64,000 nt of DNA, taken from NCBI GenBank assembly GCA_003225295.1, contig QHYZ01000054.1, forward strand, positions 62,001-126,000, given 5' to 3'. The position numbers and the translations under genes were made by a program. This document shows, in pieces, positions 1 to 64,000 of this stretch (the first letter of the stretch is position 1; every line of letters starts with the position of its first letter). This DNA is from Acidobacteriota bacterium. Its GTDB lineage: Bacteria; Acidobacteriota; Terriglobia; Acidiferrales; UBA7541. The notes under the pieces are model-generated. The model ran no database searches and was not told where the DNA came from. It saw only the letters and a list, made by a program, of their open reading frames with translations.

Positions 1-200
1 CCGTCATTTGGAAACCCGGCGTCTGCATTCACTCCGGGAAGTGCGTGCAGGGCCTCGGCCCAGTCTTCAACGTCAACGCTCGCCCGTGGATCAATATGCA
101 AGGCTCTGGAAGCGATAGCATTGTCAAACAGGTCGAGCAGTGCCCCTCCGGCGCGCTCGGTTATGTTCGGAATGAAAAAACCAGCAAGGCCTCAGGGTGA
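1..200 (+). CDS. YjdI-type (4Fe-4S) mono-cluster protein, 5' partial
   Basis: The 5' end lies outside the window; codons read in frame from base 3 to a TGA at 198-200, giving 65 visible residues. The visible part has the Cys layout of the Fer4_19/YjdI family: two Cys in a C-I-H-S-G-K-C block (visible residues 8 and 14), an R-P-W-I segment, and C-P-S-G-A-L near the end (Cys 47). These Cys are expected to bind an iron-sulfur cluster in a small cytosolic ferredoxin-like protein. The next gene starts 4 bases downstream and is an acetyltransferase of the YjdJ type, the same pairing as yjdI-yjdJ in enterobacteria, which supports the call. The physiological role of the pair is not established. Confidence 0.8.
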   Translation, partial: VIWKPGVCIHSGKCVQGLGPVFNVNARPWINMQGSGSDSIVKQVEQCPSGALGYVRNEKTSKASG

Positions 201-203
201 TCC

Positions 204-524
204 GTGGACGTGAATCTCAACGATGTAACCGTCACCCACAACGAAAATGCTCAACGCTTCGAAGTCAGCGTTGACGGCCTTTGCGCCTTTATCACTTATA
301 GCCGCTTTCCCGGCCGTATCGTTTATACCCACACCGAAGTGCCGAAGCCACTCGAAGGCCAGGGCCTGGCTGCCAAACTCGCGCGCGCGGCGCTCGATTT
401 CGCCCGCGTCAATGGTCTCCGGGTTGTCCCGCTCTGTCCCTACGTCTCCAGATTCATTCGCAAGCACCCTGAATACCAGGATCTGGTTTCTTCCGGCGGC
501 CTCCAAAAACTGCTCTCCCGCTGA
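204..524 (+). CDS. YjdJ-like GNAT family N-acetyltransferase
   Basis: This 106-residue protein matches the short COG2388 acetyltransferase family: an antiparallel beta N-terminus, a T-H-T-E-V segment, the acetyl-CoA loop G-Q-G-L-A-A-K-L near residues 51-58, and the C-terminal P-L-C-P-Y-V hallmark followed by a conserved H-P-E-Y. The family is much shorter than ordinary GNAT enzymes, and the length is normal for it. The start is a GTG four bases after the stop of the ferredoxin-like gene, with an AGGG-like ribosome site inside that gene's end, so the two are probably one transcript. The acceptor substrate is unknown. Confidence 0.8.
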   Translation: MDVNLNDVTVTHNENAQRFEVSVDGLCAFITYSRFPGRIVYTHTEVPKPLEGQGLAAKLARAALDFARVNGLRVVPLCPYVSRFIRKHPEYQDLVSSGGLQKLLSR

Positions 525-535
525 GTCGAGATCCC

Positions 536-1213
536 ATGTCCTCGTCGCGCGCGGCTGTGAAATGCTCATCGGCGAAATTCACGATTCGCCGTCTCCGCCG
601 CCGAGACCTTCCCTCCGACACTGTCAATCTCGCTCGCTACCTTATCGGAAGAGTCGTCGTCCATAATCTCCCTGCGGGTCGCCTCAGCGGCCGCATCGTG
701 GAAACGGAAGCCTATCCGCCGGGCGATCCTGCCGGACATCACTTCCGCGGGCCTACTCCGCGTATTCGCTCGATGTATCTCGCCCCTGGCCACGCCTACA
801 TTTTTTTCAATTATGGCGCGCACTTCATGCTCAACGTCGTGAGCGAGCCCGCCGGAACCGCTGCCGCGATCCTCATCCGCGGCATCGAACCGCTAGAAGG
901 CATCGAGCTCATGCAGCGCCACCGCAAGACCACTCTACTTCTCGATCTCACCCGCGGGCCCGGACGCCTCGCCGCCGCCTTCCAAATCGATCGCCGCCAC
1001 GATGGCCTGGACCTTTGTGGCCCTGGCCCGCTCTGGCTGGGCGAAACCAGTCATCCGATTGGCTCCATCGAAAGCACGGTCCGCATCGGTATTACTCGTG
1101 CCGCCGATCGACCCCTTCGCTTTTACGAGCGTGGCAATCCCTTCGTCAGCGGCCCCAAGAGCCTCCTCCTCCCCGGCACGACCAGCAAGACATCGTCGTC
1201 CCGATCAAAGTGA
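536..1213 (+). CDS. DNA-3-methyladenine glycosylase (AAG/MPG family)
   Basis: This 225-residue protein is a Pur_DNA_glyco family base-excision glycosylase that removes alkylated purines such as 3-methyladenine. Family landmarks are present in order: the G-R-I-V-E-T-E-A-Y motif (its Glu is the catalytic residue of the family), the G-P-T-P-R substrate loop, Y-I-F-F-N-Y-G, a V-L-I-R-G-I-E-like stretch, and L-T-R-G-P-G-R-L toward the C-terminus. Length is typical for bacterial members. It follows the acetyltransferase by 11 bases and may be cotranscribed. The basic, Ser/Arg-rich first 20 residues are not conserved in the family, so translation could begin slightly downstream. Confidence 0.9.
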   Translation: MSSSRAAVKCSSAKFTIRRLRRRDLPSDTVNLARYLIGRVVVHNLPAGRLSGRIVETEAYPPGDPAGHHFRGPTPRIRSMYLAPGHAYIFFNYGAHFMLNVVSEPAGTAAAILIRGIEPLEGIELMQRHRKTTLLLDLTRGPGRLAAAFQIDRRHDGLDLCGPGPLWLGETSHPIGSIESTVRIGITRAADRPLRFYERGNPFVSGPKSLLLPGTTSKTSSSRSK

Positions 1214-1844
1214 GCCGAGCCCGAAAATGCGCTCGCGTCCCATCGTCGCGTTCCTCGCACTTCCATTGTCGGTGCGTGCTGCCGTCTGATTCTTTCTTGT
1301 TCGGTGTGCTTATTTGGGCTTCCCTAGTTTCCGCTCGCCGTGCCAGATGGCTTTCTACAACCTCATCCGAACTTACGGGCGGATCGGTTTTGTGAGACAT
1401 CCATCCATTCCCGAGGCCCACCATTTCTCCCGCCCTTCATCTCTCGACGCGAGTCATCGGTGACGGCAACTCAATCGGCCGTCATTTCTTTGGCTATCAA
1501 TGTTTTCTTGTTTTGGGACTGTTGACAGAAATTCGGTATTTGCTAATCCATGGAAAATATAATAAACGGGAACAACAAGCTTTTCGCGGAGCGTTCTACC
1601 TCGACGCGTTATTCGCCTGAGCGGTGCTGCCTCGTTTGGCCAGCGAGTGATCCAGGAGACGCAACTGGGAGCTCGGCTACACTCGCTCGGAACGGCTCTT
1701 GTGGTTCTCCATCGTCAGGAAACTCGAAATACCGGCAGAGAAATGCGGGCAGAGATAAAGAGCATCCGGGAGCAGCGCCCCAGAACTCGGCTCACTTCAC
1801 GTTTCCCGCAATTTGCTCAGTCGCCGCTTGCTTCCGCAAGCCGG
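1214..1844. other. Intergenic region without a supportable gene
   Basis: About 630 bases lie between the glycosylase and the SRPBCC gene. Short open frames exist on both strands, but none shows a recognisable family, a good ribosome site, or amino-acid composition typical of the neighbouring genes. No tRNA, riboswitch or tandem repeat was seen. A stretch near 1500-1560 is A+T-richer than its surroundings and could hold a promoter. Confidence 0.5.
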
Positions 1845-2267
1845 TCACACACCGATCGAAGATTTTCGTACCATGTCTCTCCTGAAGCTGATGATGACCT
1901 GCTCGGCGGTTCGCCCTGCGATCTTCACACCGGAATGGACGATGTCGCCCCAGGTATGCACGCGCTTCCCATTTCTCGGTTGCTCTTCGAAGCTGACCCA
2001 CTGCGCCAGTACCACTCCGAGCGCGTGGTCGATCCATCCCACTTTGTGCCCGGGCTGGCAATTCGTAATCACGTGACTCACAACGGTCTTCACCGGCTCC
2101 CGTACTTCAATCTCCAGCCGGCTTCCCGCTTCCCACGGCCTTCCTTCGCGCCAGTTCATGTCTCCAGAGACGTTTGCAAATTCATTCCATCGCCGCCAAT
2201 TCGAGAAAACTTCCCAGGTCAGCTTCCGGCTGGCCTTGGTGGTCACACCATATTGAAATCGAAACAT
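1845..2267 (-). CDS. SRPBCC-fold (polyketide cyclase/START-like) protein
   Basis: This 140-residue protein has the features of small SRPBCC/polyketide-cyclase-like proteins: an N-terminal strand followed by a W-E-V-F-S-N-W-R-R-W-N helix, a central W-x-x-G-S-R-L-E-I strand, and alternating beta strands forming a hydrophobic ligand pocket. The ligand is not predictable. It is divergently oriented from a TetR-type regulator 136 bases away, and the shared intergenic region carries inverted repeats, so the regulator may control this gene. There is no signal peptide, so it is cytosolic. Confidence 0.65.
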   Translation of the reverse strand: MFRFQYGVTTKASRKLTWEVFSNWRRWNEFANVSGDMNWREGRPWEAGSRLEIEVREPVKTVVSHVITNCQPGHKVGWIDHALGVVLAQWVSFEEQPRNGKRVHTWGDIVHSGVKIAGRTAEQVIISFRRDMVRKSSIGV

Positions 2268-2339
2268 AACTTGTTATCGCATACTCCCGTCTTTGGATAT
2301 TTAGAGAGAAGCCGCGAGGGACATTTCGGTTTCATTATT

Positions 2340-2367
2340 GATACGTAGTATCTTTAACGATATAAAG
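2340..2367. promoter_or_regulatory. Candidate TetR operator (inverted repeats in divergent promoter region)
   Basis: Two small dyads lie back to back between the SRPBCC and TetR genes: GATAC-GTA-GTATC at 2340-2352, and CTTTA (2352-2356) paired with TAAAG (2363-2367). The region is A+T-rich relative to the flanks. The position between a TetR gene and its divergent neighbour is the usual place for an autoregulatory operator. Binding is inferred from position and symmetry only. Confidence 0.4.
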
Positions 2368-2402
2368 AATATAATCTTGCCCAGGATGAGTGGAGGTGCT
2401 GC

Positions 2403-2969
2403 ATGCCTCGTAAGCCCGATGCCCGACTGGAAGGCCGCATCCTGGACGCCGCGTACCGCATGTGGAGCAAACGCGGCGAGCGCGCCCTTACCATGCGCGC
2501 CGTCGCCTGCGCCTCGGGCACCACTACCCCAACTCTGTATGAGCGCTTCTCCAACAAGGGCGGCCTTCTCGCTCCCCTGCGCCGCCGCGCGCGCCTGAAG
2601 CTCTTCGCGGCCATCCAGTCCTCACGTACTCCCACGCAAGCTTGCCGCCGCGTTCTCGACTTCTTTGGGTCGCATCCCAACGACTTCCGGCTGATCTCCG
2701 AAGATTGGGCTATCGCCTTCGCCCGCAGGGAACACATGCCTTCGTTCGAATTCTTGAAACGGCGGCTTGCCATGCAGCTTGGTGGTGAGCCCGATCGGCA
2801 CACTCGCCTGGCTCTGGCGCTCGTCGCGCTCCTGCATGGCACGGCTACGCTCCTTCATTCCGTGGACATTCATAAGAAATCCTCCCGCGACTTCCGGCAC
2901 GCCTGTATCTCCGCTTGCGAAGCCTTAATCCATGCCGCTCGTTCCGGGCGCCTTTCACACTGCCCCTAG
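2403..2969 (+). CDS. TetR/AcrR family transcriptional regulator
   Basis: The 188-residue protein starts with a typical TetR DNA-binding domain: R-I-L-D-A-A, then G-E-R-A-L-T-M-R-A-V-A, then G-T-T-T-P-T-L-Y-E-R-F-S-N-K (roughly residues 10-58). A helical C-terminal ligand/dimer domain of about 130 residues follows. The ligand cannot be predicted. A GGAGG ribosome site lies upstream of the ATG. It is divergent from the SRPBCC gene and probably represses it and/or itself through the inverted repeats at 2340-2367. Confidence 0.88.
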   Translation: MPRKPDARLEGRILDAAYRMWSKRGERALTMRAVACASGTTTPTLYERFSNKGGLLAPLRRRARLKLFAAIQSSRTPTQACRRVLDFFGSHPNDFRLISEDWAIAFARREHMPSFEFLKRRLAMQLGGEPDRHTRLALALVALLHGTATLLHSVDIHKKSSRDFRHACISACEALIHAARSGRLSHCP

Positions 2970-3188
2970 TAGTCTCTCCATAACCGATAGGAATCACGTT
3001 GCCTCTTCCTACCCATTTCATGCCAAAATGTGTGCGAACAGCGCCCGGCCCCAGGCGCCTGCGAATCGCACGTCGAGACCTTCCCGCTCTGCCTTAGACG
3101 CGGCGGCGTTCATTCGGCGGTTGCACGCCACACCGTTGGGACCGTCCCCATTGGCCGGCTCGCAGGAATTTGCAGTTGGAGGTGCAAT

Positions 3189-4781
3189 ATGAGTGCTATC
3201 TGGCAACTGTGCGAAGGTCAGGTCATCGACAATCGATTCCGGTTGCGGCAGTACTTAGGAGGTTCGGACGATTCCGCCGTTTTCCTCACCCAGCTCGCTG
3301 GTCCGCAAACTCAAAAAGCGGCCATCAAATTTATTCCCGCCGGTCCCACCTCTGATCTCCAGCTCTCTCTTTGGCGCCGCGCAACAGAGCTGGCTCATCC
3401 CAATCTGATGCGCATCTTGGACATCGGCCGTTGCCGCCTTGAGAATAGGGACCGTCTTTACATCGTGTTGGAGTATGCCGAAGAAAACCTCTCGCAGATT
3501 CTCCCCCTGCGTCCTCTGACGGCTTCCGAAGGCCGCGAAACGCTCGAACCCCTGCTCGATGTTCTCGTTTATCTCCACAGCAAAGGCCTGGTTCATTCAC
3601 GCATCAAACCTTCCAACATTCTCGCCAGTGCCGATCAACTCAAGCTTTCCAGCGATACGCTCTTCCCCATCGGTGAGTGCCGCAAATCATCGGGCAAGTT
3701 TGATGCCCACGACGCTCCCGAAACCGCAGCGTCACCGCTCTCGGCGGCCGCCGACGTCTGGTCTCTCGGCATCACCCTGGTCGAAACACTCACGCAGCGC
3801 GTACCTGTCTTGCAGCCCGGAAATCAAGCTGACCCAATCGTCCCCGACACGCTTCCCCAGCCGTTCCTCGATATCGCGCGTCACGCACTCCGCCGCGATC
3901 CACGGCGCCGCTGGAGCATTGCTGAAATCGCCGCGCGCCTCAATCCCGTGGCCGTCGGCGCTGCCGCCAGTCAGTCCGTTTCTCCGTTAGCTGTTCCGCC
4001 CGCTTCGGTTCCGGCGGTGCCAACGGCAAAGCCGCAGGTCCCAAAGTCCGGCCCGCCTCCGCCGAGAGCGCAAGCGCAACGGCCACGTCTGCAAGCCGCG
4101 AGGGCGCCAAGGCAAACCATGGTTCTCCCCAACTATGTGGTTCCTCTTGCGGCCGCAGTTCTTGTCCTCGTCGCCGTTCTTGCGCTACCGAAAATTCTCG
4201 GCCATCGCCCCGACTCTTCGTCGTCCGCGGCAACGACCTCGGCTCAGCCGGCGGAACCGTCAAAGCCGGTCGAGCAGCCAGTGCGTCGTGAATCCCCGTC
4301 AGAGTCAAAACCGAAACCGTCCGCACCTTCCGCAACGCGAAACTCGCCGATGACCGCCGCTGCGAAAAAGCCTGGGGCCCAGCCTGCGAGGTCGCCAGTT
4401 GTCGCACCTGCCCCTGCTTCGGTGCGCGTCGATAAGTTCCCGTCCGCAAACGCGCCAAGTACCTCGGCGTCCTCTCTCACGCGCGGTGACGTCCTCGACC
4501 AGGTTTTGCCCGACGCCCCCGCGAAGGCGCGCGCCACCATTCGGGGCGTCGTTCGCGTCAGCGTCCGCGTCCAGGTGGACCCGACGGGCAATGTTGCTGA
4601 AGCTTCCCTCGATTCAGCCGGCCCGAGTAAATACTTTGCCGACCTTGCACTCAAAGCCGCGCGCAACTGGCAATTTGCTTCACCCGAAATCGGCGGTCAC
4701 AGCGCCCCCAGCGAATGGCTCATCCGTTTTCAGTTCTCGCCATCCGGGTCCAAGGCCTTTCCAAAACAAACAGCGCCGTAG
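3189..4781 (+). CDS. Membrane pseudokinase fused to a TonB C-terminal domain
   Basis: The ATG at 3189 is chosen because GGAGG (3178-3182) precedes it by 6 bases, giving 530 residues; the open frame extends further upstream without support. Residues about 10-260 resemble a Hanks-type Ser/Thr kinase: the A-I-K lysine is present, but the catalytic loop reads H-S-R-I-K-P-S-N instead of HRDxKPxN and the DFG region is not recognisable. Phosphotransfer is therefore doubtful. A Pro/Ala-rich linker leads to one transmembrane helix near residues 313-337, then a Pro/Ser/Lys-rich periplasmic stretch, and finally a TonB_C-like domain (about 440-525; V-D-P-T-G-N-V then A-A-R-N-W-Q-F). It may relay a cytoplasmic state to the periplasm; this is inference. 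Confidence 0.72.
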   Translation: MSAIWQLCEGQVIDNRFRLRQYLGGSDDSAVFLTQLAGPQTQKAAIKFIPAGPTSDLQLSLWRRATELAHPNLMRILDIGRCRLENRDRLYIVLEYAEENLSQILPLRPLTASEGRETLEPLLDVLVYLHSKGLVHSRIKPSNILASADQLKLSSDTLFPIGECRKSSGKFDAHDAPETAASPLSAAADVWSLGITLVETLTQRVPVLQPGNQADPIVPDTLPQPFLDIARHALRRDPRRRWSIAEIAARLNPVAVGAAASQSVSPLAVPPASVPAVPTAKPQVPKSGPPPPRAQAQRPRLQAARAPRQTMVLPNYVVPLAAAVLVLVAVLALPKILGHRPDSSSSAATTSAQPAEPSKPVEQPVRRESPSESKPKPSAPSATRNSPMTAAAKKPGAQPARSPVVAPAPASVRVDKFPSANAPSTSASSLTRGDVLDQVLPDAPAKARATIRGVVRVSVRVQVDPTGNVAEASLDSAGPSKYFADLALKAARNWQFASPEIGGHSAPSEWLIRFQFSPSGSKAFPKQTAP

Positions 4782-4830
4782 GGACTGCTGGTGAGAGCCG
4801 CTAGGACGGCGTCGCGGCAATCGCGGTGAC

Positions 4831-5340
4831 CTAATTGATGGGCGCATGGTCGGCTAGCGGAGTTGCCGCTCGTCCATGCGTACTGCGGTAAATAATCAGC
4901 ACGGGCCCGCAGGCGATCCAAAATCCTATCCGGGGTTCTCGATTACGTGGCGGTCGTGGTCGATGTACAGCGTGGTTATTAGCGCCGCTCCCCAGCCTAT
5001 GGCCAGTGAAAAGTAGTCGGTAATCGATCGGCTGACAGATCCGTTCGGACTTCCGCGAGCGGGCCCTTCCACCTGTCGAACACTCTAGCCTTTTGAAGGC
5101 CCCAGCTCGCGCGTCCCGGTCATTGACGTCGGTGGGATCGCCTGTATCCGAAGGCGACCATCGCCAGTTGGTCTTCTTTCCCTGCATCGTCGTGAAGGGC
5201 CACGAAGCAGCGCGTTGCACCGTTTCTTTCGTGTCCCTACTCTCGAAAAACGTCAGCGGTTTGAACCCTAAGGGGCCGAGCTTTTCCTTGATCTTGTCCT
5301 CCTCATCGGTTCTTGGAAACCCCAGGGGCTTTGCTTGCAA
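4831..5340 (-). pseudogene. Possible decayed or hypothetical gene
   Basis: This stretch between the pseudokinase and the M50 protease holds a 169-codon minus-strand frame starting at a TTG. Its N-terminal half looks protein-like (L-G-P-L-G-F-K-P-L-T-F-F, then A-S-W-P-F-T-T-M-Q-G-K). Near 5030-4935 a different minus frame encodes a hydrophobic, membrane-like piece (Y-F-S-L-A-I-G-W-G-A-A-L-I-T-T-L-Y) that runs into a stop. That pattern fits a frameshifted remnant of a small membrane-anchored protein. I do not recognise a family, and it may be non-coding. Confidence 0.22.
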
Positions 5341-5393
5341 AGCGGCGCGGGGCCATCTAGGCTACTGGGCCGGAGGGAACGAAGACTACCTTC

Positions 5394-6056
5394 ATGGCTG
5401 ATCTCTCTCCCGAACTGCTGGCGCTGGGATTTATCTGGTACGTTGCGTTTCTTTTTTCGACCACTTGCCACGAAGCGGCGCACGCGCTGGCCGCCAAAAT
5501 TGGTGGGGACGATACGGCGTTCGCGGGCGGACAAGTGTCGCTCAACCCCGTGCCGCACATACAGCGCGAACCCTGGGGCATGGTGGTGATTCCCATTCTC
5601 TCACTGATCATAAACGGGTCGCTTATCGGATGGGCCAGCGCGCCGTACGATCGGGTGTGGGAGCGGAGGCATCCGCGCCGGGCGGCGTGGATGGCTCTGG
5701 CGGGTCCGGCCACGAATTACACGCTGATGCTGGTCGCGGCCGTCCTGCTGCGGCTGGGGTGGTCCCAAGGCTGGCTGCACAAGGACCCTCCGGACTTTGC
5801 GGGCAGTGTCCTCGGCGCTTTCTTCTCGCTAAACCTGCTTCTCGGTACGTTTAATTTGCTGCCGGTTCCTCCGCTCGACGGCAGCACTGCCATCATGCTC
5901 TTCATGGGCGAGACACGTTCCCAGCGGTATTTGGACTGGCTTCGGGGGAACAGTTACGCCATGGTGGGGCTGCTGTTGGCGATCGTCGCTTTTCGCTATG
6001 TCTACGGCCCGATCAAGGCCATCGCCACGCATTACCTGCTTCGTGGTCAGTTCTAA
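5394..6056 (+). CDS. Site-2 protease family (M50) intramembrane metalloprotease
   Basis: This 220-residue membrane protein carries both zinc motifs of the M50/S2P family: H-E-A-A-H at residues 26-30 in the first transmembrane helix and N-L-L-P-V-P-P-L-D-G near residue 155-165, whose Asp is the third ligand. There are about five to six hydrophobic segments and no PDZ or CBS domain, so it belongs to the minimal branch of the family. Such enzymes cut membrane-embedded substrates; the substrate here is unknown. Length is normal for this subgroup. The ATG is the first in the frame. Confidence 0.88.
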   Translation: MADLSPELLALGFIWYVAFLFSTTCHEAAHALAAKIGGDDTAFAGGQVSLNPVPHIQREPWGMVVIPILSLIINGSLIGWASAPYDRVWERRHPRRAAWMALAGPATNYTLMLVAAVLLRLGWSQGWLHKDPPDFAGSVLGAFFSLNLLLGTFNLLPVPPLDGSTAIMLFMGETRSQRYLDWLRGNSYAMVGLLLAIVAFRYVYGPIKAIATHYLLRGQF

Positions 6057-6231
6057 AGCGTGCTGACGGAGCATCCTGGATGGCTGCCCCACTTCTAAAC
6101 AACCCGCACCAGGTTGTCCCGTCCCCGCACAGCTTCACAAACTTCATTGTCCGCTAAGCGGTTTATTTTCAACTCCTTCGTGCCAAACACCTGTGGCAAG
6201 GCAGCTGCAGCTCCCCCGGTAGAGGTTTCCG

Positions 6232-6549
6232 ATGCCCTTGACTGCCGAGCGTCCCATTACCAATTCCTACCCGGTCGAAGCATCCGGTTGGGATAGCGCG
6301 CATACTTTCTTCGTGGAGAGGTGCGAGCTCGAATGTAACGAAGAAACCGGCAAGTACCTCACCCTCACCCATGCACCTCGGCGCGGATCGATGATCTTTC
6401 TCCGTCTCCTGCAACCCACTTCTCCAGGTCGTTCCTCTCCCGTGGCTTACCATGCTCAGCCAATGGGGGTCACCCAGGAGGGACAGCAACAGTTCCGGCT
6501 CAAGCCAGTCCAACCCCACCGTGTTTCGACAGATCAGGCCCTTTGCTAA
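6232..6549 (+). CDS. Small PilZ-like/hypothetical protein
   Basis: The 105-residue product has a region G-W-D-S-A-H-T-F-F-V-E-R-C-E-L-E followed by G-S-M-I-F-L-R-L-L-Q-P and Q-Q-F-R-L-K-P-V-Q-P. It resembles the small beta-rich PilZ-like proteins that I associate with Acidobacteriota genomes, but it lacks the classical RxxxR c-di-GMP motif. An AGAGG ribosome site lies 6 bases before the ATG. There is no signal peptide. Function is unknown; the family call is from recollection of sequence style and should be treated as tentative. Confidence 0.5.
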   Translation: MPLTAERPITNSYPVEASGWDSAHTFFVERCELECNEETGKYLTLTHAPRRGSMIFLRLLQPTSPGRSSPVAYHAQPMGVTQEGQQQFRLKPVQPHRVSTDQALC

Positions 6550-7003
6550 TTCGAAAGACCAGGGCAAGAAATGGGACGCCAACGATCGGAAAGAGGCGCG
6601 GATTTCGCAGGAGCATGTGCTCTTCCTGCTGATTTCGTTTGCGCCGTGCCGGAGTGAGAAGGGAGCAACCAAATTTGCGCCGCAGCGGAGCAAAAACTGC
6701 GATGCGACGAAAAATTTGAATCAGGCGGTGCGGGCTTCGGCGCCCGACCAGGTTTTTGTTCCCCGAAAGAGCGACAACCGCACTATTTTCGGGAGTGTCC
6801 CAACCCCAACCAGTTTACCGGCATGAAGCGGTATGGAATATCCAGGCCGTTTCCAAGCCATTGAAAAATCCGCAGATTGGTCGTGCGAGTTCTAGGCACT
6901 CATCCTGCACTTAACAACTCCGGCCGTGCAAGACAGATGGCGTGAAACGTTAGCCTCATGAGCATCACTATTCTACAAGGTCAATGAACCAGCGGAGGTG
7001 GGC
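6550..7003. other. Intergenic region, no convincing gene
   Basis: About 450 bases separate the small PilZ-like gene from the next membrane protein. A 124-codon plus-strand frame overlaps it (6452-6826) but runs through the previous gene in another frame and has no family resemblance or suitable ribosome site. No RNA gene or strong terminator was recognised. Confidence 0.5.
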
Positions 7004-7501
7004 ATGTCAACTGCAATAGGGCCTGTGTCTTCATCCCGGAGATCTTTCACGTCCCTGCCTGTTTCGGTTTGGGTTCCGCTCGCGGGGATGGTTTGGGTGT
7101 TCCTAAATGTTCTTTTCTTGGATCTGGCAATCCGAGACCTGTCTCGTCCCAGCCCAATATTTTCCGTTTTGGCGGGCGGAATCGATGGCGGCATCCTCGG
7201 TTTCATTTTCGTGGCGACCCTCAGCGAGAAAATTCACGCTGGAACTGCTGGTCTTCTGGGCGGATACGGTTTTCAAGATGTTCTAAACAATTTCAAACTC
7301 ACAGGGCAGTGTGCTCGGTGGATTCACGCGCAGTTGGACCCGATTTTGGATGCGCTGCTGGGGATGGGGAACGAGCCGCTCCATGAGGCCATCCAGAAAG
7401 CACTGGTTTGGGTTGGGTGCAGTGCGGCATTCGTCGTCCTGGCGACGCTGATCGTGCAGTTGATTCGCACCGTCGCGATCAAACCTGTAGAAGGTCGCTA
7501 A
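7004..7501 (+). CDS. Hypothetical integral membrane protein
   Basis: The ATG at 7004 follows GGAGG (6994-6998) by 5 bases and gives a 165-residue product. Three hydrophobic segments are visible: about residues 18-38 (V-W-V-P-L-A-G-M-V-W-V-F), 50-75 with a Gly-rich G-G-I-D-G-G-I-L-G-F, and 130-150 near the C-terminus. A Gly-rich loop L-L-G-G-Y-G-F-Q-D-V-L-N-N-F follows the second. I recognise no family. The composition and start signal make a real gene likely. Confidence 0.6.
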   Translation: MSTAIGPVSSSRRSFTSLPVSVWVPLAGMVWVFLNVLFLDLAIRDLSRPSPIFSVLAGGIDGGILGFIFVATLSEKIHAGTAGLLGGYGFQDVLNNFKLTGQCARWIHAQLDPILDALLGMGNEPLHEAIQKALVWVGCSAAFVVLATLIVQLIRTVAIKPVEGR

Positions 7502-7754
7502 CAAGTTGTCCGCCCCTGAAGCGCGGGCAACCCGGCATAATTGCGATGCGCCTCGTGGGCGGAGCAGCACTGTTGTCCTTGTTTGCGTTCGGGTTGTACT
7601 TCCCCGGAGAGAACTTCCTGCTGATCGACCCTGTTTCAATCGCCGGTGCGCACGAAAGGGCAGATGATGTGGTATGCTGCAAATCCCCGTTTCTCCAATT
7701 GCAGATGAGAAAGTCGGCCGCTCCGCGGTCGCGAATGACAAGGAGAGAAAAAAG

Positions 7755-8366
7755 ATGAGAACCAAGTCCCTTGTAGGGGTGCTGATCGCGTTGCTCTTGC
7801 TGGCCGGAGCAGCGGCTGTATCGGCACAAGACGTGACGCAGGCGGAAAAGGATAAGGCGCTACAGTATCTGGAAACGACGAAGAAGAATGTTCTGGAGGC
7901 GACAAAAGGACTGTCTGAAGCGCAGTGGAACTTTAAGCCGGCGGCAGACCGCTGGTCGGTGGCGCAGGTGATGGAGCACATAGCGGCGGCAGAGGATTTT
8001 CTACGCACGCTGGCCAAGGAAAAGGTCATGTCGGCGCCCGCCGGGGAGCCCGGTCGCGACGTGAAGAAGACGGACGAGGCCGTGTTGGCAATGGTTCCTG
8101 ACCGTACCAACAAGGCGCAAGCGCCGGAACCGCTGTTGCCGACAAATCGTTTTGGATCGCCTGAGGGATCGATAAAGCATTTCGTGGACAGCCGGGCAAC
8201 CACGGAAGATTTCCTGAAATCCACCCCGGGCATGCGTGATCACGTGATGGAAAGTCCCATGGGCAAGCTGGATGCGTATGAATTTGTTCTGCTCGTCGCA
8301 GCGCATAGCGAGCGACACACCAAGCAGATCATCGAAGTGAAGGCAGATCCGAACTTCCCGAAGTAA
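7755..8366 (+). CDS. Secreted DinB-like protein
   Basis: The start at 7755 follows AGGAGA by 8 bases and yields 203 residues with a Sec signal peptide (hydrophobic core L-L-L-L-A-G-A-A-A-V, cut near A-Q, residue 25). The rest is a four-helix DinB/YfiT-type domain. The usual three His metal ligands appear to be present: one in V-M-E-H-I (residue 75) and two in A-H-S-E-R-H near the C-terminus. DinB-like proteins are metal-dependent and often act in thiol transfer, but the substrate here is unknown. The export signal suggests a periplasmic role. Confidence 0.82.
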   Translation: MRTKSLVGVLIALLLLAGAAAVSAQDVTQAEKDKALQYLETTKKNVLEATKGLSEAQWNFKPAADRWSVAQVMEHIAAAEDFLRTLAKEKVMSAPAGEPGRDVKKTDEAVLAMVPDRTNKAQAPEPLLPTNRFGSPEGSIKHFVDSRATTEDFLKSTPGMRDHVMESPMGKLDAYEFVLLVAAHSERHTKQIIEVKADPNFPK

Positions 8367-8481
8367 TGAGAAAATTAATCTAATCCAGAGTTCGCGCCAG
8401 AACACTGGGCCAGTCATGCGCCGCGAGGAGACACGTGGCCATGTCCCCTCGCGACGCACTCCTGTTTTTTGCCAGCCTCGG

Positions 8482-9171
8482 TCATCGGTTGCCATTGGCG
8501 AGCGAGGCGTTGCTGGCGCTGGTCACCGGCACGGTGACGGTGTTGTCCATTCGGACCAGCATTCCGGTTTGCGCAGGAAGTTCGAGGTCCTTGCCCTTGC
8601 GCGCGACGATATAGGCGGCACTGCCGGCCAAGCCGAGGCCGAAGCCACGCGCGACGTGGCTGAAGACCGCACCGATGAGCGTGCCGCCACCGGTCCCGAT
8701 GGTCGCGCCGACAATATCGCCCTTGATGTCATGCTTTTCCTGAACGACCTGTCCTTCGTCCACTTTCAGATCTTTGCGGCGCTGGCCTTCGGCCTGCCCG
8801 CGCGGTTGCTCGATGGCAATGATGCTCATCTGCACGGGGATGAGGCGGCTATCGACTTCGATGGAACGAAAAGTAAGGTTCATATACGCCTGGCCGCGAA
8901 AGATGGAAAAGCGGCGGGCCCTCTCGACGGTGCCGATAATGCCGTTCACACGCGTGCCGGCGGGAAGCAGCAGCTGGCTGCCGAGATAGATGGGCTCGGC
9001 GACCGTGGCGACGAACGGGTCGCCATCCTTTGCAACCGCGCTGCTGATTCCGCTTAACAGCGTGAGATGAACCTGCGTGCCCTGCATGACTTGACGCGGT
9101 TCGGCGTAAGAACAGGGCGCGGCGGCGCAAACGAGCGCAGCCGCCAAAAGAAATGATAAAGCGATTTTCAT
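8482..9171 (-). CDS. Secreted TrbI-like/hypothetical envelope protein
   Basis: The start at 9171 is preceded by AGGAGGAATCC, an excellent ribosome site, so the frame extending further upstream is not used. The 229-residue product has a signal peptide (A-A-A-L-V-C-A-A-A-P, cut near S-Y-A). A beta-rich domain follows with G-D-P-F-V-A-T-V and L-L-L-P-A-G-T-R-V-N-G-I-I-G, the pattern of TrbI/VirB10-like 'stable gate' domains also found in stand-alone periplasmic proteins. A Gly-rich hydrophobic stretch (I-G-T-G-G-G-T-L-I-G) near residues 150-190 may contact the membrane. Function unknown. Confidence 0.65.
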   Translation of the reverse strand: MKIALSFLLAAALVCAAAPCSYAEPRQVMQGTQVHLTLLSGISSAVAKDGDPFVATVAEPIYLGSQLLLPAGTRVNGIIGTVERARRFSIFRGQAYMNLTFRSIEVDSRLIPVQMSIIAIEQPRGQAEGQRRKDLKVDEGQVVQEKHDIKGDIVGATIGTGGGTLIGAVFSHVARGFGLGLAGSAAYIVARKGKDLELPAQTGMLVRMDNTVTVPVTSASNASLANGNR

Positions 9172-9500
9172 GGATTCCTCCTGCGCGCACGTGAGTGCGA
9201 GTTGGTCTCGTGTCGTGAGGCGACACCGGGGCGATGCCTCGGTGCGTTCCGCTGGCGCGGCGGACCCGGTATCCCAGCTGAGCCAGGACGCGGGGAGGAT
9301 GGGGAGGAACTCCATCCGAGACTAGAGTACTCGATTCCCGAAATGCGGGGTGCGGCTTTTTGAAAATGTTTCCTGGGTGTCAAGACTCATCGGGAATTGC
9401 CAATTGGGCAAGCGAACTTTGTCCTCATATTGCCCCGCGGCCGCGAGAGGAGTATGTTTTGCGAAGCTTGTGTTGTCCCATTCCGGCGGAGGAGATAGTT

Positions 9501-10007
9501 ATGAAAAAGAATCAACTGGGAAGTGTGTGTGCGGCACTGATCGGAATCGCAATAGCGGCAACGGGAGTTCACGGCCAGGAGAAAAAGGAGAGCGCCGAGG
9601 CACACAAGATCGTGCACTTTGGCGATTTGAAATGGACGCCGATCATGAAGGGCTGCGAACTCGCACCGGTTGCCGGCGACTCCAGTGCCGAAGGAGCGCC
9701 GTTTGTCCTGCGCATCCGCTGTGCCGACGGAGTTAAGATTCCACCGCACTGGCATCCCACAGACGAGCACCTCACCGTGCTGAAGGGAACATTTCTTGTG
9801 AGCACGGGAGAATCGTTTGACGAAGCCAAATTGCAAACCATGAACGTCGGAAACTTCGTTACGATGCCAAAAGAGATGCGCCATTTTGCGATGTGCAAGG
9901 GCGAAACCATCGTACAGGTCCACGGCGCGGGCCCATTCAAAGTAAATTGGGTGAACCCATCCGAGGTGCAGCCGCCGGATGCTCCGGCAGCAAAACCGAG
10001 ATCCTGA
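9501..10007 (+). CDS. Secreted cupin-domain protein
   Basis: ATG 9501 has a strong GGAGGAG ribosome site just upstream. The 168-residue product starts with a signal peptide (M-K-K-N then a hydrophobic core, cut after G-V-H-G). A single cupin barrel follows. Motif 1 contains P-P-H-W-H-P-T-D-E-H, supplying the usual two His, Glu and neighbouring His metal ligands, and a second-motif His lies in M-R-H-F-A. The L-T-V-L-K-G-T-F segment is typical of ChrR/anti-sigma-like cupins. It is probably a periplasmic metal-binding protein of unknown substrate. Confidence 0.82.
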   Translation: MKKNQLGSVCAALIGIAIAATGVHGQEKKESAEAHKIVHFGDLKWTPIMKGCELAPVAGDSSAEGAPFVLRIRCADGVKIPPHWHPTDEHLTVLKGTFLVSTGESFDEAKLQTMNVGNFVTMPKEMRHFAMCKGETIVQVHGAGPFKVNWVNPSEVQPPDAPAAKPRS

Positions 10008-10142
10008 TCTGCGCCAGATTCGGGAGCGGCAAGAAATCAGAAAGGAACTGGATAAAGCCAAGGCCGCATTCTGGCTGGCCTGGGGACGCTGTGCTAGACT
10101 TTTCTCTGCACTCCCGCGAGATTTGTGCGAGTGCCGGAGCGT

Positions 10143-10246
10143 GGAACTTCGGGCTCTGTGCAACGAGGTCCCGCGAACCCCGCCAGGCCCGGAAGGGAGC
10201 AACGGTACCGGGATCACCTCGGGTGCCGCAGACCACCCGGAGTTCC
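10143..10246 (+). ncRNA. ffs: Signal recognition particle RNA, small bacterial type (4.5S)
   Basis: The conserved domain IV apical hairpin core CAGGCCCGGAAGGGAGCA is present near 10184-10201, with the GGAA tetraloop that binds Ffh. The ends pair as a long hairpin: GGAACTTCGGG at 10143-10153 with CCCGGAGTTCC at 10236-10246. The length of about 104 bases suits the small bacterial SRP RNA. It lies about 100 bases upstream of dnaX, a common bacterial location for this gene. The exact transcript ends are approximate. Confidence 0.93.
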
Positions 10247-10351
10247 TCTCACTGAAAAACTGTTGACCACGGTCAAGCGGGAAAACAGTGAGGGTGCAGC
10301 TGACTTCTTCTCTGCCCTGTTTGCTGAAAACTGAGAACTGAAAACTTTCCC

Positions 10352-12133
10352 ATGAGCTACCAGGTCATAGCCCGCAAGTGGCGCCCGCAAACCTTTGACG
10401 ATCTCGTCGGCCAACAACACGTAACCGACACACTGAAAAATGCGATCAAGAATGACCGCGTGGCGCACGCGTACATTTTTTCGGGAGCGCGTGGGGTGGG
10501 AAAAACGACGGCAGCGAGAATCCTGGCGAAAGCACTGAATTGCGTGAAGGGGCCGACGCCGCAGCCTTGCGGCGAGTGCGATTCCTGCAAGGAGATTGCC
10601 GCGGGGACTTCGCTGGACGTGATTGAGATCGACGCGGCCTCGAACCGCGGTATCGACCAGATCCGTGAGTTGCGCGAGATGGTGAGGTACGCGCCAGCGG
10701 CTTCGCGAAGCAAAGTCGTGATACTTGACGAAGCGCACATGCTCACCGGAGAAGCGTCAAACGCCTTGCTGAAGACGCTCGAGGAACCGCCGGACCGGGT
10801 CATCTTTGTGATGGCCACGACACAACCGGAAGATTTGGTGGATACCATTCGCTCGAGGTCGCAACATTTTCATTTTCGCGCGCTCACCTTCGCGGAGATT
10901 ACCGGGCGGCTTGAAGAGATCGCCAGAAAAGAGGACTTGAAGATCGAGGCTGGCGCGATGGCTGTGATTGCGCGAATGGCGGAAGGCAGCTTGCGCGACG
11001 CCCTGTCGCTGCTGGAGCAGGCCCGGGCCTATTGCGGCAATACGATTACGGACCAAGAGGTGCGCGAATTGCTGGGCGTGGTACCGGATGATGCGCTGGA
11101 GGAGCTGGTGGGCGCGATTTCAGAAGGATCGGCGGACCGCGCGCTGGGGCTGGTGCACACGTTCCAGAAAGAAGGACGGAACCTGCAACACTTCTGCCGG
11201 GAAGCGATCCGGCACATGCGCAATCTGCTGATTGCGCGAACGTGCGGGGCGGATTCGGATTTGATTGCGGCGACCGCGGATCAGCGTCCGGCCCTGGCCA
11301 AGGCGGCAGCGCTGTTCGGGGAAGAAGACCTCACGCGATTTTTCCAGATTTTGCTAGAGACGGATGATGATCTGCGGCGGAAGCCCGATCCGCGGGTGCA
11401 TCTGGAGATGGGGTTGCTGCGGCTGATCAATGCGTCGCGCCTGGCGCCGCTGGAGGAACTGCTCGCGGAATTGAAGAGCGGCGTGTCCGGCGGCGGGGCA
11501 AACACTGGAGCCCCGCGAAGCGCGGCGCGGGCTGGAGCGTCCGCACCATCGTCGAGGAGCACGGCGCCGGGTTTTATGGCAGCGGTTCCCGCGCAGCCGA
11601 AGACGGAAACGAAAGTGCAATTTTCGTCCCCGTTCGCTGCACCCGCACCTCCAGCAACCGTTGCTGCTTCGACAGAGGTCAAGCAGGCACCGGTGGCGGA
11701 GGAACCGAACAGTACCCGCGCGGCGGCGCGGGCGATTGGAATTTCGCAGGAGCGTGTTGCGGAGATCAAGTCGACGATTCAGGCGCAACAGAAATTTCTG
11801 GGCGAGCTGGTGGAACAGAGCAGCCTGTGGGAACTAGAGGGCACGGAGCTGCGAATTTATTTTTCGCCGGAGAAGAGGTCGTTCGCGGAAATGATGGAAG
11901 GCAGAGAGACGTTGGAAAGGATCCGTAACATTTCGAGCAAGGTGCTGGGCCGGGCCGTGAGAGTATGTGCTAAACTGGAAGCAGTTGAAGCGGCAACCGC
12001 CTCGGCGGCGCGCTCGGGGTCCGGCACGCAAGAGTTGCGTGCACAGTTTGAGCGCCATCCGATAGTGCGGTCTATGCTGCAGCGCTTCGGGGGGAAAATT
12101 TCAGAAGTGAAACGAAGCCAAGGGGATTCCTGA
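10352..12133 (+). CDS. dnaX: DNA polymerase III subunits gamma and tau
   Basis: This 593-residue clamp-loader ATPase has the N-terminal signature M-S-Y-Q-V-I-A-R-K-W-R-P, Walker A G-A-R-G-V-G-K-T (45-52), a four-Cys zinc module (64, 73, 76, 79), and Walker B with D-E-A-H (126-129). The AAA+ core and domain III end near residue 370. An Ala/Pro-rich linker of about 90 residues and a C-terminal tau-like domain follow. The product loads the beta clamp and links polymerase to helicase. ffs lies upstream, and ybaB starts at the last base of the stop codon, so expression is coupled. Any gamma/tau frameshift site was not obvious. Confidence 0.97.
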   Translation: MSYQVIARKWRPQTFDDLVGQQHVTDTLKNAIKNDRVAHAYIFSGARGVGKTTAARILAKALNCVKGPTPQPCGECDSCKEIAAGTSLDVIEIDAASNRGIDQIRELREMVRYAPAASRSKVVILDEAHMLTGEASNALLKTLEEPPDRVIFVMATTQPEDLVDTIRSRSQHFHFRALTFAEITGRLEEIARKEDLKIEAGAMAVIARMAEGSLRDALSLLEQARAYCGNTITDQEVRELLGVVPDDALEELVGAISEGSADRALGLVHTFQKEGRNLQHFCREAIRHMRNLLIARTCGADSDLIAATADQRPALAKAAALFGEEDLTRFFQILLETDDDLRRKPDPRVHLEMGLLRLINASRLAPLEELLAELKSGVSGGGANTGAPRSAARAGASAPSSRSTAPGFMAAVPAQPKTETKVQFSSPFAAPAPPATVAASTEVKQAPVAEEPNSTRAAARAIGISQERVAEIKSTIQAQQKFLGELVEQSSLWELEGTELRIYFSPEKRSFAEMMEGRETLERIRNISSKVLGRAVRVCAKLEAVEAATASAARSGSGTQELRAQFERHPIVRSMLQRFGGKISEVKRSQGDS

Positions 12134-12459
12134 TGGAAGTCAGCGCTCTCCAACAGATGCTTTCGCGGTTCCGGCAGTTGCAGGAAGACTTGCAGAGGCA
12201 GGTGAATTCCGTGACGGTGGAGGCATCGGCCGGCGGAGGCATGGTCACGGTGAGGATGAACGGCCAAAAACAGATTGTGGACGTGAAAATCGAGCCGGAT
12301 GTTTTTGCAAACAAAGACCAAGAGATGCTGCAAGATTTGGTCCGCGCGGCGGTCAATGAAGCGTCACGGCGCGTGGATGAAGAACTGGCGAATCAGATGA
12401 AAAACCTCGCCGGCGGAATCCCCGGGATCGCGGGGATGAAGATCCCCGGGTTGTTTTAG
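12133..12459 (+). CDS. ybaB: YbaB/EbfC nucleoid-associated protein
   Basis: The 108-residue protein is a typical YbaB: an N-terminal helix with repeated Gln (Q-Q-M-L-S-R-F-R-Q-L-Q-E-D-L-Q-R-Q), a central beta sheet with G-G-G-M-V-T-V-R-M-N-G, and the C-terminal P-G-I-A-G-M-K-I-P-G-L-F. Members are dimeric DNA-binding proteins encoded beside dnaX and recR. Here the ATG shares one base with the dnaX stop (TGATGG). recR is not next; it lies 7.6 kb downstream. Confidence 0.95.
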   Translation: MEVSALQQMLSRFRQLQEDLQRQVNSVTVEASAGGGMVTVRMNGQKQIVDVKIEPDVFANKDQEMLQDLVRAAVNEASRRVDEELANQMKNLAGGIPGIAGMKIPGLF

Positions 12460-12482
12460 CTGGCCAAAGATTCCCTGGCCAG
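12460..12482. terminator. Bidirectional terminator-like hairpin
   Basis: CTGGCCA at 12460-12466 pairs perfectly with TGGCCAG at 12476-12482 around a 9-base loop, followed on the plus strand by an imperfect T-rich stretch. It sits between the convergent ybaB and M48 protease genes, directly after the ybaB stop. Confidence 0.6.
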
Positions 12483-12498
12483 ATTTCCTTTCCTCGTT

Positions 12499-13410
12499 TT
12501 ACTTCACGTATTCCCCGTTGTGAACTTCATACTCGACGCGGAACGGCTTCCGCTCCTTGCGAGTTTCCCAATGCTCCTGGGCGATGAGGCGGTTGGCTTC
12601 GGCGAGACGCTCGGAAGGGAGCGGGTGTGAACGGAAATAGCCGTTCAAGCTCTGAATGGCCAGCTCGGAAAGCTCCTGGTCCGGGCTTTGCGCGTGGATG
12701 ACGTATTCGTCGCACAACTTGGCAAAGCGCTCGAACGAATCGACGGCACCGTACGGAGAATAGCCCGACTGAACCGCCAGATACATTCCTTCGCGATCGG
12801 CTTCGAATTCTTCGTCCTTGTGGTAGCCGGCTTCCCAGAAATCGAGCGGAAGCTGCAGCAGCGCTCCCAGAACGTCGAGGTTGAGATCTTTCAGCTTCGC
12901 TTCCACCTGCACGCGCTCGACACAGTGATAGTGGTCGATGTGCTCGATCTCATGGGCCAGGATGTTCGCGAGTTCGTCTTCGCTGGTGATCAGGTCGAGC
13001 ATACCTTCTCCGATGTAGACCGGTCCTCCAGGAAGAGAAAAGGCATTGATCAGGTTGTGATCGGGGAGGACGGTAAAGGTGTACGGTAAGTGCCGATGCG
13101 CGCGAAGGGCCACGGTGCCTCCGACGCGGGTGACGTACTTCTCGAGCCCTTCTTCTTCAGGAGTAAGGTTCCGGGTTTGCGTTGCATAGCGAGAGGCGAG
13201 GTCCTTGCCGATTCTGATTTCCCGTTCGTCGGAGAGGCGCGTGAGGCGCATGGGAACGCGGGAGAGGTCGCGTTGGGCGTCGGCAGCCATATTCAAGATG
13301 GCGTTGGCCGAGACGGGACTGGACTTGGGGCGGCGCTGGCTCCAATACAGCCCCGCGACCGCGAAGCCCAGGATGAGAAAGAAAACGACGAAGACGACGG
13401 AGCGCTTCAT
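12499..13410 (-). CDS. Membrane-anchored M48-family zinc metalloprotease
   Basis: The start at 13410 overlaps the stop of the upstream DUF2339 gene in an ATGA, so the two are translationally coupled; the product is 303 residues. An N-terminal membrane anchor or signal (residues 4-22, V-V-F-V-V-F-F-L-I-L-G) leads to an M48 peptidase domain with H-E-I-E-H at 153-157 and the downstream E-F-E-A-D, the third zinc ligand, as in BepA/HtpX-type enzymes. The A-F-S-L-P-G-G-P-V-Y-I segment before the motif is family-typical. A role in envelope protein quality control is likely by family. Confidence 0.87.
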   Translation of the reverse strand: MKRSVVFVVFFLILGFAVAGLYWSQRRPKSSPVSANAILNMAADAQRDLSRVPMRLTRLSDEREIRIGKDLASRYATQTRNLTPEEEGLEKYVTRVGGTVALRAHRHLPYTFTVLPDHNLINAFSLPGGPVYIGEGMLDLITSEDELANILAHEIEHIDHYHCVERVQVEAKLKDLNLDVLGALLQLPLDFWEAGYHKDEEFEADREGMYLAVQSGYSPYGAVDSFERFAKLCDEYVIHAQSPDQELSELAIQSLNGYFRSHPLPSERLAEANRLIAQEHWETRKERKPFRVEYEVHNGEYVK

Positions 13411-16400
13411 AGAAATTGGCGAATGGCATCCTTGTACGTCGCCCACAAGAACGAAACGAATGAAACCACCACGCCTACGATGATCACGGTGATATATTTG
13501 TCGCGCGTTTGCAGACCCCAAACGTCGAGAGCAAAGACTTTTGCGACGCAGAGCAAGAGAATTCCGATCCCCGTTAGGCGAAAGCTGCGTTGCCTGGTTG
13601 CCAGCCCCAGCACGAAGATCACTACGCCCTCAATACCCCACGACACAGTCACCATTCCCGAGCGCATTTTCAAAGCCAGCATGAAAGTGATCAGGATGAT
13701 GGGGGCAAAAAACACAACTTGCTCCGGGCGGCCGGCAATCAGCGCAAGCGGTCTGATCCAAGGATTCACGTTCTGAGGGATGCCGTAGCGCCCGCGGAGA
13801 CGGAAAGCGAAGAACAGGCTGGCCAGCAAAATGACGGCCGCCGAACTGAGCACGAAGTAGCGGCCTTGCCAATCGCCTTCGCCGAAATAGCCGGCGCCAA
13901 AAAGATTGTGGGCCATGCCGCGAGCGAGAACACCGACCGTCAGAAGCAATCCTTGATGCAGGAAGAGCGGTTGATCCAGAAGCAGCGCGGCACCGAGAAG
14001 CGCAAAAACGACGGCCGCCCAAGAGCTGACCACCCATTCGATCGGAAACTGGAAATAGAAAAGCGCCACGATGGTGGCGGTGCCCAGGTAGGCGAGGAGC
14101 ACGTCGAAGTGCAGGCGGCGGTCGCGGACGGTGTTTTCTTCCTTCGGTGGCAATTGCGCGTAGACGAAGAAGAAAATCAGGACGAGGGGAAGAATGGTGT
14201 ACATCCGCGGGCCCCAGAACTCGCCGGGCTCTCCCGCGGTGAGATTCGCAAGGAAAATCCGAGCGAAGGAAGCGATGAGCGCGACGTACGCCTGATATCG
14301 GAATTGCGTGATCTTGCGCAACAGGCCGTACTCGAAGAGCACCAGACCAAATGCGCCCCAGGCCACGGCGATGCCGGTGGGCTGCGACTGCAGCTCATAC
14401 CAAAGGAGCAGACCGCCAATGGCAGATGCCGCCCAGGAGTACACGTGATGGATGTCGCGCTTGCGCCATTCGTCGGGCATACGAATGAGGCGTGCGAGCG
14501 CGTAGAAGATGACCGCGACGATGGCCAGCGACAAGAGCCGCACGCTGATGCCGTGCCAGGTGGCGGTGACGTAGAGATTTACGCTGATGCTGCGGAGCAG
14601 CGTCAGTCCGGCGAGAGCGTGCGATTGCCAAGGCAATTCATCGAGCTCGAAGCGCTGATCGACAATTGCAAGGACCAGCGCAAATGCGGCCCACAGGGGG
14701 GCCAGCCAGCCGTTGGGAGCTTCGTACCAGGCGAGGAGGGCCAGGAGCCCGGTCGCCGCGAAAGAATGAAGGAAGGCGATGGCGCGGGCATAGCGCTCCT
14801 TAGGCGCGGCTTTCTGCGAGAGGAAGTACAAGCCCGCGGCAACGAGGGAAATGGTGAAGATGCGCAGGGACATGGGGCCCCAGAACTTTTGCTCGAGTTC
14901 GTAGTTGTAGAAGAAAGCGCGGACCAGAGCGCAGAGACCGACGACGTTGGCCTGCCAGGCAAGCTGCTGGTAACGAATCCAGCGCGTGGACAGCGCGAGC
15001 ACGACGGCGAAAACGATCCAGCCAACGGCAATCCAGGGCGCGCGAAGCGCCTCCTGAAGGACCCAGACCATGATGCCGGTGCCGGCCCAAGTGTAGGCCA
15101 CGCGCGCAAGCTTGAGATGCCGTTCATCCGATGTGCCCAGCCGCTTGGCGAGCCAATAGCCGCCAACAACGACAGGCAATGCGCTGAAAGAGCGCACCGG
15201 AATGGTGTGCCAGAGGCGGATGGCGCCTGGATCAGCGGTGAGCGCGGTGAATACGGCGAGGCCGGTGAGAAGATGGGCGTGCCAGGCAAGGGCGTGATAA
15301 CGCAGCGCGCGCGCGGCCTCGGACAGAGCCACGGCGAAAACCATGCAAGCGAGGGGCTGCCAAAGCTCCGGCGCTTCGAACCAGATGAGAAGAACAAAGC
15401 AACCGCTGCCCGCGGCGGCGAAGAGGCCGCGAATGGTGCGCTGCCCCGGTTCATCACGCAGAGCCGCCAATCTGGCGGTGAGATAGAACGCTGCACCGAG
15501 AATGGGAAAAGTAAGCAGCCGCAAGCGCACATGGGCGTGTTCAGGGGATTCGAGGTGTAAATTGACAACCATGGCGCGACAGAAAGTGAGCAAGCCGAGG
15601 AGGGCATACTGTACTTGCAGGTTCGGCGATTCGAGGACACGGCCAAGAGCCGCGAGGATGAGCATGATGGCGCCGAACGCGAGCGCGGTCCAATCGTGAG
15701 AGAACAGTGCCCAGGCGGCGGATGCGGCGGCGAATGCACCGAGGTAGGAATGGATGGTCAGCAAGGGACGACCAGACGAGCCATCAAACAAGTCTTTCCA
15801 GCGTGAGCCGACGCCGAGAGAATTGATGTAGAAGACCACTGCACAGAGTGAGAAAAGGACTCCGGCGGCAAGAGCTGGATCCTCGTTCGCGAGGCGCAAG
15901 TTGAGAAGATGACGGAAGTCCAGGCCAAGAAGATGCAGGCCGACAAGCAGGCCGGTTAGGAGACCGAGGTGGCGGAAAACGACTTCTTTCGCGATGATCC
16001 CGGCGGCCAGGAAAGCCTCCGCGCCGACAAGCCAGAGGATGGCCACGTTGTTTCCGGAATAGTGGAAAGGAACGGCGGCGAGCATCAGCGTCGCGCCAAC
16101 CACGCTCAGGACGACAAAAGCCTGGCGGCGGCGTTTGGTGATGGGCAATTGGGCCAAGCTGAATTCCAACGCTCCAACGACCAGGAGCGCGAGATAGGCG
16201 AGCTCCGGCTGTACGGATTGGAACTTCATGACGCCGAGGAGTAGCAGGACGTTTAAGAGAGCAGCGAGGGTGGAGATGTGTTCCTCGAAGTCGGTCTTAA
16301 TGTTGCGGGCAATGTAGGAGATACGGAAGGTCAGCCAGTAGAAGAAAAGCAACGCCAAGCTGGCGCGGTATTCCTCGAAGTGACGGCCGTGAGCGCCCTC

Positions 16401-17705
16401 GATGCCAAGGAGGCGGTAAAGCCAATAGAGATGATTCAAGTAGCTGGAAAGGATGCCGAAGACCTCGAGCTCGAACCAGCCCATTTTGAGAACGATGGAA
16501 ACAAGACCGATGGCCAGGAAGACACCGGCGGATAGGCTGTAGACGGTGTCCTGGCTCAGCGCGACCGTGGTGTATCCCAGCAAAAAGGCAAGACCAGTTA
16601 CGAATTGCGAGCGATACCGCAGCGTATGAAGAGCCATGGCCACCGCGACGATTAACATGAGGACGCAATCGAGGGTGAGCGAGCCAACACTGACTGGCAG
16701 GACGCGCATGGCCTGGACGTGATAGATCCCAAAGGTGCTGAAAAAAAGCAGCGCCCAGCCGCCGCCGATGCTCGTGCGGCCGAGGAGGCGGTAGCGTTCG
16801 TTCTTTTCGAGAAATATGCCGCCGCCAAGCAGAACCGCAGAAGCGAAGTACGAGATGCCCACCTTGCCGGGCGCCCCAAGAGCGCCAAGTTCATAGATGC
16901 CCAGCAGGGCAAACCCAATCACCGTCATGATGATGCCGATCTTGGGGAGCCAGTTCGTGCCCAGGGCCTCTTCGATGGCGGATACTGTTTTCATGCGCTG
17001 CTGAAACGTGGGTCTTGGCGCGGGCGCGCGATACGCAGAGACCGGTGGTGGCGCGGACACGCGCGCGGCCGTGGCGGGAGGGATCCCCGCCGGTGCGCGC
17101 GGCGTGGGCGCGGGAATGCGCGGCGCAGGCGGCTGTGGCGAAGTCAACGATGGGGGAGTGCCTTGTGGTGCGACCCGGGCAGCCGGTTTTACTTCGGCAC
17201 TCGTTTTCGCTACCGCCGGCAGGACGGGCTTGGGCTCTACCGGTGCGGGTGGCGCCGGCAGTTTTTGCGCGGGCGTGCTCGCAGGAGCGATTGGCACCGG
17301 AGCCGGCGCAATGGGTGCAGGTTCTTGCGGCTTGGGCAACGGCTGCGCTTCAGGCTTCTTCTCCGGCATGGGAAACAACACTGGCGCGGGCAGTGTGAGC
17401 GGGGCCGGCAAGTCAACGTGTGCTGCTGGAACGGGTGTTTCTTTCTTGGCCGACGTGGCGGGAGCGGCAGGTGGCTGCGTAGGTTGGCCAACTGCTGGCG
17501 CAGCGGGATGGACGGCGGCCAGGAGTTGGCGCTGGAGGTCGGCGACCTCTCGCTGGAAGGAGACGTGCTGCCTGGAATTCTCTTCCCTGAGCTGGTCCAG
17601 ATTTTCGCGCAGTTTTTTGTACTTCCCCAGCAGAACGAGGGTGATAAACGGGGTGGCCAGTGCCAGAAGCGCAAACAGCACAAAAATCAGCTCAGCAAGG
17701 GGCAT
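13407..17705 (-). CDS. DUF2339 giant multi-pass membrane protein
   Basis: ATG 17705 is used because the product then starts with a first membrane helix (P-L-A-E-L-I-F-V-L-F-A-L-L). At 1432 residues this is a very large polytopic protein. Order: one helix, a short coiled coil (L-R-E-N-L-D-Q-L-R-E-E-N), a Pro/Ala-rich cytoplasmic linker of about 180 residues, then a DUF2339 start (W-L-P-K-I-G-I-I-M-T-V-I-G-F-A) and some forty hydrophobic segments to the C-terminus. Repeated units (W-x-A-x-x-F-A-L-V-L-A-x-x-x-R, then L-P-W-Q-S-H and similar) suggest internal duplication. Function unknown. It is coupled by ATGA to an M48 protease. Confidence 0.85.
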   Translation of the reverse strand: MPLAELIFVLFALLALATPFITLVLLGKYKKLRENLDQLREENSRQHVSFQREVADLQRQLLAAVHPAAPAVGQPTQPPAAPATSAKKETPVPAAHVDLPAPLTLPAPVLFPMPEKKPEAQPLPKPQEPAPIAPAPVPIAPASTPAQKLPAPPAPVEPKPVLPAVAKTSAEVKPAARVAPQGTPPSLTSPQPPAPRIPAPTPRAPAGIPPATAARVSAPPPVSAYRAPAPRPTFQQRMKTVSAIEEALGTNWLPKIGIIMTVIGFALLGIYELGALGAPGKVGISYFASAVLLGGGIFLEKNERYRLLGRTSIGGGWALLFFSTFGIYHVQAMRVLPVSVGSLTLDCVLMLIVAVAMALHTLRYRSQFVTGLAFLLGYTTVALSQDTVYSLSAGVFLAIGLVSIVLKMGWFELEVFGILSSYLNHLYWLYRLLGIEGAHGRHFEEYRASLALLFFYWLTFRISYIARNIKTDFEEHISTLAALLNVLLLLGVMKFQSVQPELAYLALLVVGALEFSLAQLPITKRRRQAFVVLSVVGATLMLAAVPFHYSGNNVAILWLVGAEAFLAAGIIAKEVVFRHLGLLTGLLVGLHLLGLDFRHLLNLRLANEDPALAAGVLFSLCAVVFYINSLGVGSRWKDLFDGSSGRPLLTIHSYLGAFAAASAAWALFSHDWTALAFGAIMLILAALGRVLESPNLQVQYALLGLLTFCRAMVVNLHLESPEHAHVRLRLLTFPILGAAFYLTARLAALRDEPGQRTIRGLFAAAGSGCFVLLIWFEAPELWQPLACMVFAVALSEAARALRYHALAWHAHLLTGLAVFTALTADPGAIRLWHTIPVRSFSALPVVVGGYWLAKRLGTSDERHLKLARVAYTWAGTGIMVWVLQEALRAPWIAVGWIVFAVVLALSTRWIRYQQLAWQANVVGLCALVRAFFYNYELEQKFWGPMSLRIFTISLVAAGLYFLSQKAAPKERYARAIAFLHSFAATGLLALLAWYEAPNGWLAPLWAAFALVLAIVDQRFELDELPWQSHALAGLTLLRSISVNLYVTATWHGISVRLLSLAIVAVIFYALARLIRMPDEWRKRDIHHVYSWAASAIGGLLLWYELQSQPTGIAVAWGAFGLVLFEYGLLRKITQFRYQAYVALIASFARIFLANLTAGEPGEFWGPRMYTILPLVLIFFFVYAQLPPKEENTVRDRRLHFDVLLAYLGTATIVALFYFQFPIEWVVSSWAAVVFALLGAALLLDQPLFLHQGLLLTVGVLARGMAHNLFGAGYFGEGDWQGRYFVLSSAAVILLASLFFAFRLRGRYGIPQNVNPWIRPLALIAGRPEQVVFFAPIILITFMLALKMRSGMVTVSWGIEGVVIFVLGLATRQRSFRLTGIGILLLCVAKVFALDVWGLQTRDKYITVIIVGVVVSFVSFLWATYKDAIRQFL

Positions 17706-18140
17706 GGGATATCCTTGACGTGGGTGATCCTTGATTCTGATGTTAGAACGACGGCAGGTAAGAATCTTGCAGTTTGTTTCCAGGACCACCCTGGCAGTAA
17801 ACGCGGCCTATATAAGGGCATTAAAATGAGGTACTTAGGATTGTAATAGGAATACGTTCCGCAAGTGAAAACGGCAGTCGAATCAGACTGCCCTGGCAAT
17901 CCTGGCAGTCAAATCCCCGCACCATGAACTCCAGATGTGGTATACTCTCTTTGCGCTTAATACCTCGGTTGTGTTGTGCGGTCCCTCTGGTGCAGTGCTT
18001 GCTCTGAGACTCCCCGCCTCCAGTTTCCTCCGTACGTTTTACGCGTAATCTAAAACAAGACTGGCAAAGCAAGCCGCCGGCCCGCCCGAGAATTCGTGTG
18101 CGCACCGTGACGGCTTCTGCCAGCAAGAAAGCAATATTGA
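17706..18140. other. Divergent intergenic/leader region before the DEAD-box helicase
   Basis: About 435 bases separate the divergently transcribed DUF2339 gene and the helicase. No ORF here is convincing. The stretch 17800-17860 is A+T-rich and promoter-like. Helicases of this type often have long, structured, cold-responsive leaders, but I could not identify a specific element. Confidence 0.4.
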
Positions 18141-19433
18141 ATGTTGAATGTTTCAGAAGTGAACGCAGAGCGCTCTTCGGAGGCTCTGTCGGAACGCGCA
18201 ACAGCGCGATTCTCCGAAATGCTGATTTCTCCTTATGTGAAGGAGCGATTGGCAGCGACGCGGTTTATCACCCCGACTCCGGTACAGGCTGCGGCAATTC
18301 CGCAGGCGCTGGAAGGCAAAGATGTGCTAGCGACCGCTCAGACGGGAACCGGCAAGACGCTGGCGTTCCTGATTCCGGTGATCGAAAAACTCCTCAAGGA
18401 TAAGACACCGGGAATCGCCGCGTTGGTGCTGGTGCCGACGCGCGAACTGGCCATGCAGGTAGTGGAGCAATACAACGCGTTGCGCGGCAAGCAACTGTTG
18501 CCTGCGGCGCTGGTCGTGGGCGGCTTGTCCGAGGGCGCACAACTACAAGCAATTCGCAAGGGAGCCCGGCTGGTTGTGGCCACGCCAGGGCGGCTCGAAG
18601 ATTACCTCGACCGCAGACTCTTCCACTTTAGCGCGCTGCGTGTTCTCATCCTCGACGAAGCCGACCGTATGCTGGACATGGGATTTCTTCCAGCGATCAA
18701 GCGAATCGTATCGATCCTGCCGAAAGAGCGGCAGACGATGTGCTTCTCCGCGACGATGGAAGGCGATATGGTGCGTATCGTTAAGGATTATCTTCGCAAC
18801 GCCGTGCGTCTTTCATTCGGGTCCATCTCCAAGCCATCGGAAAATGTCCGGGTGCAGGCGTTTGAAGTGGCCATGGACCGCAAGCAGGAAATGTTGCAAC
18901 GCTTACTGTCCAAGGAAACGGGAAAATGCCTGGTGTTTGCACGGACCAAGCGCGGAACCGAGCGCATCGCCGAGAGCCTGAATCGCAAGGGCTTTTCCGC
19001 CGCCATGATTCATGGCGACCGCTCACAATCGCAACGCACTGCGGCGCTCACCGGATTCCAGCAAGGACGCTTCCGCGTGCTGGTGGCGACGGACCTGGCT
19101 TCACGCGGTATCCACGTACAGGGCATCGCCCACGTCATCAACTACGATCTGCCCGAAGTGGCAGAGAATTTCATTCATCGCGTTGGGCGAACCGGACGCA
19201 ACGGCGGTCACGGTGTGGCTTCCACGCTGTTCGTGAAAGAGCAGCGGTCGGAACTGTTCCAACTCGAGCGCTCGCTGGGCATCAAGATCGAGCGGATGCG
19301 CACGGATGAAACGGCTGCCCTTCCGGAAAAAAAGGAACGGCTGCCGGTCAATCTGCCTGGTGTGGAGGCGCTTCAGAGGTCCGAGAGATTTGTGCTTCCC
19401 GGCGAGGTTTTCCAGACGCACACCGAAAACTAA
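18141..19433 (+). CDS. DEAD-box ATP-dependent RNA helicase
   Basis: The 430-residue protein has all motifs of a RhlE-like DEAD-box helicase: Q motif F-I-T-P-T-P-V-Q (42-49), motif I A-Q-T-G-T-G-K-T (66-73), P-T-R-E-L, T-P-G-R, motif II D-E-A-D, motif III S-A-T, and in the second RecA domain A-T-D-L-A-S-R-G and H-R-V-G-R-T-G-R. The C-terminal tail is short, about 60 residues, with no RNA-binding domain. It should unwind RNA duplexes in ribosome assembly or mRNA decay. A hairpin terminator follows. Confidence 0.95.
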   Translation: MLNVSEVNAERSSEALSERATARFSEMLISPYVKERLAATRFITPTPVQAAAIPQALEGKDVLATAQTGTGKTLAFLIPVIEKLLKDKTPGIAALVLVPTRELAMQVVEQYNALRGKQLLPAALVVGGLSEGAQLQAIRKGARLVVATPGRLEDYLDRRLFHFSALRVLILDEADRMLDMGFLPAIKRIVSILPKERQTMCFSATMEGDMVRIVKDYLRNAVRLSFGSISKPSENVRVQAFEVAMDRKQEMLQRLLSKETGKCLVFARTKRGTERIAESLNRKGFSAAMIHGDRSQSQRTAALTGFQQGRFRVLVATDLASRGIHVQGIAHVINYDLPEVAENFIHRVGRTGRNGGHGVASTLFVKEQRSELFQLERSLGIKIERMRTDETAALPEKKERLPVNLPGVEALQRSERFVLPGEVFQTHTEN

Positions 19434-19454
19434 GCGGTTCTAATCACCATGTGA

Positions 19455-19493
19455 GACGCGGGCTCCGACTAAGTCGGGGCCCGTCTGCGTTTA
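19455..19493 (+). terminator. Rho-independent terminator-like hairpin after the helicase
   Basis: GACGCGGGCTCCGAC (19455-19469) pairs with GTCGGGGCCCGTC (19473-19485), with one bulge and one mismatch around a TAA loop, and is followed by TGCGTTT. It lies just after the helicase stop. Confidence 0.65.
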
Positions 19494-19519
19494 AGGCACC
19501 AACGTGGCAAGATACCAGG

Positions 19520-20002
19520 ATGCTGATCCGGCTTGCAGCCAACGGAGACGCGGGCGCAGTGTGGGCCATCATGGAGCCCATCATCCGGGCGGGCGAAACC
19601 TACAGCCTGCCACGCGAAATGAGCAAAGAGGACGTTCTGGCGTACTGGTTTTCGGCCGAGCGCGAGGTTTTCGTCGCCGAAGACAACGGCGAGATCGTTG
19701 GAACATACGGGCTGCAAGCGAACCAGAAAGGCGGCGGGGCCCATGTCGCCAATTGTGGCTATATGACCGCCGTTTCGGCGACGGGCCGCGGCGTGGCCCG
19801 AGCGATGTGCGCGCATTCTCTGGACCGCGCACGCGAACGCGGATTTCGCGCCATGCAATTCAATTTCGTGATCAGCACCAACCAACGCGCGGTCCGGCTA
19901 TGGCAAAGCTTTGGCTTTGAGATCGTGGGGCGGCTGCCCGGAGCCTTCCAGCATCCGACGCTCGGCTACGTCGACGCCTTCATCATGTATCGCGATCTCT
20001 AG
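19520..20002 (+). CDS. GNAT family N-acetyltransferase
   Basis: ATG 19520 gives 160 residues that begin directly with the fold's first strand (I-R-L-A-A-N-G-D-A-G-A-V). The E-R-E-V-F-V-A-E-D-N-G-E-I-V-G-T-Y strand pair, the A-T-G-R-G-V-A-R-A-M acetyl-CoA loop, and the A-V-R-L-W-Q-S-F-G-F-E-I-V-G-R-L-P motif are those of ribosomal-protein-type or small-molecule acetyltransferases. The longer open frame upstream overlaps the helicase terminator. The ribosome site is weak. Substrate unknown. Confidence 0.87.
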   Translation: MLIRLAANGDAGAVWAIMEPIIRAGETYSLPREMSKEDVLAYWFSAEREVFVAEDNGEIVGTYGLQANQKGGGAHVANCGYMTAVSATGRGVARAMCAHSLDRARERGFRAMQFNFVISTNQRAVRLWQSFGFEIVGRLPGAFQHPTLGYVDAFIMYRDL

Positions 20003-20043
20003 GCCGTTTGCGCTGACACGCGCGGCTATGCTACACATGCTGC

Positions 20044-20643
20044 ATGCCTGATTTTGCCGCTCCCGTCGAACGACTCATCGAGGAACTGAAACATCTCCCC
20101 GGAATCGGCCAGAAGACCGCGCAGCGCCTGGCCTTTCATTTGCTGCGGTCAGCGCCCCAGGATGCGCTAGCGCTGGCGGACGCCATTCGCGACGCTAAAG
20201 AAAAAATCCGTGCGTGCTCCATCTGCCACAACATCACGGATTCCGATCCGTGCTTGTATTGCGTGGGGCCGACGCGTACCAAGAAGACCATTTGCGTAGT
20301 CGAAGAAGCGCACAACATCATGGCCATTGAAAAAACGCGGACGTACAGCGGGATGTACCACGTGCTGGGCGGATCCCTTTCCCCGCTATCGGGACGCGGA
20401 CCCGAACAACTTCATATCAAGACTTTGATTGAGAGATTGAAGGGTGGCGGTGTCGAAGAGATCATCATCGCGACGAATCCCACAGCGGAAGGCGAAGCCA
20501 CGGCGGCCTACCTTTCCAAGCTCTTGAAGCCGCTGGGAGTGCGCGTCACGCGAATTGGCGTCGGGATTCCGGTGGGTGCGGACCTGGAGTATGCCGATGA
20601 AGTGACCATGTTGAAGGCCATGGAAGGACGACGGGATCTGTAG
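20044..20643 (+). CDS. recR: Recombination protein RecR
   Basis: The 199-residue protein is a standard RecR. It has an N-terminal helix-hairpin-helix ([13 protein letters not shown]), a four-Cys zinc finger (Cys 58, 61, 70, 73), and a Toprim domain with V-V-E-E and D-L-E-Y-A-D near the C-terminus. RecR acts with RecO/RecF to load RecA at gaps. It is commonly cotranscribed with dnaX and ybaB; here it is 7.6 kb away with unrelated genes between. Confidence 0.96.
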
Positions 20644-20836
20644 GAAACACGAGGTCCTAGCCTCACAAGGGATGGCCTGGTTTCCGAGCACAATAGGCGA
20701 ACAGCAGCATAACTCTCAGTACTGTCAGGACGCTCTAGCCAATTCAGCCATTTGGGTATAGAGTTTAGTTCCCACGGGTGGCTGTCCTCCCACCAAACCG
20801 ATGGCAGCCGCGAAAAGGCTGACAGGAGGTGCGCTA

Positions 20837-21172
20837 ATGCCGAGCTTGGCGCACTACATGACGCAGTACGATCACGAGCACGCATCCGGCTGGAACAAAT
20901 TCCTGCATGGTGTTGGTATCCCGATGATTTTTATGGGGATCATCCTTCTCCTTTTCATGAGATGGATCTGGGGAGCGGGATTTTTTCTGGGCGGATGGGC
21001 GTTTCTGTTTCTCGGCCACCGGATTGAGGGCAACCATCCGGCGTTTTTTCAGGGACCGATTTACTTGCTGGTTGGGCCCGTTTGGGTCGCAAAAGAAGCA
21101 TGGATGTTTCTGACCGGAACACACCGCAGGCCGGCCTCGGAAGGTACTCCGCGAAGTGAGGCAATGAAGTAG
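20837..21172 (+). CDS. Mpo1-like/DUF962 membrane protein
   Basis: AGGAGG at 20823-20828 is 8 bases before ATG 20837, which is preferred over the in-frame ATG at 20801. The 111-residue product has the DUF962 layout: Y-D-H-E-H-A-S-G-W-N-K-F-L-H-G-V-G-I-P, two closely spaced membrane hairpins, and G-H-R-I-E-G-N-H-P-A. The His residues match the iron-binding set of the yeast Mpo1 family, a fatty-acid alpha-dioxygenase. Enzymatic activity in bacteria is inferred only from that family. Confidence 0.85.
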   Translation: MPSLAHYMTQYDHEHASGWNKFLHGVGIPMIFMGIILLLFMRWIWGAGFFLGGWAFLFLGHRIEGNHPAFFQGPIYLLVGPVWVAKEAWMFLTGTHRRPASEGTPRSEAMK

Positions 21173-21233
21173 CCGCAGAGATTTCAACCGTTTGCGCGAA
21201 ATCTGAAAAGATTGAGGGACGGCGGCGATTTGC

Positions 21234-24035
21234 ATGAATGATCCAGGCGGCAATTTTGCCGATGAGACAGCTGAAATGGTGTCCGAAAGTGTTACCAGCG
21301 CGAGTACGGAGTTAAGGAAGCGCCGCAGCACGCGGATCGTGCAGGCGGTGCCTCTCGTGGTTACCGGTGTCGATGCGCTGGGGCGCCCGTTCGTAGAACG
21401 AACGTCTTCGCTCATTATCAATTGCCATGGTTGCCGCTACCAGTCGAAACATTACGTCCTGAAAAACATGTGGGTAACGATGGAGATCCCGCACCAGGAG
21501 TCAGGGCAACCGCCGCGCACGGTGCGGGGGCGGGTGGCTTGGATTCAACGGCCCCGAACGGTGCGGCAGCTGTTTCAGGTGGCGCTGGAGCTGGAAGTTT
21601 CCGGCAACGTCTGGGGCATCGCTTTTCCGCCGGAGGATTGGGTGGGATTCCCCGAGTTGGCGCAAACGGTGACGAAGTTAGATGCGGCAGCGGAAACACT
21701 GCCACTGCCGCCGGCGGTGGCCGAAAAGGATGCCGCCTCGCATTTGGGCGAAGCCGAGGCTCTGCCAGCGGCTGGGGCGGACAATCTAAGAGTGTTCCCT
21801 TCCCCGGCAAGCACCACGGATGCGTCGTTACAGTTGGCGCGTCAGGTTGCGCGGCTGGTGGCAGACGCCAAACAGCAAATTCAGGCGGCCGCGCGGGAAG
21901 CCGCTTCGCGGGCGGTTTCCTCTGAGCGGCGGCTGTCGTTCGAACAATGGGAGCAAAAGTTTGCCGCCGGACGCGCGGAAATCGCCAATGAGACGACACA
22001 TGCGATTGAAAGGTTTCAGCAGGAAGCGGATGAGCATTCGCGGATGGCCCACGCGGCGGCAGCCGAGGCGCTGCGAACGGAATTGCCACGGTCGATGGCG
22101 CCACAACTTCAGCAGCTCACACGCGACCTGGCGGCCAGTCTCTCCGAGGAAGGGGCTGCCCAGCGTAACGAGAACGCCCAGCAGATGGAGGAGAGGGCGG
22201 AGACTCTGCGCTCAGTTTGCCGGGAGGCAGAGGAAACGGCCGCCCGGTTGAAGGGCCAGTCCGAGCGGTCGGAAGAGCAAATCATTGCGCGCGCGGAGTC
22301 GGCGGCGCGGGCGCTCGAGGAAACGGCTAAGCAAAGGGAAGAAACGGCGACGGCGCAACGCCAGGCGTTGAGTGCCGCGGCCAATGAGATTCAGCAGCAA
22401 GTAACTGCGGCGCTCTCGTCCGTGCAATCCTCCTCCGGGCAGCTTGCGATCGACTTGGAAGCAGCGCAAGCGCGGTGGCGTGCGGCGATCGAGAGTGCGC
22501 TCGCAGAAGCTCAGGATCGCGCCGCCGGCGGATTGAACGAGCATGCGCGCCGGTTGATGACTCAGTTGCAGGATGAGATGGCGCGTCACGCCATGGCGGC
22601 GCACGAATCGGCGACGAGTGCGGCAACAGAAGCACAACAGCGGATATCCGCGTTGCGGGATACCGTCGAGGAGCAGACGCAACGGCTGGAGTCGGCGCTG
22701 GCGCGTGCCGGGGAGGCCAGCCAGCAACTCGAACAGCATTCCGGACAGCTTGCCAACGTGCAGCAACAGGCGCTGGCCGGATTCCAGGAGCAAATCGAGA
22801 AAGTTCTTAACCCCGGTCGTGAAGAAATGCAGCGCCGGTCCGAAGCGATTCTGGAGGAGATCAACGCGAAAATTCTGGCAACATTTGAAGAAGCGAGCCG
22901 CCAAGCAGTGGCGCAGCTTGACCGGCAAGTCGCGGAGATTGTGCAGCCGCACGTCACCCTCGCCGAAGAGGCCGTTCACCGGCTGGCGGGGGGGCGATCG
23001 CTGCTGGATGCGGCGCTGACGCTGCAGCAGGACCGCATTCGCAATTCGGCGGACGAAGCGTTCGCGGAGTCACTGGCGCGCTTCCGGGAGAATCTGGGCG
23101 GCGTGGAGCAAATCCTGCAAGAATCCTCGCAGACGATCACCAGGGACAACTTGACTGAACTGGAAGGAAAAGCCAGCGATCTGAAGCACCAGATGGTCGA
23201 AGAGCTCTTGAAATCGGCGGAATGGTATGAAAAGAAGGCGCACACGCAGATTCAGAATCTGACGGAAAGAACCATCGAGCACGCCGAAAACCAGTTGCGG
23301 GAAAAAGCGGGAGAGATTTCCAGTGTCTTTGCGAGCGAGCTGGATCATCGAAGCCGCAACTTCGTGGGACACGCGCAGACACAGATCGAAGAGGTAGTGC
23401 GGGATTCCTTCGAGCGCGCACGGGCGCTTTTCGCGGAAGCCGCAGACACCACCGCAGCCGCGTTCACGGATGAGATTCAGCGCACCGGGCGGCAAGGGCT
23501 GGAGGGATTCAACGAGGAGGTGCGGCGCTCCGCGGATGCGGGACGGTTGCAACTGGACGCGGCGCGCATGGAGCTGGCCGAGAAGACCACATCCGAACAA
23601 GAAGGTTTCCTGCGACGTTTCCAATCCTCCATGGGCGGGGCGCTGGAAGCGGGTGTGGCCGAAACTCAGAAGAAAGTATCTGAAGGATTTGGGTCGCTGC
23701 TGGATTCCTGGAAAGCGACGACGATAGCCCATCAGCAGGAAATGCAGAGCATCTACGGCCGGATCGGCGAGCAGGCCGCAGAGCAGTACAAGAACCGGCT
23801 GGAAAATGTTTCCAATCAGTGGATGCTGGCGACAGTGGCGTCACTGGATCACCAATCGAGGGAGATGATTTCAGGAATTGCTGCGACAGCGGAAGAAAAA
23901 CTTCGCGAAGCGTGCGCCCAGGTATTCGCGGGTGTAGGAGAATCCCTACGAGAACGGCTTAAGGAGATGGCGCAAGGTTTTACCCCGCCGACGGAGGCTC
24001 CCACGCGCACGAAGAGCGCCAACACGGGAAGCTGA
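21234..24035 (+). CDS. PilZ-like domain protein with a very long coiled coil
   Basis: The 933-residue protein begins with a PilZ-like module (residues about 28-140): R-K-R-R-S-T-R, later G-R-V-A-W-I, and V-A-L-E-L, ending with the F-P-P-E-D-W segment often seen in acidobacterial PilZ proteins. Residues about 190-915 are almost entirely Ala/Glu/Gln/Arg-rich heptads with no membrane segment, resembling the cytoplasmic part of chemoreceptors or apolipoprotein-like rods. It has neither a transmembrane helix nor a recognisable chemotaxis hairpin tip. It may be a cytoskeletal or scaffolding rod sensing c-di-GMP; that is inference. Confidence 0.72.
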   Translation: MNDPGGNFADETAEMVSESVTSASTELRKRRSTRIVQAVPLVVTGVDALGRPFVERTSSLIINCHGCRYQSKHYVLKNMWVTMEIPHQESGQPPRTVRGRVAWIQRPRTVRQLFQVALELEVSGNVWGIAFPPEDWVGFPELAQTVTKLDAAAETLPLPPAVAEKDAASHLGEAEALPAAGADNLRVFPSPASTTDASLQLARQVARLVADAKQQIQAAAREAASRAVSSERRLSFEQWEQKFAAGRAEIANETTHAIERFQQEADEHSRMAHAAAAEALRTELPRSMAPQLQQLTRDLAASLSEEGAAQRNENAQQMEERAETLRSVCREAEETAARLKGQSERSEEQIIARAESAARALEETAKQREETATAQRQALSAAANEIQQQVTAALSSVQSSSGQLAIDLEAAQARWRAAIESALAEAQDRAAGGLNEHARRLMTQLQDEMARHAMAAHESATSAATEAQQRISALRDTVEEQTQRLESALARAGEASQQLEQHSGQLANVQQQALAGFQEQIEKVLNPGREEMQRRSEAILEEINAKILATFEEASRQAVAQLDRQVAEIVQPHVTLAEEAVHRLAGGRSLLDAALTLQQDRIRNSADEAFAESLARFRENLGGVEQILQESSQTITRDNLTELEGKASDLKHQMVEELLKSAEWYEKKAHTQIQNLTERTIEHAENQLREKAGEISSVFASELDHRSRNFVGHAQTQIEEVVRDSFERARALFAEAADTTAAAFTDEIQRTGRQGLEGFNEEVRRSADAGRLQLDAARMELAEKTTSEQEGFLRRFQSSMGGALEAGVAETQKKVSEGFGSLLDSWKATTIAHQQEMQSIYGRIGEQAAEQYKNRLENVSNQWMLATVASLDHQSREMISGIAATAEEKLREACAQVFAGVGESLRERLKEMAQGFTPPTEAPTRTKSANTGS

Positions 24036-24153
24036 AAACCAATATTCCACCGCCCAGAATGGTTGTGCCGCCGCAAACCTGCTCAACATTGTCCGGCTGC
24101 CGATTCGCCACTTCTTGGCTGGCCCGGTATAATCCCAAAGGCTTTAACCAACC

Positions 24154-24834
24154 ATGGCCAACCATGCTTACCTGCGCGTGTGGACACGTGATTTCTCGCT
24201 GCAGACGATGCTTGCCGAATTCGCGCGGTTCTTGACGACCGCGCCGCTTTCGGCCACGCAGAATGCCTTTGACGAACTGATCGTGCAGGCCGTGGACGCA
24301 ACGGAAATACCTGTGGCGGAGTGGGATTTGCGTCCTCTGAAAGCGGGCCCTGCGGAGGTTGCGGCGCTGGCGGTGCAGCACCTGAACAGCGACAGCGCGT
24401 ACATCGCGAGCGCAAAATGGGACCTGTGGGGGTTTGATATCGAGAGCCTGAAGTGGCAGCACAAGCCGGAGCCGCTGGTGCTGGCTTGCCACGGGCAGGA
24501 GTTCGACGGCGGGCTGGCGGCGACGGCAGGGCACTTCATGGCCGACTTGGGCTTCGAGCACTTTTTCACGGGGCACGGCGGCCTGCTGGCGCCCGGAGCG
24601 GCGTCGAATCCTTTCAATTCGTCGGATCATCCGATTGAGCACACCTTCCGGCAGTGGATGGCGGCGAGCGCCAACCTGAAGCAATATCACGCTAAGACCC
24701 GGGAGAACATCCAACAATTAGTCCAATGGGTGGAAGCCATCGAGCGGGCGCTCCCAGTGGAACGGAGCGAATTGTGGTCCGAAGGAGAGCAAAACTTTGA
24801 AGCCCGGGTGGACGCGATTCTAGCGCAAAGGTAG
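24154..24834 (+). CDS. Conserved hypothetical cytosolic protein
   Basis: This 226-residue protein has no signal peptide or membrane segment. Recognisable blocks are Y-L-R-V-W-T-R-D-F-S near the N-terminus, W-D-L-W-G-F-D in the middle, then H-G-Q-E-F-D-G-G and G-H-F-M-A-D-L-G-F-E-H-F-F-T-G-H-G-G-L-L. The concentration of His, Asp and Glu there could bind metal. The C-terminal 60 residues are helical. I cannot assign a family. It stands alone between the coiled-coil protein and the lipoprotein-ABC operon. Confidence 0.6.
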   Translation: MANHAYLRVWTRDFSLQTMLAEFARFLTTAPLSATQNAFDELIVQAVDATEIPVAEWDLRPLKAGPAEVAALAVQHLNSDSAYIASAKWDLWGFDIESLKWQHKPEPLVLACHGQEFDGGLAATAGHFMADLGFEHFFTGHGGLLAPGAASNPFNSSDHPIEHTFRQWMAASANLKQYHAKTRENIQQLVQWVEAIERALPVERSELWSEGEQNFEARVDAILAQR

Positions 24835-24915
24835 CCCATCCAACGTCTTGGACAATCCCGATTCGCGGAGTCCTTCCACGAACGGCGGGCAACAGCTAGA
24901 ATTGATGTAGCAGGC

Positions 24916-25704
24916 ATGGGTGCGCCGTGGGTGATGGAAGTGCTCGGCACGCCGGAGAAAGATGGGAAGCCCGGAGCAAATTGCACCTGCGGCGCCAAGT
25001 CTCTAATGGGGAAAACTTCGCAAAGCGACTGTTGGTGTGCTAACGAGGCGGGCAACGCTCCGTCCTTCTTAGGAGCGGGCCCTGGTGTTGGCACGGCCCG
25101 CAGGTGGAGAATCTCCCTGAAATTCTCGCTGGGTGTCCTGTCCCTGTCTACTTTTCTGGGCGGGTGCGGTGCGGATGCGCCCAAGCCCGCGGCGCAAGCG
25201 GAAACCAAGCCCGCGGAACCTGTCGTGCCCGAAGAAATTCAGTTGGCGGCAAACGCGTTGTTGGGGAGCGAGTCGCAGGTGCTGGCCTTCGGAGACCTGG
25301 CAAAGAACGGGAAACAGGAATTTCTTGCGGCCAACGTCGTGCCAAAGACGCCAACCAACAATTTGCCGGGGACGATCGTTACGCGCGTGGTCGTGGCGGA
25401 AAATACCGACGGGAAGTGGGCGGAAGTCCTGCGCTGCGATGAACACTTGAAAAACCAAAAAGGCTTTCTGGGCTTGACGCCATTGGTGCCGGTGACCGGC
25501 TGGCGTCTGCAATACGAGCAAAACGATGAAAAGGGCCTGCAACTTTATTTCACGCCGCTAAAAGGCGCCATCGATTCGCACGTGTTGCCGATCGGTGTGC
25601 GCTGGAATCCGGCGACAAAGCGCTACCAGTCACTGGAGCGAACCTACGAGCATTTCCTGCTGGAGTCACCGTCAATGCAAGATGCGAGGTCCACGCTGCG
25701 ATGA
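24916..25704 (+). CDS. Predicted lipoprotein upstream of ABC exporter genes
   Basis: The frame runs 262 residues, but its true start is uncertain. A lipobox-like L-G-G-C preceded by R-R-W-R-I-S-L-K-F-S-L-G-V-L-S lies near residue 78-82, so translation probably begins much closer to it than the first ATG, although no ATG/GTG/TTG in frame sits at a standard distance. The mature part is about 180 residues with a Pro/Ala-rich linker and a beta-rich domain. The stop overlaps the first ABC gene in ATGA, so it belongs to that operon. Function unknown. Confidence 0.6.
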   Translation: MGAPWVMEVLGTPEKDGKPGANCTCGAKSLMGKTSQSDCWCANEAGNAPSFLGAGPGVGTARRWRISLKFSLGVLSLSTFLGGCGADAPKPAAQAETKPAEPVVPEEIQLAANALLGSESQVLAFGDLAKNGKQEFLAANVVPKTPTNNLPGTIVTRVVVAENTDGKWAEVLRCDEHLKNQKGFLGLTPLVPVTGWRLQYEQNDEKGLQLYFTPLKGAIDSHVLPIGVRWNPATKRYQSLERTYEHFLLESPSMQDARSTLR

Positions 25705-27635
25705 GCGCGGTCTCACCAGCCGTCGGTAACCGGGAATCAACTCCCGACAAGGGCTTGCGTGGTCTGATGCCCTATCTGCGACGCTACCCCGGGGGCATTG
25801 TGTTCGGCCTGCTCACGGTCGTGCTGATGGGCATTGTCGGCAACGTGCTCCCGCTCGCCACTGGCGTCATGACGGACACGCTCGCCGGTAATGCGGTTCC
25901 ATTTGAGCACCCCACGCAGACCGGAGCTCTCCTCGCCCTGGGCCTGAACGCATCGACCCTCAGCCGTTCCATTCCCTTTTACGCGGCTAGCAGTCGCCAC
26001 ACGCTGGGCATCTATTGCCTGGTCGTTGTTTTATGTGTGGCAATCAAGGGTGTTCTTTCCTTCTCGGCCCGCTGGACGCTGATCGGCGTCTCTCGCGACA
26101 TCGAATTCGACATCCGCAACGATCTCCTGAAGCGCCTGCTAATTCTCGAGACCGAATTCTACGTCCGCAATCGCACTGGCGAGCTGATGTCGCGCGCCAC
26201 CAACGACCTGAACGCCGTCCGCATGGTGCTCGGCCCCGGCATCATGTACAGCGCCACGACCATCATCACCATGATCATGGCCATCCTGGTTATGGTCACG
26301 CTCTCGCCCACCCTCACGCTGTGGGTTCTGCTCCCCGCGCCGGTGGTGGCATTCGCGGTATGGTACTTTGGCAAGACGATTCATGACCTCTACGAGAAAA
26401 TCCAGGCGGCGCTGGCCACGCTCACCGCGCGCGTCCAGGAGAATCTTGCCGGCGTGCGCGTCGTGCGCGCCTACGCGCAGGAAGAAGCGGAAATCCGCAG
26501 CTTCGACGAGCCCAACCGCGAGTATGTCTCCCGAAACATCCGGCTCATCCGCACCTGGAGCATGTTTATGCCGTCGCTTCAGGCGCTCATTGGCACTACC
26601 TTCTTGATCGTGCTATGGCAGGGCGGCCATCAACTCCTGCGCGGTCAGATTTCCCTCGGTGCGCTGATTGCTTTCAACGGCTACCTCGCCGTGCTGGTCT
26701 GGCCCATGATCGCCCTTGGGTGGGTGACCAATATTTTTCAGCGTGGCGCGGCTTCCATGGGCCGCTTGAATTACATCCTAACGGCCAAGCCGAATATCGA
26801 TGATCGCCACGCAAAAATCCCGGAAGGCACCAAGCCGCGCGGCGAAATCGATTTCCGCCACCTCACTTTCTCTTATCCGACCACTCTTTCCGGAGCCGGA
26901 TCGAACGGTGTGTCCAAATCCAATGGCAGCGGTCCTCACGCGGTGCTCCGCGATATCAATTTGAAAGTCCCCGCCGGCACGACGCTCGCTATCGTCGGAC
27001 CCACGGGCAGCGGCAAGACCACGCTCGCCGCTCTCATTGCTCGCCTCTGGGAAGCGCCGGATGACTCGGTCTTGATCGACGGGCGTCCAATCCGCGAGTG
27101 GCCTCTCACCACGCTGCGCCAGTCCATCGGTTACGTGCCGCAGGACACCTACTTATTCGGCGAGACCGTTGGCGGCAACATCGCCTTCGGCCTGCCAGAA
27201 TATGACGAGCAGCGCGTCCACGAAGCAGCTGAAATTGCCAGCCTGCATGGTGACGTCCAGGACTTCGCCAAGTCCTATGAGACCATGGTGGGCGAGCGCG
27301 GCATCACGCTCTCCGGCGGACAAAAGCAACGGGCCGCGATTGCGCGCGCGGTCGTCCGCGATCCACGAATTCTCATCCTGGACGATTCGCTTTCTGCCGT
27401 GGACACGCAAACCGAGGAACGCATCCTCACCGGACTGCGCGGAATCATGGAAGGGCGTACGACAATTCTGATTTCGCACCGTACCTCAACGGTTCGAGAC
27501 GCAGACCAGATCGTTGTCTTGATCGGCGGGTGCATCACCGAGCGAGGTACTCATGACCAACTGCTGGCCCGCGGCGGCTACTACGCGGATTTGTATCAGA
27601 AGCAGTTGCTGGAAGAAGAGCTCGAGCGCGCATGA
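25701..27635 (+). CDS. ABC exporter half-transporter A (degenerate Walker B)
   Basis: The 644-residue protein has six transmembrane helices (residues about 25-330) and a C-terminal ATPase. Walker A is G-P-T-G-S-G-K-T (about 433-440), the signature is canonical L-S-G-G-Q, and Walker B ends L-D-D, where the catalytic Glu is replaced by Asp. The partner encoded immediately downstream has a canonical Glu and a variant signature, the reciprocal pattern of heterodimeric multidrug or lipid exporters such as TM287/288 and BmrCD. Both overlaps with the neighbours are ATGA. The operon continues into lpxB, so lipid export is possible. Confidence 0.92.
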   Translation: MSAVSPAVGNRESTPDKGLRGLMPYLRRYPGGIVFGLLTVVLMGIVGNVLPLATGVMTDTLAGNAVPFEHPTQTGALLALGLNASTLSRSIPFYAASSRHTLGIYCLVVVLCVAIKGVLSFSARWTLIGVSRDIEFDIRNDLLKRLLILETEFYVRNRTGELMSRATNDLNAVRMVLGPGIMYSATTIITMIMAILVMVTLSPTLTLWVLLPAPVVAFAVWYFGKTIHDLYEKIQAALATLTARVQENLAGVRVVRAYAQEEAEIRSFDEPNREYVSRNIRLIRTWSMFMPSLQALIGTTFLIVLWQGGHQLLRGQISLGALIAFNGYLAVLVWPMIALGWVTNIFQRGAASMGRLNYILTAKPNIDDRHAKIPEGTKPRGEIDFRHLTFSYPTTLSGAGSNGVSKSNGSGPHAVLRDINLKVPAGTTLAIVGPTGSGKTTLAALIARLWEAPDDSVLIDGRPIREWPLTTLRQSIGYVPQDTYLFGETVGGNIAFGLPEYDEQRVHEAAEIASLHGDVQDFAKSYETMVGERGITLSGGQKQRAAIARAVVRDPRILILDDSLSAVDTQTEERILTGLRGIMEGRTTILISHRTSTVRDADQIVVLIGGCITERGTHDQLLARGGYYADLYQKQLLEEELERA

Positions 27636-29509
27636 GTAACCAGCACGAAGAAGAGGCCCTCGGCAAAGCGTATGACTCGCGCTTGATGTGCCGGCTTCTC
27701 GAATACATGAAGCCGTACAAATGGCGTGTGGCCCTCGCGCTCGTCATGGTGGCCATCGTCACCCCGCTTGAGCTTGCCCCGCCGCTCATTTTTCGAAATG
27801 CGATCGATCGCTACTTTGTTCCCGCGCTGAAGCACGCCATCCCGGAAGGATGGGCATGGTCGGGCATCCTCTGGCTCAGCCTGCTCCTTCTGGCCGTGCT
27901 GGCGTTCGACTTCCTCGCGCAGTACATCCAGATTCGCATCATGCAGCGCGTCGGCCAGCAAACCATGTACGACATGCGCGGCGAGATATTCCGCCACATG
28001 CAGCGTTTGCCAATGAGCTACTTCGACGGCAATCCCGTCGGCCGGCTGGTCACGCGCGTAACCACGGACGTGGATGCGCTTAACGATCTGTTCGCAGCCG
28101 GCGTCGTTACCATGATCAATGACTTCTTTCTGCTGGTGGTCATGGCCGGCTTGCTGTTCAAGATCGACCGCCGCCTGGCGCTCGACACGCTTGCCGTCCT
28201 GCCCGGCATCCTGATCGTCACCATGATTTTTCGCAAATTCGTCCGCGACGCGAATCGCCGCATCCGCACGGCCATTGCCCGTATCAACGCTTTTCTCCAA
28301 GAATACATTTCCGGAATGAGCGTTGTGCAACTCTTCAACCGTGAGCGCAAGGCCGTGGAGGAATTTGAGAAGCGCAATCGCGACAATATGCTCGCCTGGC
28401 GCGATGCGATTCTCGCCTACGCTCTCTTCTATCCGGCCGTCGAATTTCTCAGCTTCGCTACCATCGCCCTGATTTATTGGGCCGGCGGAAACCGTATTCT
28501 CTCCGGCACGCTCACCCTTGGCGTTCTTACCGCATTCACGATGTTTGCGCAGCGCTTTTTCCGTCCGATTCAGGACCTCAGCGAGAAATTCAACATCCTG
28601 CAATCCGCCATGGCGGCCTCTGAGCGCATCTTCAAATTACTGGATGAGCCGATACCGGCCGAGTCAGATCCCAACACCATTCCGCTCGACCATCCGCGAG
28701 GCGAGATTGAATTCCGCAAGGTGTGGTTCAGCTATCGCAACGTCGCGGAACCAACCGAGGAAGATTGGGTGCTGCGCGATGTCTCGTTCCGCGTGGAGCC
28801 TGGGCAGACCATCGCCATCGTGGGACACACGGGCGCGGGGAAGACCACGCTGATTTCACTGTTGCTGCGATTTTACGAAATTCAGCGCGGACAAATCCTT
28901 CTGGACGGCCAAGACATTCGAATGATCGAATTGCAGGACCTGCGGCGGCAATTCGGCATCGTGCTGCAGGATCCATTTCTCTTCACCGGTACGATTGAAA
29001 CGAACATCCGGCTCGGCACGCCGGGCATCGACCGCCCCACAGTTGAGCGGGCCGTCGAAGAGATTGGGCTTGGGGAATTCGTCCGCTCGCTGCCGGAAGG
29101 AGTGGGCGCCAGCGTAAACGAGCGCGGTTCAACGCTTTCAGTCGGGCAGAGGCAACTCATCAATTTTGCCCGCGCGCTGGCGCACAATCCGCGCTTTTTG
29201 ATCCTTGATGAAGCGACTTCGAGTGTGGATACAAAGACGGAGCTGCTAATCCGCGAAGCGTTGAACCGCTTGCTGTCCGGACGAACAGCCCTGGTCATCG
29301 CGCACCGCCTGAGCACGATTCAGCACGCGGACCGCATTCTCGTGTTTCACAAAGGGCGCTTGCGCGAGCAGGGCGCGCATCAGGAACTCCTCGGACAACG
29401 CGGAATTTACTATCGGCTTTACCAGCTGCAATACAAGGAGCAGGAACTGCACCTTCCGCTGGATGTCAACGGCTCGGCTGAACCCTCCGTGTTACCGGCC
29501 AGTGACTGA
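27632..29509 (+). CDS. ABC exporter half-transporter B (canonical Walker B, variant signature)
   Basis: The 625-residue half-transporter has six N-terminal membrane helices and an ATPase with Walker A G-H-T-G-A-G-K-T (about 398-405), a variant signature L-S-V-G-Q (about 500), and Walker B L-D-E-A-T-S-S-V-D with the catalytic Glu. Paired with the upstream gene it would form one consensus ATP site (this Glu with the partner's LSGGQ) and one degenerate site (the partner's Asp with this LSVGQ). Start and stop spacing (ATGA, then 18 bases to lpxB) indicate one operon. Confidence 0.93.
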   Translation: MSNQHEEEALGKAYDSRLMCRLLEYMKPYKWRVALALVMVAIVTPLELAPPLIFRNAIDRYFVPALKHAIPEGWAWSGILWLSLLLLAVLAFDFLAQYIQIRIMQRVGQQTMYDMRGEIFRHMQRLPMSYFDGNPVGRLVTRVTTDVDALNDLFAAGVVTMINDFFLLVVMAGLLFKIDRRLALDTLAVLPGILIVTMIFRKFVRDANRRIRTAIARINAFLQEYISGMSVVQLFNRERKAVEEFEKRNRDNMLAWRDAILAYALFYPAVEFLSFATIALIYWAGGNRILSGTLTLGVLTAFTMFAQRFFRPIQDLSEKFNILQSAMAASERIFKLLDEPIPAESDPNTIPLDHPRGEIEFRKVWFSYRNVAEPTEEDWVLRDVSFRVEPGQTIAIVGHTGAGKTTLISLLLRFYEIQRGQILLDGQDIRMIELQDLRRQFGIVLQDPFLFTGTIETNIRLGTPGIDRPTVERAVEEIGLGEFVRSLPEGVGASVNERGSTLSVGQRQLINFARALAHNPRFLILDEATSSVDTKTELLIREALNRLLSGRTALVIAHRLSTIQHADRILVFHKGRLREQGAHQELLGQRGIYYRLYQLQYKEQELHLPLDVNGSAEPSVLPASD

Positions 29510-29527
29510 TCCTTGCGCGGTACCGAG

Positions 29528-30694
29528 ATGCCACCAATACCGCTCCTGCTCTCCGCCGGCGAAGCTTCCGGAGACATGTACGCCGCGCGGCTCGCGACGG
29601 CGCTAAAGCAGCGCTTGGACGTGGCTATTTTCGGTATGGGCGGGCCACACATGCGCGCTGCGGGCGTCGAGATCATCACCGATTATGCGGAAGTTTCCGT
29701 GGTGGGAATCACCGAAGTGCTGAAGCGGTTGCCGTCGTTGTTCCGCGCGATGAGTCGGCTCGTGGACGAAGCGGAGCGCCGGCGGCCTCCGCTCGCGATT
29801 CTGACGGACTTCCCTGGTTTTCATCTGCGGCTGGCGCGCAAGCTGCGCCCCAGGGGCATTCGAAACGTCTATTACATTTGCCCGCAATTCTGGGCGTGGC
29901 GGCCGTGGCGTGTGAACCTGGTGCGGCGGCGATTTGCGCAGGCGCTGTGTATTTTTCATTTCGAAGAAAAGTTTTACGCCGATGCCGGTGTGCCCGTGAA
30001 ATTCATCGGCCATCCGCTCGTGGGGAACGTGAAACCCACCATGACGCGGGAATTTTTCTGCAAAAAATACGGTCTCGAAGACGGGGACCCTATCATCACC
30101 ATCCTTCCGGGCAGCCGGCGCGGAGAAATCACGCACCATGTACCGGTGCTGGTGGAAGCGCTGGTGGAGATCGAAAGGATCATGCCGGGCAGTTATGGCG
30201 TTGTAGTTGCGGTGGCACCTGGGCTGGACTCGAAAAAACTGAAGGCCATGTTTCCACCACAGTGGCAAGTCAAATTTATTGACAAAGACACCTACAACGC
30301 CCTGGCCGCCGCGGACCTGGCGATCGTTTCCAGCGGCACAGCCACAGTAGAAACAGCGCTGCTCGGGAAACCGATGATTGTTGTTTACCGGCTCTCTCCG
30401 CTCACAGCCCGGCTGGCAAAACCGCTGGTGAGGACCAAGTTTCTAAGCATGGTAAATTTGATCGCCGGCCGCGCGGTCGTGCCTGAATTGATCCAGCAAG
30501 AGTTCACGCCCCAGCGAGTCGCCACGGAAGCGGGAAACCTGCTCTCTCCGTCGAAAGAAGGCAGGCAGCGAGTGGAAGAAATGCTGCGTGGGCTGGAAGA
30601 GGTGCAAAGGCTCCTGGGGCCGCCGGGGGCTGTCGAAAGGGCAGCGGATGAGATTCGAAAGCTGTTGAACGCGGTGCAAAGCAACGCGAAGTGA
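29528..30694 (+). CDS. lpxB: Lipid-A-disaccharide synthase
   Basis: ATG 29528 gives 388 residues beginning L-L-L-S-A-G-E-A-S-G-D-M-Y, the defining N-terminus of LpxB (GT19). Later landmarks include P-Q-F-W-A-W-R, F-E-E-K-F-Y, F-I-G-H-P-L-V-G, L-P-G-S-R-R-G-E-I, and S-G-T-A-T-V-E-T-A-L. The enzyme joins UDP-diacylglucosamine and lipid X at the inner membrane. An upstream in-frame TTG at 29513 is an alternative start. It follows two ABC exporter genes, and the next gene overlaps its end. Its presence shows an LPS-producing diderm. Confidence 0.95.
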   Translation: MPPIPLLLSAGEASGDMYAARLATALKQRLDVAIFGMGGPHMRAAGVEIITDYAEVSVVGITEVLKRLPSLFRAMSRLVDEAERRRPPLAILTDFPGFHLRLARKLRPRGIRNVYYICPQFWAWRPWRVNLVRRRFAQALCIFHFEEKFYADAGVPVKFIGHPLVGNVKPTMTREFFCKKYGLEDGDPIITILPGSRRGEITHHVPVLVEALVEIERIMPGSYGVVVAVAPGLDSKKLKAMFPPQWQVKFIDKDTYNALAAADLAIVSSGTATVETALLGKPMIVVYRLSPLTARLAKPLVRTKFLSMVNLIAGRAVVPELIQQEFTPQRVATEAGNLLSPSKEGRQRVEEMLRGLEEVQRLLGPPGAVERAADEIRKLLNAVQSNAK

Positions 30695-30756
30695 TGGGTT
30701 TGGTATCTTATAGGGTGTACATTGGTGCAGAATTGAAAACCATTGAAAGGGGTCCG

Positions 30757-32910
30757 ATGGCCCTTCTCCGAAGAGCTTGCGCCACATTTTTCTTCTTTAC
30801 GCTGATCTTTCTATCGTGCGTTGCCGTGCCGCTCGAGGCGCAGGTTCCGCGGCCCGCGAATTTCCTCGCCGAACACTATGACGTATCCGCGTCGCTGGAT
30901 GCTATTGGACAATCGATTTCGGCGACCGCAAAAATCGATTTCAAAGCCGTGGAAGCCTCCAGCAGCGTGCGCGTCGAGCTACACCCCAATCTGATTGTGA
31001 AGGAGGTAAAAGGACCCGACGGCAAGCCGTTGAACTTCGAGCGCGACAATCAGAATCCACTCATGGTAGTCGTCCAGCTGCCTACGCCGGTGGCCACGGG
31101 CGGCCACCTCACCCTCACCTACAGTTATGCGGGGTTGCTGGTAAATGAAGAGAACAGCCCGGTACCGGGTGTGCGTGCCGCGCTGATCAACAAAGATGGC
31201 GCTTATTTGCTTCTCCTGGCACGCTGGTTTCCGCTCACAAACTTTCCGTCGAACCGTTATACGGCGACATTCCGCCTGAACGTTCCAGACATCTTTGCCG
31301 TGGCCGGAACCGGCAAAGCCTCCGCTCCGACACCGATGCCCAGCAAGAACGCCGTGGAAGGCGGGCGGTTGCTCTATACCTTTGAGTGCAAGAATCCCGC
31401 GCCGCACGGCACGTTTGTAGCTGGCAAACTCCAGCTCAATCCAAAGCAGGCGGAAGGAATTAGCGTCGCGGTCTACGCTCCGCGGGCGTCGTCCGCAAAT
31501 GCCGAGGAATTTGCGGACAGCGTGGCACGCTCGGCGATTATTTTTTCAGACATGTTCGGACCCATACCGGATCCAACTTTCACGGTGATCCAGCTGCCCG
31601 ATGGAACCCTGCGCGAGTACGCGGCTCCTGGAGTTTTGCTCCTCAGCCAGCGCATCTGGGACCCCAAAAGCAGCGACAGGACGATTGCACACCTGGTGGC
31701 CTCGCAATGGTGGGGGATTCAGGTCTTGCCGGCAACGCCGGGCGACGTGTGGATCAGCGATGGGCTAGCGCGGTACTCCGAAGCGCTTTACGCAGAGCAA
31801 AATGCGGGCAAGGAAGCGGGACTCCGTGCCGTGGACGAATTCGCGGTTGGCGCGCTGATGTATGAGGATGCCGCGCCGATCGCGCAAGCGGCACGGCTGG
31901 CTCCTTATTCCCCCGACTACCGTTCGGTGGTGATGAACAAGGGTGCGATGCTCTTTCACATGTTGCGGGCGCAAATGGGCGACGTGGCGTTCAAGTCTGC
32001 CCTGCGCGACTTCTACTTTCAATTTGCGGAGAAGAGCGCGCGGATCGAGGACTTTGAAAACCTTGCCGAGCGCCGCGCACAGGCCGCAGCGAAACCGCCC
32101 CAGGAACCGCCGAACTTGCGCGGCTTTTTCGCGCAGTGGCTGAATTCAACGGGCGTGCCGGAATTCTCGCTGGAATACGTCGTTTACCGGACACCGAAGG
32201 GATTTCGCGTCGTGGGCAAGATCAAGCAGCCCCTGGACACGTTTCGCATGCCGGTGGATCTGCGGATAGATACGGAAGGAAATCCGGAGCAGAAAACCAT
32301 CGACGCGATCGGCACGGAATCAGGGTTCACGGTCGAAACGTTTGGCCGGCCGAAGCCCGGCGGAATCAAGATCGATCCCAACAACGTCATCCTGAAAGGG
32401 AGCACTTCGCTGCGTGCCCGCGCGGCCATCGCACGGGGCGAGGATCTCGCCGAACAAGGCCGGTTTTACGATGCGGTGACGCAGTACCAGCGGGCGCTTG
32501 CGATTCAGCCGAACCGGTCGCTGGCGAATTTTCGTATGGGCGAGGCGTTCTTCTACCAGAAGAACTATCAGGCAGCAGCGAATGCATTTCGCGAAGCATT
32601 GCAGACCGTTCCCGAGCCGTCGGAAAAATGGACAGAAGTCTGGAGCCACATCTACCTCGGAAAGATTTTTGACATGCTAGGGCAGCGCGAGCGGGCGGTC
32701 AACGAATACAGCAAAGCAAAACAAACTAACGACGACACCGGAGGCGCGCAGCAAGTCGCGGAAGGATTCCTGAAAAAGGCCTACTCCGAAGGCGGAACTT
32801 CTGTCGCCTCGCCTCCGGCTGGCGGGACCGTCAAGCCCGCCGTCGCCATTCCCGCTCCGGCCTCCGGTGAAAAGCCGGTTCTGAAAAAGCCCAACCCTGC
32901 TCCGAGATAG
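30757..32910 (+). CDS. Secreted M1-peptidase-like protein with TPRs, catalytic residues lost
   Basis: ATG 30757 has an AAGGGG ribosome site and starts a 717-residue protein with a signal peptide (F-F-F-F-T-L-I-F-L-S-C, cut near L-E-A-Q). Residues about 30-460 follow the M1 aminopeptidase fold, but the exopeptidase G-A-M-E-N motif is replaced by a Y-A-A-P-G-V region, and H-E-x-x-H-x-W-W-G reads H-L-V-A-S-Q-W-W-G (312-320). Glu and the second His are therefore gone. Residues about 560-660 form TPR-like repeats (E-Q-G-R-F-Y-D-A-V-T-Q-Y-Q-R-A-L), and the tail is Pro/Ala-rich. It is probably a binding or scaffold protein. Confidence 0.8.
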   Translation: MALLRRACATFFFFTLIFLSCVAVPLEAQVPRPANFLAEHYDVSASLDAIGQSISATAKIDFKAVEASSSVRVELHPNLIVKEVKGPDGKPLNFERDNQNPLMVVVQLPTPVATGGHLTLTYSYAGLLVNEENSPVPGVRAALINKDGAYLLLLARWFPLTNFPSNRYTATFRLNVPDIFAVAGTGKASAPTPMPSKNAVEGGRLLYTFECKNPAPHGTFVAGKLQLNPKQAEGISVAVYAPRASSANAEEFADSVARSAIIFSDMFGPIPDPTFTVIQLPDGTLREYAAPGVLLLSQRIWDPKSSDRTIAHLVASQWWGIQVLPATPGDVWISDGLARYSEALYAEQNAGKEAGLRAVDEFAVGALMYEDAAPIAQAARLAPYSPDYRSVVMNKGAMLFHMLRAQMGDVAFKSALRDFYFQFAEKSARIEDFENLAERRAQAAAKPPQEPPNLRGFFAQWLNSTGVPEFSLEYVVYRTPKGFRVVGKIKQPLDTFRMPVDLRIDTEGNPEQKTIDAIGTESGFTVETFGRPKPGGIKIDPNNVILKGSTSLRARAAIARGEDLAEQGRFYDAVTQYQRALAIQPNRSLANFRMGEAFFYQKNYQAAANAFREALQTVPEPSEKWTEVWSHIYLGKIFDMLGQRERAVNEYSKAKQTNDDTGGAQQVAEGFLKKAYSEGGTSVASPPAGGTVKPAVAIPAPASGEKPVLKKPNPAPR

Positions 32911-32927
32911 ATTGCCGAAGAATTTGG

Positions 32928-34055
32928 CTAGGCCCGCCGCGAAATGCCCGCCAGACCGGTCAATTGCGGCACGGTCACGCCTTTTTGCTGGATCAGGACC
33001 TGGAATCGTTCTCCCATCCCTTCGGGATGGATCAGCGTCTTGAGTTGAAGCCGCGCGCGCGTGCGGTCCGCCTCGGTTTGCCCGGCATCGTAAAGGTCCG
33101 CAAATTCATTTTCCTGCCCGAGCGCGAGCAGGAAGGCCGTCTGGGAGGTGAAACCTGCCGTTTCGAGGCCCGCTCGTTTTCCCCAGGCCTCCAGCGCAGT
33201 GAAATTGACGTGCGCGGTCAAGTCCTGCTCGCCGGGCGCAGCATAAAAATCTTCGCTGGCGCGATGGTTTTGATAAGCAAGAAGAGTCCCGCGCATGTGG
33301 TGATCGTCGAACAGATCGGCGGCAGGATGGCCGTAATCGATGGTGAGCACATAGCCGCGCTCGAGGCGGCGGCCGATTTCACTGATCCAGTCGCACGCTT
33401 CCAGTCCCGCTTCGGCGTGCTGACCCTCGCCCAGAGCGATGCCTTGCACCGCAAAATATTCGGAGATGGCACAAGTCGAGAGCGGTGCCAACACGTCCAC
33501 AAAGTTCTCCTCGCGCAAGGCGACGAGAATCTCTTTTAAAGCGCTTCCATCCACGGTGACCCGATGCACCGGCAGCGCATCGACCAATTCGTTGGAAAAG
33601 AAGCAACCCACAGGAATGCGCGCAGGAATCTCGGCCGAAGCGGCAAAGCGTCCGGTGGCCGCATGGCGCTCCGAACGAATCGTGGCCTGTTCGCGGCGAG
33701 AGGCACTGCGCTCCACGGCGACGTAGCGCAGGGCATCATAAAATGCCGGGAGCTGGGCCTCGCAGAAATCGAGAACGTGGACAGCGCATCGTCCCACACC
33801 CGCGCCCGCCTCAACGAGCATAAGTTCCGCCGGACGGCCGAGGTTCTCCCACATCTCAACAAACTGCCTGGCCAGGAGACGGCCAAAGACGGGATGCACG
33901 TCGACGCTTGTGTAGTAGTCCGCGAAACGCTTGGATTCTGCCTTGCTGTAATACCCTTGGACCGGATGGTAGAGGCACTCGCGCATATAGTCCGCGAACG
34001 TGAGGGGGCCGAAGCGGCGAATGCGGTCGGCAAGCAGTTCAGCGAGTGGCGTCAC
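32928..34055 (-). CDS. MidA/NDUFAF7-like SAM-dependent methyltransferase
   Basis: The 375-residue protein matches the DUF185/MidA family: L-T-F-A-D-Y-M-R-E-C-L-Y-H-P-V-Q-G-Y-Y-S near the N-terminus, the SAM loop V-E-A-G-A-G-V-G-R, S-N-E-L-V-D-A-L-P-V-H-R, and Y-V-L-T-I-D-Y-G-H. Eukaryotic NDUFAF7 methylates an arginine of a complex I subunit; bacterial substrates are not established. The GTG start overlaps the stop of the macro-domain gene in GTGA, so the two are coupled. Confidence 0.88.
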   Translation of the reverse strand: MTPLAELLADRIRRFGPLTFADYMRECLYHPVQGYYSKAESKRFADYYTSVDVHPVFGRLLARQFVEMWENLGRPAELMLVEAGAGVGRCAVHVLDFCEAQLPAFYDALRYVAVERSASRREQATIRSERHAATGRFAASAEIPARIPVGCFFSNELVDALPVHRVTVDGSALKEILVALREENFVDVLAPLSTCAISEYFAVQGIALGEGQHAEAGLEACDWISEIGRRLERGYVLTIDYGHPAADLFDDHHMRGTLLAYQNHRASEDFYAAPGEQDLTAHVNFTALEAWGKRAGLETAGFTSQTAFLLALGQENEFADLYDAGQTEADRTRARLQLKTLIHPEGMGERFQVLIQQKGVTVPQLTGLAGISRRA

Positions 34056-34609
34056 GCGCCCAGGGCTCCCGCCGAATCTCGAGCGGGCTCAGCCTGGATC
34101 TTTCTCCAAGCCCGCTCAAAAACTCCTTGCGCAGCTTCGTCAAAGAGTACGAAGTAGACGGTTTCGAGTGACGTCTCTCCTTTTAGATGCTGGGCTGCCT
34201 CGCGAAGCATGATCTCCGCACAGTCTTTCAATGGAAATCCCGCGATTCCGGTGCCAACCGCCGGAAATGCGATGGTCTTCAGTCCGCGTTCATTGGCGAT
34301 CCTCAAAGAATGGGCCGCGGAATGCCGCAGCGAGTCGGCACTGGTCTTCCCACCGAGTTGCATGCTGGCCGCATGAATCACGAATCGCGCCTTCAGTTTT
34401 CCGCCCGTGGTAATGGCCGCATAGCCGACCGGGATACTGCCTATGGCATCGCATTCGCGCTGGATCTCTTCTCCGCCTTTGCGGCGGATGGCTCCCGCCA
34501 CGCCCGCGCCCAGGATCAGATCGTTGTTGGCCGCGTTGACGATGGCGTCCGTATCCATCTCCGTCAGGTCGCCCTGCTGAATGACGACTTTCTCTGCGAG
34601 TGATTTCAT
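34052..34609 (-). CDS. Macro domain (ADP-ribose-binding/hydrolase-type) protein
   Basis: From the ATG at 34609 the product is 185 residues, nearly all one macro domain: V-I-Q-Q-G-D-L-T, D-A-I-V-N-A-A-N-N, the G-A-G-V-A-G-A-I loop, Y-A-A-I-T-T-G-G-K-L, and F-P-A-V-G-T-G-I-A-G-F-P. These are the ADP-ribose pocket residues of the MacroD-like/TARG family, which remove ADP-ribose or O-acetyl-ADP-ribose. A longer frame upstream overlaps hbd and is not used. It is coupled to the methyltransferase by GTGA. Confidence 0.9.
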   Translation of the reverse strand: MKSLAEKVVIQQGDLTEMDTDAIVNAANNDLILGAGVAGAIRRKGGEEIQRECDAIGSIPVGYAAITTGGKLKARFVIHAASMQLGGKTSADSLRHSAAHSLRIANERGLKTIAFPAVGTGIAGFPLKDCAEIMLREAAQHLKGETSLETVYFVLFDEAAQGVFERAWRKIQAEPARDSAGALGA

Positions 34610-34640
34610 CTTGGAATCAATCCATTCTTTCCGGGCACGC

Positions 34641-35519
34641 TTATGTTTTGTTCTCGGCGGCTTTCTGCTGACGGTAATCATAAACGCCGCGCCCGGTCTT
34701 GCGGCCCAGCCGTCCTTCCTCAACGTATTGCCGCAGCAAGGAATTGGGCCGGTACTTTTCTCCAAGGGTTTGATGGAGATACTCAAGAATCTTGAGTCGT
34801 ACGTCGAGGCCCACGAGATCGACCAACTCGAACGGGCCCATGGGGTGATTTAGCCCGAGTTTCAGGGCTTTGTCGATGTCTTCGGGCGTGGCAATTCCCG
34901 CCTCGAGCATGTTGAAAGCCTCGTTGCCGATCAAGGCGTTCACGCGCGTGGTGATAAACCCAGGAGCTTCGTTGACGATCACGACTTCCTTGCCCATGCG
35001 GCGAGCGACCTCCCGGCAGGTGACCACGGTTTCATCGGAAGTATGCGGTGTCCGGACGAGTTCGATGAGTTTCATCTTCGGTACCGGATTGAAGAAATGC
35101 ATGCCCACGCAGCGGTCACGCGAAACGGTGACGTCCGTGAAATCCGCGATCGAAAGCGAAGAGGTATTGCTTGCAAAAATGGCGCCGGTCTTGGCGAATT
35201 TGTCGAAGATGGTGAACAGTTCGAGCTTCATCTCCAACTCTTCCGGGACGGCTTCAATGATGAGCTCGGCGTCACGGATGGCGTCTCCGACGTCGCTGGC
35301 CGTCGAAATCAGGGATAGCGCCCGGTCACGGACGCTGGCGTCGACCTTGCCGCGAGTGACGCCCTCTTCGAACGACTGCCGGATCCAGGCGAGGCCCTGT
35401 TCGAGCACGGGGCGCGAGACGTCTTCGAGGACGGTGTTGTACCCGCCGAAAGCAGCGGCGTAGGCGATTCCCCGCCCCATCGTGCCTGCGCCAATCACTG
35501 CGATCGTCTTTACATCCAT
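34641..35519 (-). CDS. hbd: 3-hydroxybutyryl-CoA dehydrogenase
   Basis: The 292-residue protein starts with the NAD-binding Rossmann motif V-I-G-A-G-T-M-G-R-G-I-A and contains the S-N-T-S-S-L-S-I block, G-M-H-F-F-N-P-V-P catalytic segment with its His, and the C-terminal domain with N-H-P-M-G-P-F-E-L-V-D-L-V-G-L-D and G-R-K-T-G-R-G-V-Y-D-Y. It oxidises (S)-3-hydroxyacyl-CoA. Length is normal for the stand-alone enzyme. Two enoyl-CoA hydratase genes lie upstream on the same strand, so this is a fatty-acid or butanoate degradation cluster. Confidence 0.94.
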   Translation of the reverse strand: MDVKTIAVIGAGTMGRGIAYAAAFGGYNTVLEDVSRPVLEQGLAWIRQSFEEGVTRGKVDASVRDRALSLISTASDVGDAIRDAELIIEAVPEELEMKLELFTIFDKFAKTGAIFASNTSSLSIADFTDVTVSRDRCVGMHFFNPVPKMKLIELVRTPHTSDETVVTCREVARRMGKEVVIVNEAPGFITTRVNALIGNEAFNMLEAGIATPEDIDKALKLGLNHPMGPFELVDLVGLDVRLKILEYLHQTLGEKYRPNSLLRQYVEEGRLGRKTGRGVYDYRQQKAAENKT

Positions 35520-35544
35520 TTCTTGGTCTCCGTTCGACGGACCA

Positions 35545-35898
35545 TCACTTCACAAGTTCCTTGTAAGCCTCTTCATCAAAGCCCAGAACCATCTGCGAAC
35601 CTCGAAGGAGCACCGGCCTGCGAATGAGATTGGGCTCCTTGGCCATCAGTTTGATGGCCTCCGCGCGAGAGGGCGGATGATCCTTCATCTTCCGCGTGCG
35701 ATAGAGCTCATTTCGTGGATTCAGGAACTCTCTGTAGTCGCCTTTGCCGATCAGTTCTTCCAGTTCGGCCCCGGTCAATCGCTGTTTATCCAAGTCGCGT
35801 GATTCCAGTTTGGCACCCATCTCCAGCAAGAGACCTCTTGCTTTGCGGCAAGTAGTTCACGTCGGCTTCTGCAGAAACTTGATTTTCACATTTGGCAA
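35545..35898 (-). CDS. ArsC/Spx-family thiol-redox protein with in-frame TGA (candidate selenoprotein)
   Basis: The conserved frame extends upstream of the TTG at 35829, where an ordinary call would begin. Reading through TGA at 35859-35857 as Sec gives 117 residues that start K-I-K-F-L-Q-K-P-T-U-T-T-C-R-K-A-R. This aligns with the CxxC active site of the ArsC/Spx family, the TGA replacing the first catalytic Cys (residue 14; second Cys 17). A TTG start at 35898 is preceded by AAGGAG (35909-35904) with a 5-base spacer; GTG 35889 is the alternative. The rest has the family's L-N-P-R-N-E-L-Y-R, P-N-L-I-R-R-P-V and V-L-G-F-D. A SECIS-like hairpin follows the TGA. A sequencing error or a pseudogene is the competing view. 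Confidence 0.75.
35825..35842 (-). promoter_or_regulatory. Candidate bacterial SECIS hairpin
   Basis: On the minus strand AGCAAG (35842-35837) and CTTGCT (35830-35825) form a perfect 6-bp stem closing the loop AGGTCT (35836-35831). The loop starts 21 bases after the TGA. From memory, the E. coli fdhF SECIS loop is AGGUCU at a comparable distance. The hairpin lies inside coding sequence, as bacterial SECIS elements do. Confidence 0.7.
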
Positions 35899-35944
35899 GC
35901 TCACTCCTTCGTTGTAGGGTTACTGCGCCCCTTGAAGACGGTTC

Positions 35945-36268
35945 CTAATATCGTGGAACTTGGGGGTCGATTTCAATCGACCAGCGCTCGATCCCACCTG
36001 CCAAAGATTTAGCTCTTTCGATACCCTGAAACCGCAGCCAAGCCGCCGCGTCTAGGCTGCGCATACCGTGATGGCAATAGCAAATCACTTCGTCCACATC
36101 CGGAAGCGTCTCGAGGCTTGCCGCCAACGTGCCAAGCGGAACGTGTTTTGCGCCCTCGATCCGGCACAAGGCGTACTCCCAGGGTTCGCGTACATCGATG
36201 AGAACTAGCTTTTCGCCCTGTTCCAAACGCGCCTGCACGTCGGCCGGCGTGATTTCTAAGTTGTCCAT
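35945..36268 (-). CDS. Single-domain rhodanese-like protein
   Basis: The 107-residue protein is one rhodanese domain: L-V-L-I-D-V-R-E-P-W-E-Y, G-A-K-H-V-P-L-G-T-L, and the active-site loop C-Y-C-H-H-G-M-R-S with the catalytic Cys, then G-I-E-R-W at the C-terminus. GlpE-type proteins of this size transfer sulfane sulfur or serve as sulfur carriers. It directly abuts the stop of the enoyl-CoA hydratase upstream and precedes the candidate selenoprotein, so a sulfur/selenium link is conceivable but unproven. Confidence 0.9.
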   Translation of the reverse strand: MDNLEITPADVQARLEQGEKLVLIDVREPWEYALCRIEGAKHVPLGTLAASLETLPDVDEVICYCHHGMRSLDAAAWLRFQGIERAKSLAGGIERWSIEIDPQVPRY

Positions 36269-37045
36269 CTATTTTCCCTTCCAAACAGGCGGGCGTTTTT
36301 CAAGGAACGCGCGAATCCCTTCCTGAGCATCTTCGGTTGGCATCAGCTCCGATAAGTATACGCGTTCTACATCCTGGAGTTGCTCTCGAAAGCCTTCGGC
36401 GTGGACACGCGTTAGGGTTCTGCGAGTCAGCCGAAGGACGGCCGGACTCAAAGCTCGTAACTGAGCGACCAAATTGTCCACCGCTGCGGGAAGCTCGGCA
36501 TCGGGAACCACGCGCGTGGCGAGACCGAGGCGGCAGGCCTCCGCCGCTCCGATTTGATTGCCCGTGAGGATCACATGCACTGCTGCGCGCATTCCAATGA
36601 GGCGTGGCAAGGTGACCATGGATACGGGAGGAAAACAGCCGAGCTTAATCTCCGGCTGGCCAAACTGCGCGGATTCGGCCGCCAGTACAAAATCACAGAA
36701 GGTGGCCAGTTCCATGCCACCGCCGAGACAGTAACCATGGACGGCGGCGATCTTTAGGCAGTCCGCGGCAAACAGCCTGCGAAAGACGGCGTGAAACGCG
36801 GAGAGCATTTTCCCCACGCGCTCCGGAGTATGATCGGCGATTTCCGCCCCACCGGAAAAGGCTTTGGGGCCCGCGCCCTGAAAAATCACGAAATCACATT
36901 GGGGAAGAGCGCGTTCCAGCACCGCATCAAGCTCCTGCATCATCGAAACGTCGAGAATGTTGAGCGGTGGGCGATGGAGCGTTATCCACGCCACTCGATT
37001 TTCGAGCCGCAGCTGAATCGTTTGATGGCCGGTGGTCATGATCAT
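36269..37045 (-). CDS. Enoyl-CoA hydratase/isomerase family protein
   Basis: This 258-residue crotonase-fold protein has the N-terminal V-A-W-I-T-L-H-R-P-P-L-N-I-L-D and the oxyanion loops F-S-G-G-A-E-I and H-G-Y-C-L-G-G-G-M-E-L-A. The second catalytic region reads F-G-Q-P-E-I-K-L-G-C-F-P-P, with one acidic residue kept. The substrate could be an enoyl-CoA or a cyclic relative, because crotonase activity varies. It ends directly at the rhodanese start, and a second hydratase gene lies 21 bases upstream. The start may be the third codon, also ATG. Confidence 0.88.
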   Translation of the reverse strand: MIMTTGHQTIQLRLENRVAWITLHRPPLNILDVSMMQELDAVLERALPQCDFVIFQGAGPKAFSGGAEIADHTPERVGKMLSAFHAVFRRLFAADCLKIAAVHGYCLGGGMELATFCDFVLAAESAQFGQPEIKLGCFPPVSMVTLPRLIGMRAAVHVILTGNQIGAAEACRLGLATRVVPDAELPAAVDNLVAQLRALSPAVLRLTRRTLTRVHAEGFREQLQDVERVYLSELMPTEDAQEGIRAFLEKRPPVWKGK

Positions 37046-37066
37046 CGCGGCGCATAAACCAGGAGG

Positions 37067-37888
37067 TTACCTACCTTGAAATTTCGGATGCCGCTTTTCG
37101 AAGAACGCTCGAATTCCCTCGTTGCAGTCCTCCGATAAGTAACAACGAATCTGTTCCCGGACTTCATTATCGAGAGCCTGAGCAAGTTCCTTTTCCTGAC
37201 TGGCAAAAAGCGCTTTCTTCACCGCGCGGATGGCCAGTGACGGACCCTGAGTAATTTTTCGCGCCAGTGTCTTCACTTCCCCTTCGAGCTGCGCAGCCGG
37301 AACGACCTGATTGACAAGGCCAAGCTGGTGTGCCGTTTTCGCGTCAATCATCTCGCCGGTGTAAAAAAGCTCGGCAGCTTTCGAAGGCCCGACCAGCTGT
37401 GGCAGGAAATAGGTCCCGCCATAATCTGGGAACAGTCCGACTTTTGCAAAATTCTGCCCGAAGGTCGCTTCTTCCGCGGCAATTCGAATATCCGCAGCCA
37501 GAGCGATGTTCATGCCCGCTCCGGCAGCTGCGCCATTCACAGCGGCAATCACGGGCTGGGGCATGGTGCGCATCTTAAGGACCATTTGCATGCCGGCGCG
37601 CAGCAGCGGTTCGAGTTCATGCGTGGCGCCGGTCTGGCGGCCTTTCCCCAGCGCGCCGAGGTCCCCTCCAGCGCAAAAAGCGCGCCCCGCACCGGTAATG
37701 ACCACCACGCCGACGCTCTGATCATCCGCGATACGGCCGAGCGCGTCATTGACGGCCATCGCCAATTCGTTGTTCAGCGCATTCAACCGGTCGGGGCGGT
37801 TCATCACCAGTGTGGCAATGCCATCGTGCCTCCCTTCCAGGATGACTGGTCTAGTTTCGGCAGGTTGTGGAGTGTTGCTCACGGGCAA
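37067..37888 (-). CDS. Enoyl-CoA hydratase-related protein (PaaG-like)
   Basis: The 273-residue protein has crotonase landmarks L-V-M-N-R-P-D-R-L-N-A-L-N, F-C-A-G-G-D-L-G-A-L, N-G-A-A-A-G-A-G-M-N-I-A-L-A-A-D-I-R, and F-G-Q-N-F-A-K-V-G-L-F-P-D-Y-G-G-T-Y-F-L. The Asp in F-P-D-Y-G-G is characteristic of PaaG/isomerase-type members acting on delta2-delta3 or phenylacetate intermediates. Together with the adjacent hydratase and hbd it indicates a beta-oxidation-like operon without a thiolase in view. Confidence 0.9.
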   Translation of the reverse strand: MPVSNTPQPAETRPVILEGRHDGIATLVMNRPDRLNALNNELAMAVNDALGRIADDQSVGVVVITGAGRAFCAGGDLGALGKGRQTGATHELEPLLRAGMQMVLKMRTMPQPVIAAVNGAAAGAGMNIALAADIRIAAEEATFGQNFAKVGLFPDYGGTYFLPQLVGPSKAAELFYTGEMIDAKTAHQLGLVNQVVPAAQLEGEVKTLARKITQGPSLAIRAVKKALFASQEKELAQALDNEVREQIRCYLSEDCNEGIRAFFEKRHPKFQGR

Positions 37889-37894
37889 CTCCGT

Positions 37895-38425
37895 TCAGTG
37901 GCTTCGGGTCTCGTGTTCCTTGCCGATACGAGCCACCAGTTGCGCCAGCTTTCTAAAATGCCGCAGCTTCTCGCTCTTGCTTATGGTGTTCACGCCGCTG
38001 GTGGAAGGCAAGACGTACACCCGCGCGCCGTAGAGCAGCTCTTTCTGCATCCCGAATTTGCATTTCCGCTGGGCAAACTGTTCGTAAGTCAGTTTCCCAT
38101 TAAAAGCCACGACATGAGGAGCAAATTCCTCGAGCTTTTGCGAGAGGACGATTCGTCCTTCGGCGTAGTCTTCGCGCTTCAGTTCCTCAATGCCTTTCGT
38201 GGGACGCTTCACCAGGTCGGTAAGCCCTACGCCAAACTCAATCACGCGCTTGTCGTCATGGTAATCGAAGGGCTCCGGCACAACCCCACTTTGATAAAGC
38301 ATCGGCCAGAATTCGTTCCCACGGCCGGCATAGTAGTGGCCCACGCGGACGGACGACTCGCTCGGATTGCAGCCAACGATCACGAGCTTCATGCCTTTGC
38401 GGAGGTGGTCGGGAAGTGTTCGCAT
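37895..38425 (-). CDS. Mug-type mismatch-specific uracil/thymine DNA glycosylase
   Basis: The 176-residue protein fits the Mug/TDG family: L-V-I-V-G-C-N-P-S-E-S-S (the N-P of the catalytic G-I-N-P motif), H-Y-Y-A-G-R-G-N-E-F-W-P-M-L, G-V-G-L-T-D-L-V-K-R-P-T, and the C-terminal V-L-P-S-T-S-G-V-N DNA-intercalation region. It removes U or T opposite G. It ends 6 bases before the PaaG-like gene and may share its promoter, although functionally unrelated. Confidence 0.88.
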   Translation of the reverse strand: MRTLPDHLRKGMKLVIVGCNPSESSVRVGHYYAGRGNEFWPMLYQSGVVPEPFDYHDDKRVIEFGVGLTDLVKRPTKGIEELKREDYAEGRIVLSQKLEEFAPHVVAFNGKLTYEQFAQRKCKFGMQKELLYGARVYVLPSTSGVNTISKSEKLRHFRKLAQLVARIGKEHETRSH

Positions 38426-38922
38426 TACGCCAGCTTACTATTCCTCTTGATTTTACTACTTACGCTTAAAATGGTGGGCGCGCTTTTCGACATGGGCGGC
38501 CGGCCTTTCTTGGTATCCTCGCGGGCAAAAGAAACTGCCGGAGATCGCGCTCAATGCCATTCACAAATCCAGTTGATGGCGCCGGAAACCCTTAGGTCGG
38601 CGAACCGGACTTTGAGTGCCGCAGCGAGCGTGCCGAAAGGGGGTTCGTCGAAGAACTCCCGGGCCAGATTGTACTAGCCGTGCCCCCAAGCGGCAACTTC
38701 CGTGCGAGCTGGGGTTTTCAAGTCAGTCCATATGATGGGCGTCACCTCGGCAATGCCAGGATGAGCCACGGAGCACTCTAAATAGCTTCCATTAAACGAT
38801 TTAAGAAGCACTTTTTGCGACGACCGTGAAGTGCCGTCCATTTTCAAAGACGGCATGGCCGTTTTGTTTCCTGAATCTCATTTGCTAGCCACATCATCAA
38901 AACAGGAGGGCAGAACTGTTCG
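38426..38922. other. Intergenic region, nothing recognisable
   Basis: About 500 bases separate the divergent Mug-type glycosylase and the sigma factor gene. Short frames are present but show no family features. It probably holds both divergent promoters; I did not find a confident ECF-type promoter motif. Confidence 0.45.
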
Positions 38923-39606
38923 ATGCTCTGTGCTACCTTAGTACCAGCGAGGATGCAGCCGCCCATCGGCCTGCCTGGAGCATTGAGCGCACCGAATCCC
39001 CACCGTTTGCCTTCCACCGTTGCCCGCGACGACGAACATCTGCTCGTTGCCGCCGCCAAGCGCGGCGATGCGCAGGCCTTCGAAGAGCTGGTAAACCGCT
39101 ATGAAGCGAAAATCTTCCGGCTGACCATGAACATCACGCGGAATCGCGAAGACGCCGAGGACGCCATGCAGGACGCCTTTCTCAAGTCTTATGCGCACCT
39201 CAAGGACTTCCAGGAAGACTCCCGCTTTTACACCTGGCTGGTGCGCATCGCCGCGAACGAAGCGCTGATGCGCCTCCGCAAACGCCGCCCGAATCAGTTT
39301 TCACTCGACGAGCCAGTGGAAGGCGACGAAGACCTCATGCCCCGCGAGCTTGAGGATTGGGGGCCAAGCCCGGAGCAGCGGTTTGCCCAGACGGAAATGC
39401 ACGAAATCCTGTCTGCGGTCATCGATAAGCTCGAGCCGGACTTCCGCGTTGTTTTTGTGCTGCGCGACGTCGAAGAGCTTTCGACCGAAGAAACAGCCAA
39501 AGTGCTCGGCATTTCGGTTCCCGCGGTAAAATCCAGGCTGTTGCGGGCCCGGCTCAAACTTCGCCAGAAGCTGAATCGCTACTTTCGGCAGGGTGGCACA
39601 AATTGA
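38923..39606 (+). CDS. ECF-family RNA polymerase sigma factor
   Basis: The frame gives 227 residues; the first 30 are poorly conserved, and the in-frame ATG at 38953 is an alternative start. Region 2 (F-E-E-L-V-N-R-Y-E-A-K-I-F-R-L, then D-A-E-D-A-M-Q-D-A-F-L-K, then F-Y-T-W-L-V-R-I-A-A-N-E-A) and region 4 (V-F-V-L-R-D-V-E-E-L-S-T-E-E-T-A, then S-V-P-A-V-K-S-R-L-L-R-A-R) are those of SigW/RpoE-like ECF factors. The next gene, overlapping by TTGA, is a zinc anti-sigma-like protein. Confidence 0.92.
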   Translation: MLCATLVPARMQPPIGLPGALSAPNPHRLPSTVARDDEHLLVAAAKRGDAQAFEELVNRYEAKIFRLTMNITRNREDAEDAMQDAFLKSYAHLKDFQEDSRFYTWLVRIAANEALMRLRKRRPNQFSLDEPVEGDEDLMPRELEDWGPSPEQRFAQTEMHEILSAVIDKLEPDFRVVFVLRDVEELSTEETAKVLGISVPAVKSRLLRARLKLRQKLNRYFRQGGTN

Positions 39607-39842
39607 ATTGCCAGGGCGTCATTCGCGAGATTTCCGACTATATCGACGGTGAACTCGTTCTATCGGTGAGGCAGGAACTCGAGCGCCATCTGGAACACTG
39701 TGAAGAGTGTAAGATGGTGGTCGATCAAACCAGGCTGACCGTGGATGTCTTCTGCGATTCGAAACCGATCGATCTGCCGGGTGACGTGAAGTCCCGGCTG
39801 CATGATGCCTTGCGCCGCAAGCTGCATGAAAAAAGCAGTTAG
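39603..39842 (+). CDS. Putative zinc-binding anti-sigma factor (zf-HC2 type)
   Basis: This 79-residue protein starts at a TTG overlapping the sigma-factor stop (TTGA). It has the anti-sigma ZAS layout: an N-terminal Cys, Y-I-D-G-E-L, then L-E-R-H-L-E-H-C-E-E-C, which supplies the His-x3-Cys-x2-Cys zinc ligands. No transmembrane segment is present, so it would be a soluble, possibly redox-sensitive inhibitor of the ECF factor. Its stop overlaps by four bases the end of the convergent next gene. Confidence 0.85.
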   Translation: MNCQGVIREISDYIDGELVLSVRQELERHLEHCEECKMVVDQTRLTVDVFCDSKPIDLPGDVKSRLHDALRRKLHEKSS

Positions 39843-40816
39843 CCTTTCGCGCCGTCACTCCAGAGTGGCAATTCCCTTCCAAGGCCTTTCTCTCGCGCCA
39901 TCGCATAGACCTTTATGGCCACCGCGAGATCCCAGGACGCAATCCCATTTGACTTGAAGAGCGTGACTTCTGTATCACTAGTTCTTCCGCTGGCCTTACC
40001 CGCGACAATTTCGGAAAGCTTTTTGACCCCAGTCCAGCAACTCTCATCGCCATGAAAAGCGATGATCAGATCGCCCGCTTCCTGCCGCGACTGTTCCACG
40101 GAATCCACGACAATGATGTCGGCGCTGGCGACTGCTTCATCGTCCAACTCGCGCTTGTGCGCGTGGTTGGCTCCAATGGCATTGATGTGGGCCCCGGGTG
40201 ACAGATTGGCGCCAAATACAACCGGCTGCGAGGCGGTTGTGGCTGTGGAGACGATGTCCGCACCGTGCACCGCCTCTGCCGCAGACGAGCAAATATGCAC
40301 TGGAATGCCCAGCCGTTTGGCCATCTCTTCCGAGAACTTCTCGCACTTCGCCGCATCGCGCCCATAAGCGCGCGCGGATTCCAGCTTTCGAACCGTCGCA
40401 ACCGCTTCGAGCTGTGTCTTCGCCTGGCCCCCAGTGCCAATGATTGCCGCGACGCTAGCATCCTTGCGCGCCAGGTATTTCGTGGCCACACCGGAAGCGG
40501 CACCGGTCCGCAGTTGCCCCATGTAGTCCGCTTCGATCAGCGCCAGCAAATCGCCCGTCGACATTTCGTAGATAGGAACAAGAAACCGCAGCTTGCCACG
40601 CACAAAGGTGTACTGCTTCATCGCGACAAAGCCCAGGGAGAAATCCGCGGCGGCCATATAGTGAAAGAATCCGCCACCGGGCAGTTCGAATCGCCTGCGC
40701 GGGTGGACGACCACTTCCCCGGTCGCCTGCTTGCGCGAAATTGCTTCCACGGCCTCCACTGCCATCGGCATCGTTAACACCGCACGCGCTTCCGCCTCGC
40801 TGATATGCAGCGTCAT
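39839..40816 (-). CDS. Ornithine cyclodeaminase/mu-crystallin family protein
   Basis: The 325-residue protein contains the family's M-K-Q-Y-T-F-V-R-G, D-Y-M-G-Q-L-R-T-G-A-A-S-G-V-A-T-K-Y-L, and the NAD(P)-binding G-T-G-G-Q-A-K-T-Q-L-E-A, followed by G-A-H-I-N-A-I-G-A-N. Members act as ornithine cyclodeaminases, alanine dehydrogenases, or imine reductases, so the substrate is open. It converges with the anti-sigma gene with a four-base overlap of stops. Confidence 0.88.
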   Translation of the reverse strand: MTLHISEAEARAVLTMPMAVEAVEAISRKQATGEVVVHPRRRFELPGGGFFHYMAAADFSLGFVAMKQYTFVRGKLRFLVPIYEMSTGDLLALIEADYMGQLRTGAASGVATKYLARKDASVAAIIGTGGQAKTQLEAVATVRKLESARAYGRDAAKCEKFSEEMAKRLGIPVHICSSAAEAVHGADIVSTATTASQPVVFGANLSPGAHINAIGANHAHKRELDDEAVASADIIVVDSVEQSRQEAGDLIIAFHGDESCWTGVKKLSEIVAGKASGRTSDTEVTLFKSNGIASWDLAVAIKVYAMAREKGLGRELPLWSDGAKG

Positions 40817-40928
40817 CGTTTCACTCTCCGCCCCAGCCCGGTGATCTCAGAATGCGAGCGACATCCCTGGAACTCGGATATCCGTCCGACCGCCCTGTTC
40901 AAATCAACAAGACTCGGAACAAAATGAG

Positions 40929-41996
40929 CTATCTGGCCGCCGGCTTTGCCGGCCTCGCCGAACCATGTTTTCCGGAAGCTTCGCTGGCTGCCCGTACGCG
41001 GCGCACAACCGTCTGGTTCAAGCGGTAGACACGTTCCTCTCTGTTCCCTTCCATCACGCGGAAGCGAAATTCAGGCTCGCCTTTGGGTCCTTTGTCCAGG
41101 CGAACAGGTAGCTGGCCGCACAGATTATTTTCGATGAAGGCAGTCTCGTACCGGCTCTTCTTGACATACCAGGTGTAAACGCGCAGCGCCGTAAAGTCAC
41201 AGACTTGCCCTTCTGGCCCGCGCGCCGCTGCCACCAGGTACTGTGGCTTGGCTCCCGATGGGTCGTTCACGCGATTCAGCTCAAACCACGCCATCGGGCG
41301 GATATTTGCCGAAGCCGCTCCTTCGCGCACGGCATCTGGCAGATCCAGCTCGACGAAACGCGCCACCACCCAGCCGGCGATGGGCACAGTCTGGTCGCCG
41401 GGTTGCGTGGTGTTCGCGGACTCGGCTCCGTGAGATGAGGCGTCCCCAGGCGGTCGGGTCGCAACACCGCGGACCAGAAACCAGTCTTCTTTCTTCGTTT
41501 CCTCCGGCTCACTCGATGCGTCTTTCTCATCCGTGACTTGCTCCCAATCCGCCACGGCGCGGCCTACAATCTCTACCGGCACGTTTCGTCCGAATTGATA
41601 GACGCGTGGCTCCGTCCGCCCAGGCTGGACCCGCATATTGGTGGAGACCTTGGTGCGGCCGCGCGCCTGCACTGGCATTCCTCTGGTTTGATCCAGCAGC
41701 TTGACGCTGCGCTGCCATAGGGCTGTTTCCATTAACTGCCGGCTCTCCACCCAGCCAACCATGCCTGCGTTGGTGCGGACCTTTACGTAGTCATTACGCT
41801 TGCCGATCACGTCCACCCGCTCACCGTAATGCAGCATTACCATTTGCTCGCGGACTTGAGCGATGCTGCTCAGGAGCGGAGCGCCTTTATCGCTGACAAA
41901 CGCTTCTCCCAGCGTTTCATGCTTGGGCCGGAGCATCCACGCCGCCAGCGTTACCAGGGCAAGCAGCGGCACGGCAATGAGGAGTTTCCTCCTCAT
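40929..41996 (-). CDS. Exported SH3-domain protein
   Basis: The 355-residue product starts with M-R-R-K and a hydrophobic signal anchor (L-L-I-A-V-P-L-L-A-L-V-T-L). Two bacterial-SH3-like segments follow: around residues 45-90 (M-L-H-Y-G-E-R-V-D-V-I-G, V-K-V-R-T-N-A-G-M-V-G-W-V) and around 115-220 (T-N-M-R-V-Q-P-G, I-A-G-W-V-V-A-R-F-V). The last 100 residues form an unassigned beta-rich domain. It is probably a periplasmic sensor or cell-wall-binding protein. Confidence 0.78.
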   Translation of the reverse strand: MRRKLLIAVPLLALVTLAAWMLRPKHETLGEAFVSDKGAPLLSSIAQVREQMVMLHYGERVDVIGKRNDYVKVRTNAGMVGWVESRQLMETALWQRSVKLLDQTRGMPVQARGRTKVSTNMRVQPGRTEPRVYQFGRNVPVEIVGRAVADWEQVTDEKDASSEPEETKKEDWFLVRGVATRPPGDASSHGAESANTTQPGDQTVPIAGWVVARFVELDLPDAVREGAASANIRPMAWFELNRVNDPSGAKPQYLVAAARGPEGQVCDFTALRVYTWYVKKSRYETAFIENNLCGQLPVRLDKGPKGEPEFRFRVMEGNREERVYRLNQTVVRRVRAASEASGKHGSARPAKPAAR

Positions 41997-42280
41997 GCGC
42001 GGCCCACGAACGTCGCTCCGGAGGCACGCCCGGGGCGAGCGCGCTTCGCGCGGCGCACCACGCCGCGAAGGACGCTTGGCAATCCCCCAGCGTCACGTCC
42101 GCTGCACACGACGCCAATCGACGCAACCTCGGTCATGATTCCCCGTCGCTCTTTTTGATTCGCTAACGATTGTACCTGAAACCCTGGCCACGCCGCGGGC
42201 GCCGCTGAGGCCTTTGCTTTTCTGCTAAAATTCCGAAGCGTTCGAAGCAAACTCCCGAAATGAATCGCGGAGGATCCTTC

Positions 42281-42721
42281 ATGAAGTCTCTCAATTCCCT
42301 TCAGCCGCTGGGGTTGCTGGTCCTTCGCCTCTCTCTCGGGCTGATTTTCTTCTCCCACGGTTATCCGAAGCTGGCGCACTCCGGCGCGGAGATGCAGGAC
42401 TTCTTTGTGCAGCACGGTCTGCCGGGATATTTCGTTTACATTGCCGGCGTCTTGGAAGTCTTCGGCGCCATTCTCTTGGTGCTAGGGTTGTTCACGCGTG
42501 CCGCGGCATTGCTCCTGGCCATCGAAATGGGTGTGGCCATTTGGAAGGTCCACAGTACCGGAAGCTACTTGGCCGTGCACAATTACGAATTCCCTCTCGC
42601 GGTGCTAGCCGGCAGCTTCGCTCTCGCCACTGTCGGCGCAGGACTATTGTCTCTCGACCATCCCCTCTTAGAGCGTGGAGGCAAGTCTCGGTTTCCCAGG
42701 AATTCGAAGCTAGCGAGGTGA
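42281..42721 (+). CDS. DoxX-family membrane protein
   Basis: GGAGG at 42269-42273 is 7 bases before ATG 42281, so this start is preferred to 42260. The 146-residue protein has four membrane helices and the DoxX pattern: L-R-L-S-L-G-L-I-F-F-S-H-G-Y-P-K-L near the N-terminus and G-V-L-E-V-F-G-A-I-L-L-V-L-G-L-F-T-R-A-A-A in helix two. DoxX proteins associate with terminal oxidase or redox systems; the exact role is unknown. Confidence 0.88.
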   Translation: MKSLNSLQPLGLLVLRLSLGLIFFSHGYPKLAHSGAEMQDFFVQHGLPGYFVYIAGVLEVFGAILLVLGLFTRAAALLLAIEMGVAIWKVHSTGSYLAVHNYEFPLAVLAGSFALATVGAGLLSLDHPLLERGGKSRFPRNSKLAR

Positions 42722-42948
42722 ATCCCTATCGAGCGAATGAATCGCAGGGTCAGTTGCGATAATGGTGTTACTTGGATCAAAGTAGACCGAGTCGACCCTG
42801 GGGCTGCCGTACTGCCTGGTAGCGTGCGAAGAAAATCACTCAGCGAGCCTTTTTAGTGTCGCGTTCGAACATGCTTTGTTCCCTCGCTTCGTCTTGCGCC
42901 GGGACGACCAGGTTCGCTAAGGCGATGCGGAAGGCTGGTTTTAACAGT

Positions 42949-43281
42949 CTAGGAAACCGCAGTTGCCGAGGTTGGTATTACTCCAGCTGGGGCCACCGGG
43001 AGCACAATCCAAAGAACGATGTAAGCAAGAAAGCCTGTCCCGGCAAAGAGAATGGCCAGCAGCCACACGACGCGAACGATGGTGGGATCAAGGTCAAAAT
43101 AGTCTGCCAAACCAGCGCACACGCCGGCAATCTTCTTGTCGGTGCTCGAGCGCATCAATTTCTTCTTGCCACCTGTCTCCGGCGAAAGGCCTGGCGCAGG
43201 AGTATCCGGCTGCTTGGCGCCGCAGTTGTAGCAAAACCTTGAGCCCACCGCGATGTCTTTTCGGCAGTTTACGCAAGTCAT
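42949..43281 (-). CDS. PspC-domain protein with N-terminal zinc ribbon
   Basis: The 110-residue protein begins with a zinc ribbon (C-V-N-C then F-C-Y-N-C-G, Cys at 3, 6, 17 and 20) and a short linker, then a PspC domain ([20 protein letters not shown], followed by one hydrophobic hairpin [10 protein letters not shown]). PspC proteins sense inner-membrane stress. The N-terminal ribbon fusion is common in acidobacteria and actinobacteria. No psp partners are adjacent. Confidence 0.88.
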
Positions 43282-43380
43282 TGAGTCACCCCCACAGAGC
43301 GATTTATCTTGGTGTCCCTATCGAAGTACGCAAATGCACCCGAAAAAGTTTCCTTTCCTCGAAGTCTAAACCGAAACGGC

Positions 43381-45537
43381 TCAATACTCCAGAAGCTGCT
43401 TCACCGCCGCCGTAAGGTGGCTGGTCTGGGGAAGGATCACGTCCTCCAGCTTGGGCTGGTACGCGCAGAAAGTGTCCATGGCCGCAACGCGCCTAATCGG
43501 GGCGTCCAGCTCCTCGAAGAGTTCGTCCGCGATGCGCGCGGTGATCTCCGCTCCATAGCCCCAACTCAACATGTCTTCGTAAGCCACGATGACCCGGTGA
43601 GTCTTCCGAACGGTCCGCCGGATGGTCTCCCAGTCGTAAGGCGATAGCGAACGCAGGTCAATGATTTCAACGGAAATACCTTCGCGCTCGAGCTGTGCTG
43701 CCGCCACTTCCGCTCGATGGACCACCGCACCGTAAGTGACGATGCTGAGGTCGCTGCCCTCTTTCACCATCCGCGCCTTGCCGAACGGAATCGTAAAATC
43801 GGGTCCGGGATTCTCCGAGCGGTTATACGGCTGGCGATACAGATGCTTGTGTTCGAGGAACATCACCGGATCGTCGCATCGGATGGCGGTGCGCAAAAGA
43901 CCCGCCACGTCGAGCGCCGTGGATGGCATCACCACCCGCAGCCCCGGGCAGTGCGTGAAAATCGATTCGCCGCTCTGGCTGTGATACACCCCGCCACCTG
44001 TCAGGTACCCTCCGATGGCCACTCGAATGACGACCGGCGCCTTGAAGGCCCCATTCGAACGCCAGCGCATCACGCACAGCTCGTCGCGAATCTGCATCAT
44101 GGCCGGCCAAATGTAGTCAAAGAACTGGATTTCTGCAACGGGCTTCAATCCGCGCGTGGCCATTCCCAGTGCGCGCCCGACGATGCTCGCTTCCGCAAGC
44201 GGTGTATTGAAAACGCGGTCGCTGCCGTACTTGCGCTGCAATCCCGCGGTGGCTTTGAATACGCCGCCCTTCCCCTTTACGTGTTTGAGGTTGTCTTCGC
44301 GGCTGGCGTCGGCGACGTCTTCGCCGAAAACGGTAATGCGCTCGTCGCGTGCCATCTCGTCGGCAAGGGTCAGCGCGACCATTTCAACCATGGTCTTTGG
44401 CGCGCCGTGCAATTGGGGTTCTGCTTCGAACGCGGCGGACGTCGGATCCACGTCTGGCGAATACACGTTCATTCGAATCGAATCGATGGACGGCGCCTCG
44501 GCAGCCAGTGCCTGGTCGGCGGCTTCGCGGACTTCATTGTCGATTTCCGCTTCCAGGCTCTCGATTTGCTTCTGATCGAGGATGCCTTCCCGCACCAGAA
44601 AGAGCGCAAACTTTGAAATCGGATCGCGGCGCGCCTCTCCTTCGCGTTCCTCGGCGCTCTTATACAGTTTTTCGTCATCGGAAAGCGAATGCGAATACGG
44701 GCGCGTCACGTGCGCATGGATCAGCGCCGGACCGCGGCGGTCGCGGCAGTGCTGCGCCGCCTCCTTGCAGACGGAATAGCTTTCGATCGGATCGGTGCCG
44801 TCGCATTCCGCCACATGCAGCCCGGGAAACCCTCGCACAAGTTTCGAGATGCTCCCGCCGGCGGTCTGCACTTCAACCGGCACGGAGATGGCGTAGCCGT
44901 TGTCTTCCACCAGATACAGCAGCGGGAGTTTCTTGGCGCAGGCGACGTTCAAGGATTCCCAGAACTCGCCCTCGCTGCTTGCCCCTTCTCCGCCCGAAAC
45001 ATAGACGATTTCGTCACGGCAGTTATTGACGTATTCGCCGAGCGGGGCGTTCTTCGCTTGGGTCAGAGCCTGGGGCCGTCCCTCGTAATAGAGCGTGGCT
45101 TCGGCGGCGCCCACCGCCTGTACAAATTGCGTGCCTGTGCAGGAGGACTTGCTGACGATGTTCAACTTGGGCTGGCCCCAATGCGACGGCATCTGCCGGC
45201 CGCCGGAGCTGGGGTCGTCCTTTGCTCCCACTGCCGCAAGAAGAGTTTCTAGTGGCGTCACGCCGAGCATGAGGCAGAGCGCGCGGTCGCGATAATAGGG
45301 ATAAATCCAGTCAACTCCCGGCCGCAGGGATAATCCCATGGCTGCACAAACTGCTTCGTGCCCGGCACTGGAGATCTGGAAGTAGATTTTGTTCTGGCGC
45401 TTCAGTTGAATCTCGCGGTCATCGAGCCGCCGCGAAAGGAACATCGTGCGGTAGATGCGAATCAGGGTATGGTGATCGAGGCCGCTAACCTTGGGGGCGT
45501 CAAGCTTTGCTAGTTTGACGCGCGTTTGTAACGCCAT
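43381..45537 (-). CDS. Fused alpha-beta E1 subunit of a 2-oxoacid dehydrogenase
   Basis: From ATG 45537 the product is 718 residues. Residues about 1-345 are an E1-alpha domain: [22 protein letters not shown], and the thiamine diphosphate motif G-G-E-G-A-S-S-E-G with E-D-N-G-Y-A-I-S. Residues about 390-715 are E1-beta: [30 protein letters not shown]. Such fused E1 enzymes decarboxylate branched-chain or related 2-oxoacids and pass the acyl group to an E2; no E2 or E3 gene is adjacent. Confidence 0.9.
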
Positions 45538-45701
45538 TCGTTCTGCCCTCAAGTTGGAGTCCGGACGTTCGCGGGATTCAATTATACCGGATTTCCACCG
45601 GACGCCGTCCAAATTGGTGCTGCTGGCTGACCCTGGGCCCCGAACTTTGCAGCCAATTTGGCCCTGAGACTTGATGCCCGGTAATCCTTCTCGCGGTCAA
45701 A

Positions 45702-46169
45702 TCACTCAAGAGTTTCGAATTGCCGGTCGATCGATTCGAATTCCGGATCGTGGTGATGAACAACTTTCGGTGAAGCGCTCTTGAAAGGCTCCTCGGACGG
45801 GATGCGATCCAGCCAGCGCTGTTCGGAAAGTTTTTCGTGCGAAGAAAAATAGAGCCTGACCAGCAAGCCCACTTTCCCGTTGGTGGCCGTCGCCGGTTTT
45901 TCCGCAGCCGGCTCGCTCGCTTTAGCGGATGCTGCTTTGCCTTTCGTCTTTCCCGCGGCTTTTCCTTTGGATTTTCCCGGTGGAGCCGCCTGGGCAGTGG
46001 GTTCGGGCTTGGAACGGTCTTCGGCGGCCGCGCTTTGAGGACGCTCCAACTTGTACTGCAGCTTTTTGTCGAGGCGAAAAGCCTGCTTCCAGCCGTCGAG
46101 TTTGTGTCGAGCCTGCTGAGCCTTCTCCTCGTCCGTGCCAAAATCCAACCGAATATAGCTGTGAGCCAT
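45702..46169 (-). CDS. Hypothetical protein with low-complexity linker
   Basis: ATG 46169 is preferred because the conserved-looking segment A-H-S-Y-I-R-L-D-F-G-T-D-E-E-K-A starts there (155 residues). An N-terminal 45-residue domain and a C-terminal 55-residue domain (V-G-L-L-V-R-L-Y-F-S-S-H-E-K-L) flank a Lys/Ala/Pro-rich linker of about 50 residues that could bind nucleic acid. No family was recognised and there is no signal peptide. Confidence 0.55.
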   Translation of the reverse strand: MAHSYIRLDFGTDEEKAQQARHKLDGWKQAFRLDKKLQYKLERPQSAAAEDRSKPEPTAQAAPPGKSKGKAAGKTKGKAASAKASEPAAEKPATATNGKVGLLVRLYFSSHEKLSEQRWLDRIPSEEPFKSASPKVVHHHDPEFESIDRQFETLE

Positions 46170-46450
46170 GATTCGAGTCTGCGACGTGCCGGGCGCCAAG
46201 TCAAGATTCGAAGGATAGCGCCTTGCTTACCGCTGTGGCCGTAAGGCTCCGGACTGCTGGCCGGCTCCTTAAAACGTCTGCGCGGCGTCTTATGCTGCTC
46301 GATATAACTCTTGAGAGTGTTGCGGGGGGGCACGGCCGCAACTGGCGCCGAAATAGGAAGGCGACCACAGCACACCTTGCCGATGGGTATCGAACCAGTC
46401 GCGCATGGGAAAGCCTTTTCCTGTATAATTGAATGGCTATCGGGAGACCC

Positions 46451-46867
46451 ATGACCCTCCGCGATCAACGTCGCCGGCGTTCGATTTCCGCAAGTATCTG
46501 CTTGCTCGTAGTTGTTTTACTCTACGCGCCGCTCGCCGGAGCCGCATGGTCGTCATCTCAATCCGCCTGCTGCACCTCCGGTCAGTGCCCGATCCCCGCG
46601 CATCATCACCAGAAGACCCCCGCCGTGCCCGCGAATCACATGGACTGCGCGCATGAGATGTCCGGAATGATGGCCTGCAGCATGTCTTGCTGTCATGATT
46701 CTGACCGCTGGCTGGTCGCTTCGATTGCCTTCGTGCTGCCCGCGTCGGTAGCAGTTGACGTGGCGGCGGCGATCAATTCGCCCATGGAGCTGGCGAAAGC
46801 CTCCGATTTTCCGCGTTCGATCGAACCTCTCTCTCCTCCTCCTCGCTCCGTCTCCGCGGCCATCTGA
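46451..46867 (+). CDS. Secreted Cys/His/Met-rich protein, probable metal binding
   Basis: From ATG 46451 the product is 138 residues with an export signal (I-C-L-L-V-V-V-L-L-Y-A-P-L-A-G-A). A compact cluster follows: A-C-C-T-S-G-Q-C, H-H-H-Q, then M-D-C-A-H-E-M-S-G-M-M-A-C-S-M-S-C-C-H. Such Cys/Met/His density suggests copper or another soft metal. A second hydrophobic segment is near residues 94-110. It sits 86 bases upstream of a TonB receptor and a CusF-like gene in the same orientation. Confidence 0.7.
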   Translation: MTLRDQRRRRSISASICLLVVVLLYAPLAGAAWSSSQSACCTSGQCPIPAHHHQKTPAVPANHMDCAHEMSGMMACSMSCCHDSDRWLVASIAFVLPASVAVDVAAAINSPMELAKASDFPRSIEPLSPPPRSVSAAI

Positions 46868-46952
46868 CGCACAGCTGTCTGCTCACATTCGCTGATCAAC
46901 CCGAGCTGCGGCTTTCAATGCCGTGCGACTGATCCTTGGAGGATGGGATTCC

Positions 46953-49184
46953 ATGAAACGCACTTTCCTATTAGTAGTTGTCTTATTTGTCGCTCTTCCA
47001 GTTTTCGGCACGGTCTTCGGTACGGTACGAGGGATTGTGCACGATCCGCAGCACCGGCCCGTACCAGACGTCACCGTCACGCTGAAGTCCAAGACCTCCA
47101 GCTACGTTCAAACCGCACCAACCGATGCAAACGGCGAGTTTCATTTCGATGCGGTTCCACTTGGCGAATATCGCGTAACCGCCTCTGCCGCTTCCTTCGC
47201 CAGCGAGGAACAAACCATCGGTGTGCTCTCCGGGACGGCTCCCATTTTGCACTTTGAGATGAAGCTTGGCTCCCAATCCGAGTCAATCACCGTTTCCGCT
47301 GACGTCGGACCGGGCCAGCTCGAGTCCATCACGCCCAGCACGCTCGTCAACCGGCTGGAAATCAGCGATACACCCGGCGCCTCACGAACCAACAGCTTGG
47401 CGCTGATTACCGATTACGTCCCCGGTTCCTACGTCGTCCACGATCAGTTGCACGTCCGCGGCGGCCATCAAGTGACCTGGCTGATCGATGGCGTGGCGAT
47501 TCCCAACACCAACATCGCCAGCAACCTCGGTCCTCAGGTCGACCCAAAAGACATCGATACCATGGAGGCGCAACGCGGGAGCTACTCGGCCGACTACGGC
47601 GACCGCACCTACGGCATTTTCAACGTCGCCCCCCGCACCGGGTTCGAGCGCGACAACGAAGCCGAGCTCGTCCTCAGTGCCGGCAATTTCTATCAAACCG
47701 ACGACCAGCTGAACTTCGGTGGCCACACCAATCGCTTCGCCTATTACGCCAGCGTGAACGGAAACCGCACCAATCTCGGTTTGCAGACTCCAACCTCCGC
47801 GGTCATCCACGATGGGGCCAACGGCTTCGGCGGCTTCACTTCGTTGATTTACAACGCGGATTCACAAAACCAGTTGCGCCTGCTCGCGCAGACGCGGCGT
47901 GACTTCTATCAAGTCCCCTTCGACCCAAACCACCCCGGCACCGAGGGTCAGTTCCTCGCCGACGCCAACCGCGAGGACGACTCCTTTGTTGCTTTTTCTT
48001 GGGTCCGCACATCCAGTCCGGGGCTCATGCTCACGATCTCGCCCTTCTACCACTACAACCGCGCAAATTATCAAAGTGCCCTCGAGGACTTCCCCAGTTC
48101 CGCAACCGAAGACCGCCGCTCGAAGTACCAAGGTGGCCAGGCCACGCTTTCATGGATCAAGAACCGCAGCAACCTTCGCGTCGGTCTTTATGGCTTTTCT
48201 CAACGGGACGATCAACTCTTTGGTTTGATCTGCCAGGACCCCGCGCAATGCCAGAACGTGGACCCACAAGAGAGACATAGCCCAATTGGAGGGCTCGCGG
48301 CCGTCTACGCCGAAGAACAGTTCAAAGCAGCACCCTGGCTCAACTTGAGTGCCGGCCTCCGACAAACGCACTTCTCCGGCGGAGTGGTCGAGAATGCCAC
48401 CAGCCCGCGTTTCGGCGCTTCCCTGCGGATTCCCAAGCTCCACTGGGTTTTCCGCGCCTTCTACGGCCATTTCTACCAGGCGCCGCCTTTGTTGACGGTT
48501 TCCGGTCCGCTCCTTGAAGCCGCCAACAATCAGAATCTGAGCTTTATTCCGCTCCACGGAGAACGAGATGAAGAACACCAGTTTGGCGTCACCATTCCCT
48601 TCCACGGCTGGACGCTCGACGCCAGCAATTTTCTCACTCGTGCCGAGAATTTCTTCGACCATAACACCTTCAACAACTCCGATTTGTTTTTCCCCGTAAC
48701 TATTCAGGGTGCGCGCATCAACGGCTGGGAGCTCACGCTCCGCTCTCCCCGCATCCGCCACCGCGCCCAGGTTTACTTAACCTATTCGAATCAGCTGGCC
48801 CTCGCCTTTGGCAACATCAACGGCGGACTCACCGACTTTTCCTTTGGTGAGGGCTTCCAGCTCCTCGATCACGACCAGCGCCACACCCTGCACCTCGGCG
48901 TGCGCTACGATTTCCCATTCCATTCCTACGCTTCGACCGACGTCTACTACGCCTCCGGCTTCACCAACGGCGACCCGCTGGTCCCCGGCGATCATCTCCA
49001 ACCGCACACCACATTTGACCTCGCGCTGGGAAAGAGTTTCGGTGAGAGGTTCTCCGTAAACGTTCAAGCCTTGAACGTCGCCAATCGCCGCGTTCTCCTC
49101 GACAACAGTTTTACTTTCGGCGGAACTCACTACTTGAATCCGCGCGAACTCTACGTCCAGGTGCGCTACCGTTTTCATTTGTAG
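46953..49184 (+). CDS. TonB-dependent receptor with carboxypeptidase-like N-terminal domain
   Basis: ATG 46953 follows TTGGAGG by about 10 bases. The 743-residue protein has a signal peptide, a carboxypeptidase regulatory-like domain (about 22-105: T-V-R-G-I-V-H-D-P-Q-H-R-P-V-P-D-V-T-V-T), a plug domain (D-Q-L-H-V-R-G-G-H-Q-V-T-W-L-I-D-G-V-A-I-P-N-T near 150-190) and a 22-strand-like barrel. Oar-type receptors are hallmarks of Acidobacteriota. It ends R-Y-R-F-H-L. Neighbours that look copper-related suggest a metal ligand, but no substrate can be read from the sequence. Confidence 0.9.
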   Translation: MKRTFLLVVVLFVALPVFGTVFGTVRGIVHDPQHRPVPDVTVTLKSKTSSYVQTAPTDANGEFHFDAVPLGEYRVTASAASFASEEQTIGVLSGTAPILHFEMKLGSQSESITVSADVGPGQLESITPSTLVNRLEISDTPGASRTNSLALITDYVPGSYVVHDQLHVRGGHQVTWLIDGVAIPNTNIASNLGPQVDPKDIDTMEAQRGSYSADYGDRTYGIFNVAPRTGFERDNEAELVLSAGNFYQTDDQLNFGGHTNRFAYYASVNGNRTNLGLQTPTSAVIHDGANGFGGFTSLIYNADSQNQLRLLAQTRRDFYQVPFDPNHPGTEGQFLADANREDDSFVAFSWVRTSSPGLMLTISPFYHYNRANYQSALEDFPSSATEDRRSKYQGGQATLSWIKNRSNLRVGLYGFSQRDDQLFGLICQDPAQCQNVDPQERHSPIGGLAAVYAEEQFKAAPWLNLSAGLRQTHFSGGVVENATSPRFGASLRIPKLHWVFRAFYGHFYQAPPLLTVSGPLLEAANNQNLSFIPLHGERDEEHQFGVTIPFHGWTLDASNFLTRAENFFDHNTFNNSDLFFPVTIQGARINGWELTLRSPRIRHRAQVYLTYSNQLALAFGNINGGLTDFSFGEGFQLLDHDQRHTLHLGVRYDFPFHSYASTDVYYASGFTNGDPLVPGDHLQPHTTFDLALGKSFGERFSVNVQALNVANRRVLLDNSFTFGGTHYLNPRELYVQVRYRFHL

Positions 49185-49285
49185 CGGCGGCGCCAGAGCC
49201 GTGGCGGGCCGCTCGAGGGGAGCCCCCTCCAGCACTTGCCGCCGCGGCCCTGTTCATGAGAATCGTCGAAGGGAGTGAGAAGCCA

Positions 49286-49642
49286 ATGCGACACTTGCAG
49301 ACATTCGTGATACTGGCCGAGGGAATATTGATTTCCGTCTTGGCAGGGTGTGAAACCAAGCCCGAACAGAGGCATTATCCTATCCAGGCCGAAGTTGTCG
49401 CGGTTGAATTGCCGAAGAAACTTATTATCGTAAAACACGGAGACATTCCAGGATTGATGCCGGCGATGACCATGAGCTACACCATCGCCAAAGAGGCCGA
49501 ATCGCTGGGACCTGGCGACAAGATCTCCGCCGATTTGGTTGTCTCCAGCAGCAACGCGCGGATCGAAAAAATCGTCCTCCTCGAAAAAGCCAAACCGAAT
49601 CCAACGCCAGCACCATCGAAGGCCGATGCCTCTCTTGGGTAG
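49286..49642 (+). CDS. CusF-like copper-binding lipoprotein
   Basis: ATG 49286 gives 118 residues. The signal ends in a lipobox V-L-A-G-C with the lipidated Cys at 22. The domain has the CusF_Ec/copper-binding pattern H-G-D-I-P-G-L-M-P-A-M-T-M-S-Y, containing the Met and His ligands for Cu(I)/Ag(I), and a second half D-K-I-S-A-D-L-V-V. Such domains occur in CusF and SCO-linked operons. It follows the TonB receptor by about 100 bases. Confidence 0.85.
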   Translation: MRHLQTFVILAEGILISVLAGCETKPEQRHYPIQAEVVAVELPKKLIIVKHGDIPGLMPAMTMSYTIAKEAESLGPGDKISADLVVSSSNARIEKIVLLEKAKPNPTPAPSKADASLG

Positions 49643-50184
49643 TGGAGTGGAACCAAGGCAAGAAGCCAAAAACCTTTTCCGTCTGACTCGCTTCGGCATG
49701 ATCAATTGTTTTCTGGTTAGGGAAGACGATGGGCTCACTCTCATCGATACCAGCCTCGCCGGATCAGCGCCCGGCATACTGAAAGCAGCGCGAACCCTGG
49801 GCGCGCCGATTCGCCGCATCGTTCTCACACACGCCCACATTGATCATGTGGGATCCACAGACGATCTTGTCCGCGAACTTGCAGGTATCGATTTCTTTGT
49901 TGGGCGGCGTGAGTCCCGCCTTCTCACTCGCGATTTTTCATTTGGATGCGGGTGAAAGAGGGAAAAAGCTGCTCGGTTTTCCAGGCGTGAAATCCCGCCC
50001 TGCGCTCCTCCTCAACGATGGTGACCGCGTAGGCTCTCTTCAGGCCGTTTTTTCTCCGGGTCATACGCCGGGCCACATGGCGTACCTGGATGTCCGCGAT
50101 GGTTCATTGATCGCCGGAGACGCTTTCACCACGCAAATGGGGGTGATCGTGGCCGGCGTATTCAAGTTCTACCATGTCGCGCCG

Positions 50185-50900
50185 TAGAGCCCCTGCCTTC
50201 AGGCATGGGGATATAAGACGCGGTATGCAGCTTAAAGATATCTGTTGGCAATGAAAGGCGAAGCTGTATCATCCCTTTCATGATGCTAGGCTACAAGTCG
50301 AACAACCATGTCGTGTACAGCTGTAAATATCACGTCATTTGGTGCCCGAAGTATCGCCGCAAAGTTCTCGTTGGCGATATCGCCAAACGGCTTGAGGAAA
50401 TCATGCGCAAGACTGCTCTAAAGTATCGAGCGGAGATCAGCGCTCTGGAAATCGTGCCAGACCAGGTTCACCTGCTTTGCGAAGTGGACCCTCAGTTTGG
50501 GATCCACCGTTTTGTCAAGCGCATCAAGGCTGTAACGTCACACGTCTTGAGAAAAGAATTCGTCAGCCTCCGAAAGCGCCTGCCAAGTCTGTGGACGAAT
50601 TCGTACTTGGTCTCAACCGTGGGCGGTGCACCGCTCGAAGTCATGAAGCAGTACGTGGAGAATCAAAAGAATGTCTGACGAATACATTACGCCCACGGCC
50701 CTTGGTGCCGAGCGTAACTGCAGCCGTAGCAAGGTCGCACTGCAGCCTGATAAGACGTTTCGAATCGCAGGCTGGGGCGGCCAAAGTGGTTCTCTTTTTG
50801 CGATGCCCCGCGTCATAGCCATCGAACAAGAGTACCAACCTTGCAATGTCCAATAGTAACTCCAAAGAATCCCCCGCCTTTTGGCGTGGGGAGTCTTCAA
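50185..50900 (+). mobile_element. IS200/IS605-family single-tnpA insertion sequence, 716 bp
   Basis: The boundaries are inferred from the interrupted gene: codons end at 50184 and resume at 50901. Both ends have the subterminal hairpins of the family with the same bulged T. The left hairpin is at 50190-50210 (CCCCTGCC, loop TTCA, GGCATGGGG) and the right one at 50871-50891 (CCCCCGCC, loop TTTT, GGCGTGGGG). No terminal inverted repeats or target duplication are present, as expected. It carries only tnpA; no tnpB is recognisable in the 220 bases after it. Confidence 0.9.
50280..50678 (+). CDS. tnpA: IS200/IS605 Y1 HUH transposase TnpA
   Basis: The 132-residue protein is a complete TnpA: N-H-V-V-Y-S-C-K-Y-H-V-I-W-C-P-K-Y-R-R-K-V-L at the N-terminus, the HUH-type segment E-I-V-P-D-Q-V-H-L-L, F-V-K-R-I-K-A-V-T-S-H, and the C-terminal Y-V-E-N-Q with the catalytic Tyr. 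The middle motif reads V-H-L-L rather than V-H-x-H-V, so one His of the HUH pair appears replaced; that may reduce activity. It transposes single-stranded DNA using the end hairpins. Confidence 0.93.
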   Translation: MMLGYKSNNHVVYSCKYHVIWCPKYRRKVLVGDIAKRLEEIMRKTALKYRAEISALEIVPDQVHLLCEVDPQFGIHRFVKRIKAVTSHVLRKEFVSLRKRLPSLWTNSYLVSTVGGAPLEVMKQYVENQKNV

Positions 50901-51091
50901 TTTCCTTTTCCCGCGTTATTCTCCCGGAACCGGGAGTGCGCAGCCGAAAGCGCAAAGAAACTTCGAAATGTGAAGCCCGCGCGGCTGGCCGTCGGACACG
51001 GCGAGACGATTGAATCTCCGCTTGCAGCCATGGATCAAGGCATTGAATTGGCCTTCCAGCAATGCGGGAAAATGCTAGACTGAAGTGACTT

Positions 51092-51150
51092 TCGAGTGGC
51101 GATGGAGTTCGCCATAACCGTCCCGGTGATGTTCCCCGGTGCTGATGACT
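51092..51150 (+). promoter_or_regulatory. Fluoride riboswitch (crcB motif)
   Basis: The consensus of the crcB RNA is present in order: GGCGATGGAGTTCGCC (51099-51112) with the invariant GATGG and loop, ATAACCG, then GGTGATG and GCTGATGACTCCT. Binding of fluoride normally stabilises the pseudoknot and prevents formation of the terminator that follows. It precedes crcB by about 90 bases, the expected arrangement. The 5' boundary is approximate. Confidence 0.92.
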
Positions 51151-51181
51151 CCTGGCAGCCCAGTGGCGCCAGGAGTTTTTT
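51148..51181 (+). terminator. Riboswitch-controlled intrinsic terminator
   Basis: ACTCCTGGC (51148-51156) pairs perfectly with GCCAGGAGT (51168-51176), followed by a run of six T. The 5' arm overlaps the GATGACTCCT end of the fluoride aptamer, so aptamer folding and terminator are mutually exclusive, giving ON control by fluoride. Confidence 0.9.
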
Positions 51182-51241
51182 GTTTGGTGAACCGCGGGCC
51201 ATTGGCGCGCCCGCCGGGGCAAGTGACGGATTGGAGCGACA

Positions 51242-51613
51242 TTGCGTCTTGCGCTGATCGCGGTTTTTGGCGCCGTTGGCACGCTGGCGCGTTACGGCCT
51301 CCAGGGCGTCGTACAAGTCCGCGCGGCAAGCACCTTCCCGGTCGGCACCCTGGTCGTCAACTTGACTGGCTGCTTCCTGCTCGGCTTGATCGGCCAATTC
51401 ACGCTCAATCGCATGGTGATTTCCCCGGACTGGCGCGTGGCCATCGCCGTCGGTTTTTTCGGCGGATACACAACCTTCTCCAGCTTCGGCTGGGAAACGG
51501 CCAAGATGCTGGAAGCCGGCGAGTGGGCCTGGGCCACCGCCTATGTGGGAGCAAGCGTAGTCGCTGGCCTGCTTTTGTCGGTTGCCGGAATTCGCCTAGC
51601 TAATCGCTTCTAG
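51242..51613 (+). CDS. crcB: Fluoride ion channel CrcB/Fluc
   Basis: The 123-residue protein has four membrane helices and the Fluc signatures G-A-V-G-T-L-A-R-Y, F-P-V-G-T-L-V-V-N-L-T-G-C-F-L-L-G (with the conserved Asn), and G-F-F-G-G-Y-T-T-F-S-S-F-G (the sodium-binding/Phe-box region). It exports fluoride as a dual-topology dimer. The start is TTG 51242 after TTGGAGCG. The riboswitch and terminator upstream control it. DUF190 follows 142 bases downstream. Confidence 0.95.
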   Translation: MRLALIAVFGAVGTLARYGLQGVVQVRAASTFPVGTLVVNLTGCFLLGLIGQFTLNRMVISPDWRVAIAVGFFGGYTTFSSFGWETAKMLEAGEWAWATAYVGASVVAGLLLSVAGIRLANRF

Positions 51614-51755
51614 TCGCACTGGAATTCAGCTGGGCCATTGCATCTGGTTGCGACGCCCGTAGGGGAACCAGACATCGTGCCCTTCAATCTGTAGGCTAGG
51701 GCGATGAGTTTGTGACACTCCGCGTTGCGAGTGTCGCGAGTCACGAGGTTCACAC

Positions 51756-52103
51756 ATGACCCACGAAAAATTCGAAGGCGAACGCACGCTGATGCGCATC
51801 CACATCGGCGAATCGGACAAATGGCATGGCAGACCCCTCCACGAAGCCATCGTGGATATGCTAAGGAAAGACGGCTTCTCCGGCGCAACCGTGTTGCGGG
51901 GCGTCGGCGGCTACGGCGGCTCAAGCGTCTATCACACCGACAAGCTGCTGCGCTTGTCGCAGGACCTCCCCATCATTCTTGAAGTCATCGAATCCATCGA
52001 GCGCATCGAAAGAATTCTCCCCCACCTGGACGAAATGGTGGAAGGCGGCCTCATCACTCTCGAAAAAGTCCGCGTCATCCTCTACCGCGCGGCCAAGAAA
52101 TAA
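51756..52103 (+). CDS. DUF190 (PII-like) protein
   Basis: The 115-residue protein is a DUF190 member with a ferredoxin-like PII fold: L-M-R-I-H-I-G-E-S-D-K-W-H-G-R-P-L-H-E-A-I-V and G-A-T-V-L-R-G-V-G-G-Y-G near the nucleotide-binding loop. The family often lies beside crcB and may modulate the channel or bind nucleotides. The GAGG ribosome site supports ATG 51756. It is likely under the fluoride riboswitch, as a read-through gene of the crcB transcript. Confidence 0.88.
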   Translation: MTHEKFEGERTLMRIHIGESDKWHGRPLHEAIVDMLRKDGFSGATVLRGVGGYGGSSVYHTDKLLRLSQDLPIILEVIESIERIERILPHLDEMVEGGLITLEKVRVILYRAAKK

Positions 52104-52106
52104 ATT

Positions 52107-52143
52107 TGGAGCGTGGCGGCGGAGCTGCCGCTCTGGCACGCTC
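52107..52143 (+). terminator. Terminator-like hairpin after the crcB-DUF190 operon
   Basis: GGAGCGTG (52107-52114) and CACGCTCC (52136-52143) pair perfectly, and an inner GCGGC/GCCGC stem extends the hairpin. The following bases are only weakly T-rich. It directly follows the DUF190 stop. Confidence 0.55.
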
Positions 52144-52233
52144 CGCCCCTCTCGATTTTGAATTTCAGGTAAATCACTATCCGCCGAGCTCCGAACTTTT
52201 AACTTTGAACTTTCAACTATAAACTGCCTTCCC

Positions 52234-53424
52234 ATGCCCGACGCCCCCGAAGAGCAATCCTGGCTGAATCGCACCGTACTCGGCGTCGGCCTAACCAGCC
52301 TCTTAAGCGACTGGAGCCACGAAACCGCTACAGCTGTGCTCCCCGCATTTCTGGCCGCCATCGGCGCAGGCCCGATGTGGCTTGGCGCCATCGAAGGTAT
52401 CGCCGACGGTCTCTCCAGCTTCGCAAAACTCGCCGCCGGCCACTACACCGATCGCCTGAAGCATCGCAAGCCTCTTGCTGTCTTTGGCTACGCCTTCACC
52501 GCGCTGGCGACGGCGTCGTTCGCCTTCGCCACCCACGCCTATCATGTCCTCTTCGGCCGCGTCGCCGCCTGGATGGGTCGCGGTGTGCGCTCGCCTGCCA
52601 AGAAGGCCCTGCTCGCCGCCGATGTCCCGCCGAGCGCCTACGGCCGCGCCTTCGGTTTCGAGCGCTTGATGGACACGCTAGGCGCCATCGCCGGCCCGCT
52701 CACTGGGCTCGGGCTGCTCGAAGCAACTGCGCATTCTTATCGCAAGGTTTTTCTCTGGACGCTTCTGCCCGGCCTCACCGCCGTCGCGATTTTCTGGCTG
52801 CTCGTCCGCGAGCGGCCCATCGCAGCCCGGCCTCCACGATCCTTCCTCCTCGGTCTGCAAGCGCTGCCGCTTCCTTTCCGCCAATTACTCGCGGGCGTGG
52901 GAGTCTTCGGCGCGGGCGATTTCTCGCACACCATGCTGATTCTTTACGCCACGCGAACGCTGGCCCCCGGCCACGGCATGGCCCGCGCAGCAACCCTCGC
53001 CGTCGGCCTCTATACGCTCCACAACGTTTTCTATGCCGGCTCGGCGTATCTCAGCGGCTGGCTGAGCGACCATGTGCCCAGTCGCAAAGCGGTCCTCGCA
53101 GGAGGATACGCGCTTGCCGCGGTCACCGCGCTCCTTCTCTGCAGCGGAACAAATTCCCTAGGGCTGCTCGCGGTGATTTTTGTTCTGGCTGGTCTCTACA
53201 TCGGCACCGAAGAGGCGCTCGAAGATTCTCTCTCCGCCGAACTGGTTCCCAAAGAGCAACACGGCATGGCCTTCGGCACCCTCGCTGCCGTCAACGCCGT
53301 CGGTGACTTCGTCTCCAGTCTCCTCGTCGGCTTCATGTGGTCGGCCTTCAACGTCCAGACCGCCTTCGCCGCCTCCGCGCTCCTTTTCATCATCGGTGCT
53401 ATATTCATTTTGCGGCTTCGCTAA
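52234..53424 (+). CDS. Major facilitator superfamily transporter
   Basis: The 396-residue protein has twelve hydrophobic segments and MFS motif-A-like G-H-Y-T-D-R-L-K-H-R-K between helices 2 and 3, with a second copy S-G-W-L-S-D-H-V-P-S-R-K between helices 8 and 9. Its N-terminus (S-L-L-S-D-W-S-H-E-T-A-T-A-V-L-P) resembles a subgroup often annotated as multidrug or metabolite exporters. Substrate unknown. It follows the fluoride operon in the same direction, separated by a hairpin, so coregulation is uncertain. Confidence 0.87.
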   Translation: MPDAPEEQSWLNRTVLGVGLTSLLSDWSHETATAVLPAFLAAIGAGPMWLGAIEGIADGLSSFAKLAAGHYTDRLKHRKPLAVFGYAFTALATASFAFATHAYHVLFGRVAAWMGRGVRSPAKKALLAADVPPSAYGRAFGFERLMDTLGAIAGPLTGLGLLEATAHSYRKVFLWTLLPGLTAVAIFWLLVRERPIAARPPRSFLLGLQALPLPFRQLLAGVGVFGAGDFSHTMLILYATRTLAPGHGMARAATLAVGLYTLHNVFYAGSAYLSGWLSDHVPSRKAVLAGGYALAAVTALLLCSGTNSLGLLAVIFVLAGLYIGTEEALEDSLSAELVPKEQHGMAFGTLAAVNAVGDFVSSLLVGFMWSAFNVQTAFAASALLFIIGAIFILRLR

Positions 53425-53651
53425 GTCTTTGAGACTTCGCCATGCCCGACCTTTCCGAGAGCCTCTCCGCGCGACTTTTTCGCCGTCGGGCGTCGCTCTC
53501 AGTGAGTCCGGGGTTGCGCCACTCGCGGAGTGATGCGCCAGCGAGAGTCCAGATTCATGGACCCCTAACACGTGGAACCCTTATTCCGTACAACTTGCCT
53601 TCTGACACTCGCAGCATCCCCATCTTTGCTGCTTCTCGATGTCCTCGTTGA

Positions 53652-56237
53652 ATGCACCCATTTTCCGTCTTGCGTCGCCAAACGCCCCGTGCTACCTTAA
53701 GCGAACAAAAGGCGAAGCAAGAAAAGGCGCTCTTCATGCCCGAATCGCTGGCAGTTCGCAGGTCCCCCATGTCGGCAACCATCACCCGCGTTCACGAAGT
53801 CCTCGACGCCTTTGCCGCCCGCGACCACAGCGGCGAAATCCTCACCGCCGTGCGCCATTTTCCTGCACGCGATGCCCAATGGGCGGACTTCCCTGCTTGG
53901 GTGCATGCTGACCTGGCCTTCTGCTACGCCGCCAAGGGCATCCGCCGCCTGTACATCCATCAAGCTGCCGCAGCGGAAACCGTCCACGCCGGAAAAAACG
54001 TAGTCATCGTCACGCCCACAGCTTCCGGAAAAACGCTGTGCTACAACCTGCCGGTGTTGAACGAGGTGCTCGAGAATTCCGACACCCGCGCGCTCTACCT
54101 CTTCCCCACCAAAGCGCTCGCGCAAGACCAGCTCGCCGAACTTCACGACCTCAACCAGCGTCTGCAAAATCGCTTCGGCGTTTTCACCTACGATGGAGAC
54201 ACCCCCGCCGACGCCCGCAAAGCCATCCGCGAAAAAAGCCACGTCGTGCTGACCAATCCAGACATGCTGCACACCGGAATCCTGCCACACCACACGCGCT
54301 GGACGCGCCTGTTCGAAAACCTCCGCTACATCGTCATCGACGAACTCCACACCTACCGCGGCGTCTTTGGCAGCCACTTGTGCAATGTCCTGCGCCGCCT
54401 CCGCCGCATCGCTCGCTTCTACGGCCGCGATCCCCAATTCATCTGTTGCTCTGCAACCATCGCCAACCCCGGCGACCTAGCTTCACGCCTTCTGGAATCC
54501 GAAGTCGAAGTCTTGAATGTCAATGGCGCGCCGGCCGCGGAGAAGACTTTCGTTTTCTACAATCCTCCGGTTGTAAATCGCGCCCTCGGCATCCGCCGCA
54601 GCTACATCAACGAAGCCTCTCGCGTCGCGCAGGAATTCCTGAAACGCGATCTGCAAACCATGGTGTTCGCCAATTCGCGCCTGCACACGGAAATCCTCCT
54701 CACCTATTTGCAGGACGCAAATCCCCAGCCGCCGGGAAAACCGGAAAACATTCGCGGCTATCGCGGCGGGTACTTGCCGAACGAGCGCCGCGAAATCGAA
54801 CGCGGCCTTCGCGAGGGAAAAATCCGCGGAGTTGTTTCGACCAGCGCGCTCGAGCTGGGCATTGATGTCGGCTCCCTCGATACTGTTGTCATGGCCGGAT
54901 ACCCCGGCACCATCGCCGCCACCTGGCAGCGGGCCGGCCGCGCCGGCCGCCGCAGGGGAAGCTCCTGCGCCGTGCTGGTGGCCTCCTCTGCGCCTCTCGA
55001 TCAATTCATTGTTCGCCATCCCGACTATTTCTTCGGCAACACTCCCGAGCACGCTTTCATCCAGCCCGACAATCTCGAGATCCTCATCAATCATCTGAAA
55101 TGCGCGGCGTTCGAATTGCCCATCACGCCGCGCGACAAATTCGGCGATGTCGACCTCCCAGATCTTTGCGCGCGGCTCGCCGAAGCCGGTTTTCTCCATT
55201 TAGCGGGAGATAATTTCCATTGGACGCAGGAGGCCTATCCCGCCGATACCATAAGCCTGCGTTCCGTCACGAGCGACAATTTCGTGATCGTCGACGTCAC
55301 CGCTGCGCCAAATGTCATCGGCGAAATTGATTTCCCCAGTGCGCTGGCGTACGTCCACGAAAAAGCCATCTACCTCCACGGCGGCCAGCAACACCACGTC
55401 GAACATCTCGACTTCAAGGAACGCAAAGCCTTCGTCAAGCGCGTCGACGTCGACTACTACACCGACGCCGTCCGCTACACGCAAGTCCGCATCTTAGAAG
55501 TCGCCGCCGCCTCACAACAGACCGACGCCGTTTCCCTGGGATCCGCGCACTCCCGCTCCCACGGCGACGTGCTCGTCCGCTCCCAAGTCGTGGGCTTCAA
55601 GAAAATCAAATTCTTCACCAACGAAACCATCGGCGACGGCAAACTCGAACTCCCCGAAAACGAAATGCACACCACCTCCTACTGGATCACTCTCGAACGC
55701 CCGCTCCTCGACTCACTTCCTTTCACCGTGAGCGAGCGCCAGAGCGGCATGTTCGGTCTCCTCCAGGCCCTCGAATCCGTCGCCACCCTTCTCCTCATGT
55801 GCGATTGCCGCGACCTAGGCACGGCCATCGGCGAACGCCCGTTTATCCTGCGGCCACTGAAAGTGGCTGTAGGGCCCTCATCCTATTCGTCAGATCCGCA
55901 CGCTGTCATCCCGAGCGAAGCGAAGGATCACGCGTCACTTTCGATCACCTCTCCGTTCGAAGCAGACTGCTCTCCAGCTCGGTTGCAGGACGCCATCTCC
56001 AGCAATGCCAAGGAATTCTTCGAACCAAATCTTTATCTCTTCGACGCCTACCCCGGCGGAATCGGCTTCTCCGAAGCCCTCTTTCGAACGCACGCTCTGC
56101 TCATAGAAAAAACCCGCGAACTTATCGCCGCGTGCCCCTGCAAGCAAGGCTGCCCCTCCTGCGTCGGCCCCGCCGGCGATCTCGCCCCGCGCGCCAAAGA
56201 AGCCGCCCTCGCCATCCTCGACAGGTTGCGTGCCTAA
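53652..56237 (+). CDS. DEAD/DEAH-box DNA helicase with DUF1998 zinc domain (MrfA/YprA-like)
   Basis: The 861-residue protein has an SF2 core with T-A-S-G-K-T, F-P-T-K-A-L-A-Q-D-Q, D-E-L-H (the DExH box), S-A-T, S-A-L-E-L-G-I-D-V-G and Q-R-A-G-R-A-G-R. A C-terminal DUF1998 module ends with four Cys in C-P-C-K-Q-G-C-P-S-C. This layout is that of B. subtilis MrfA (YprA), a 3'-5' DNA helicase in mitomycin-lesion repair. The likely real start is between 53652 and the in-frame ATG at 53769, because the first 40 residues are not conserved. MrfB overlaps its end. Confidence 0.92.
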   Translation: MHPFSVLRRQTPRATLSEQKAKQEKALFMPESLAVRRSPMSATITRVHEVLDAFAARDHSGEILTAVRHFPARDAQWADFPAWVHADLAFCYAAKGIRRLYIHQAAAAETVHAGKNVVIVTPTASGKTLCYNLPVLNEVLENSDTRALYLFPTKALAQDQLAELHDLNQRLQNRFGVFTYDGDTPADARKAIREKSHVVLTNPDMLHTGILPHHTRWTRLFENLRYIVIDELHTYRGVFGSHLCNVLRRLRRIARFYGRDPQFICCSATIANPGDLASRLLESEVEVLNVNGAPAAEKTFVFYNPPVVNRALGIRRSYINEASRVAQEFLKRDLQTMVFANSRLHTEILLTYLQDANPQPPGKPENIRGYRGGYLPNERREIERGLREGKIRGVVSTSALELGIDVGSLDTVVMAGYPGTIAATWQRAGRAGRRRGSSCAVLVASSAPLDQFIVRHPDYFFGNTPEHAFIQPDNLEILINHLKCAAFELPITPRDKFGDVDLPDLCARLAEAGFLHLAGDNFHWTQEAYPADTISLRSVTSDNFVIVDVTAAPNVIGEIDFPSALAYVHEKAIYLHGGQQHHVEHLDFKERKAFVKRVDVDYYTDAVRYTQVRILEVAAASQQTDAVSLGSAHSRSHGDVLVRSQVVGFKKIKFFTNETIGDGKLELPENEMHTTSYWITLERPLLDSLPFTVSERQSGMFGLLQALESVATLLLMCDCRDLGTAIGERPFILRPLKVAVGPSSYSSDPHAVIPSEAKDHASLSITSPFEADCSPARLQDAISSNAKEFFEPNLYLFDAYPGGIGFSEALFRTHALLIEKTRELIAACPCKQGCPSCVGPAGDLAPRAKEAALAILDRLRA

Positions 56238-57585
56238 AATGCCTGCAACCACCGACAGATTCTCCAGGCTCGCTGCGCTGAAGCCCACGCGACCAATCCC
56301 GGCGCGGCCCGCCGCCCTCTTAACACCCGGCGAAGCAGACTCGGTCGGCCGGCTCCTCGGCGCGGGCGTCGCCAATACGCATTTCGGCGAGCACCTGGCC
56401 ATTCGAAACTGGTTTTCCACTCCGGAATTTACTGAGCCATCGTGCATAGCGCTGGAATTACTGTCGCGCACGCGCAATGAATCGCTCTCCCGCAAAACGC
56501 GCACCGCACTGGAAGACCCGACGAAGTGGCTTTTCCTCGATACGGAAACTACCGGACTCGCGGGCGGCACCGGCACGTATGCCTTTCTGATTGGCCTGGG
56601 GTGGTGGGATGCGGGAGGTTTGCAGGTCGAACAATTCTTCATGCGTGATTTTACTGAAGAATATTCAATACTTCATGAGTTATCTACGCGTGTTGTCGAA
56701 CGACCCGTGCTGGTTACCTTCAATGGCAAATCGTTCGATTGGCCGTTGCTCGAAAATCGTTTCACGATGACGCGCTCCATCGCTGCGCCGAAACTCGCCG
56801 CTCACCTTGATTTGCTGCATCCCGCCCGCGCGTTGTGGAAGCTCCGTCTCGGTTCCGTGCGGCTCGCGGAACTCGAACGCCATGTCCTCGACGCGCCCCG
56901 GCTCGGCTGGCATCGCGAAAACGATGTGGCGTCGGCGCTGATCCCGCAATTTTATTTCGATTACCTGCGCGGCGGGCCCGCCGAGCCGCTCGCGGGGGTC
57001 GTGCGCCATAATCAGATGGATTTACGCGGGCTGGCCGCTCTGTTCGGGAAGATCAACACGCTACTTTCCGAGCCAGCCGATTCCGCAAACGAAATCGAAA
57101 GCCTGGATCTCTTCGGGCTTTCAAGATTCTTGCAGCGGCGCGGTGACGCCGATCGCGCGCATTCCGCGTGCGCGCAGGCCCTGGCGATTGGCCTGCCGGC
57201 GGAATTCCGCCCGAAGGCGCGCCGCGATCTTGCGCTGATGGCCAAGCGCCGCGGCGAACACGAGCGCGCCGCCGAGATATGGCTGGACATGGTTGCCGAT
57301 CTGCACGAGGGCATTCACGCCTGCGAGCAACTGGCCATTTACTACGAGCGTCACGCCAAAGACCTGGCCAAGGCGGCTCAATTTGCCAAATTGGCGGTTG
57401 CCGCGCTGCGGCGCCAGCGCGCCAATTCGCGCGACCTGCTTCTCACGGCGCGGTTTGCGCGGCTGGAGGAAAAATTCCTGCAACGAGTGGCGCGGCTGGG
57501 GCGGAAATCGCGGCTGTCTTCGCAGGCGCGGCCCCGGGACGCTCGCGTGGTGGCGGAGCCAAAGGCCAGTTCAGGGTTTTGGTGA
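56230..57585 (+). CDS. YprB/MrfB-like RNase H-fold exonuclease
   Basis: The 451-residue protein may start at GTG 56230 (overlapping mrfA by 8 bases) or ATG 56239. It has the DnaQ-like exonuclease pattern: L-F-L-D-T-E-T-T-G-L-A-G-G-T-G-T (ExoI, Asp-Glu), V-T-F-N-G-K-S-F-D-W-P-L-L (ExoII), and H-N-Q-M-D-L-R-G-L (ExoIII, Asp). The C-terminal 130 residues are TPR-like helices, as in B. subtilis YprB. With MrfA it would form a lesion-excision pair. Its last 143 bases overlap the end of the opposite-strand peptidase gene. Confidence 0.9.
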   Translation: MPKMPATTDRFSRLAALKPTRPIPARPAALLTPGEADSVGRLLGAGVANTHFGEHLAIRNWFSTPEFTEPSCIALELLSRTRNESLSRKTRTALEDPTKWLFLDTETTGLAGGTGTYAFLIGLGWWDAGGLQVEQFFMRDFTEEYSILHELSTRVVERPVLVTFNGKSFDWPLLENRFTMTRSIAAPKLAAHLDLLHPARALWKLRLGSVRLAELERHVLDAPRLGWHRENDVASALIPQFYFDYLRGGPAEPLAGVVRHNQMDLRGLAALFGKINTLLSEPADSANEIESLDLFGLSRFLQRRGDADRAHSACAQALAIGLPAEFRPKARRDLALMAKRRGEHERAAEIWLDMVADLHEGIHACEQLAIYYERHAKDLAKAAQFAKLAVAALRRQRANSRDLLLTARFARLEEKFLQRVARLGRKSRLSSQARPRDARVVAEPKASSGFW

Positions 57586-58882
57586 AACCGTCGAACATGT
57601 TGCGGGTCGCCCCTTCCAGGGTCACGCACTCGTCTCCCAGACAATCCAGGAACACGCCGCCATCGGGAGTATCAAACGAGAAAAAGTTTGGGCGGCGGAG
57701 CAAATTCGTGCGCTCCGAGTACTTCTTCTCGAGCGCCTCCGAATATTGCCCGAAGAAACGCGCCGCGAGTTCTTCGCTGTCCAGGTAGAGACGGGTCGCC
57801 AGGAGGAGTCTTTTGGTTCCTTTCTGCTCGAAGACCATATAGCGGTCGCCATCCCACGCTGCTGCCAGGGACTTGGCCCGATCGTTGTCGAGGAATTGTT
57901 TCAATACTTCCTTCCAGCCAAATTCACCCATGATGTTTTCGTCGAGCTTTGACCAGTTATCGCCGAGCATCTTTTCCAGCGGCGGAAGAGTTACACTCCT
58001 GGGAGTCTTGCCGGACCGATAGAGCGCCGGGTGGAGGATCTGCTGTGTGGAAACCGGCGGCTTCTCGAACAAGCCCGGGAGAGCGGACCAGCCGGTATTC
58101 TTCATGACTGCAGCCGAGAAGGTAAGTCCGCCGAGATAGGGAAACATCAGCGCGTCCTTGAGGAACGGTGGAGCTTTTTGCAGCGTAGGAGTGCTGCCCA
58201 AATCGCCAATCAAGACGCCCGGGTCGAAGTCCGGCACGTCCTTCAGGGAGCGGCCCGTCCCCAGCATCAGGTAATCAATCATGGCAGCCATGGCGCTGCC
58301 CTCCAGCACGGAGTCGCGCGCCAGCTCGGCATCCTCATTGGGCCGGGCTGCTTTGGCCCACGCTTCGATTTGGAAATGCTGGTCCTCCAGCGCATGCGTC
58401 AGTTCATGCGCCATGACCATGCGCTGGTCGGCAAGCGGGCTCCAGTCCGCGATGTAAAACTCGCGGGTCTTCGGATCATAAAGCCCTTCGACCTGTTCCG
58501 TGAGCACGTTGACCATGAACGAATCGAGGTCGAATCCCTTGGGAAGGAGGCCAAAGGCTTCGGCGCTGCGCTCGTCGGCGTAGCGTTCGGCGGCATTCTT
58601 GTCTTCGTTCATCTGCTTGATGACGTAGGCGCGGATTTCCTCGCGCGAACGTAGGGATTTTTTCAATGGCGTGACCAATTTCAGGCCAGTGATTTGGCTC
58701 ATCTGGCCGAGAACTTCATCGGCAGCAGCGATGAAGTCGGCGTCGGTGACCGGTTTGGAAACCGCGGAAGGCGGAGCGACAGCCGCTTCCTGTGCCTGTA
58801 CGGCGACACCACCGAGGAAAAGGACCAGGCTCAAATAGAGAGCGCACAGCCCGAGACCGGAGAGTTTCACGTGGGAGGCCAT
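57443..58882 (-). CDS. Secreted zincin-like metalloprotein
   Basis: ATG 58882 gives 479 residues with a signal peptide (A-L-Y-L-S-L-V-L-F-L-G-G-V-A-V-Q-A). H-E-L-T-H at 159-163 within V-M-A-H-E-L-T-H-A-L-E-D-Q-H is a gluzincin-type zinc motif; a downstream Glu ligand could be in E-L-A-R-D-S-V-L-E-G-S-A (about residue 185-196). I cannot name the peptidase family. The C-terminal 30 residues are Pro/Ala-rich and are encoded opposite the mrfB-like gene's end. Confidence 0.78.
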   Translation of the reverse strand: MASHVKLSGLGLCALYLSLVLFLGGVAVQAQEAAVAPPSAVSKPVTDADFIAAADEVLGQMSQITGLKLVTPLKKSLRSREEIRAYVIKQMNEDKNAAERYADERSAEAFGLLPKGFDLDSFMVNVLTEQVEGLYDPKTREFYIADWSPLADQRMVMAHELTHALEDQHFQIEAWAKAARPNEDAELARDSVLEGSAMAAMIDYLMLGTGRSLKDVPDFDPGVLIGDLGSTPTLQKAPPFLKDALMFPYLGGLTFSAAVMKNTGWSALPGLFEKPPVSTQQILHPALYRSGKTPRSVTLPPLEKMLGDNWSKLDENIMGEFGWKEVLKQFLDNDRAKSLAAAWDGDRYMVFEQKGTKRLLLATRLYLDSEELAARFFGQYSEALEKKYSERTNLLRRPNFFSFDTPDGGVFLDCLGDECVTLEGATRNMFDGFTKTLNWPLAPPPRERPGAAPAKTAAISAPAAPLVAGIFPPAAQTAP

Positions 58883-59066
58883 ATGCTTTGCAGAATAGCA
58901 GATTCCAAATTGCGCCGTCGGACAACTGCGGGCACGATGTATCGTGCCCCTACAAACATCGGAAGCGGTGAATAGTGCCGTGCTCTTTTCTCTGGGGCGC
59001 AGCCTGCCAAGATCCCTTGGCGTTTGCTGCGAGCCTGCAAAGGCAAAAACGGCAACCAGCGTTAGT

Positions 59067-59570
59067 TCAGTTTTTCTTGCGGGTGAAGTGGAAGAGCATG
59101 GGGATATCCTTGTCATCCTGGCGCCAAGTCCAGGTTTCGATGATGTGATCGGCGTCGTTGAAGCTGAGGACCAGGTGATGCTGGTGTCCCGTGGAAGGCG
59201 ATTTGAGGTTGCCGGCACTCTGGAAGTCGAAGCTGAGCTCTTTGACATCGTCGGAATCGGGCACCACGCGCATGCGCGGCTGGTTGTTTGTGGGGCAGTA
59301 ATGGACGAGGGCGATGCCGTCGCCGTCGATGCTGTAAAGGGTGACCATCTCCTCCATGCCTGAAGGGGAGAGCGTCTCCATGACGGCGGTGCCGGAGGCC
59401 AGGACTTGGAAGCTGGTTTTCACGGCCATGCCGTGGCCGTCCTTGCCTTCCCAGTCGCCGGAAAGCGATTGCAGCTTCTTAGAGGCGGCGGCGGAATGCG
59501 CGCCGGCCCACAGCGGCGCAGCGATGGATGCTGCCAGCAGCAGAAGCACGGAGTATTTGCGTCGTGTCAC
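59067..59570 (-). CDS. Secreted hypothetical protein (DUF1579-like lipocalin style)
   Basis: GTG 59570 is preferred, with GGGAGG 6 bases upstream, over the open frame that extends to 59681. The 167-residue product has a signal peptide (L-L-L-L-A-A-S-I-A-A-P-L-W-A-G-A). The mature part has the pattern of small beta-barrel lipid- or heme-binding proteins: S-L-S-G-D-W-E-G-K, T-S-F-Q-V-L-A-S-G-T-A-V-M-E-T, H-Y-C-P-T-N-N-Q-P-R-M-R. Family assignment is tentative. Confidence 0.62.
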   Translation of the reverse strand: MTRRKYSVLLLLAASIAAPLWAGAHSAAASKKLQSLSGDWEGKDGHGMAVKTSFQVLASGTAVMETLSPSGMEEMVTLYSIDGDGIALVHYCPTNNQPRMRVVPDSDDVKELSFDFQSAGNLKSPSTGHQHHLVLSFNDADHIIETWTWRQDDKDIPMLFHFTRKKN

Positions 59571-59931
59571 GGATGCCTCCCGTAGGAGAACGGCGCGGCA
59601 GGACCACACAGAGCGATGGAGCCGCGATATGATCGCTTTGACGCCGCAACTGCGGGAATGGAAGCAGGTGCGTGCAGCCACGCTGCTGCGCAGAAACCCC
59701 CCGGCGGGCTAACCTGCGGCACCGCCACGGCGCGCCCGCGCCCCCAGAAATGCACAAATAGAGGCCAGAGAAGGAAACGGCGGACCGCAGTCCGCTTCTA
59801 CAGGAGGAAAGAACCAAGCCCCTTTTCCGACCGGAGGACGGAATCTTCGATCGGCAAGTTCCCTTTCAATTCGTTCAGGGCGAGCAAGAGTGTAGTATTT
59901 GCAGGAGGCTTCGGAACCAGTGGGAGGAAAT

Positions 59932-61080
59932 ATGACCAGGCGGTGGATGAACCCAGGGCGAAGTTCGATTTGGCGCGCGGCCGCCTACGGCGTTTTCTTG
60001 CTGGGTGCGAATTTCACCGCGGCACAAACGCGTTCGCCGGCGCTGCTGGTGCTGGAGAAAAGCGACCATTCGCTGGCCATTGTCGATCCAGAGAACTTGC
60101 AGATCGTGGCGCGCGTGCCCGCTGGGCCGGATCCGCATGAAATCGTGGCAGCGCCGGATGGAAAACTGGCTTACATTTCGAACTACGGGGGCTTGGACAG
60201 CGCTTTGAACACGATCTCGGTAATCGATCTGGCAGCGCAGAAAGCGTTGCCGCCGATCCATCTCGGCGCGCTGCGCTCCGCGCATGGCTTGGCGTTCGCT
60301 GGCGGCAAGCTGTACTTCACCGTGGAGACAAACAAGGCCATTGGCCGCTACGATCCTGCCACGCAAAGCATTGATTGGGTTCTCGGGACTGGGCAGGACA
60401 GAACGCACATGGTTGTGGTCTCGGAAAGTCTCGACCGGATTGTCACTTCCAATGTCAGTTCGGGCACCATCAGCATCATCGAGCAGGTTTCTCCGCCCGC
60501 CAGCGGCTTCGGTCCCCCGCCGGGCAGCAATGCTCCGTCGGGTTCCGCGCCTCCTGCCGGCGGACCTCCTGGTGATGGACCTCCCCCCGGGATGGGCCCG
60601 CCGCCCGGCGGCCCTCGGAAAACATGGCGGGTAACTAACGTCCCAGCCGGCCACGGTGCGGAAGGCTTTGACCTGTCGCCCGACAGCAAGGAGATCTGGG
60701 CGGCAAACGCGCAGGACGCCACGGTGACGATCATCAATGCTGCAAGCAAGCGCGTGATCGAAACTCTGCCCATTTCGCTGCCGGGGGCCAACCGGCTGAA
60801 GTTCACCCCGGATGGTAAACGGGTCTTGATCGCCGGTGGAGGCGGCGCGGCCCCGACGGGCAGCAATCTCGTGGTGCTGGATGCGGCTACCCGGAAAGAG
60901 GTTAAGCAGATCAATCTCGGAGGTGGTGCAGCGGGTATTGTGATGGTCCCCGATCGCTCCCGAGCTTATGTGGCCGTCAGCGGGAAGGACAAGGTCGCCG
61001 TCCTGGATTTGAAGAGCCTGGAAGTCACCGGCTACGTGTCCACGGGGAAGCAACCTGACGGTCTGGCGTGGGTCCGGTGA
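59932..61080 (+). CDS. YncE-like beta-propeller protein, exported
   Basis: GGGAGG lies just before ATG 59932, which yields 382 residues with a signal peptide (A-Y-G-V-F-L-L-G-A-N-F-T-A-A). The rest is a beta-propeller with repeated V-I-D-L, Y-I-S-N, W-A-A-N and Y-V-A-V blades as in YncE/40-residue YVTN repeats. A Pro/Gly-rich loop of about 45 residues (near residues 190-235) is inserted between blades. YncE-type proteins are periplasmic and of debated function. Confidence 0.83.
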   Translation: MTRRWMNPGRSSIWRAAAYGVFLLGANFTAAQTRSPALLVLEKSDHSLAIVDPENLQIVARVPAGPDPHEIVAAPDGKLAYISNYGGLDSALNTISVIDLAAQKALPPIHLGALRSAHGLAFAGGKLYFTVETNKAIGRYDPATQSIDWVLGTGQDRTHMVVVSESLDRIVTSNVSSGTISIIEQVSPPASGFGPPPGSNAPSGSAPPAGGPPGDGPPPGMGPPPGGPRKTWRVTNVPAGHGAEGFDLSPDSKEIWAANAQDATVTIINAASKRVIETLPISLPGANRLKFTPDGKRVLIAGGGGAAPTGSNLVVLDAATRKEVKQINLGGGAAGIVMVPDRSRAYVAVSGKDKVAVLDLKSLEVTGYVSTGKQPDGLAWVR

Positions 61081-61213
61081 AACTCAGTTCGCGAGGCGGT
61101 TCTGCTTTGAACAGGCCGGCAGTTGACATCGAATCTTTGTTCTGGAAACTTAACAGTATGGTGATTCGATTGCCCTGTGCACGTGGGGATCCGCCCAGCC
61201 CCCGAGGGTACTG

Positions 61214-62014
61214 ATGCTTCCCGGTCTTCGTCTGCGGCAGGTCCGCGAACGACTTGGACTAACCTATCGCGATGTAGAGCGCGCCAGCCATGAATTGGCC
61301 GCGCGCCGAGGACGTCCCGACTTCATTCTCCACATCAGCAGGCTGGCCGATATTGAAAACCGCGGAGTCGTGCCGGGTCTGCACAAATTGTATACGCTAG
61401 CGACCGTTTACCGATTGAATCCCCTGGAGCTCTTTCGCTGGTACGATGTGCCCATCGAGGAGTGCTTTCATGATGGCACGTCGTTCGCGGTGCCGCAGAC
61501 ACATCTGATGGCGGCGCCGACATCGCTGCGGATACCGATGAAGTTTGACCCGGCGTTCGATCCGCGGCGAACTGAATTCCTATCGCGGATGGTGGAAAAG
61601 TGGGGCCACTTTGAGGGTGTGCTCACCAATAGCAATGGTCATCACATTTACGGGTATATCGGCATGTGCGACAGGCGAATGATGCCCCTGCTGCGTCCTG
61701 GGAGCATTGTGCTGGTGGATGCGTCCCTACACAAAATCGACGATGGCGATTGGACCACAGAGCATGACCGGCCGATGTACTTCGTGGAGGTGCGCGACGG
61801 ATACCGTTGCGGGTGGTTCCATCAGGAAGGCTCGCGGCTGGTGATGCAGCCGCATCCGCTGTCGCATTGTTTTCCGGAGACGTGGCGCGTGCCGGAAGAG
61901 GCAGAAATCGTGGGGCGCGTGACCGGTGTGGTTACGCGGTTGAATGAGCCGGGGAATGTTCCTCCTCGAAGATCTCCAGAAGAGCCCGGAGATTGGAGCA
62001 GAAAAGTTCCTTGA
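61214..62014 (+). CDS. XRE-family HTH regulator with S24-like C-terminal domain
   Basis: The 266-residue protein has an XRE helix-turn-helix (L-R-L-R-Q-V-R-E-R-L-G-L-T-Y-R-D-V-E-R-A, about residues 5-70) and a LexA/S24-like domain near 140-250. In that domain the usual G-x-S-M-x-P catalytic segment reads C-D-R-R-M-M-P-L-L-R-P-G-S-I-V-L-V-D, so the serine is missing and self-cleavage is unlikely. The C-terminal 15 residues overlap the opposite-strand gene. The target genes may include the small downstream exported peptide. Confidence 0.75.
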   Translation: MLPGLRLRQVRERLGLTYRDVERASHELAARRGRPDFILHISRLADIENRGVVPGLHKLYTLATVYRLNPLELFRWYDVPIEECFHDGTSFAVPQTHLMAAPTSLRIPMKFDPAFDPRRTEFLSRMVEKWGHFEGVLTNSNGHHIYGYIGMCDRRMMPLLRPGSIVLVDASLHKIDDGDWTTEHDRPMYFVEVRDGYRCGWFHQEGSRLVMQPHPLSHCFPETWRVPEEAEIVGRVTGVVTRLNEPGNVPPRRSPEEPGDWSRKVP

Positions 62015-62381
62015 GATAGTCTGGCGCCGCCTCCGGCAGAAAGACCCGGTAGGCTTCCATGCGGCGCCAGTGTGAAACCGCGCCAGGCAATCCACCTTCC
62101 ATACCCGCGAGGAAGGCCCGCAAATCCTCCTGCTGGCTAGATAGCGGCGTTTCCAGGATGCGCTCGAAAATCTGTTCATGACAAAGCTGCAAAGCCTGCT
62201 GGATGGCTGCGTCCGGATAAAGGGCAGCCAGGCCAGCATGTTCATATCGGCCGCTGGAGAGGTCCCGCAAGGAAGCCATGTAGGTCAGCCGCGCAAATAG
62301 CCCGGGAATGCTGGCCAGGGTTGTCAGGGTGAAATCCTGAATGACTTTGTGGTTTTGCTGAAGCTGCGTAAGCGTTCTCAT
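61932..62381 (-). CDS. Hypothetical helical protein
   Basis: ATG 62381 starts a 149-residue, mostly helical, cytosolic protein with no recognised family; I keep it because the codon pattern and composition look coding and no better frame exists for the region. Its last 83 bases overlap the end of the convergent XRE regulator. A divergent small exported peptide gene begins 92 bases away. Confidence 0.5.
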   Translation of the reverse strand: MRTLTQLQQNHKVIQDFTLTTLASIPGLFARLTYMASLRDLSSGRYEHAGLAALYPDAAIQQALQLCHEQIFERILETPLSSQQEDLRAFLAGMEGGLPGAVSHWRRMEAYRVFLPEAAPDYLKELFCSNLRALLEIFEEEHSPAHSTA

Positions 62382-62473
62382 GCCGCCCCGTGTTCCGCAT
62401 ACGGAACATTTCCAAGCACAGCATCCCGCCAAAACTGTCCCTCCTCATGATGGCTCCGAGGAGGGCTCCACCC

Positions 62474-62728
62474 TTGAAGAAAATAATGATTGCAGTGGCA
62501 GTTTCTGTGTTGGCCGTTTTGATGGTACTGCCTGTTGTACGGTTCGTCAACGTTTCAGCCAGCGACCTCGTCACGATCGATCGCACGCTGTATGCCGACG
62601 GCGCACCTTGGCCGCCGCGGCTTGCACCAAAACCACCCTCAGTAAACGTGGATACGCTGGTGGCAGACGGGGGGCCGCTGCCTCCACCGATCCCGCCAAC
62701 ACCTTTGCCGAGCACTGTTCTAGTCTAA
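62474..62728 (+). CDS. Short exported proline-rich peptide with two ADG repeats
   Basis: AGGAGG (62459-62464) is 9 bases before TTG 62474, giving 84 residues; ATG 62447 is an alternative. A hydrophobic signal (I-M-I-A-V-A-V-S-V-L-A-V-L-M-V-L) precedes a tail containing two near-repeats: T-L-Y-A-D-G-A-P-W-P-P and T-L-V-A-D-G-G-P-L-P-P, each followed by more Pro. There is no Cys. It could be a secreted peptide, a signal precursor or a wall-associated peptide; no family is known to me. Confidence 0.55.
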   Translation: MKKIMIAVAVSVLAVLMVLPVVRFVNVSASDLVTIDRTLYADGAPWPPRLAPKPPSVNVDTLVADGGPLPPPIPPTPLPSTVLV

Positions 62729-62849
62729 GGAATCTTTAATGCCCCTTTCGGCCGGAACTGCGTGAGCCGTTCCAGTACTGGCAGGGCTATTCCCAGGCGC
62801 ATACTGACTATTTACCGCACCGTTACACAAGTGTTAGTATGCGCCGGGA

Positions 62850-63638
62850 ATGAATGAGATCGATGCTTTCGACAAGGTGCTTTGGGGACTCAACGTTTGC
62901 CTGCAAGCCAGACTCTTGGTGCTGCTCCTCAACCGCAAGAACCATCGCATATTCCCATTCCTCTTCGTGTACCTGCTTATTGCATTCCTGCAAAACGTTG
63001 TCACCATGGCGAGCTACAGGATCTGGGCGTTCTCCTCGTCGAATGCCGTGAGGATTGCATGGGGGACGCAAGGACTGGTGATTCTTGGGCGGGCGCTGGC
63101 CGTTGCGGAGATTAGCCGGCGAGTGCTGGAAAGCTATCGAGGCATCTGGGCGCTGGCCTGGCGCATGCTTGTCGGAAGCGCCGTCCTCGTGTTGTTGTAT
63201 TCCTTGGCCGTTGCCAGCTTTGAATGGCGGTTACTCGTGTTGAACGCGGACCGGGGCCTCGAACTGACGATGACTGTCGTCCTGGTGACGCTCTTTCTGT
63301 TTGCGCGTTACTACGAGGTAACCATAGAGCCCGCAGTCCGCTCGCTGGCGATCGGCTTCTTCCTTTATTCATGCTTTGCCGTGCTCAACGATACGATTCT
63401 AGAGAGTTGGAGGAATCGCTATGCAACACACTGGAATCTGGCCGGCATGTTGGCGTACTTGGCGAGCCTGCTACTTTGGAATTGGGCCGTTCGTGAATGG
63501 CAACCCGAGATCACTCTTGGACCTGCCCTGCTTTCCCAGGGTGTTTACCAGACCCTGGCGCCGGAGATCAACCTCCGCCTGAAGCTCCTAAACGAACACC
63601 TGAATCAAATTCTGGGCCCGGAGGCCAAGAGACCGTGA
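62850..63638 (+). CDS. Hypothetical seven-helix integral membrane protein
   Basis: The 262-residue protein has about seven hydrophobic helices and no recognised family. Conserved-looking pieces include R-L-L-V-L-L-L-N-R, the start of the second helix F-P-F-L-F-V-Y-L-L-I-A-F-L-Q, and a C-terminal amphipathic helix with L-R-L-K-L-L-N-E-H-L-N-Q-I-L. Such proteins are frequent in acidobacterial genomes. Its stop overlaps the GTG of the next gene (GTGA), so the two are translationally coupled. Confidence 0.68.
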   Translation: MNEIDAFDKVLWGLNVCLQARLLVLLLNRKNHRIFPFLFVYLLIAFLQNVVTMASYRIWAFSSSNAVRIAWGTQGLVILGRALAVAEISRRVLESYRGIWALAWRMLVGSAVLVLLYSLAVASFEWRLLVLNADRGLELTMTVVLVTLFLFARYYEVTIEPAVRSLAIGFFLYSCFAVLNDTILESWRNRYATHWNLAGMLAYLASLLLWNWAVREWQPEITLGPALLSQGVYQTLAPEINLRLKLLNEHLNQILGPEAKRP

Positions 63639-64000
63639 GCCTGCTTTTCTATCTCTTCTCGGGACTGATCGCGCTGCTGCTCATCCTCTTTGTTTGGTCG
63701 GTTCGAAGCACCAGGAGGCGCGTGCCACCCTCCACGCGCGCGGAAATCCCCGACGACGACGGCCGCAGACACATGACGTACTTGTCGCAGATCCGGCAAG
63801 CACTCGCCGCGACAGATTACGAATTCCTCTCCAAGAGAGCCTCGAAAGAAATGGTGCGGCGGGTCCGTCGGGAGCGTCAGAGTGTCGCGCTCGGCTATCT
63901 GGCTGCATTGCGGAGGGATTTCCAGAGTCTATTGCGGATGGCCAGGGTGATTGCCGCGATGTCTCCACAGGTGGCTGCAGTACACGAGCTCGAAAGGCTT
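63635..64000 (+). CDS. Hypothetical membrane-anchored protein, 3' partial
   Basis: This frame begins with GTG 63635 inside the stop of the preceding gene and runs 122 codons to the window edge without a stop. It has an N-terminal membrane helix (L-I-A-L-L-L-I-L-F-V-W) and then a basic, helical region rich in Arg (V-R-R-V-R-R-E-R-Q) with alternating Leu/Ala, like a coiled coil. No family can be named. The coupling suggests it works with the seven-helix protein upstream. Confidence 0.6.
   Translation, partial: MSLLFYLFSGLIALLLILFVWSVRSTRRRVPPSTRAEIPDDDGRRHMTYLSQIRQALAATDYEFLSKRASKEMVRRVRRERQSVALGYLAALRRDFQSLLRMARVIAAMSPQVAAVHELERL

Follow-up and report, generated by a model that had tools for sequence, protein, structure and literature searches.

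The analysis presented here indicated that a small Spx/ArsC-like redox protein of the Acidobacteriota, bacteria that are common in soil and little studied, very probably carries selenocysteine (Sec) at a position where its relatives have Cys. The gene is located on the minus strand of the 64,000-nucleotide stretch of DNA that was analyzed (the window), and our comparison of sequences indicated that its UGA codon 14 is almost certainly decoded as Sec. We considered Sec to be very probable because the apparent stop codon and a Sec-insertion hairpin (SECIS) were kept together in many related genomes. As for function, we inferred that the UxxC site serves in thiol/disulfide reduction or as a redox switch, with a role in reducing arsenate less likely. 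Gene calling with the ordinary code would yield a shortened protein that lacks the active site.

The original prediction had placed a TGA codon at the first Cys position of the CxxC motif of an ArsC/Spx-like protein, and both the TGA and a U-T-T-C motif were present in the window (Table 1). The minus-strand frame from the TTG start to the terminator was open once this TGA was counted as a residue. It read KPT-U-TTCRKAR around the site, with Sec as residue 14 and Cys as residue 17. The TTG start and the AAGGAG string that had been proposed, separated by 5 bases, were also located upstream of the TGA. Finally, the 94-residue open reading frame that ordinary annotation had been expected to report, without the active site, started at TTG 35829, after the TGA.

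Table 1. Features of the putative selenoprotein gene and its neighbors (window positions)
Feature	Position	Strand	Basis or remark
Putative Spx/ArsC-like selenoprotein gene	35545..35898	minus	117 residues with TGA as Sec; TTG start at 35898; terminator TGA 35547-35545
AAGGAG ribosome-binding site	35904..35909	minus	5 bases 5' of the TTG start
TGA probably read as Sec, residue 14, first of UxxC	35857..35859	minus	TGA/Cys pairing in homologues
Codon for Cys17, the presumed resolving residue of UxxC	35848..35850	minus	invariant in 33 aligned members
Predicted SECIS hairpin with a 7-bp stem and a GGTC loop (35835-35832)	35825..35842	minus	bSECIS geometry; conservation in TGA rows
Rhodanese-domain gene, directly upstream	35945..36268	minus	neighbor annotation
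3-Hydroxyacyl-CoA dehydrogenase gene, directly downstream	34641..35519	minus	neighbor annotation
Enoyl-CoA hydratase/isomerase gene, upstream of the rhodanese gene	36269..37045	minus	neighbor annotation

Of the 89 genomes in the same family, 68 contained a homologue (E ≤ 1e-10); these yielded 72 rows, which became 71 when one split row was joined. An alignment of close homologs had been proposed as a check, and the codon at the Sec position was TGA (42 rows), TGC (25 rows), or TGT (4 rows), and nothing else, in 71/71 rows. When the results were counted by genome, 41 carried the TGA form, 27 carried the Cys form only, and none carried both. The TGA was the single stop within the match in every TGA row of this search; unrelated stops and decay in close relatives, which had been named as a sign against a selenoprotein, were not found. 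Because the TGA was present in 42 rows from 41 genomes, a base-call error was judged to be a very unlikely source of this codon. The start codon was located 11 to 15 codons 5' of the TGA in 36 of the 41 TGA rows tested, and a string resembling a ribosome-binding site preceded the start in 26 of them. The nearest named relative that we found, the metagenome-assembled genome (MAG) Acidobacteria bacterium 13_1_20CM_58_21, showed 95% identity.

In a sample of the phylum, 51 of 396 genomes contained a match (E ≤ 1e-15), including the genome from which the window came. The remaining 50 loci had TGA (21 loci) or Cys (28 loci) at the site, or were frameshifted (one locus, L115), and one of the 21 TGA homologues, the distant L152, had a TAG as well. 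The TGA form was present in ten family-level groups (f20, f26, f27, f31, f35, f42, f48, f72, f86, and the gene's own family, f1), and it was also found in a named Candidatus Sulfopaludibacter MAG. In group f25, all 24 matching genomes had the Cys form and no selA match. L115 and L152 were left out of the hairpin counts; the gene trees were built without these two and without L102 and L103, which were broken matches. The distant Cys hit from Ferruginibacter (L032) was used in the 120-row tree and A2 only, and the named loci L026 to L029 were not counted again beside L034, L040, L044, and L046.

The second line of evidence was the hairpin located 3' of the TGA. The hairpin that had been predicted was present (AGCAAGA-GGTC-TCTTGCT), with a stem of 7 bp instead of the 6 bp originally described; the stem begins 14 nt after the TGA and the GGTC loop begins 21 nt after it. 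According to the available part of one paper (PMC13188914), the bSECIS model has a loop of 3 to 9 nt with a G in the first two positions, a stem of 4 to 16 bp, and a loop located 16 to 37 nt past the UGA, and the window gene fit this model with its GGTC loop, 7 bp, and 21 nt. The loop string AGGTCT, which had been described as identical to that of fdhF, was indeed present in Escherichia coli fdhF when the gene was read from MG1655. Counting the T of the UGA as 0, the string starts at base 20 in fdhF versus base 23 in the window gene. As for chance, the two strands of the window contain 1661 TGA triplets, of which 7 were followed by a suitably spaced Watson-Crick stem of at least 7 bp with a bSECIS-type loop, and the only one of the seven with a GGTC loop was that of the window gene itself. 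When G-U pairs were allowed, 51 of the 1661 triplets reached 7 bp. When the window was searched against Rfam with gathering thresholds, no entry was returned at the hairpin site.

The hairpin was tied to the TGA form. Specifically, GGTCTCTTGC followed the codon in 38/42 TGA rows of the family and in 0/29 Cys rows; the remaining TGA rows had a variant of GGTCTCTTGC (L053) or another hairpin (three rows). The longest perfect bSECIS-type stem was longer in the TGA form (62 rows, median of 7 bp) than in the Cys form (57 rows, median of 3 bp). In the 45 TGA rows of groups f1 and f20, 309 of 315 stem cells were paired; the corresponding count for Cys rows was 83 of 203, and sliding the register gave 32 to 59%. 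These 45 rows contained only nine distinct 18-mers, so the covariation evidence, which consisted of a single compensatory change (G-C to A-T, four rows) together with wobble changes, was thin. For the 11 TGA rows from distant homologues, pairing was seen at 55 of 66 cells in a register shifted by one (23 to 61% when slid), and one pair was G-C in seven rows and A-T in four. Codon choice in the stem differed from that farther along the same genes: the Arg codon was AGA in 38/42 TGA rows of the family versus 4% of Arg codons later in the same genes, and the Gly codon was GGT in 38/42 versus 18% later in these genes. Since related rows are not independent, no probability was put on the pairing and codon counts.

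Two resampling tests were applied to the hairpin. The first compared the folding energy of the 39 nt 3' of the codon with that of synonymous resamplings and did not support the hairpin: only 4/62 TGA rows and 13/57 Cys rows reached p ≤ 0.05, a lean in the wrong direction. In our reading, GC-rich synonymous codons fold well anyway, and for that reason a test of bSECIS geometry was run, which was picked after the folding-energy result was known. In this test, 54/62 TGA rows and 3/57 Cys rows had a bSECIS stem that beat 300 synonymous resamplings (p ≤ 0.05). The p value was 0.04 for the window gene and 0.96 for L079, a TGA row without a perfect stem of more than 4 bp. We also calculated stem probabilities. 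The window's 44 nt alone preferred a competing structure, with a probability of 0.17 for the SECIS stem, and the probability was 0.96 when the first 12 nt were omitted, as if they were inside the ribosome. Across 45 rows, the median stem probability was 0.93 and exceeded 0.5 in 30 rows; without the first 12 nt, it exceeded 0.5 in 45/45.

The host genome contained all four components of the Sec machinery that had been proposed for a check (selA, selB, selD, and tRNA-Sec), so the absence of this machinery, which would have spoken against the prediction, was not observed. The window is part of contig C148 of this genome, which has a size of 8.13 Mb in 385 contigs and is 96% complete. The tRNA-Sec gene was located on C56 (68.7 bits; anticodon tca according to ARAGORN), SelB with its winged-helix domains on C137 (359 bits), SelA on C5 (574 bits), and SelD on C197 (345 bits). 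The selD gene had one internal TGA in the context VKAAGUAAK, which we take to be the usual Sec site of SelD.

Some side observations were made on these loci. In selD (L022, G000:C197:16214-17179), the TGA is followed by TCCAG-GGTTG-CTGGA, a hairpin spotted by eye. An open reading frame of the phage integrase family (L001:737-1480, G000:C56) stops 16 bases short of the tRNA-Sec gene (1497-1595) on a contig of 5.2 kb, and the tRNA-Sec gene of this genome may be an integration site. Genomes G009, G027, G042, and G045 each had two tRNA-Sec matches above the cut-off.

To relate the TGA form to the Sec machinery, selA and tRNA-Sec were counted across the genomes. In the family, selA was present in 41/41 TGA genomes versus 20/27 Cys-only genomes (Fisher p of 0.0009, kinship of genomes ignored); some Cys relatives sit in genomes that retain selA. 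In the phylum sample, selA was found in 21/21 TGA genomes, 3/28 Cys genomes, and the genome of the frameshifted L115. The two sets together gave selA in 62/62 TGA genomes (41 plus 21) versus 23/55 Cys-only genomes (27 plus 28); these 62 genomes are a different set from the 62 TGA rows in which the hairpin was tested (42 plus 20, without L152). One of the selA matches, that of TGA genome G013, was a fragment under the curated cut-off. In group g12, which has Cys rows only, 5/6 genomes had no selA at the threshold used. Unlike selA, tRNA-Sec alone did not track the TGA form and was rejected for this purpose; it was listed in 33/41 TGA genomes and 19/27 Cys-only genomes of the family (Fisher p of 0.39, kinship ignored). 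The lack of a listed tRNA-Sec in 8/41 TGA genomes of the family may reflect incomplete assemblies and the stricter filters applied in this count.

In the most probable account, SelB and tRNA-Sec decode UGA codon 14 under the direction of the hairpin, with its loop 21 nt downstream, and the gene product is a member of the Spx/ArsC superfamily with 117 residues and a thioredoxin fold. The Sec-Thr-Thr-Cys redox site is predicted to open the first helix. Judging from the motif and the fold, Sec14 would most likely attack a disulfide or other oxidized substrate, and Cys17 would resolve the reaction through a selenenylsulfide.

The family assignment was examined with sequence models and a structure prediction. 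The protein passed the cut-off of the Pfam ArsC model (PF03960; 63.3 bits versus 24). An alignment of 33 members, which we picked from the loci, had ten invariant columns; these included position 14, occupied by Sec or Cys, as well as Cys17, an Asn-Leu pair (90-91), and an Arg-Pro pair (94-95). An AlphaFold model built from eight sequences had a mean pLDDT of 93.1 and a pTM of 0.81, and Foldseek matched it about equally well to Spx, YffB, and ArsC-like structures. On the basis of fold and motif, the protein is probably a thiol/disulfide reductase of the YffB type rather than an Spx-type switch or an arsenate reductase.

One alternative to a YffB-type reductase is an Spx-like redox switch that putatively binds RNA polymerase and uses the Sec-Cys pair as a sensor. 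The profile of the 33 members had its best sequence match in Spx structures (89 bits, versus about 43 bits for E. coli ArsC), Spx chains were among the best fold matches, and the Spx/MgsR model TIGR01617 matched 33/33 aligned members at E ≤ 0.001. However, the window protein just missed the cut-off of this model (69.1 bits versus 75.05) and clearly missed that of the Spx model (48.1 bits versus 123), and the YffB and ArsC-like fold matches were equally good. Thus, we regard a switch as unlikely, at perhaps one chance in a few. Even less likely is a selenium-dependent arsenate reductase. The protein does belong to the ArsC superfamily according to Pfam, and UxxS ArsC selenoproteins are described in the accessible text of PMC1088965, but the score with the arsenate reductase model TIGR00014 (37.7 bits) was far from its cut-off of 106.05, and none of the five neighboring genes tested was an ars gene.

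The decoding of the codon itself left less room for doubt. Readthrough of the UGA with another amino acid, by a near-cognate tRNA or a reassigned code, would open the frame just as well, since any residue at the TGA does so; yet the window gene itself terminates with a TGA, the TGA alternates with Cys only, and the TGA form is accompanied by a bSECIS-type hairpin and by selA in every TGA genome, so that we give this explanation very little credence. The least probable explanation, and one that we consider hardly tenable, is that the TGA is a true stop in a pseudogene or decaying gene with a dead N-terminal piece, for although the 94-residue open reading frame begins after the TGA and L152 and L115 are damaged distant relatives, every one of the 71 family rows has TGA or Cys at the site, each TGA row has one stop only, ten columns are invariant in the 33 members, the hairpin is kept, and the Sec machinery is complete.

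The distribution of Sec and Cys was then considered on trees. In the 120-row tree, the Sec/Cys label required at least seven parsimony changes (the mean of shuffled labels was 40), and the starred branches forced three of them. Several of these changes look like a conversion of Sec to Cys, on a tree that is short of columns and has an unsure root. A Cys homologue from a Terriglobia MAG (L030:855-1196) retains AGCAAAAGGTCTCTTGCT with one broken pair. This hairpin is a decayed SECIS and adds one more instance of a process already on record; SECIS remnants in Cys genes were reported earlier, according to the part of PMC1794560 that was available.

Three TGA genes of the genus-level group g11 (L079, L099, and L100, from G074, G078, and G079) hinted at a change in the other direction. 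Their hairpin has the arms GCTC...GAGC, not AGCAAGA/TCTTGCT, and 20/21 of its cells were paired in register 54 versus 32/105 in the 15 Cys rows of g11. The peptide ARQFVEQRG in L079 and L099 resembles ARQFMERRG of their Cys neighbor L081. In the gene tree, the three genes were located inside a Cys clade, with 95/84 support for their grouping with eight Cys rows; a constraint that kept all 16 Cys rows of this clade in one group was not rejected (p-AU of 0.19). In the rpoB tree, which included two of the three TGA genomes (no rpoB was found for G074), a constraint that held nine Cys rows of g11 together gave a p-AU of 0.42. A single clade of all 12 Cys genomes was rejected in this tree (p-AU of 5e-44), which rules out a single origin of Cys on the species tree that was sampled. 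We tentatively suggest, at somewhat less than even chances, that in g11 Cys first replaced Sec and that Sec subsequently returned with a newly built SECIS of another sequence and register. The alternative, that Sec was kept throughout and only the hairpin was remodeled, was not rejected. In the accessible text of PMC1794560, 33 Cys-to-Sec conversion events are claimed. A shared gene neighborhood for the Sec and Cys versions, a decayed hairpin in one Cys gene, and a candidate regain make the gain, loss, and cost of Sec testable among close relatives.

The gene neighborhood was also compared. The five neighbors tested were the genes for the rhodanese, the 3-hydroxyacyl-CoA dehydrogenase, two enoyl-CoA hydratases, and a macro-domain protein. 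In the family, a rhodanese relative was located upstream on the same strand in 30/42 TGA rows and 16/29 Cys rows, and relatives of the acyl-CoA genes were close to many rows as well. Because relatives of the five neighbors were located beside 0/50 phylum loci (E ≤ 1e-6; about 1.5 kb per side at most), the operon offers few clues to function. A scan for promoters and terminators yielded no more than would be expected by chance. Elsewhere in the window, a fluoride riboswitch (positions 51089-51161; Rfam RF01734, 39.8 bits) and a bacterial small SRP RNA (positions 10147-10245; Rfam RF00169, 71 bits) were identified.

Selenoproteins of the ArsC type have been described before. In the available portions of these papers, an ArsC-type UxxC selenoprotein appears as "arsenate reductase-like protein" (Table 1 of PMC13188914), ArsC-like selenoproteins are placed in Desulfotalea and Desulfuromonas (PMC1794560), and four selenoproteins of three families are counted for Acidobacteria and left unnamed in the text concerned (PMC1794560). 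Our search of the full-text literature, partly accessible and with most subscription journals outside its scope, did not turn up an Spx/ArsC selenoprotein described from Acidobacteria. The Global Ocean Sampling set contains 42 UxxC sequences listed as "Arsenate reductase 2" (cd03032; PMC2398784, Table 2). They share the motif and superfamily of the window protein and may be of the same kind; what sets them apart, by the description in that source only, is their origin in an ocean survey as opposed to the Acidobacteriota hosts identified here. The arsenate reductase selenoprotein of the Sargasso Sea, as presented in the accessible part of PMC1088965, resembles the window protein in belonging to COG1393 and in having Sec in a predicted redox motif, but the motif is UxxS rather than UxxC.

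Because UxxC ArsC types are in print and the ocean sequences could be of the same kind, we assigned the window protein to an already known class. It adds to the known UxxC ArsC-type selenoproteins, but its score falls far short of the cut-off of the NCBI model that describes them. This model, NF041106 (ArsC_rel_Se_1), covers the ArsC family (seleno)protein given in Table 1 of PMC13188914, which, like the window protein, belongs to the Spx/ArsC superfamily, has Sec first in UxxC, and was predicted by Sec/Cys pairing; the window protein scored 34.4 bits against its cut-off of 85, and 0/89 family genomes had a match over that cut-off. The E. coli fdhF gene has the same AGGTCT at the SECIS apex, but its stem is different and its product is formate dehydrogenase H. 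Bacillus Spx (PDB 1z3e, 3gfk, and 7f75) and YffB (PDB 1rw1) have the fold in common with the window protein, with Cys instead of Sec (in Spx, a CTSC motif at the aligned place) and 20 to 25% identity in the fold alignments. Relative to these systems, the results extend a known bacterial selenoprotein class into Acidobacteria, with a conserved and probably Sec-dependent Spx/ArsC-like protein in ten family-level groups.
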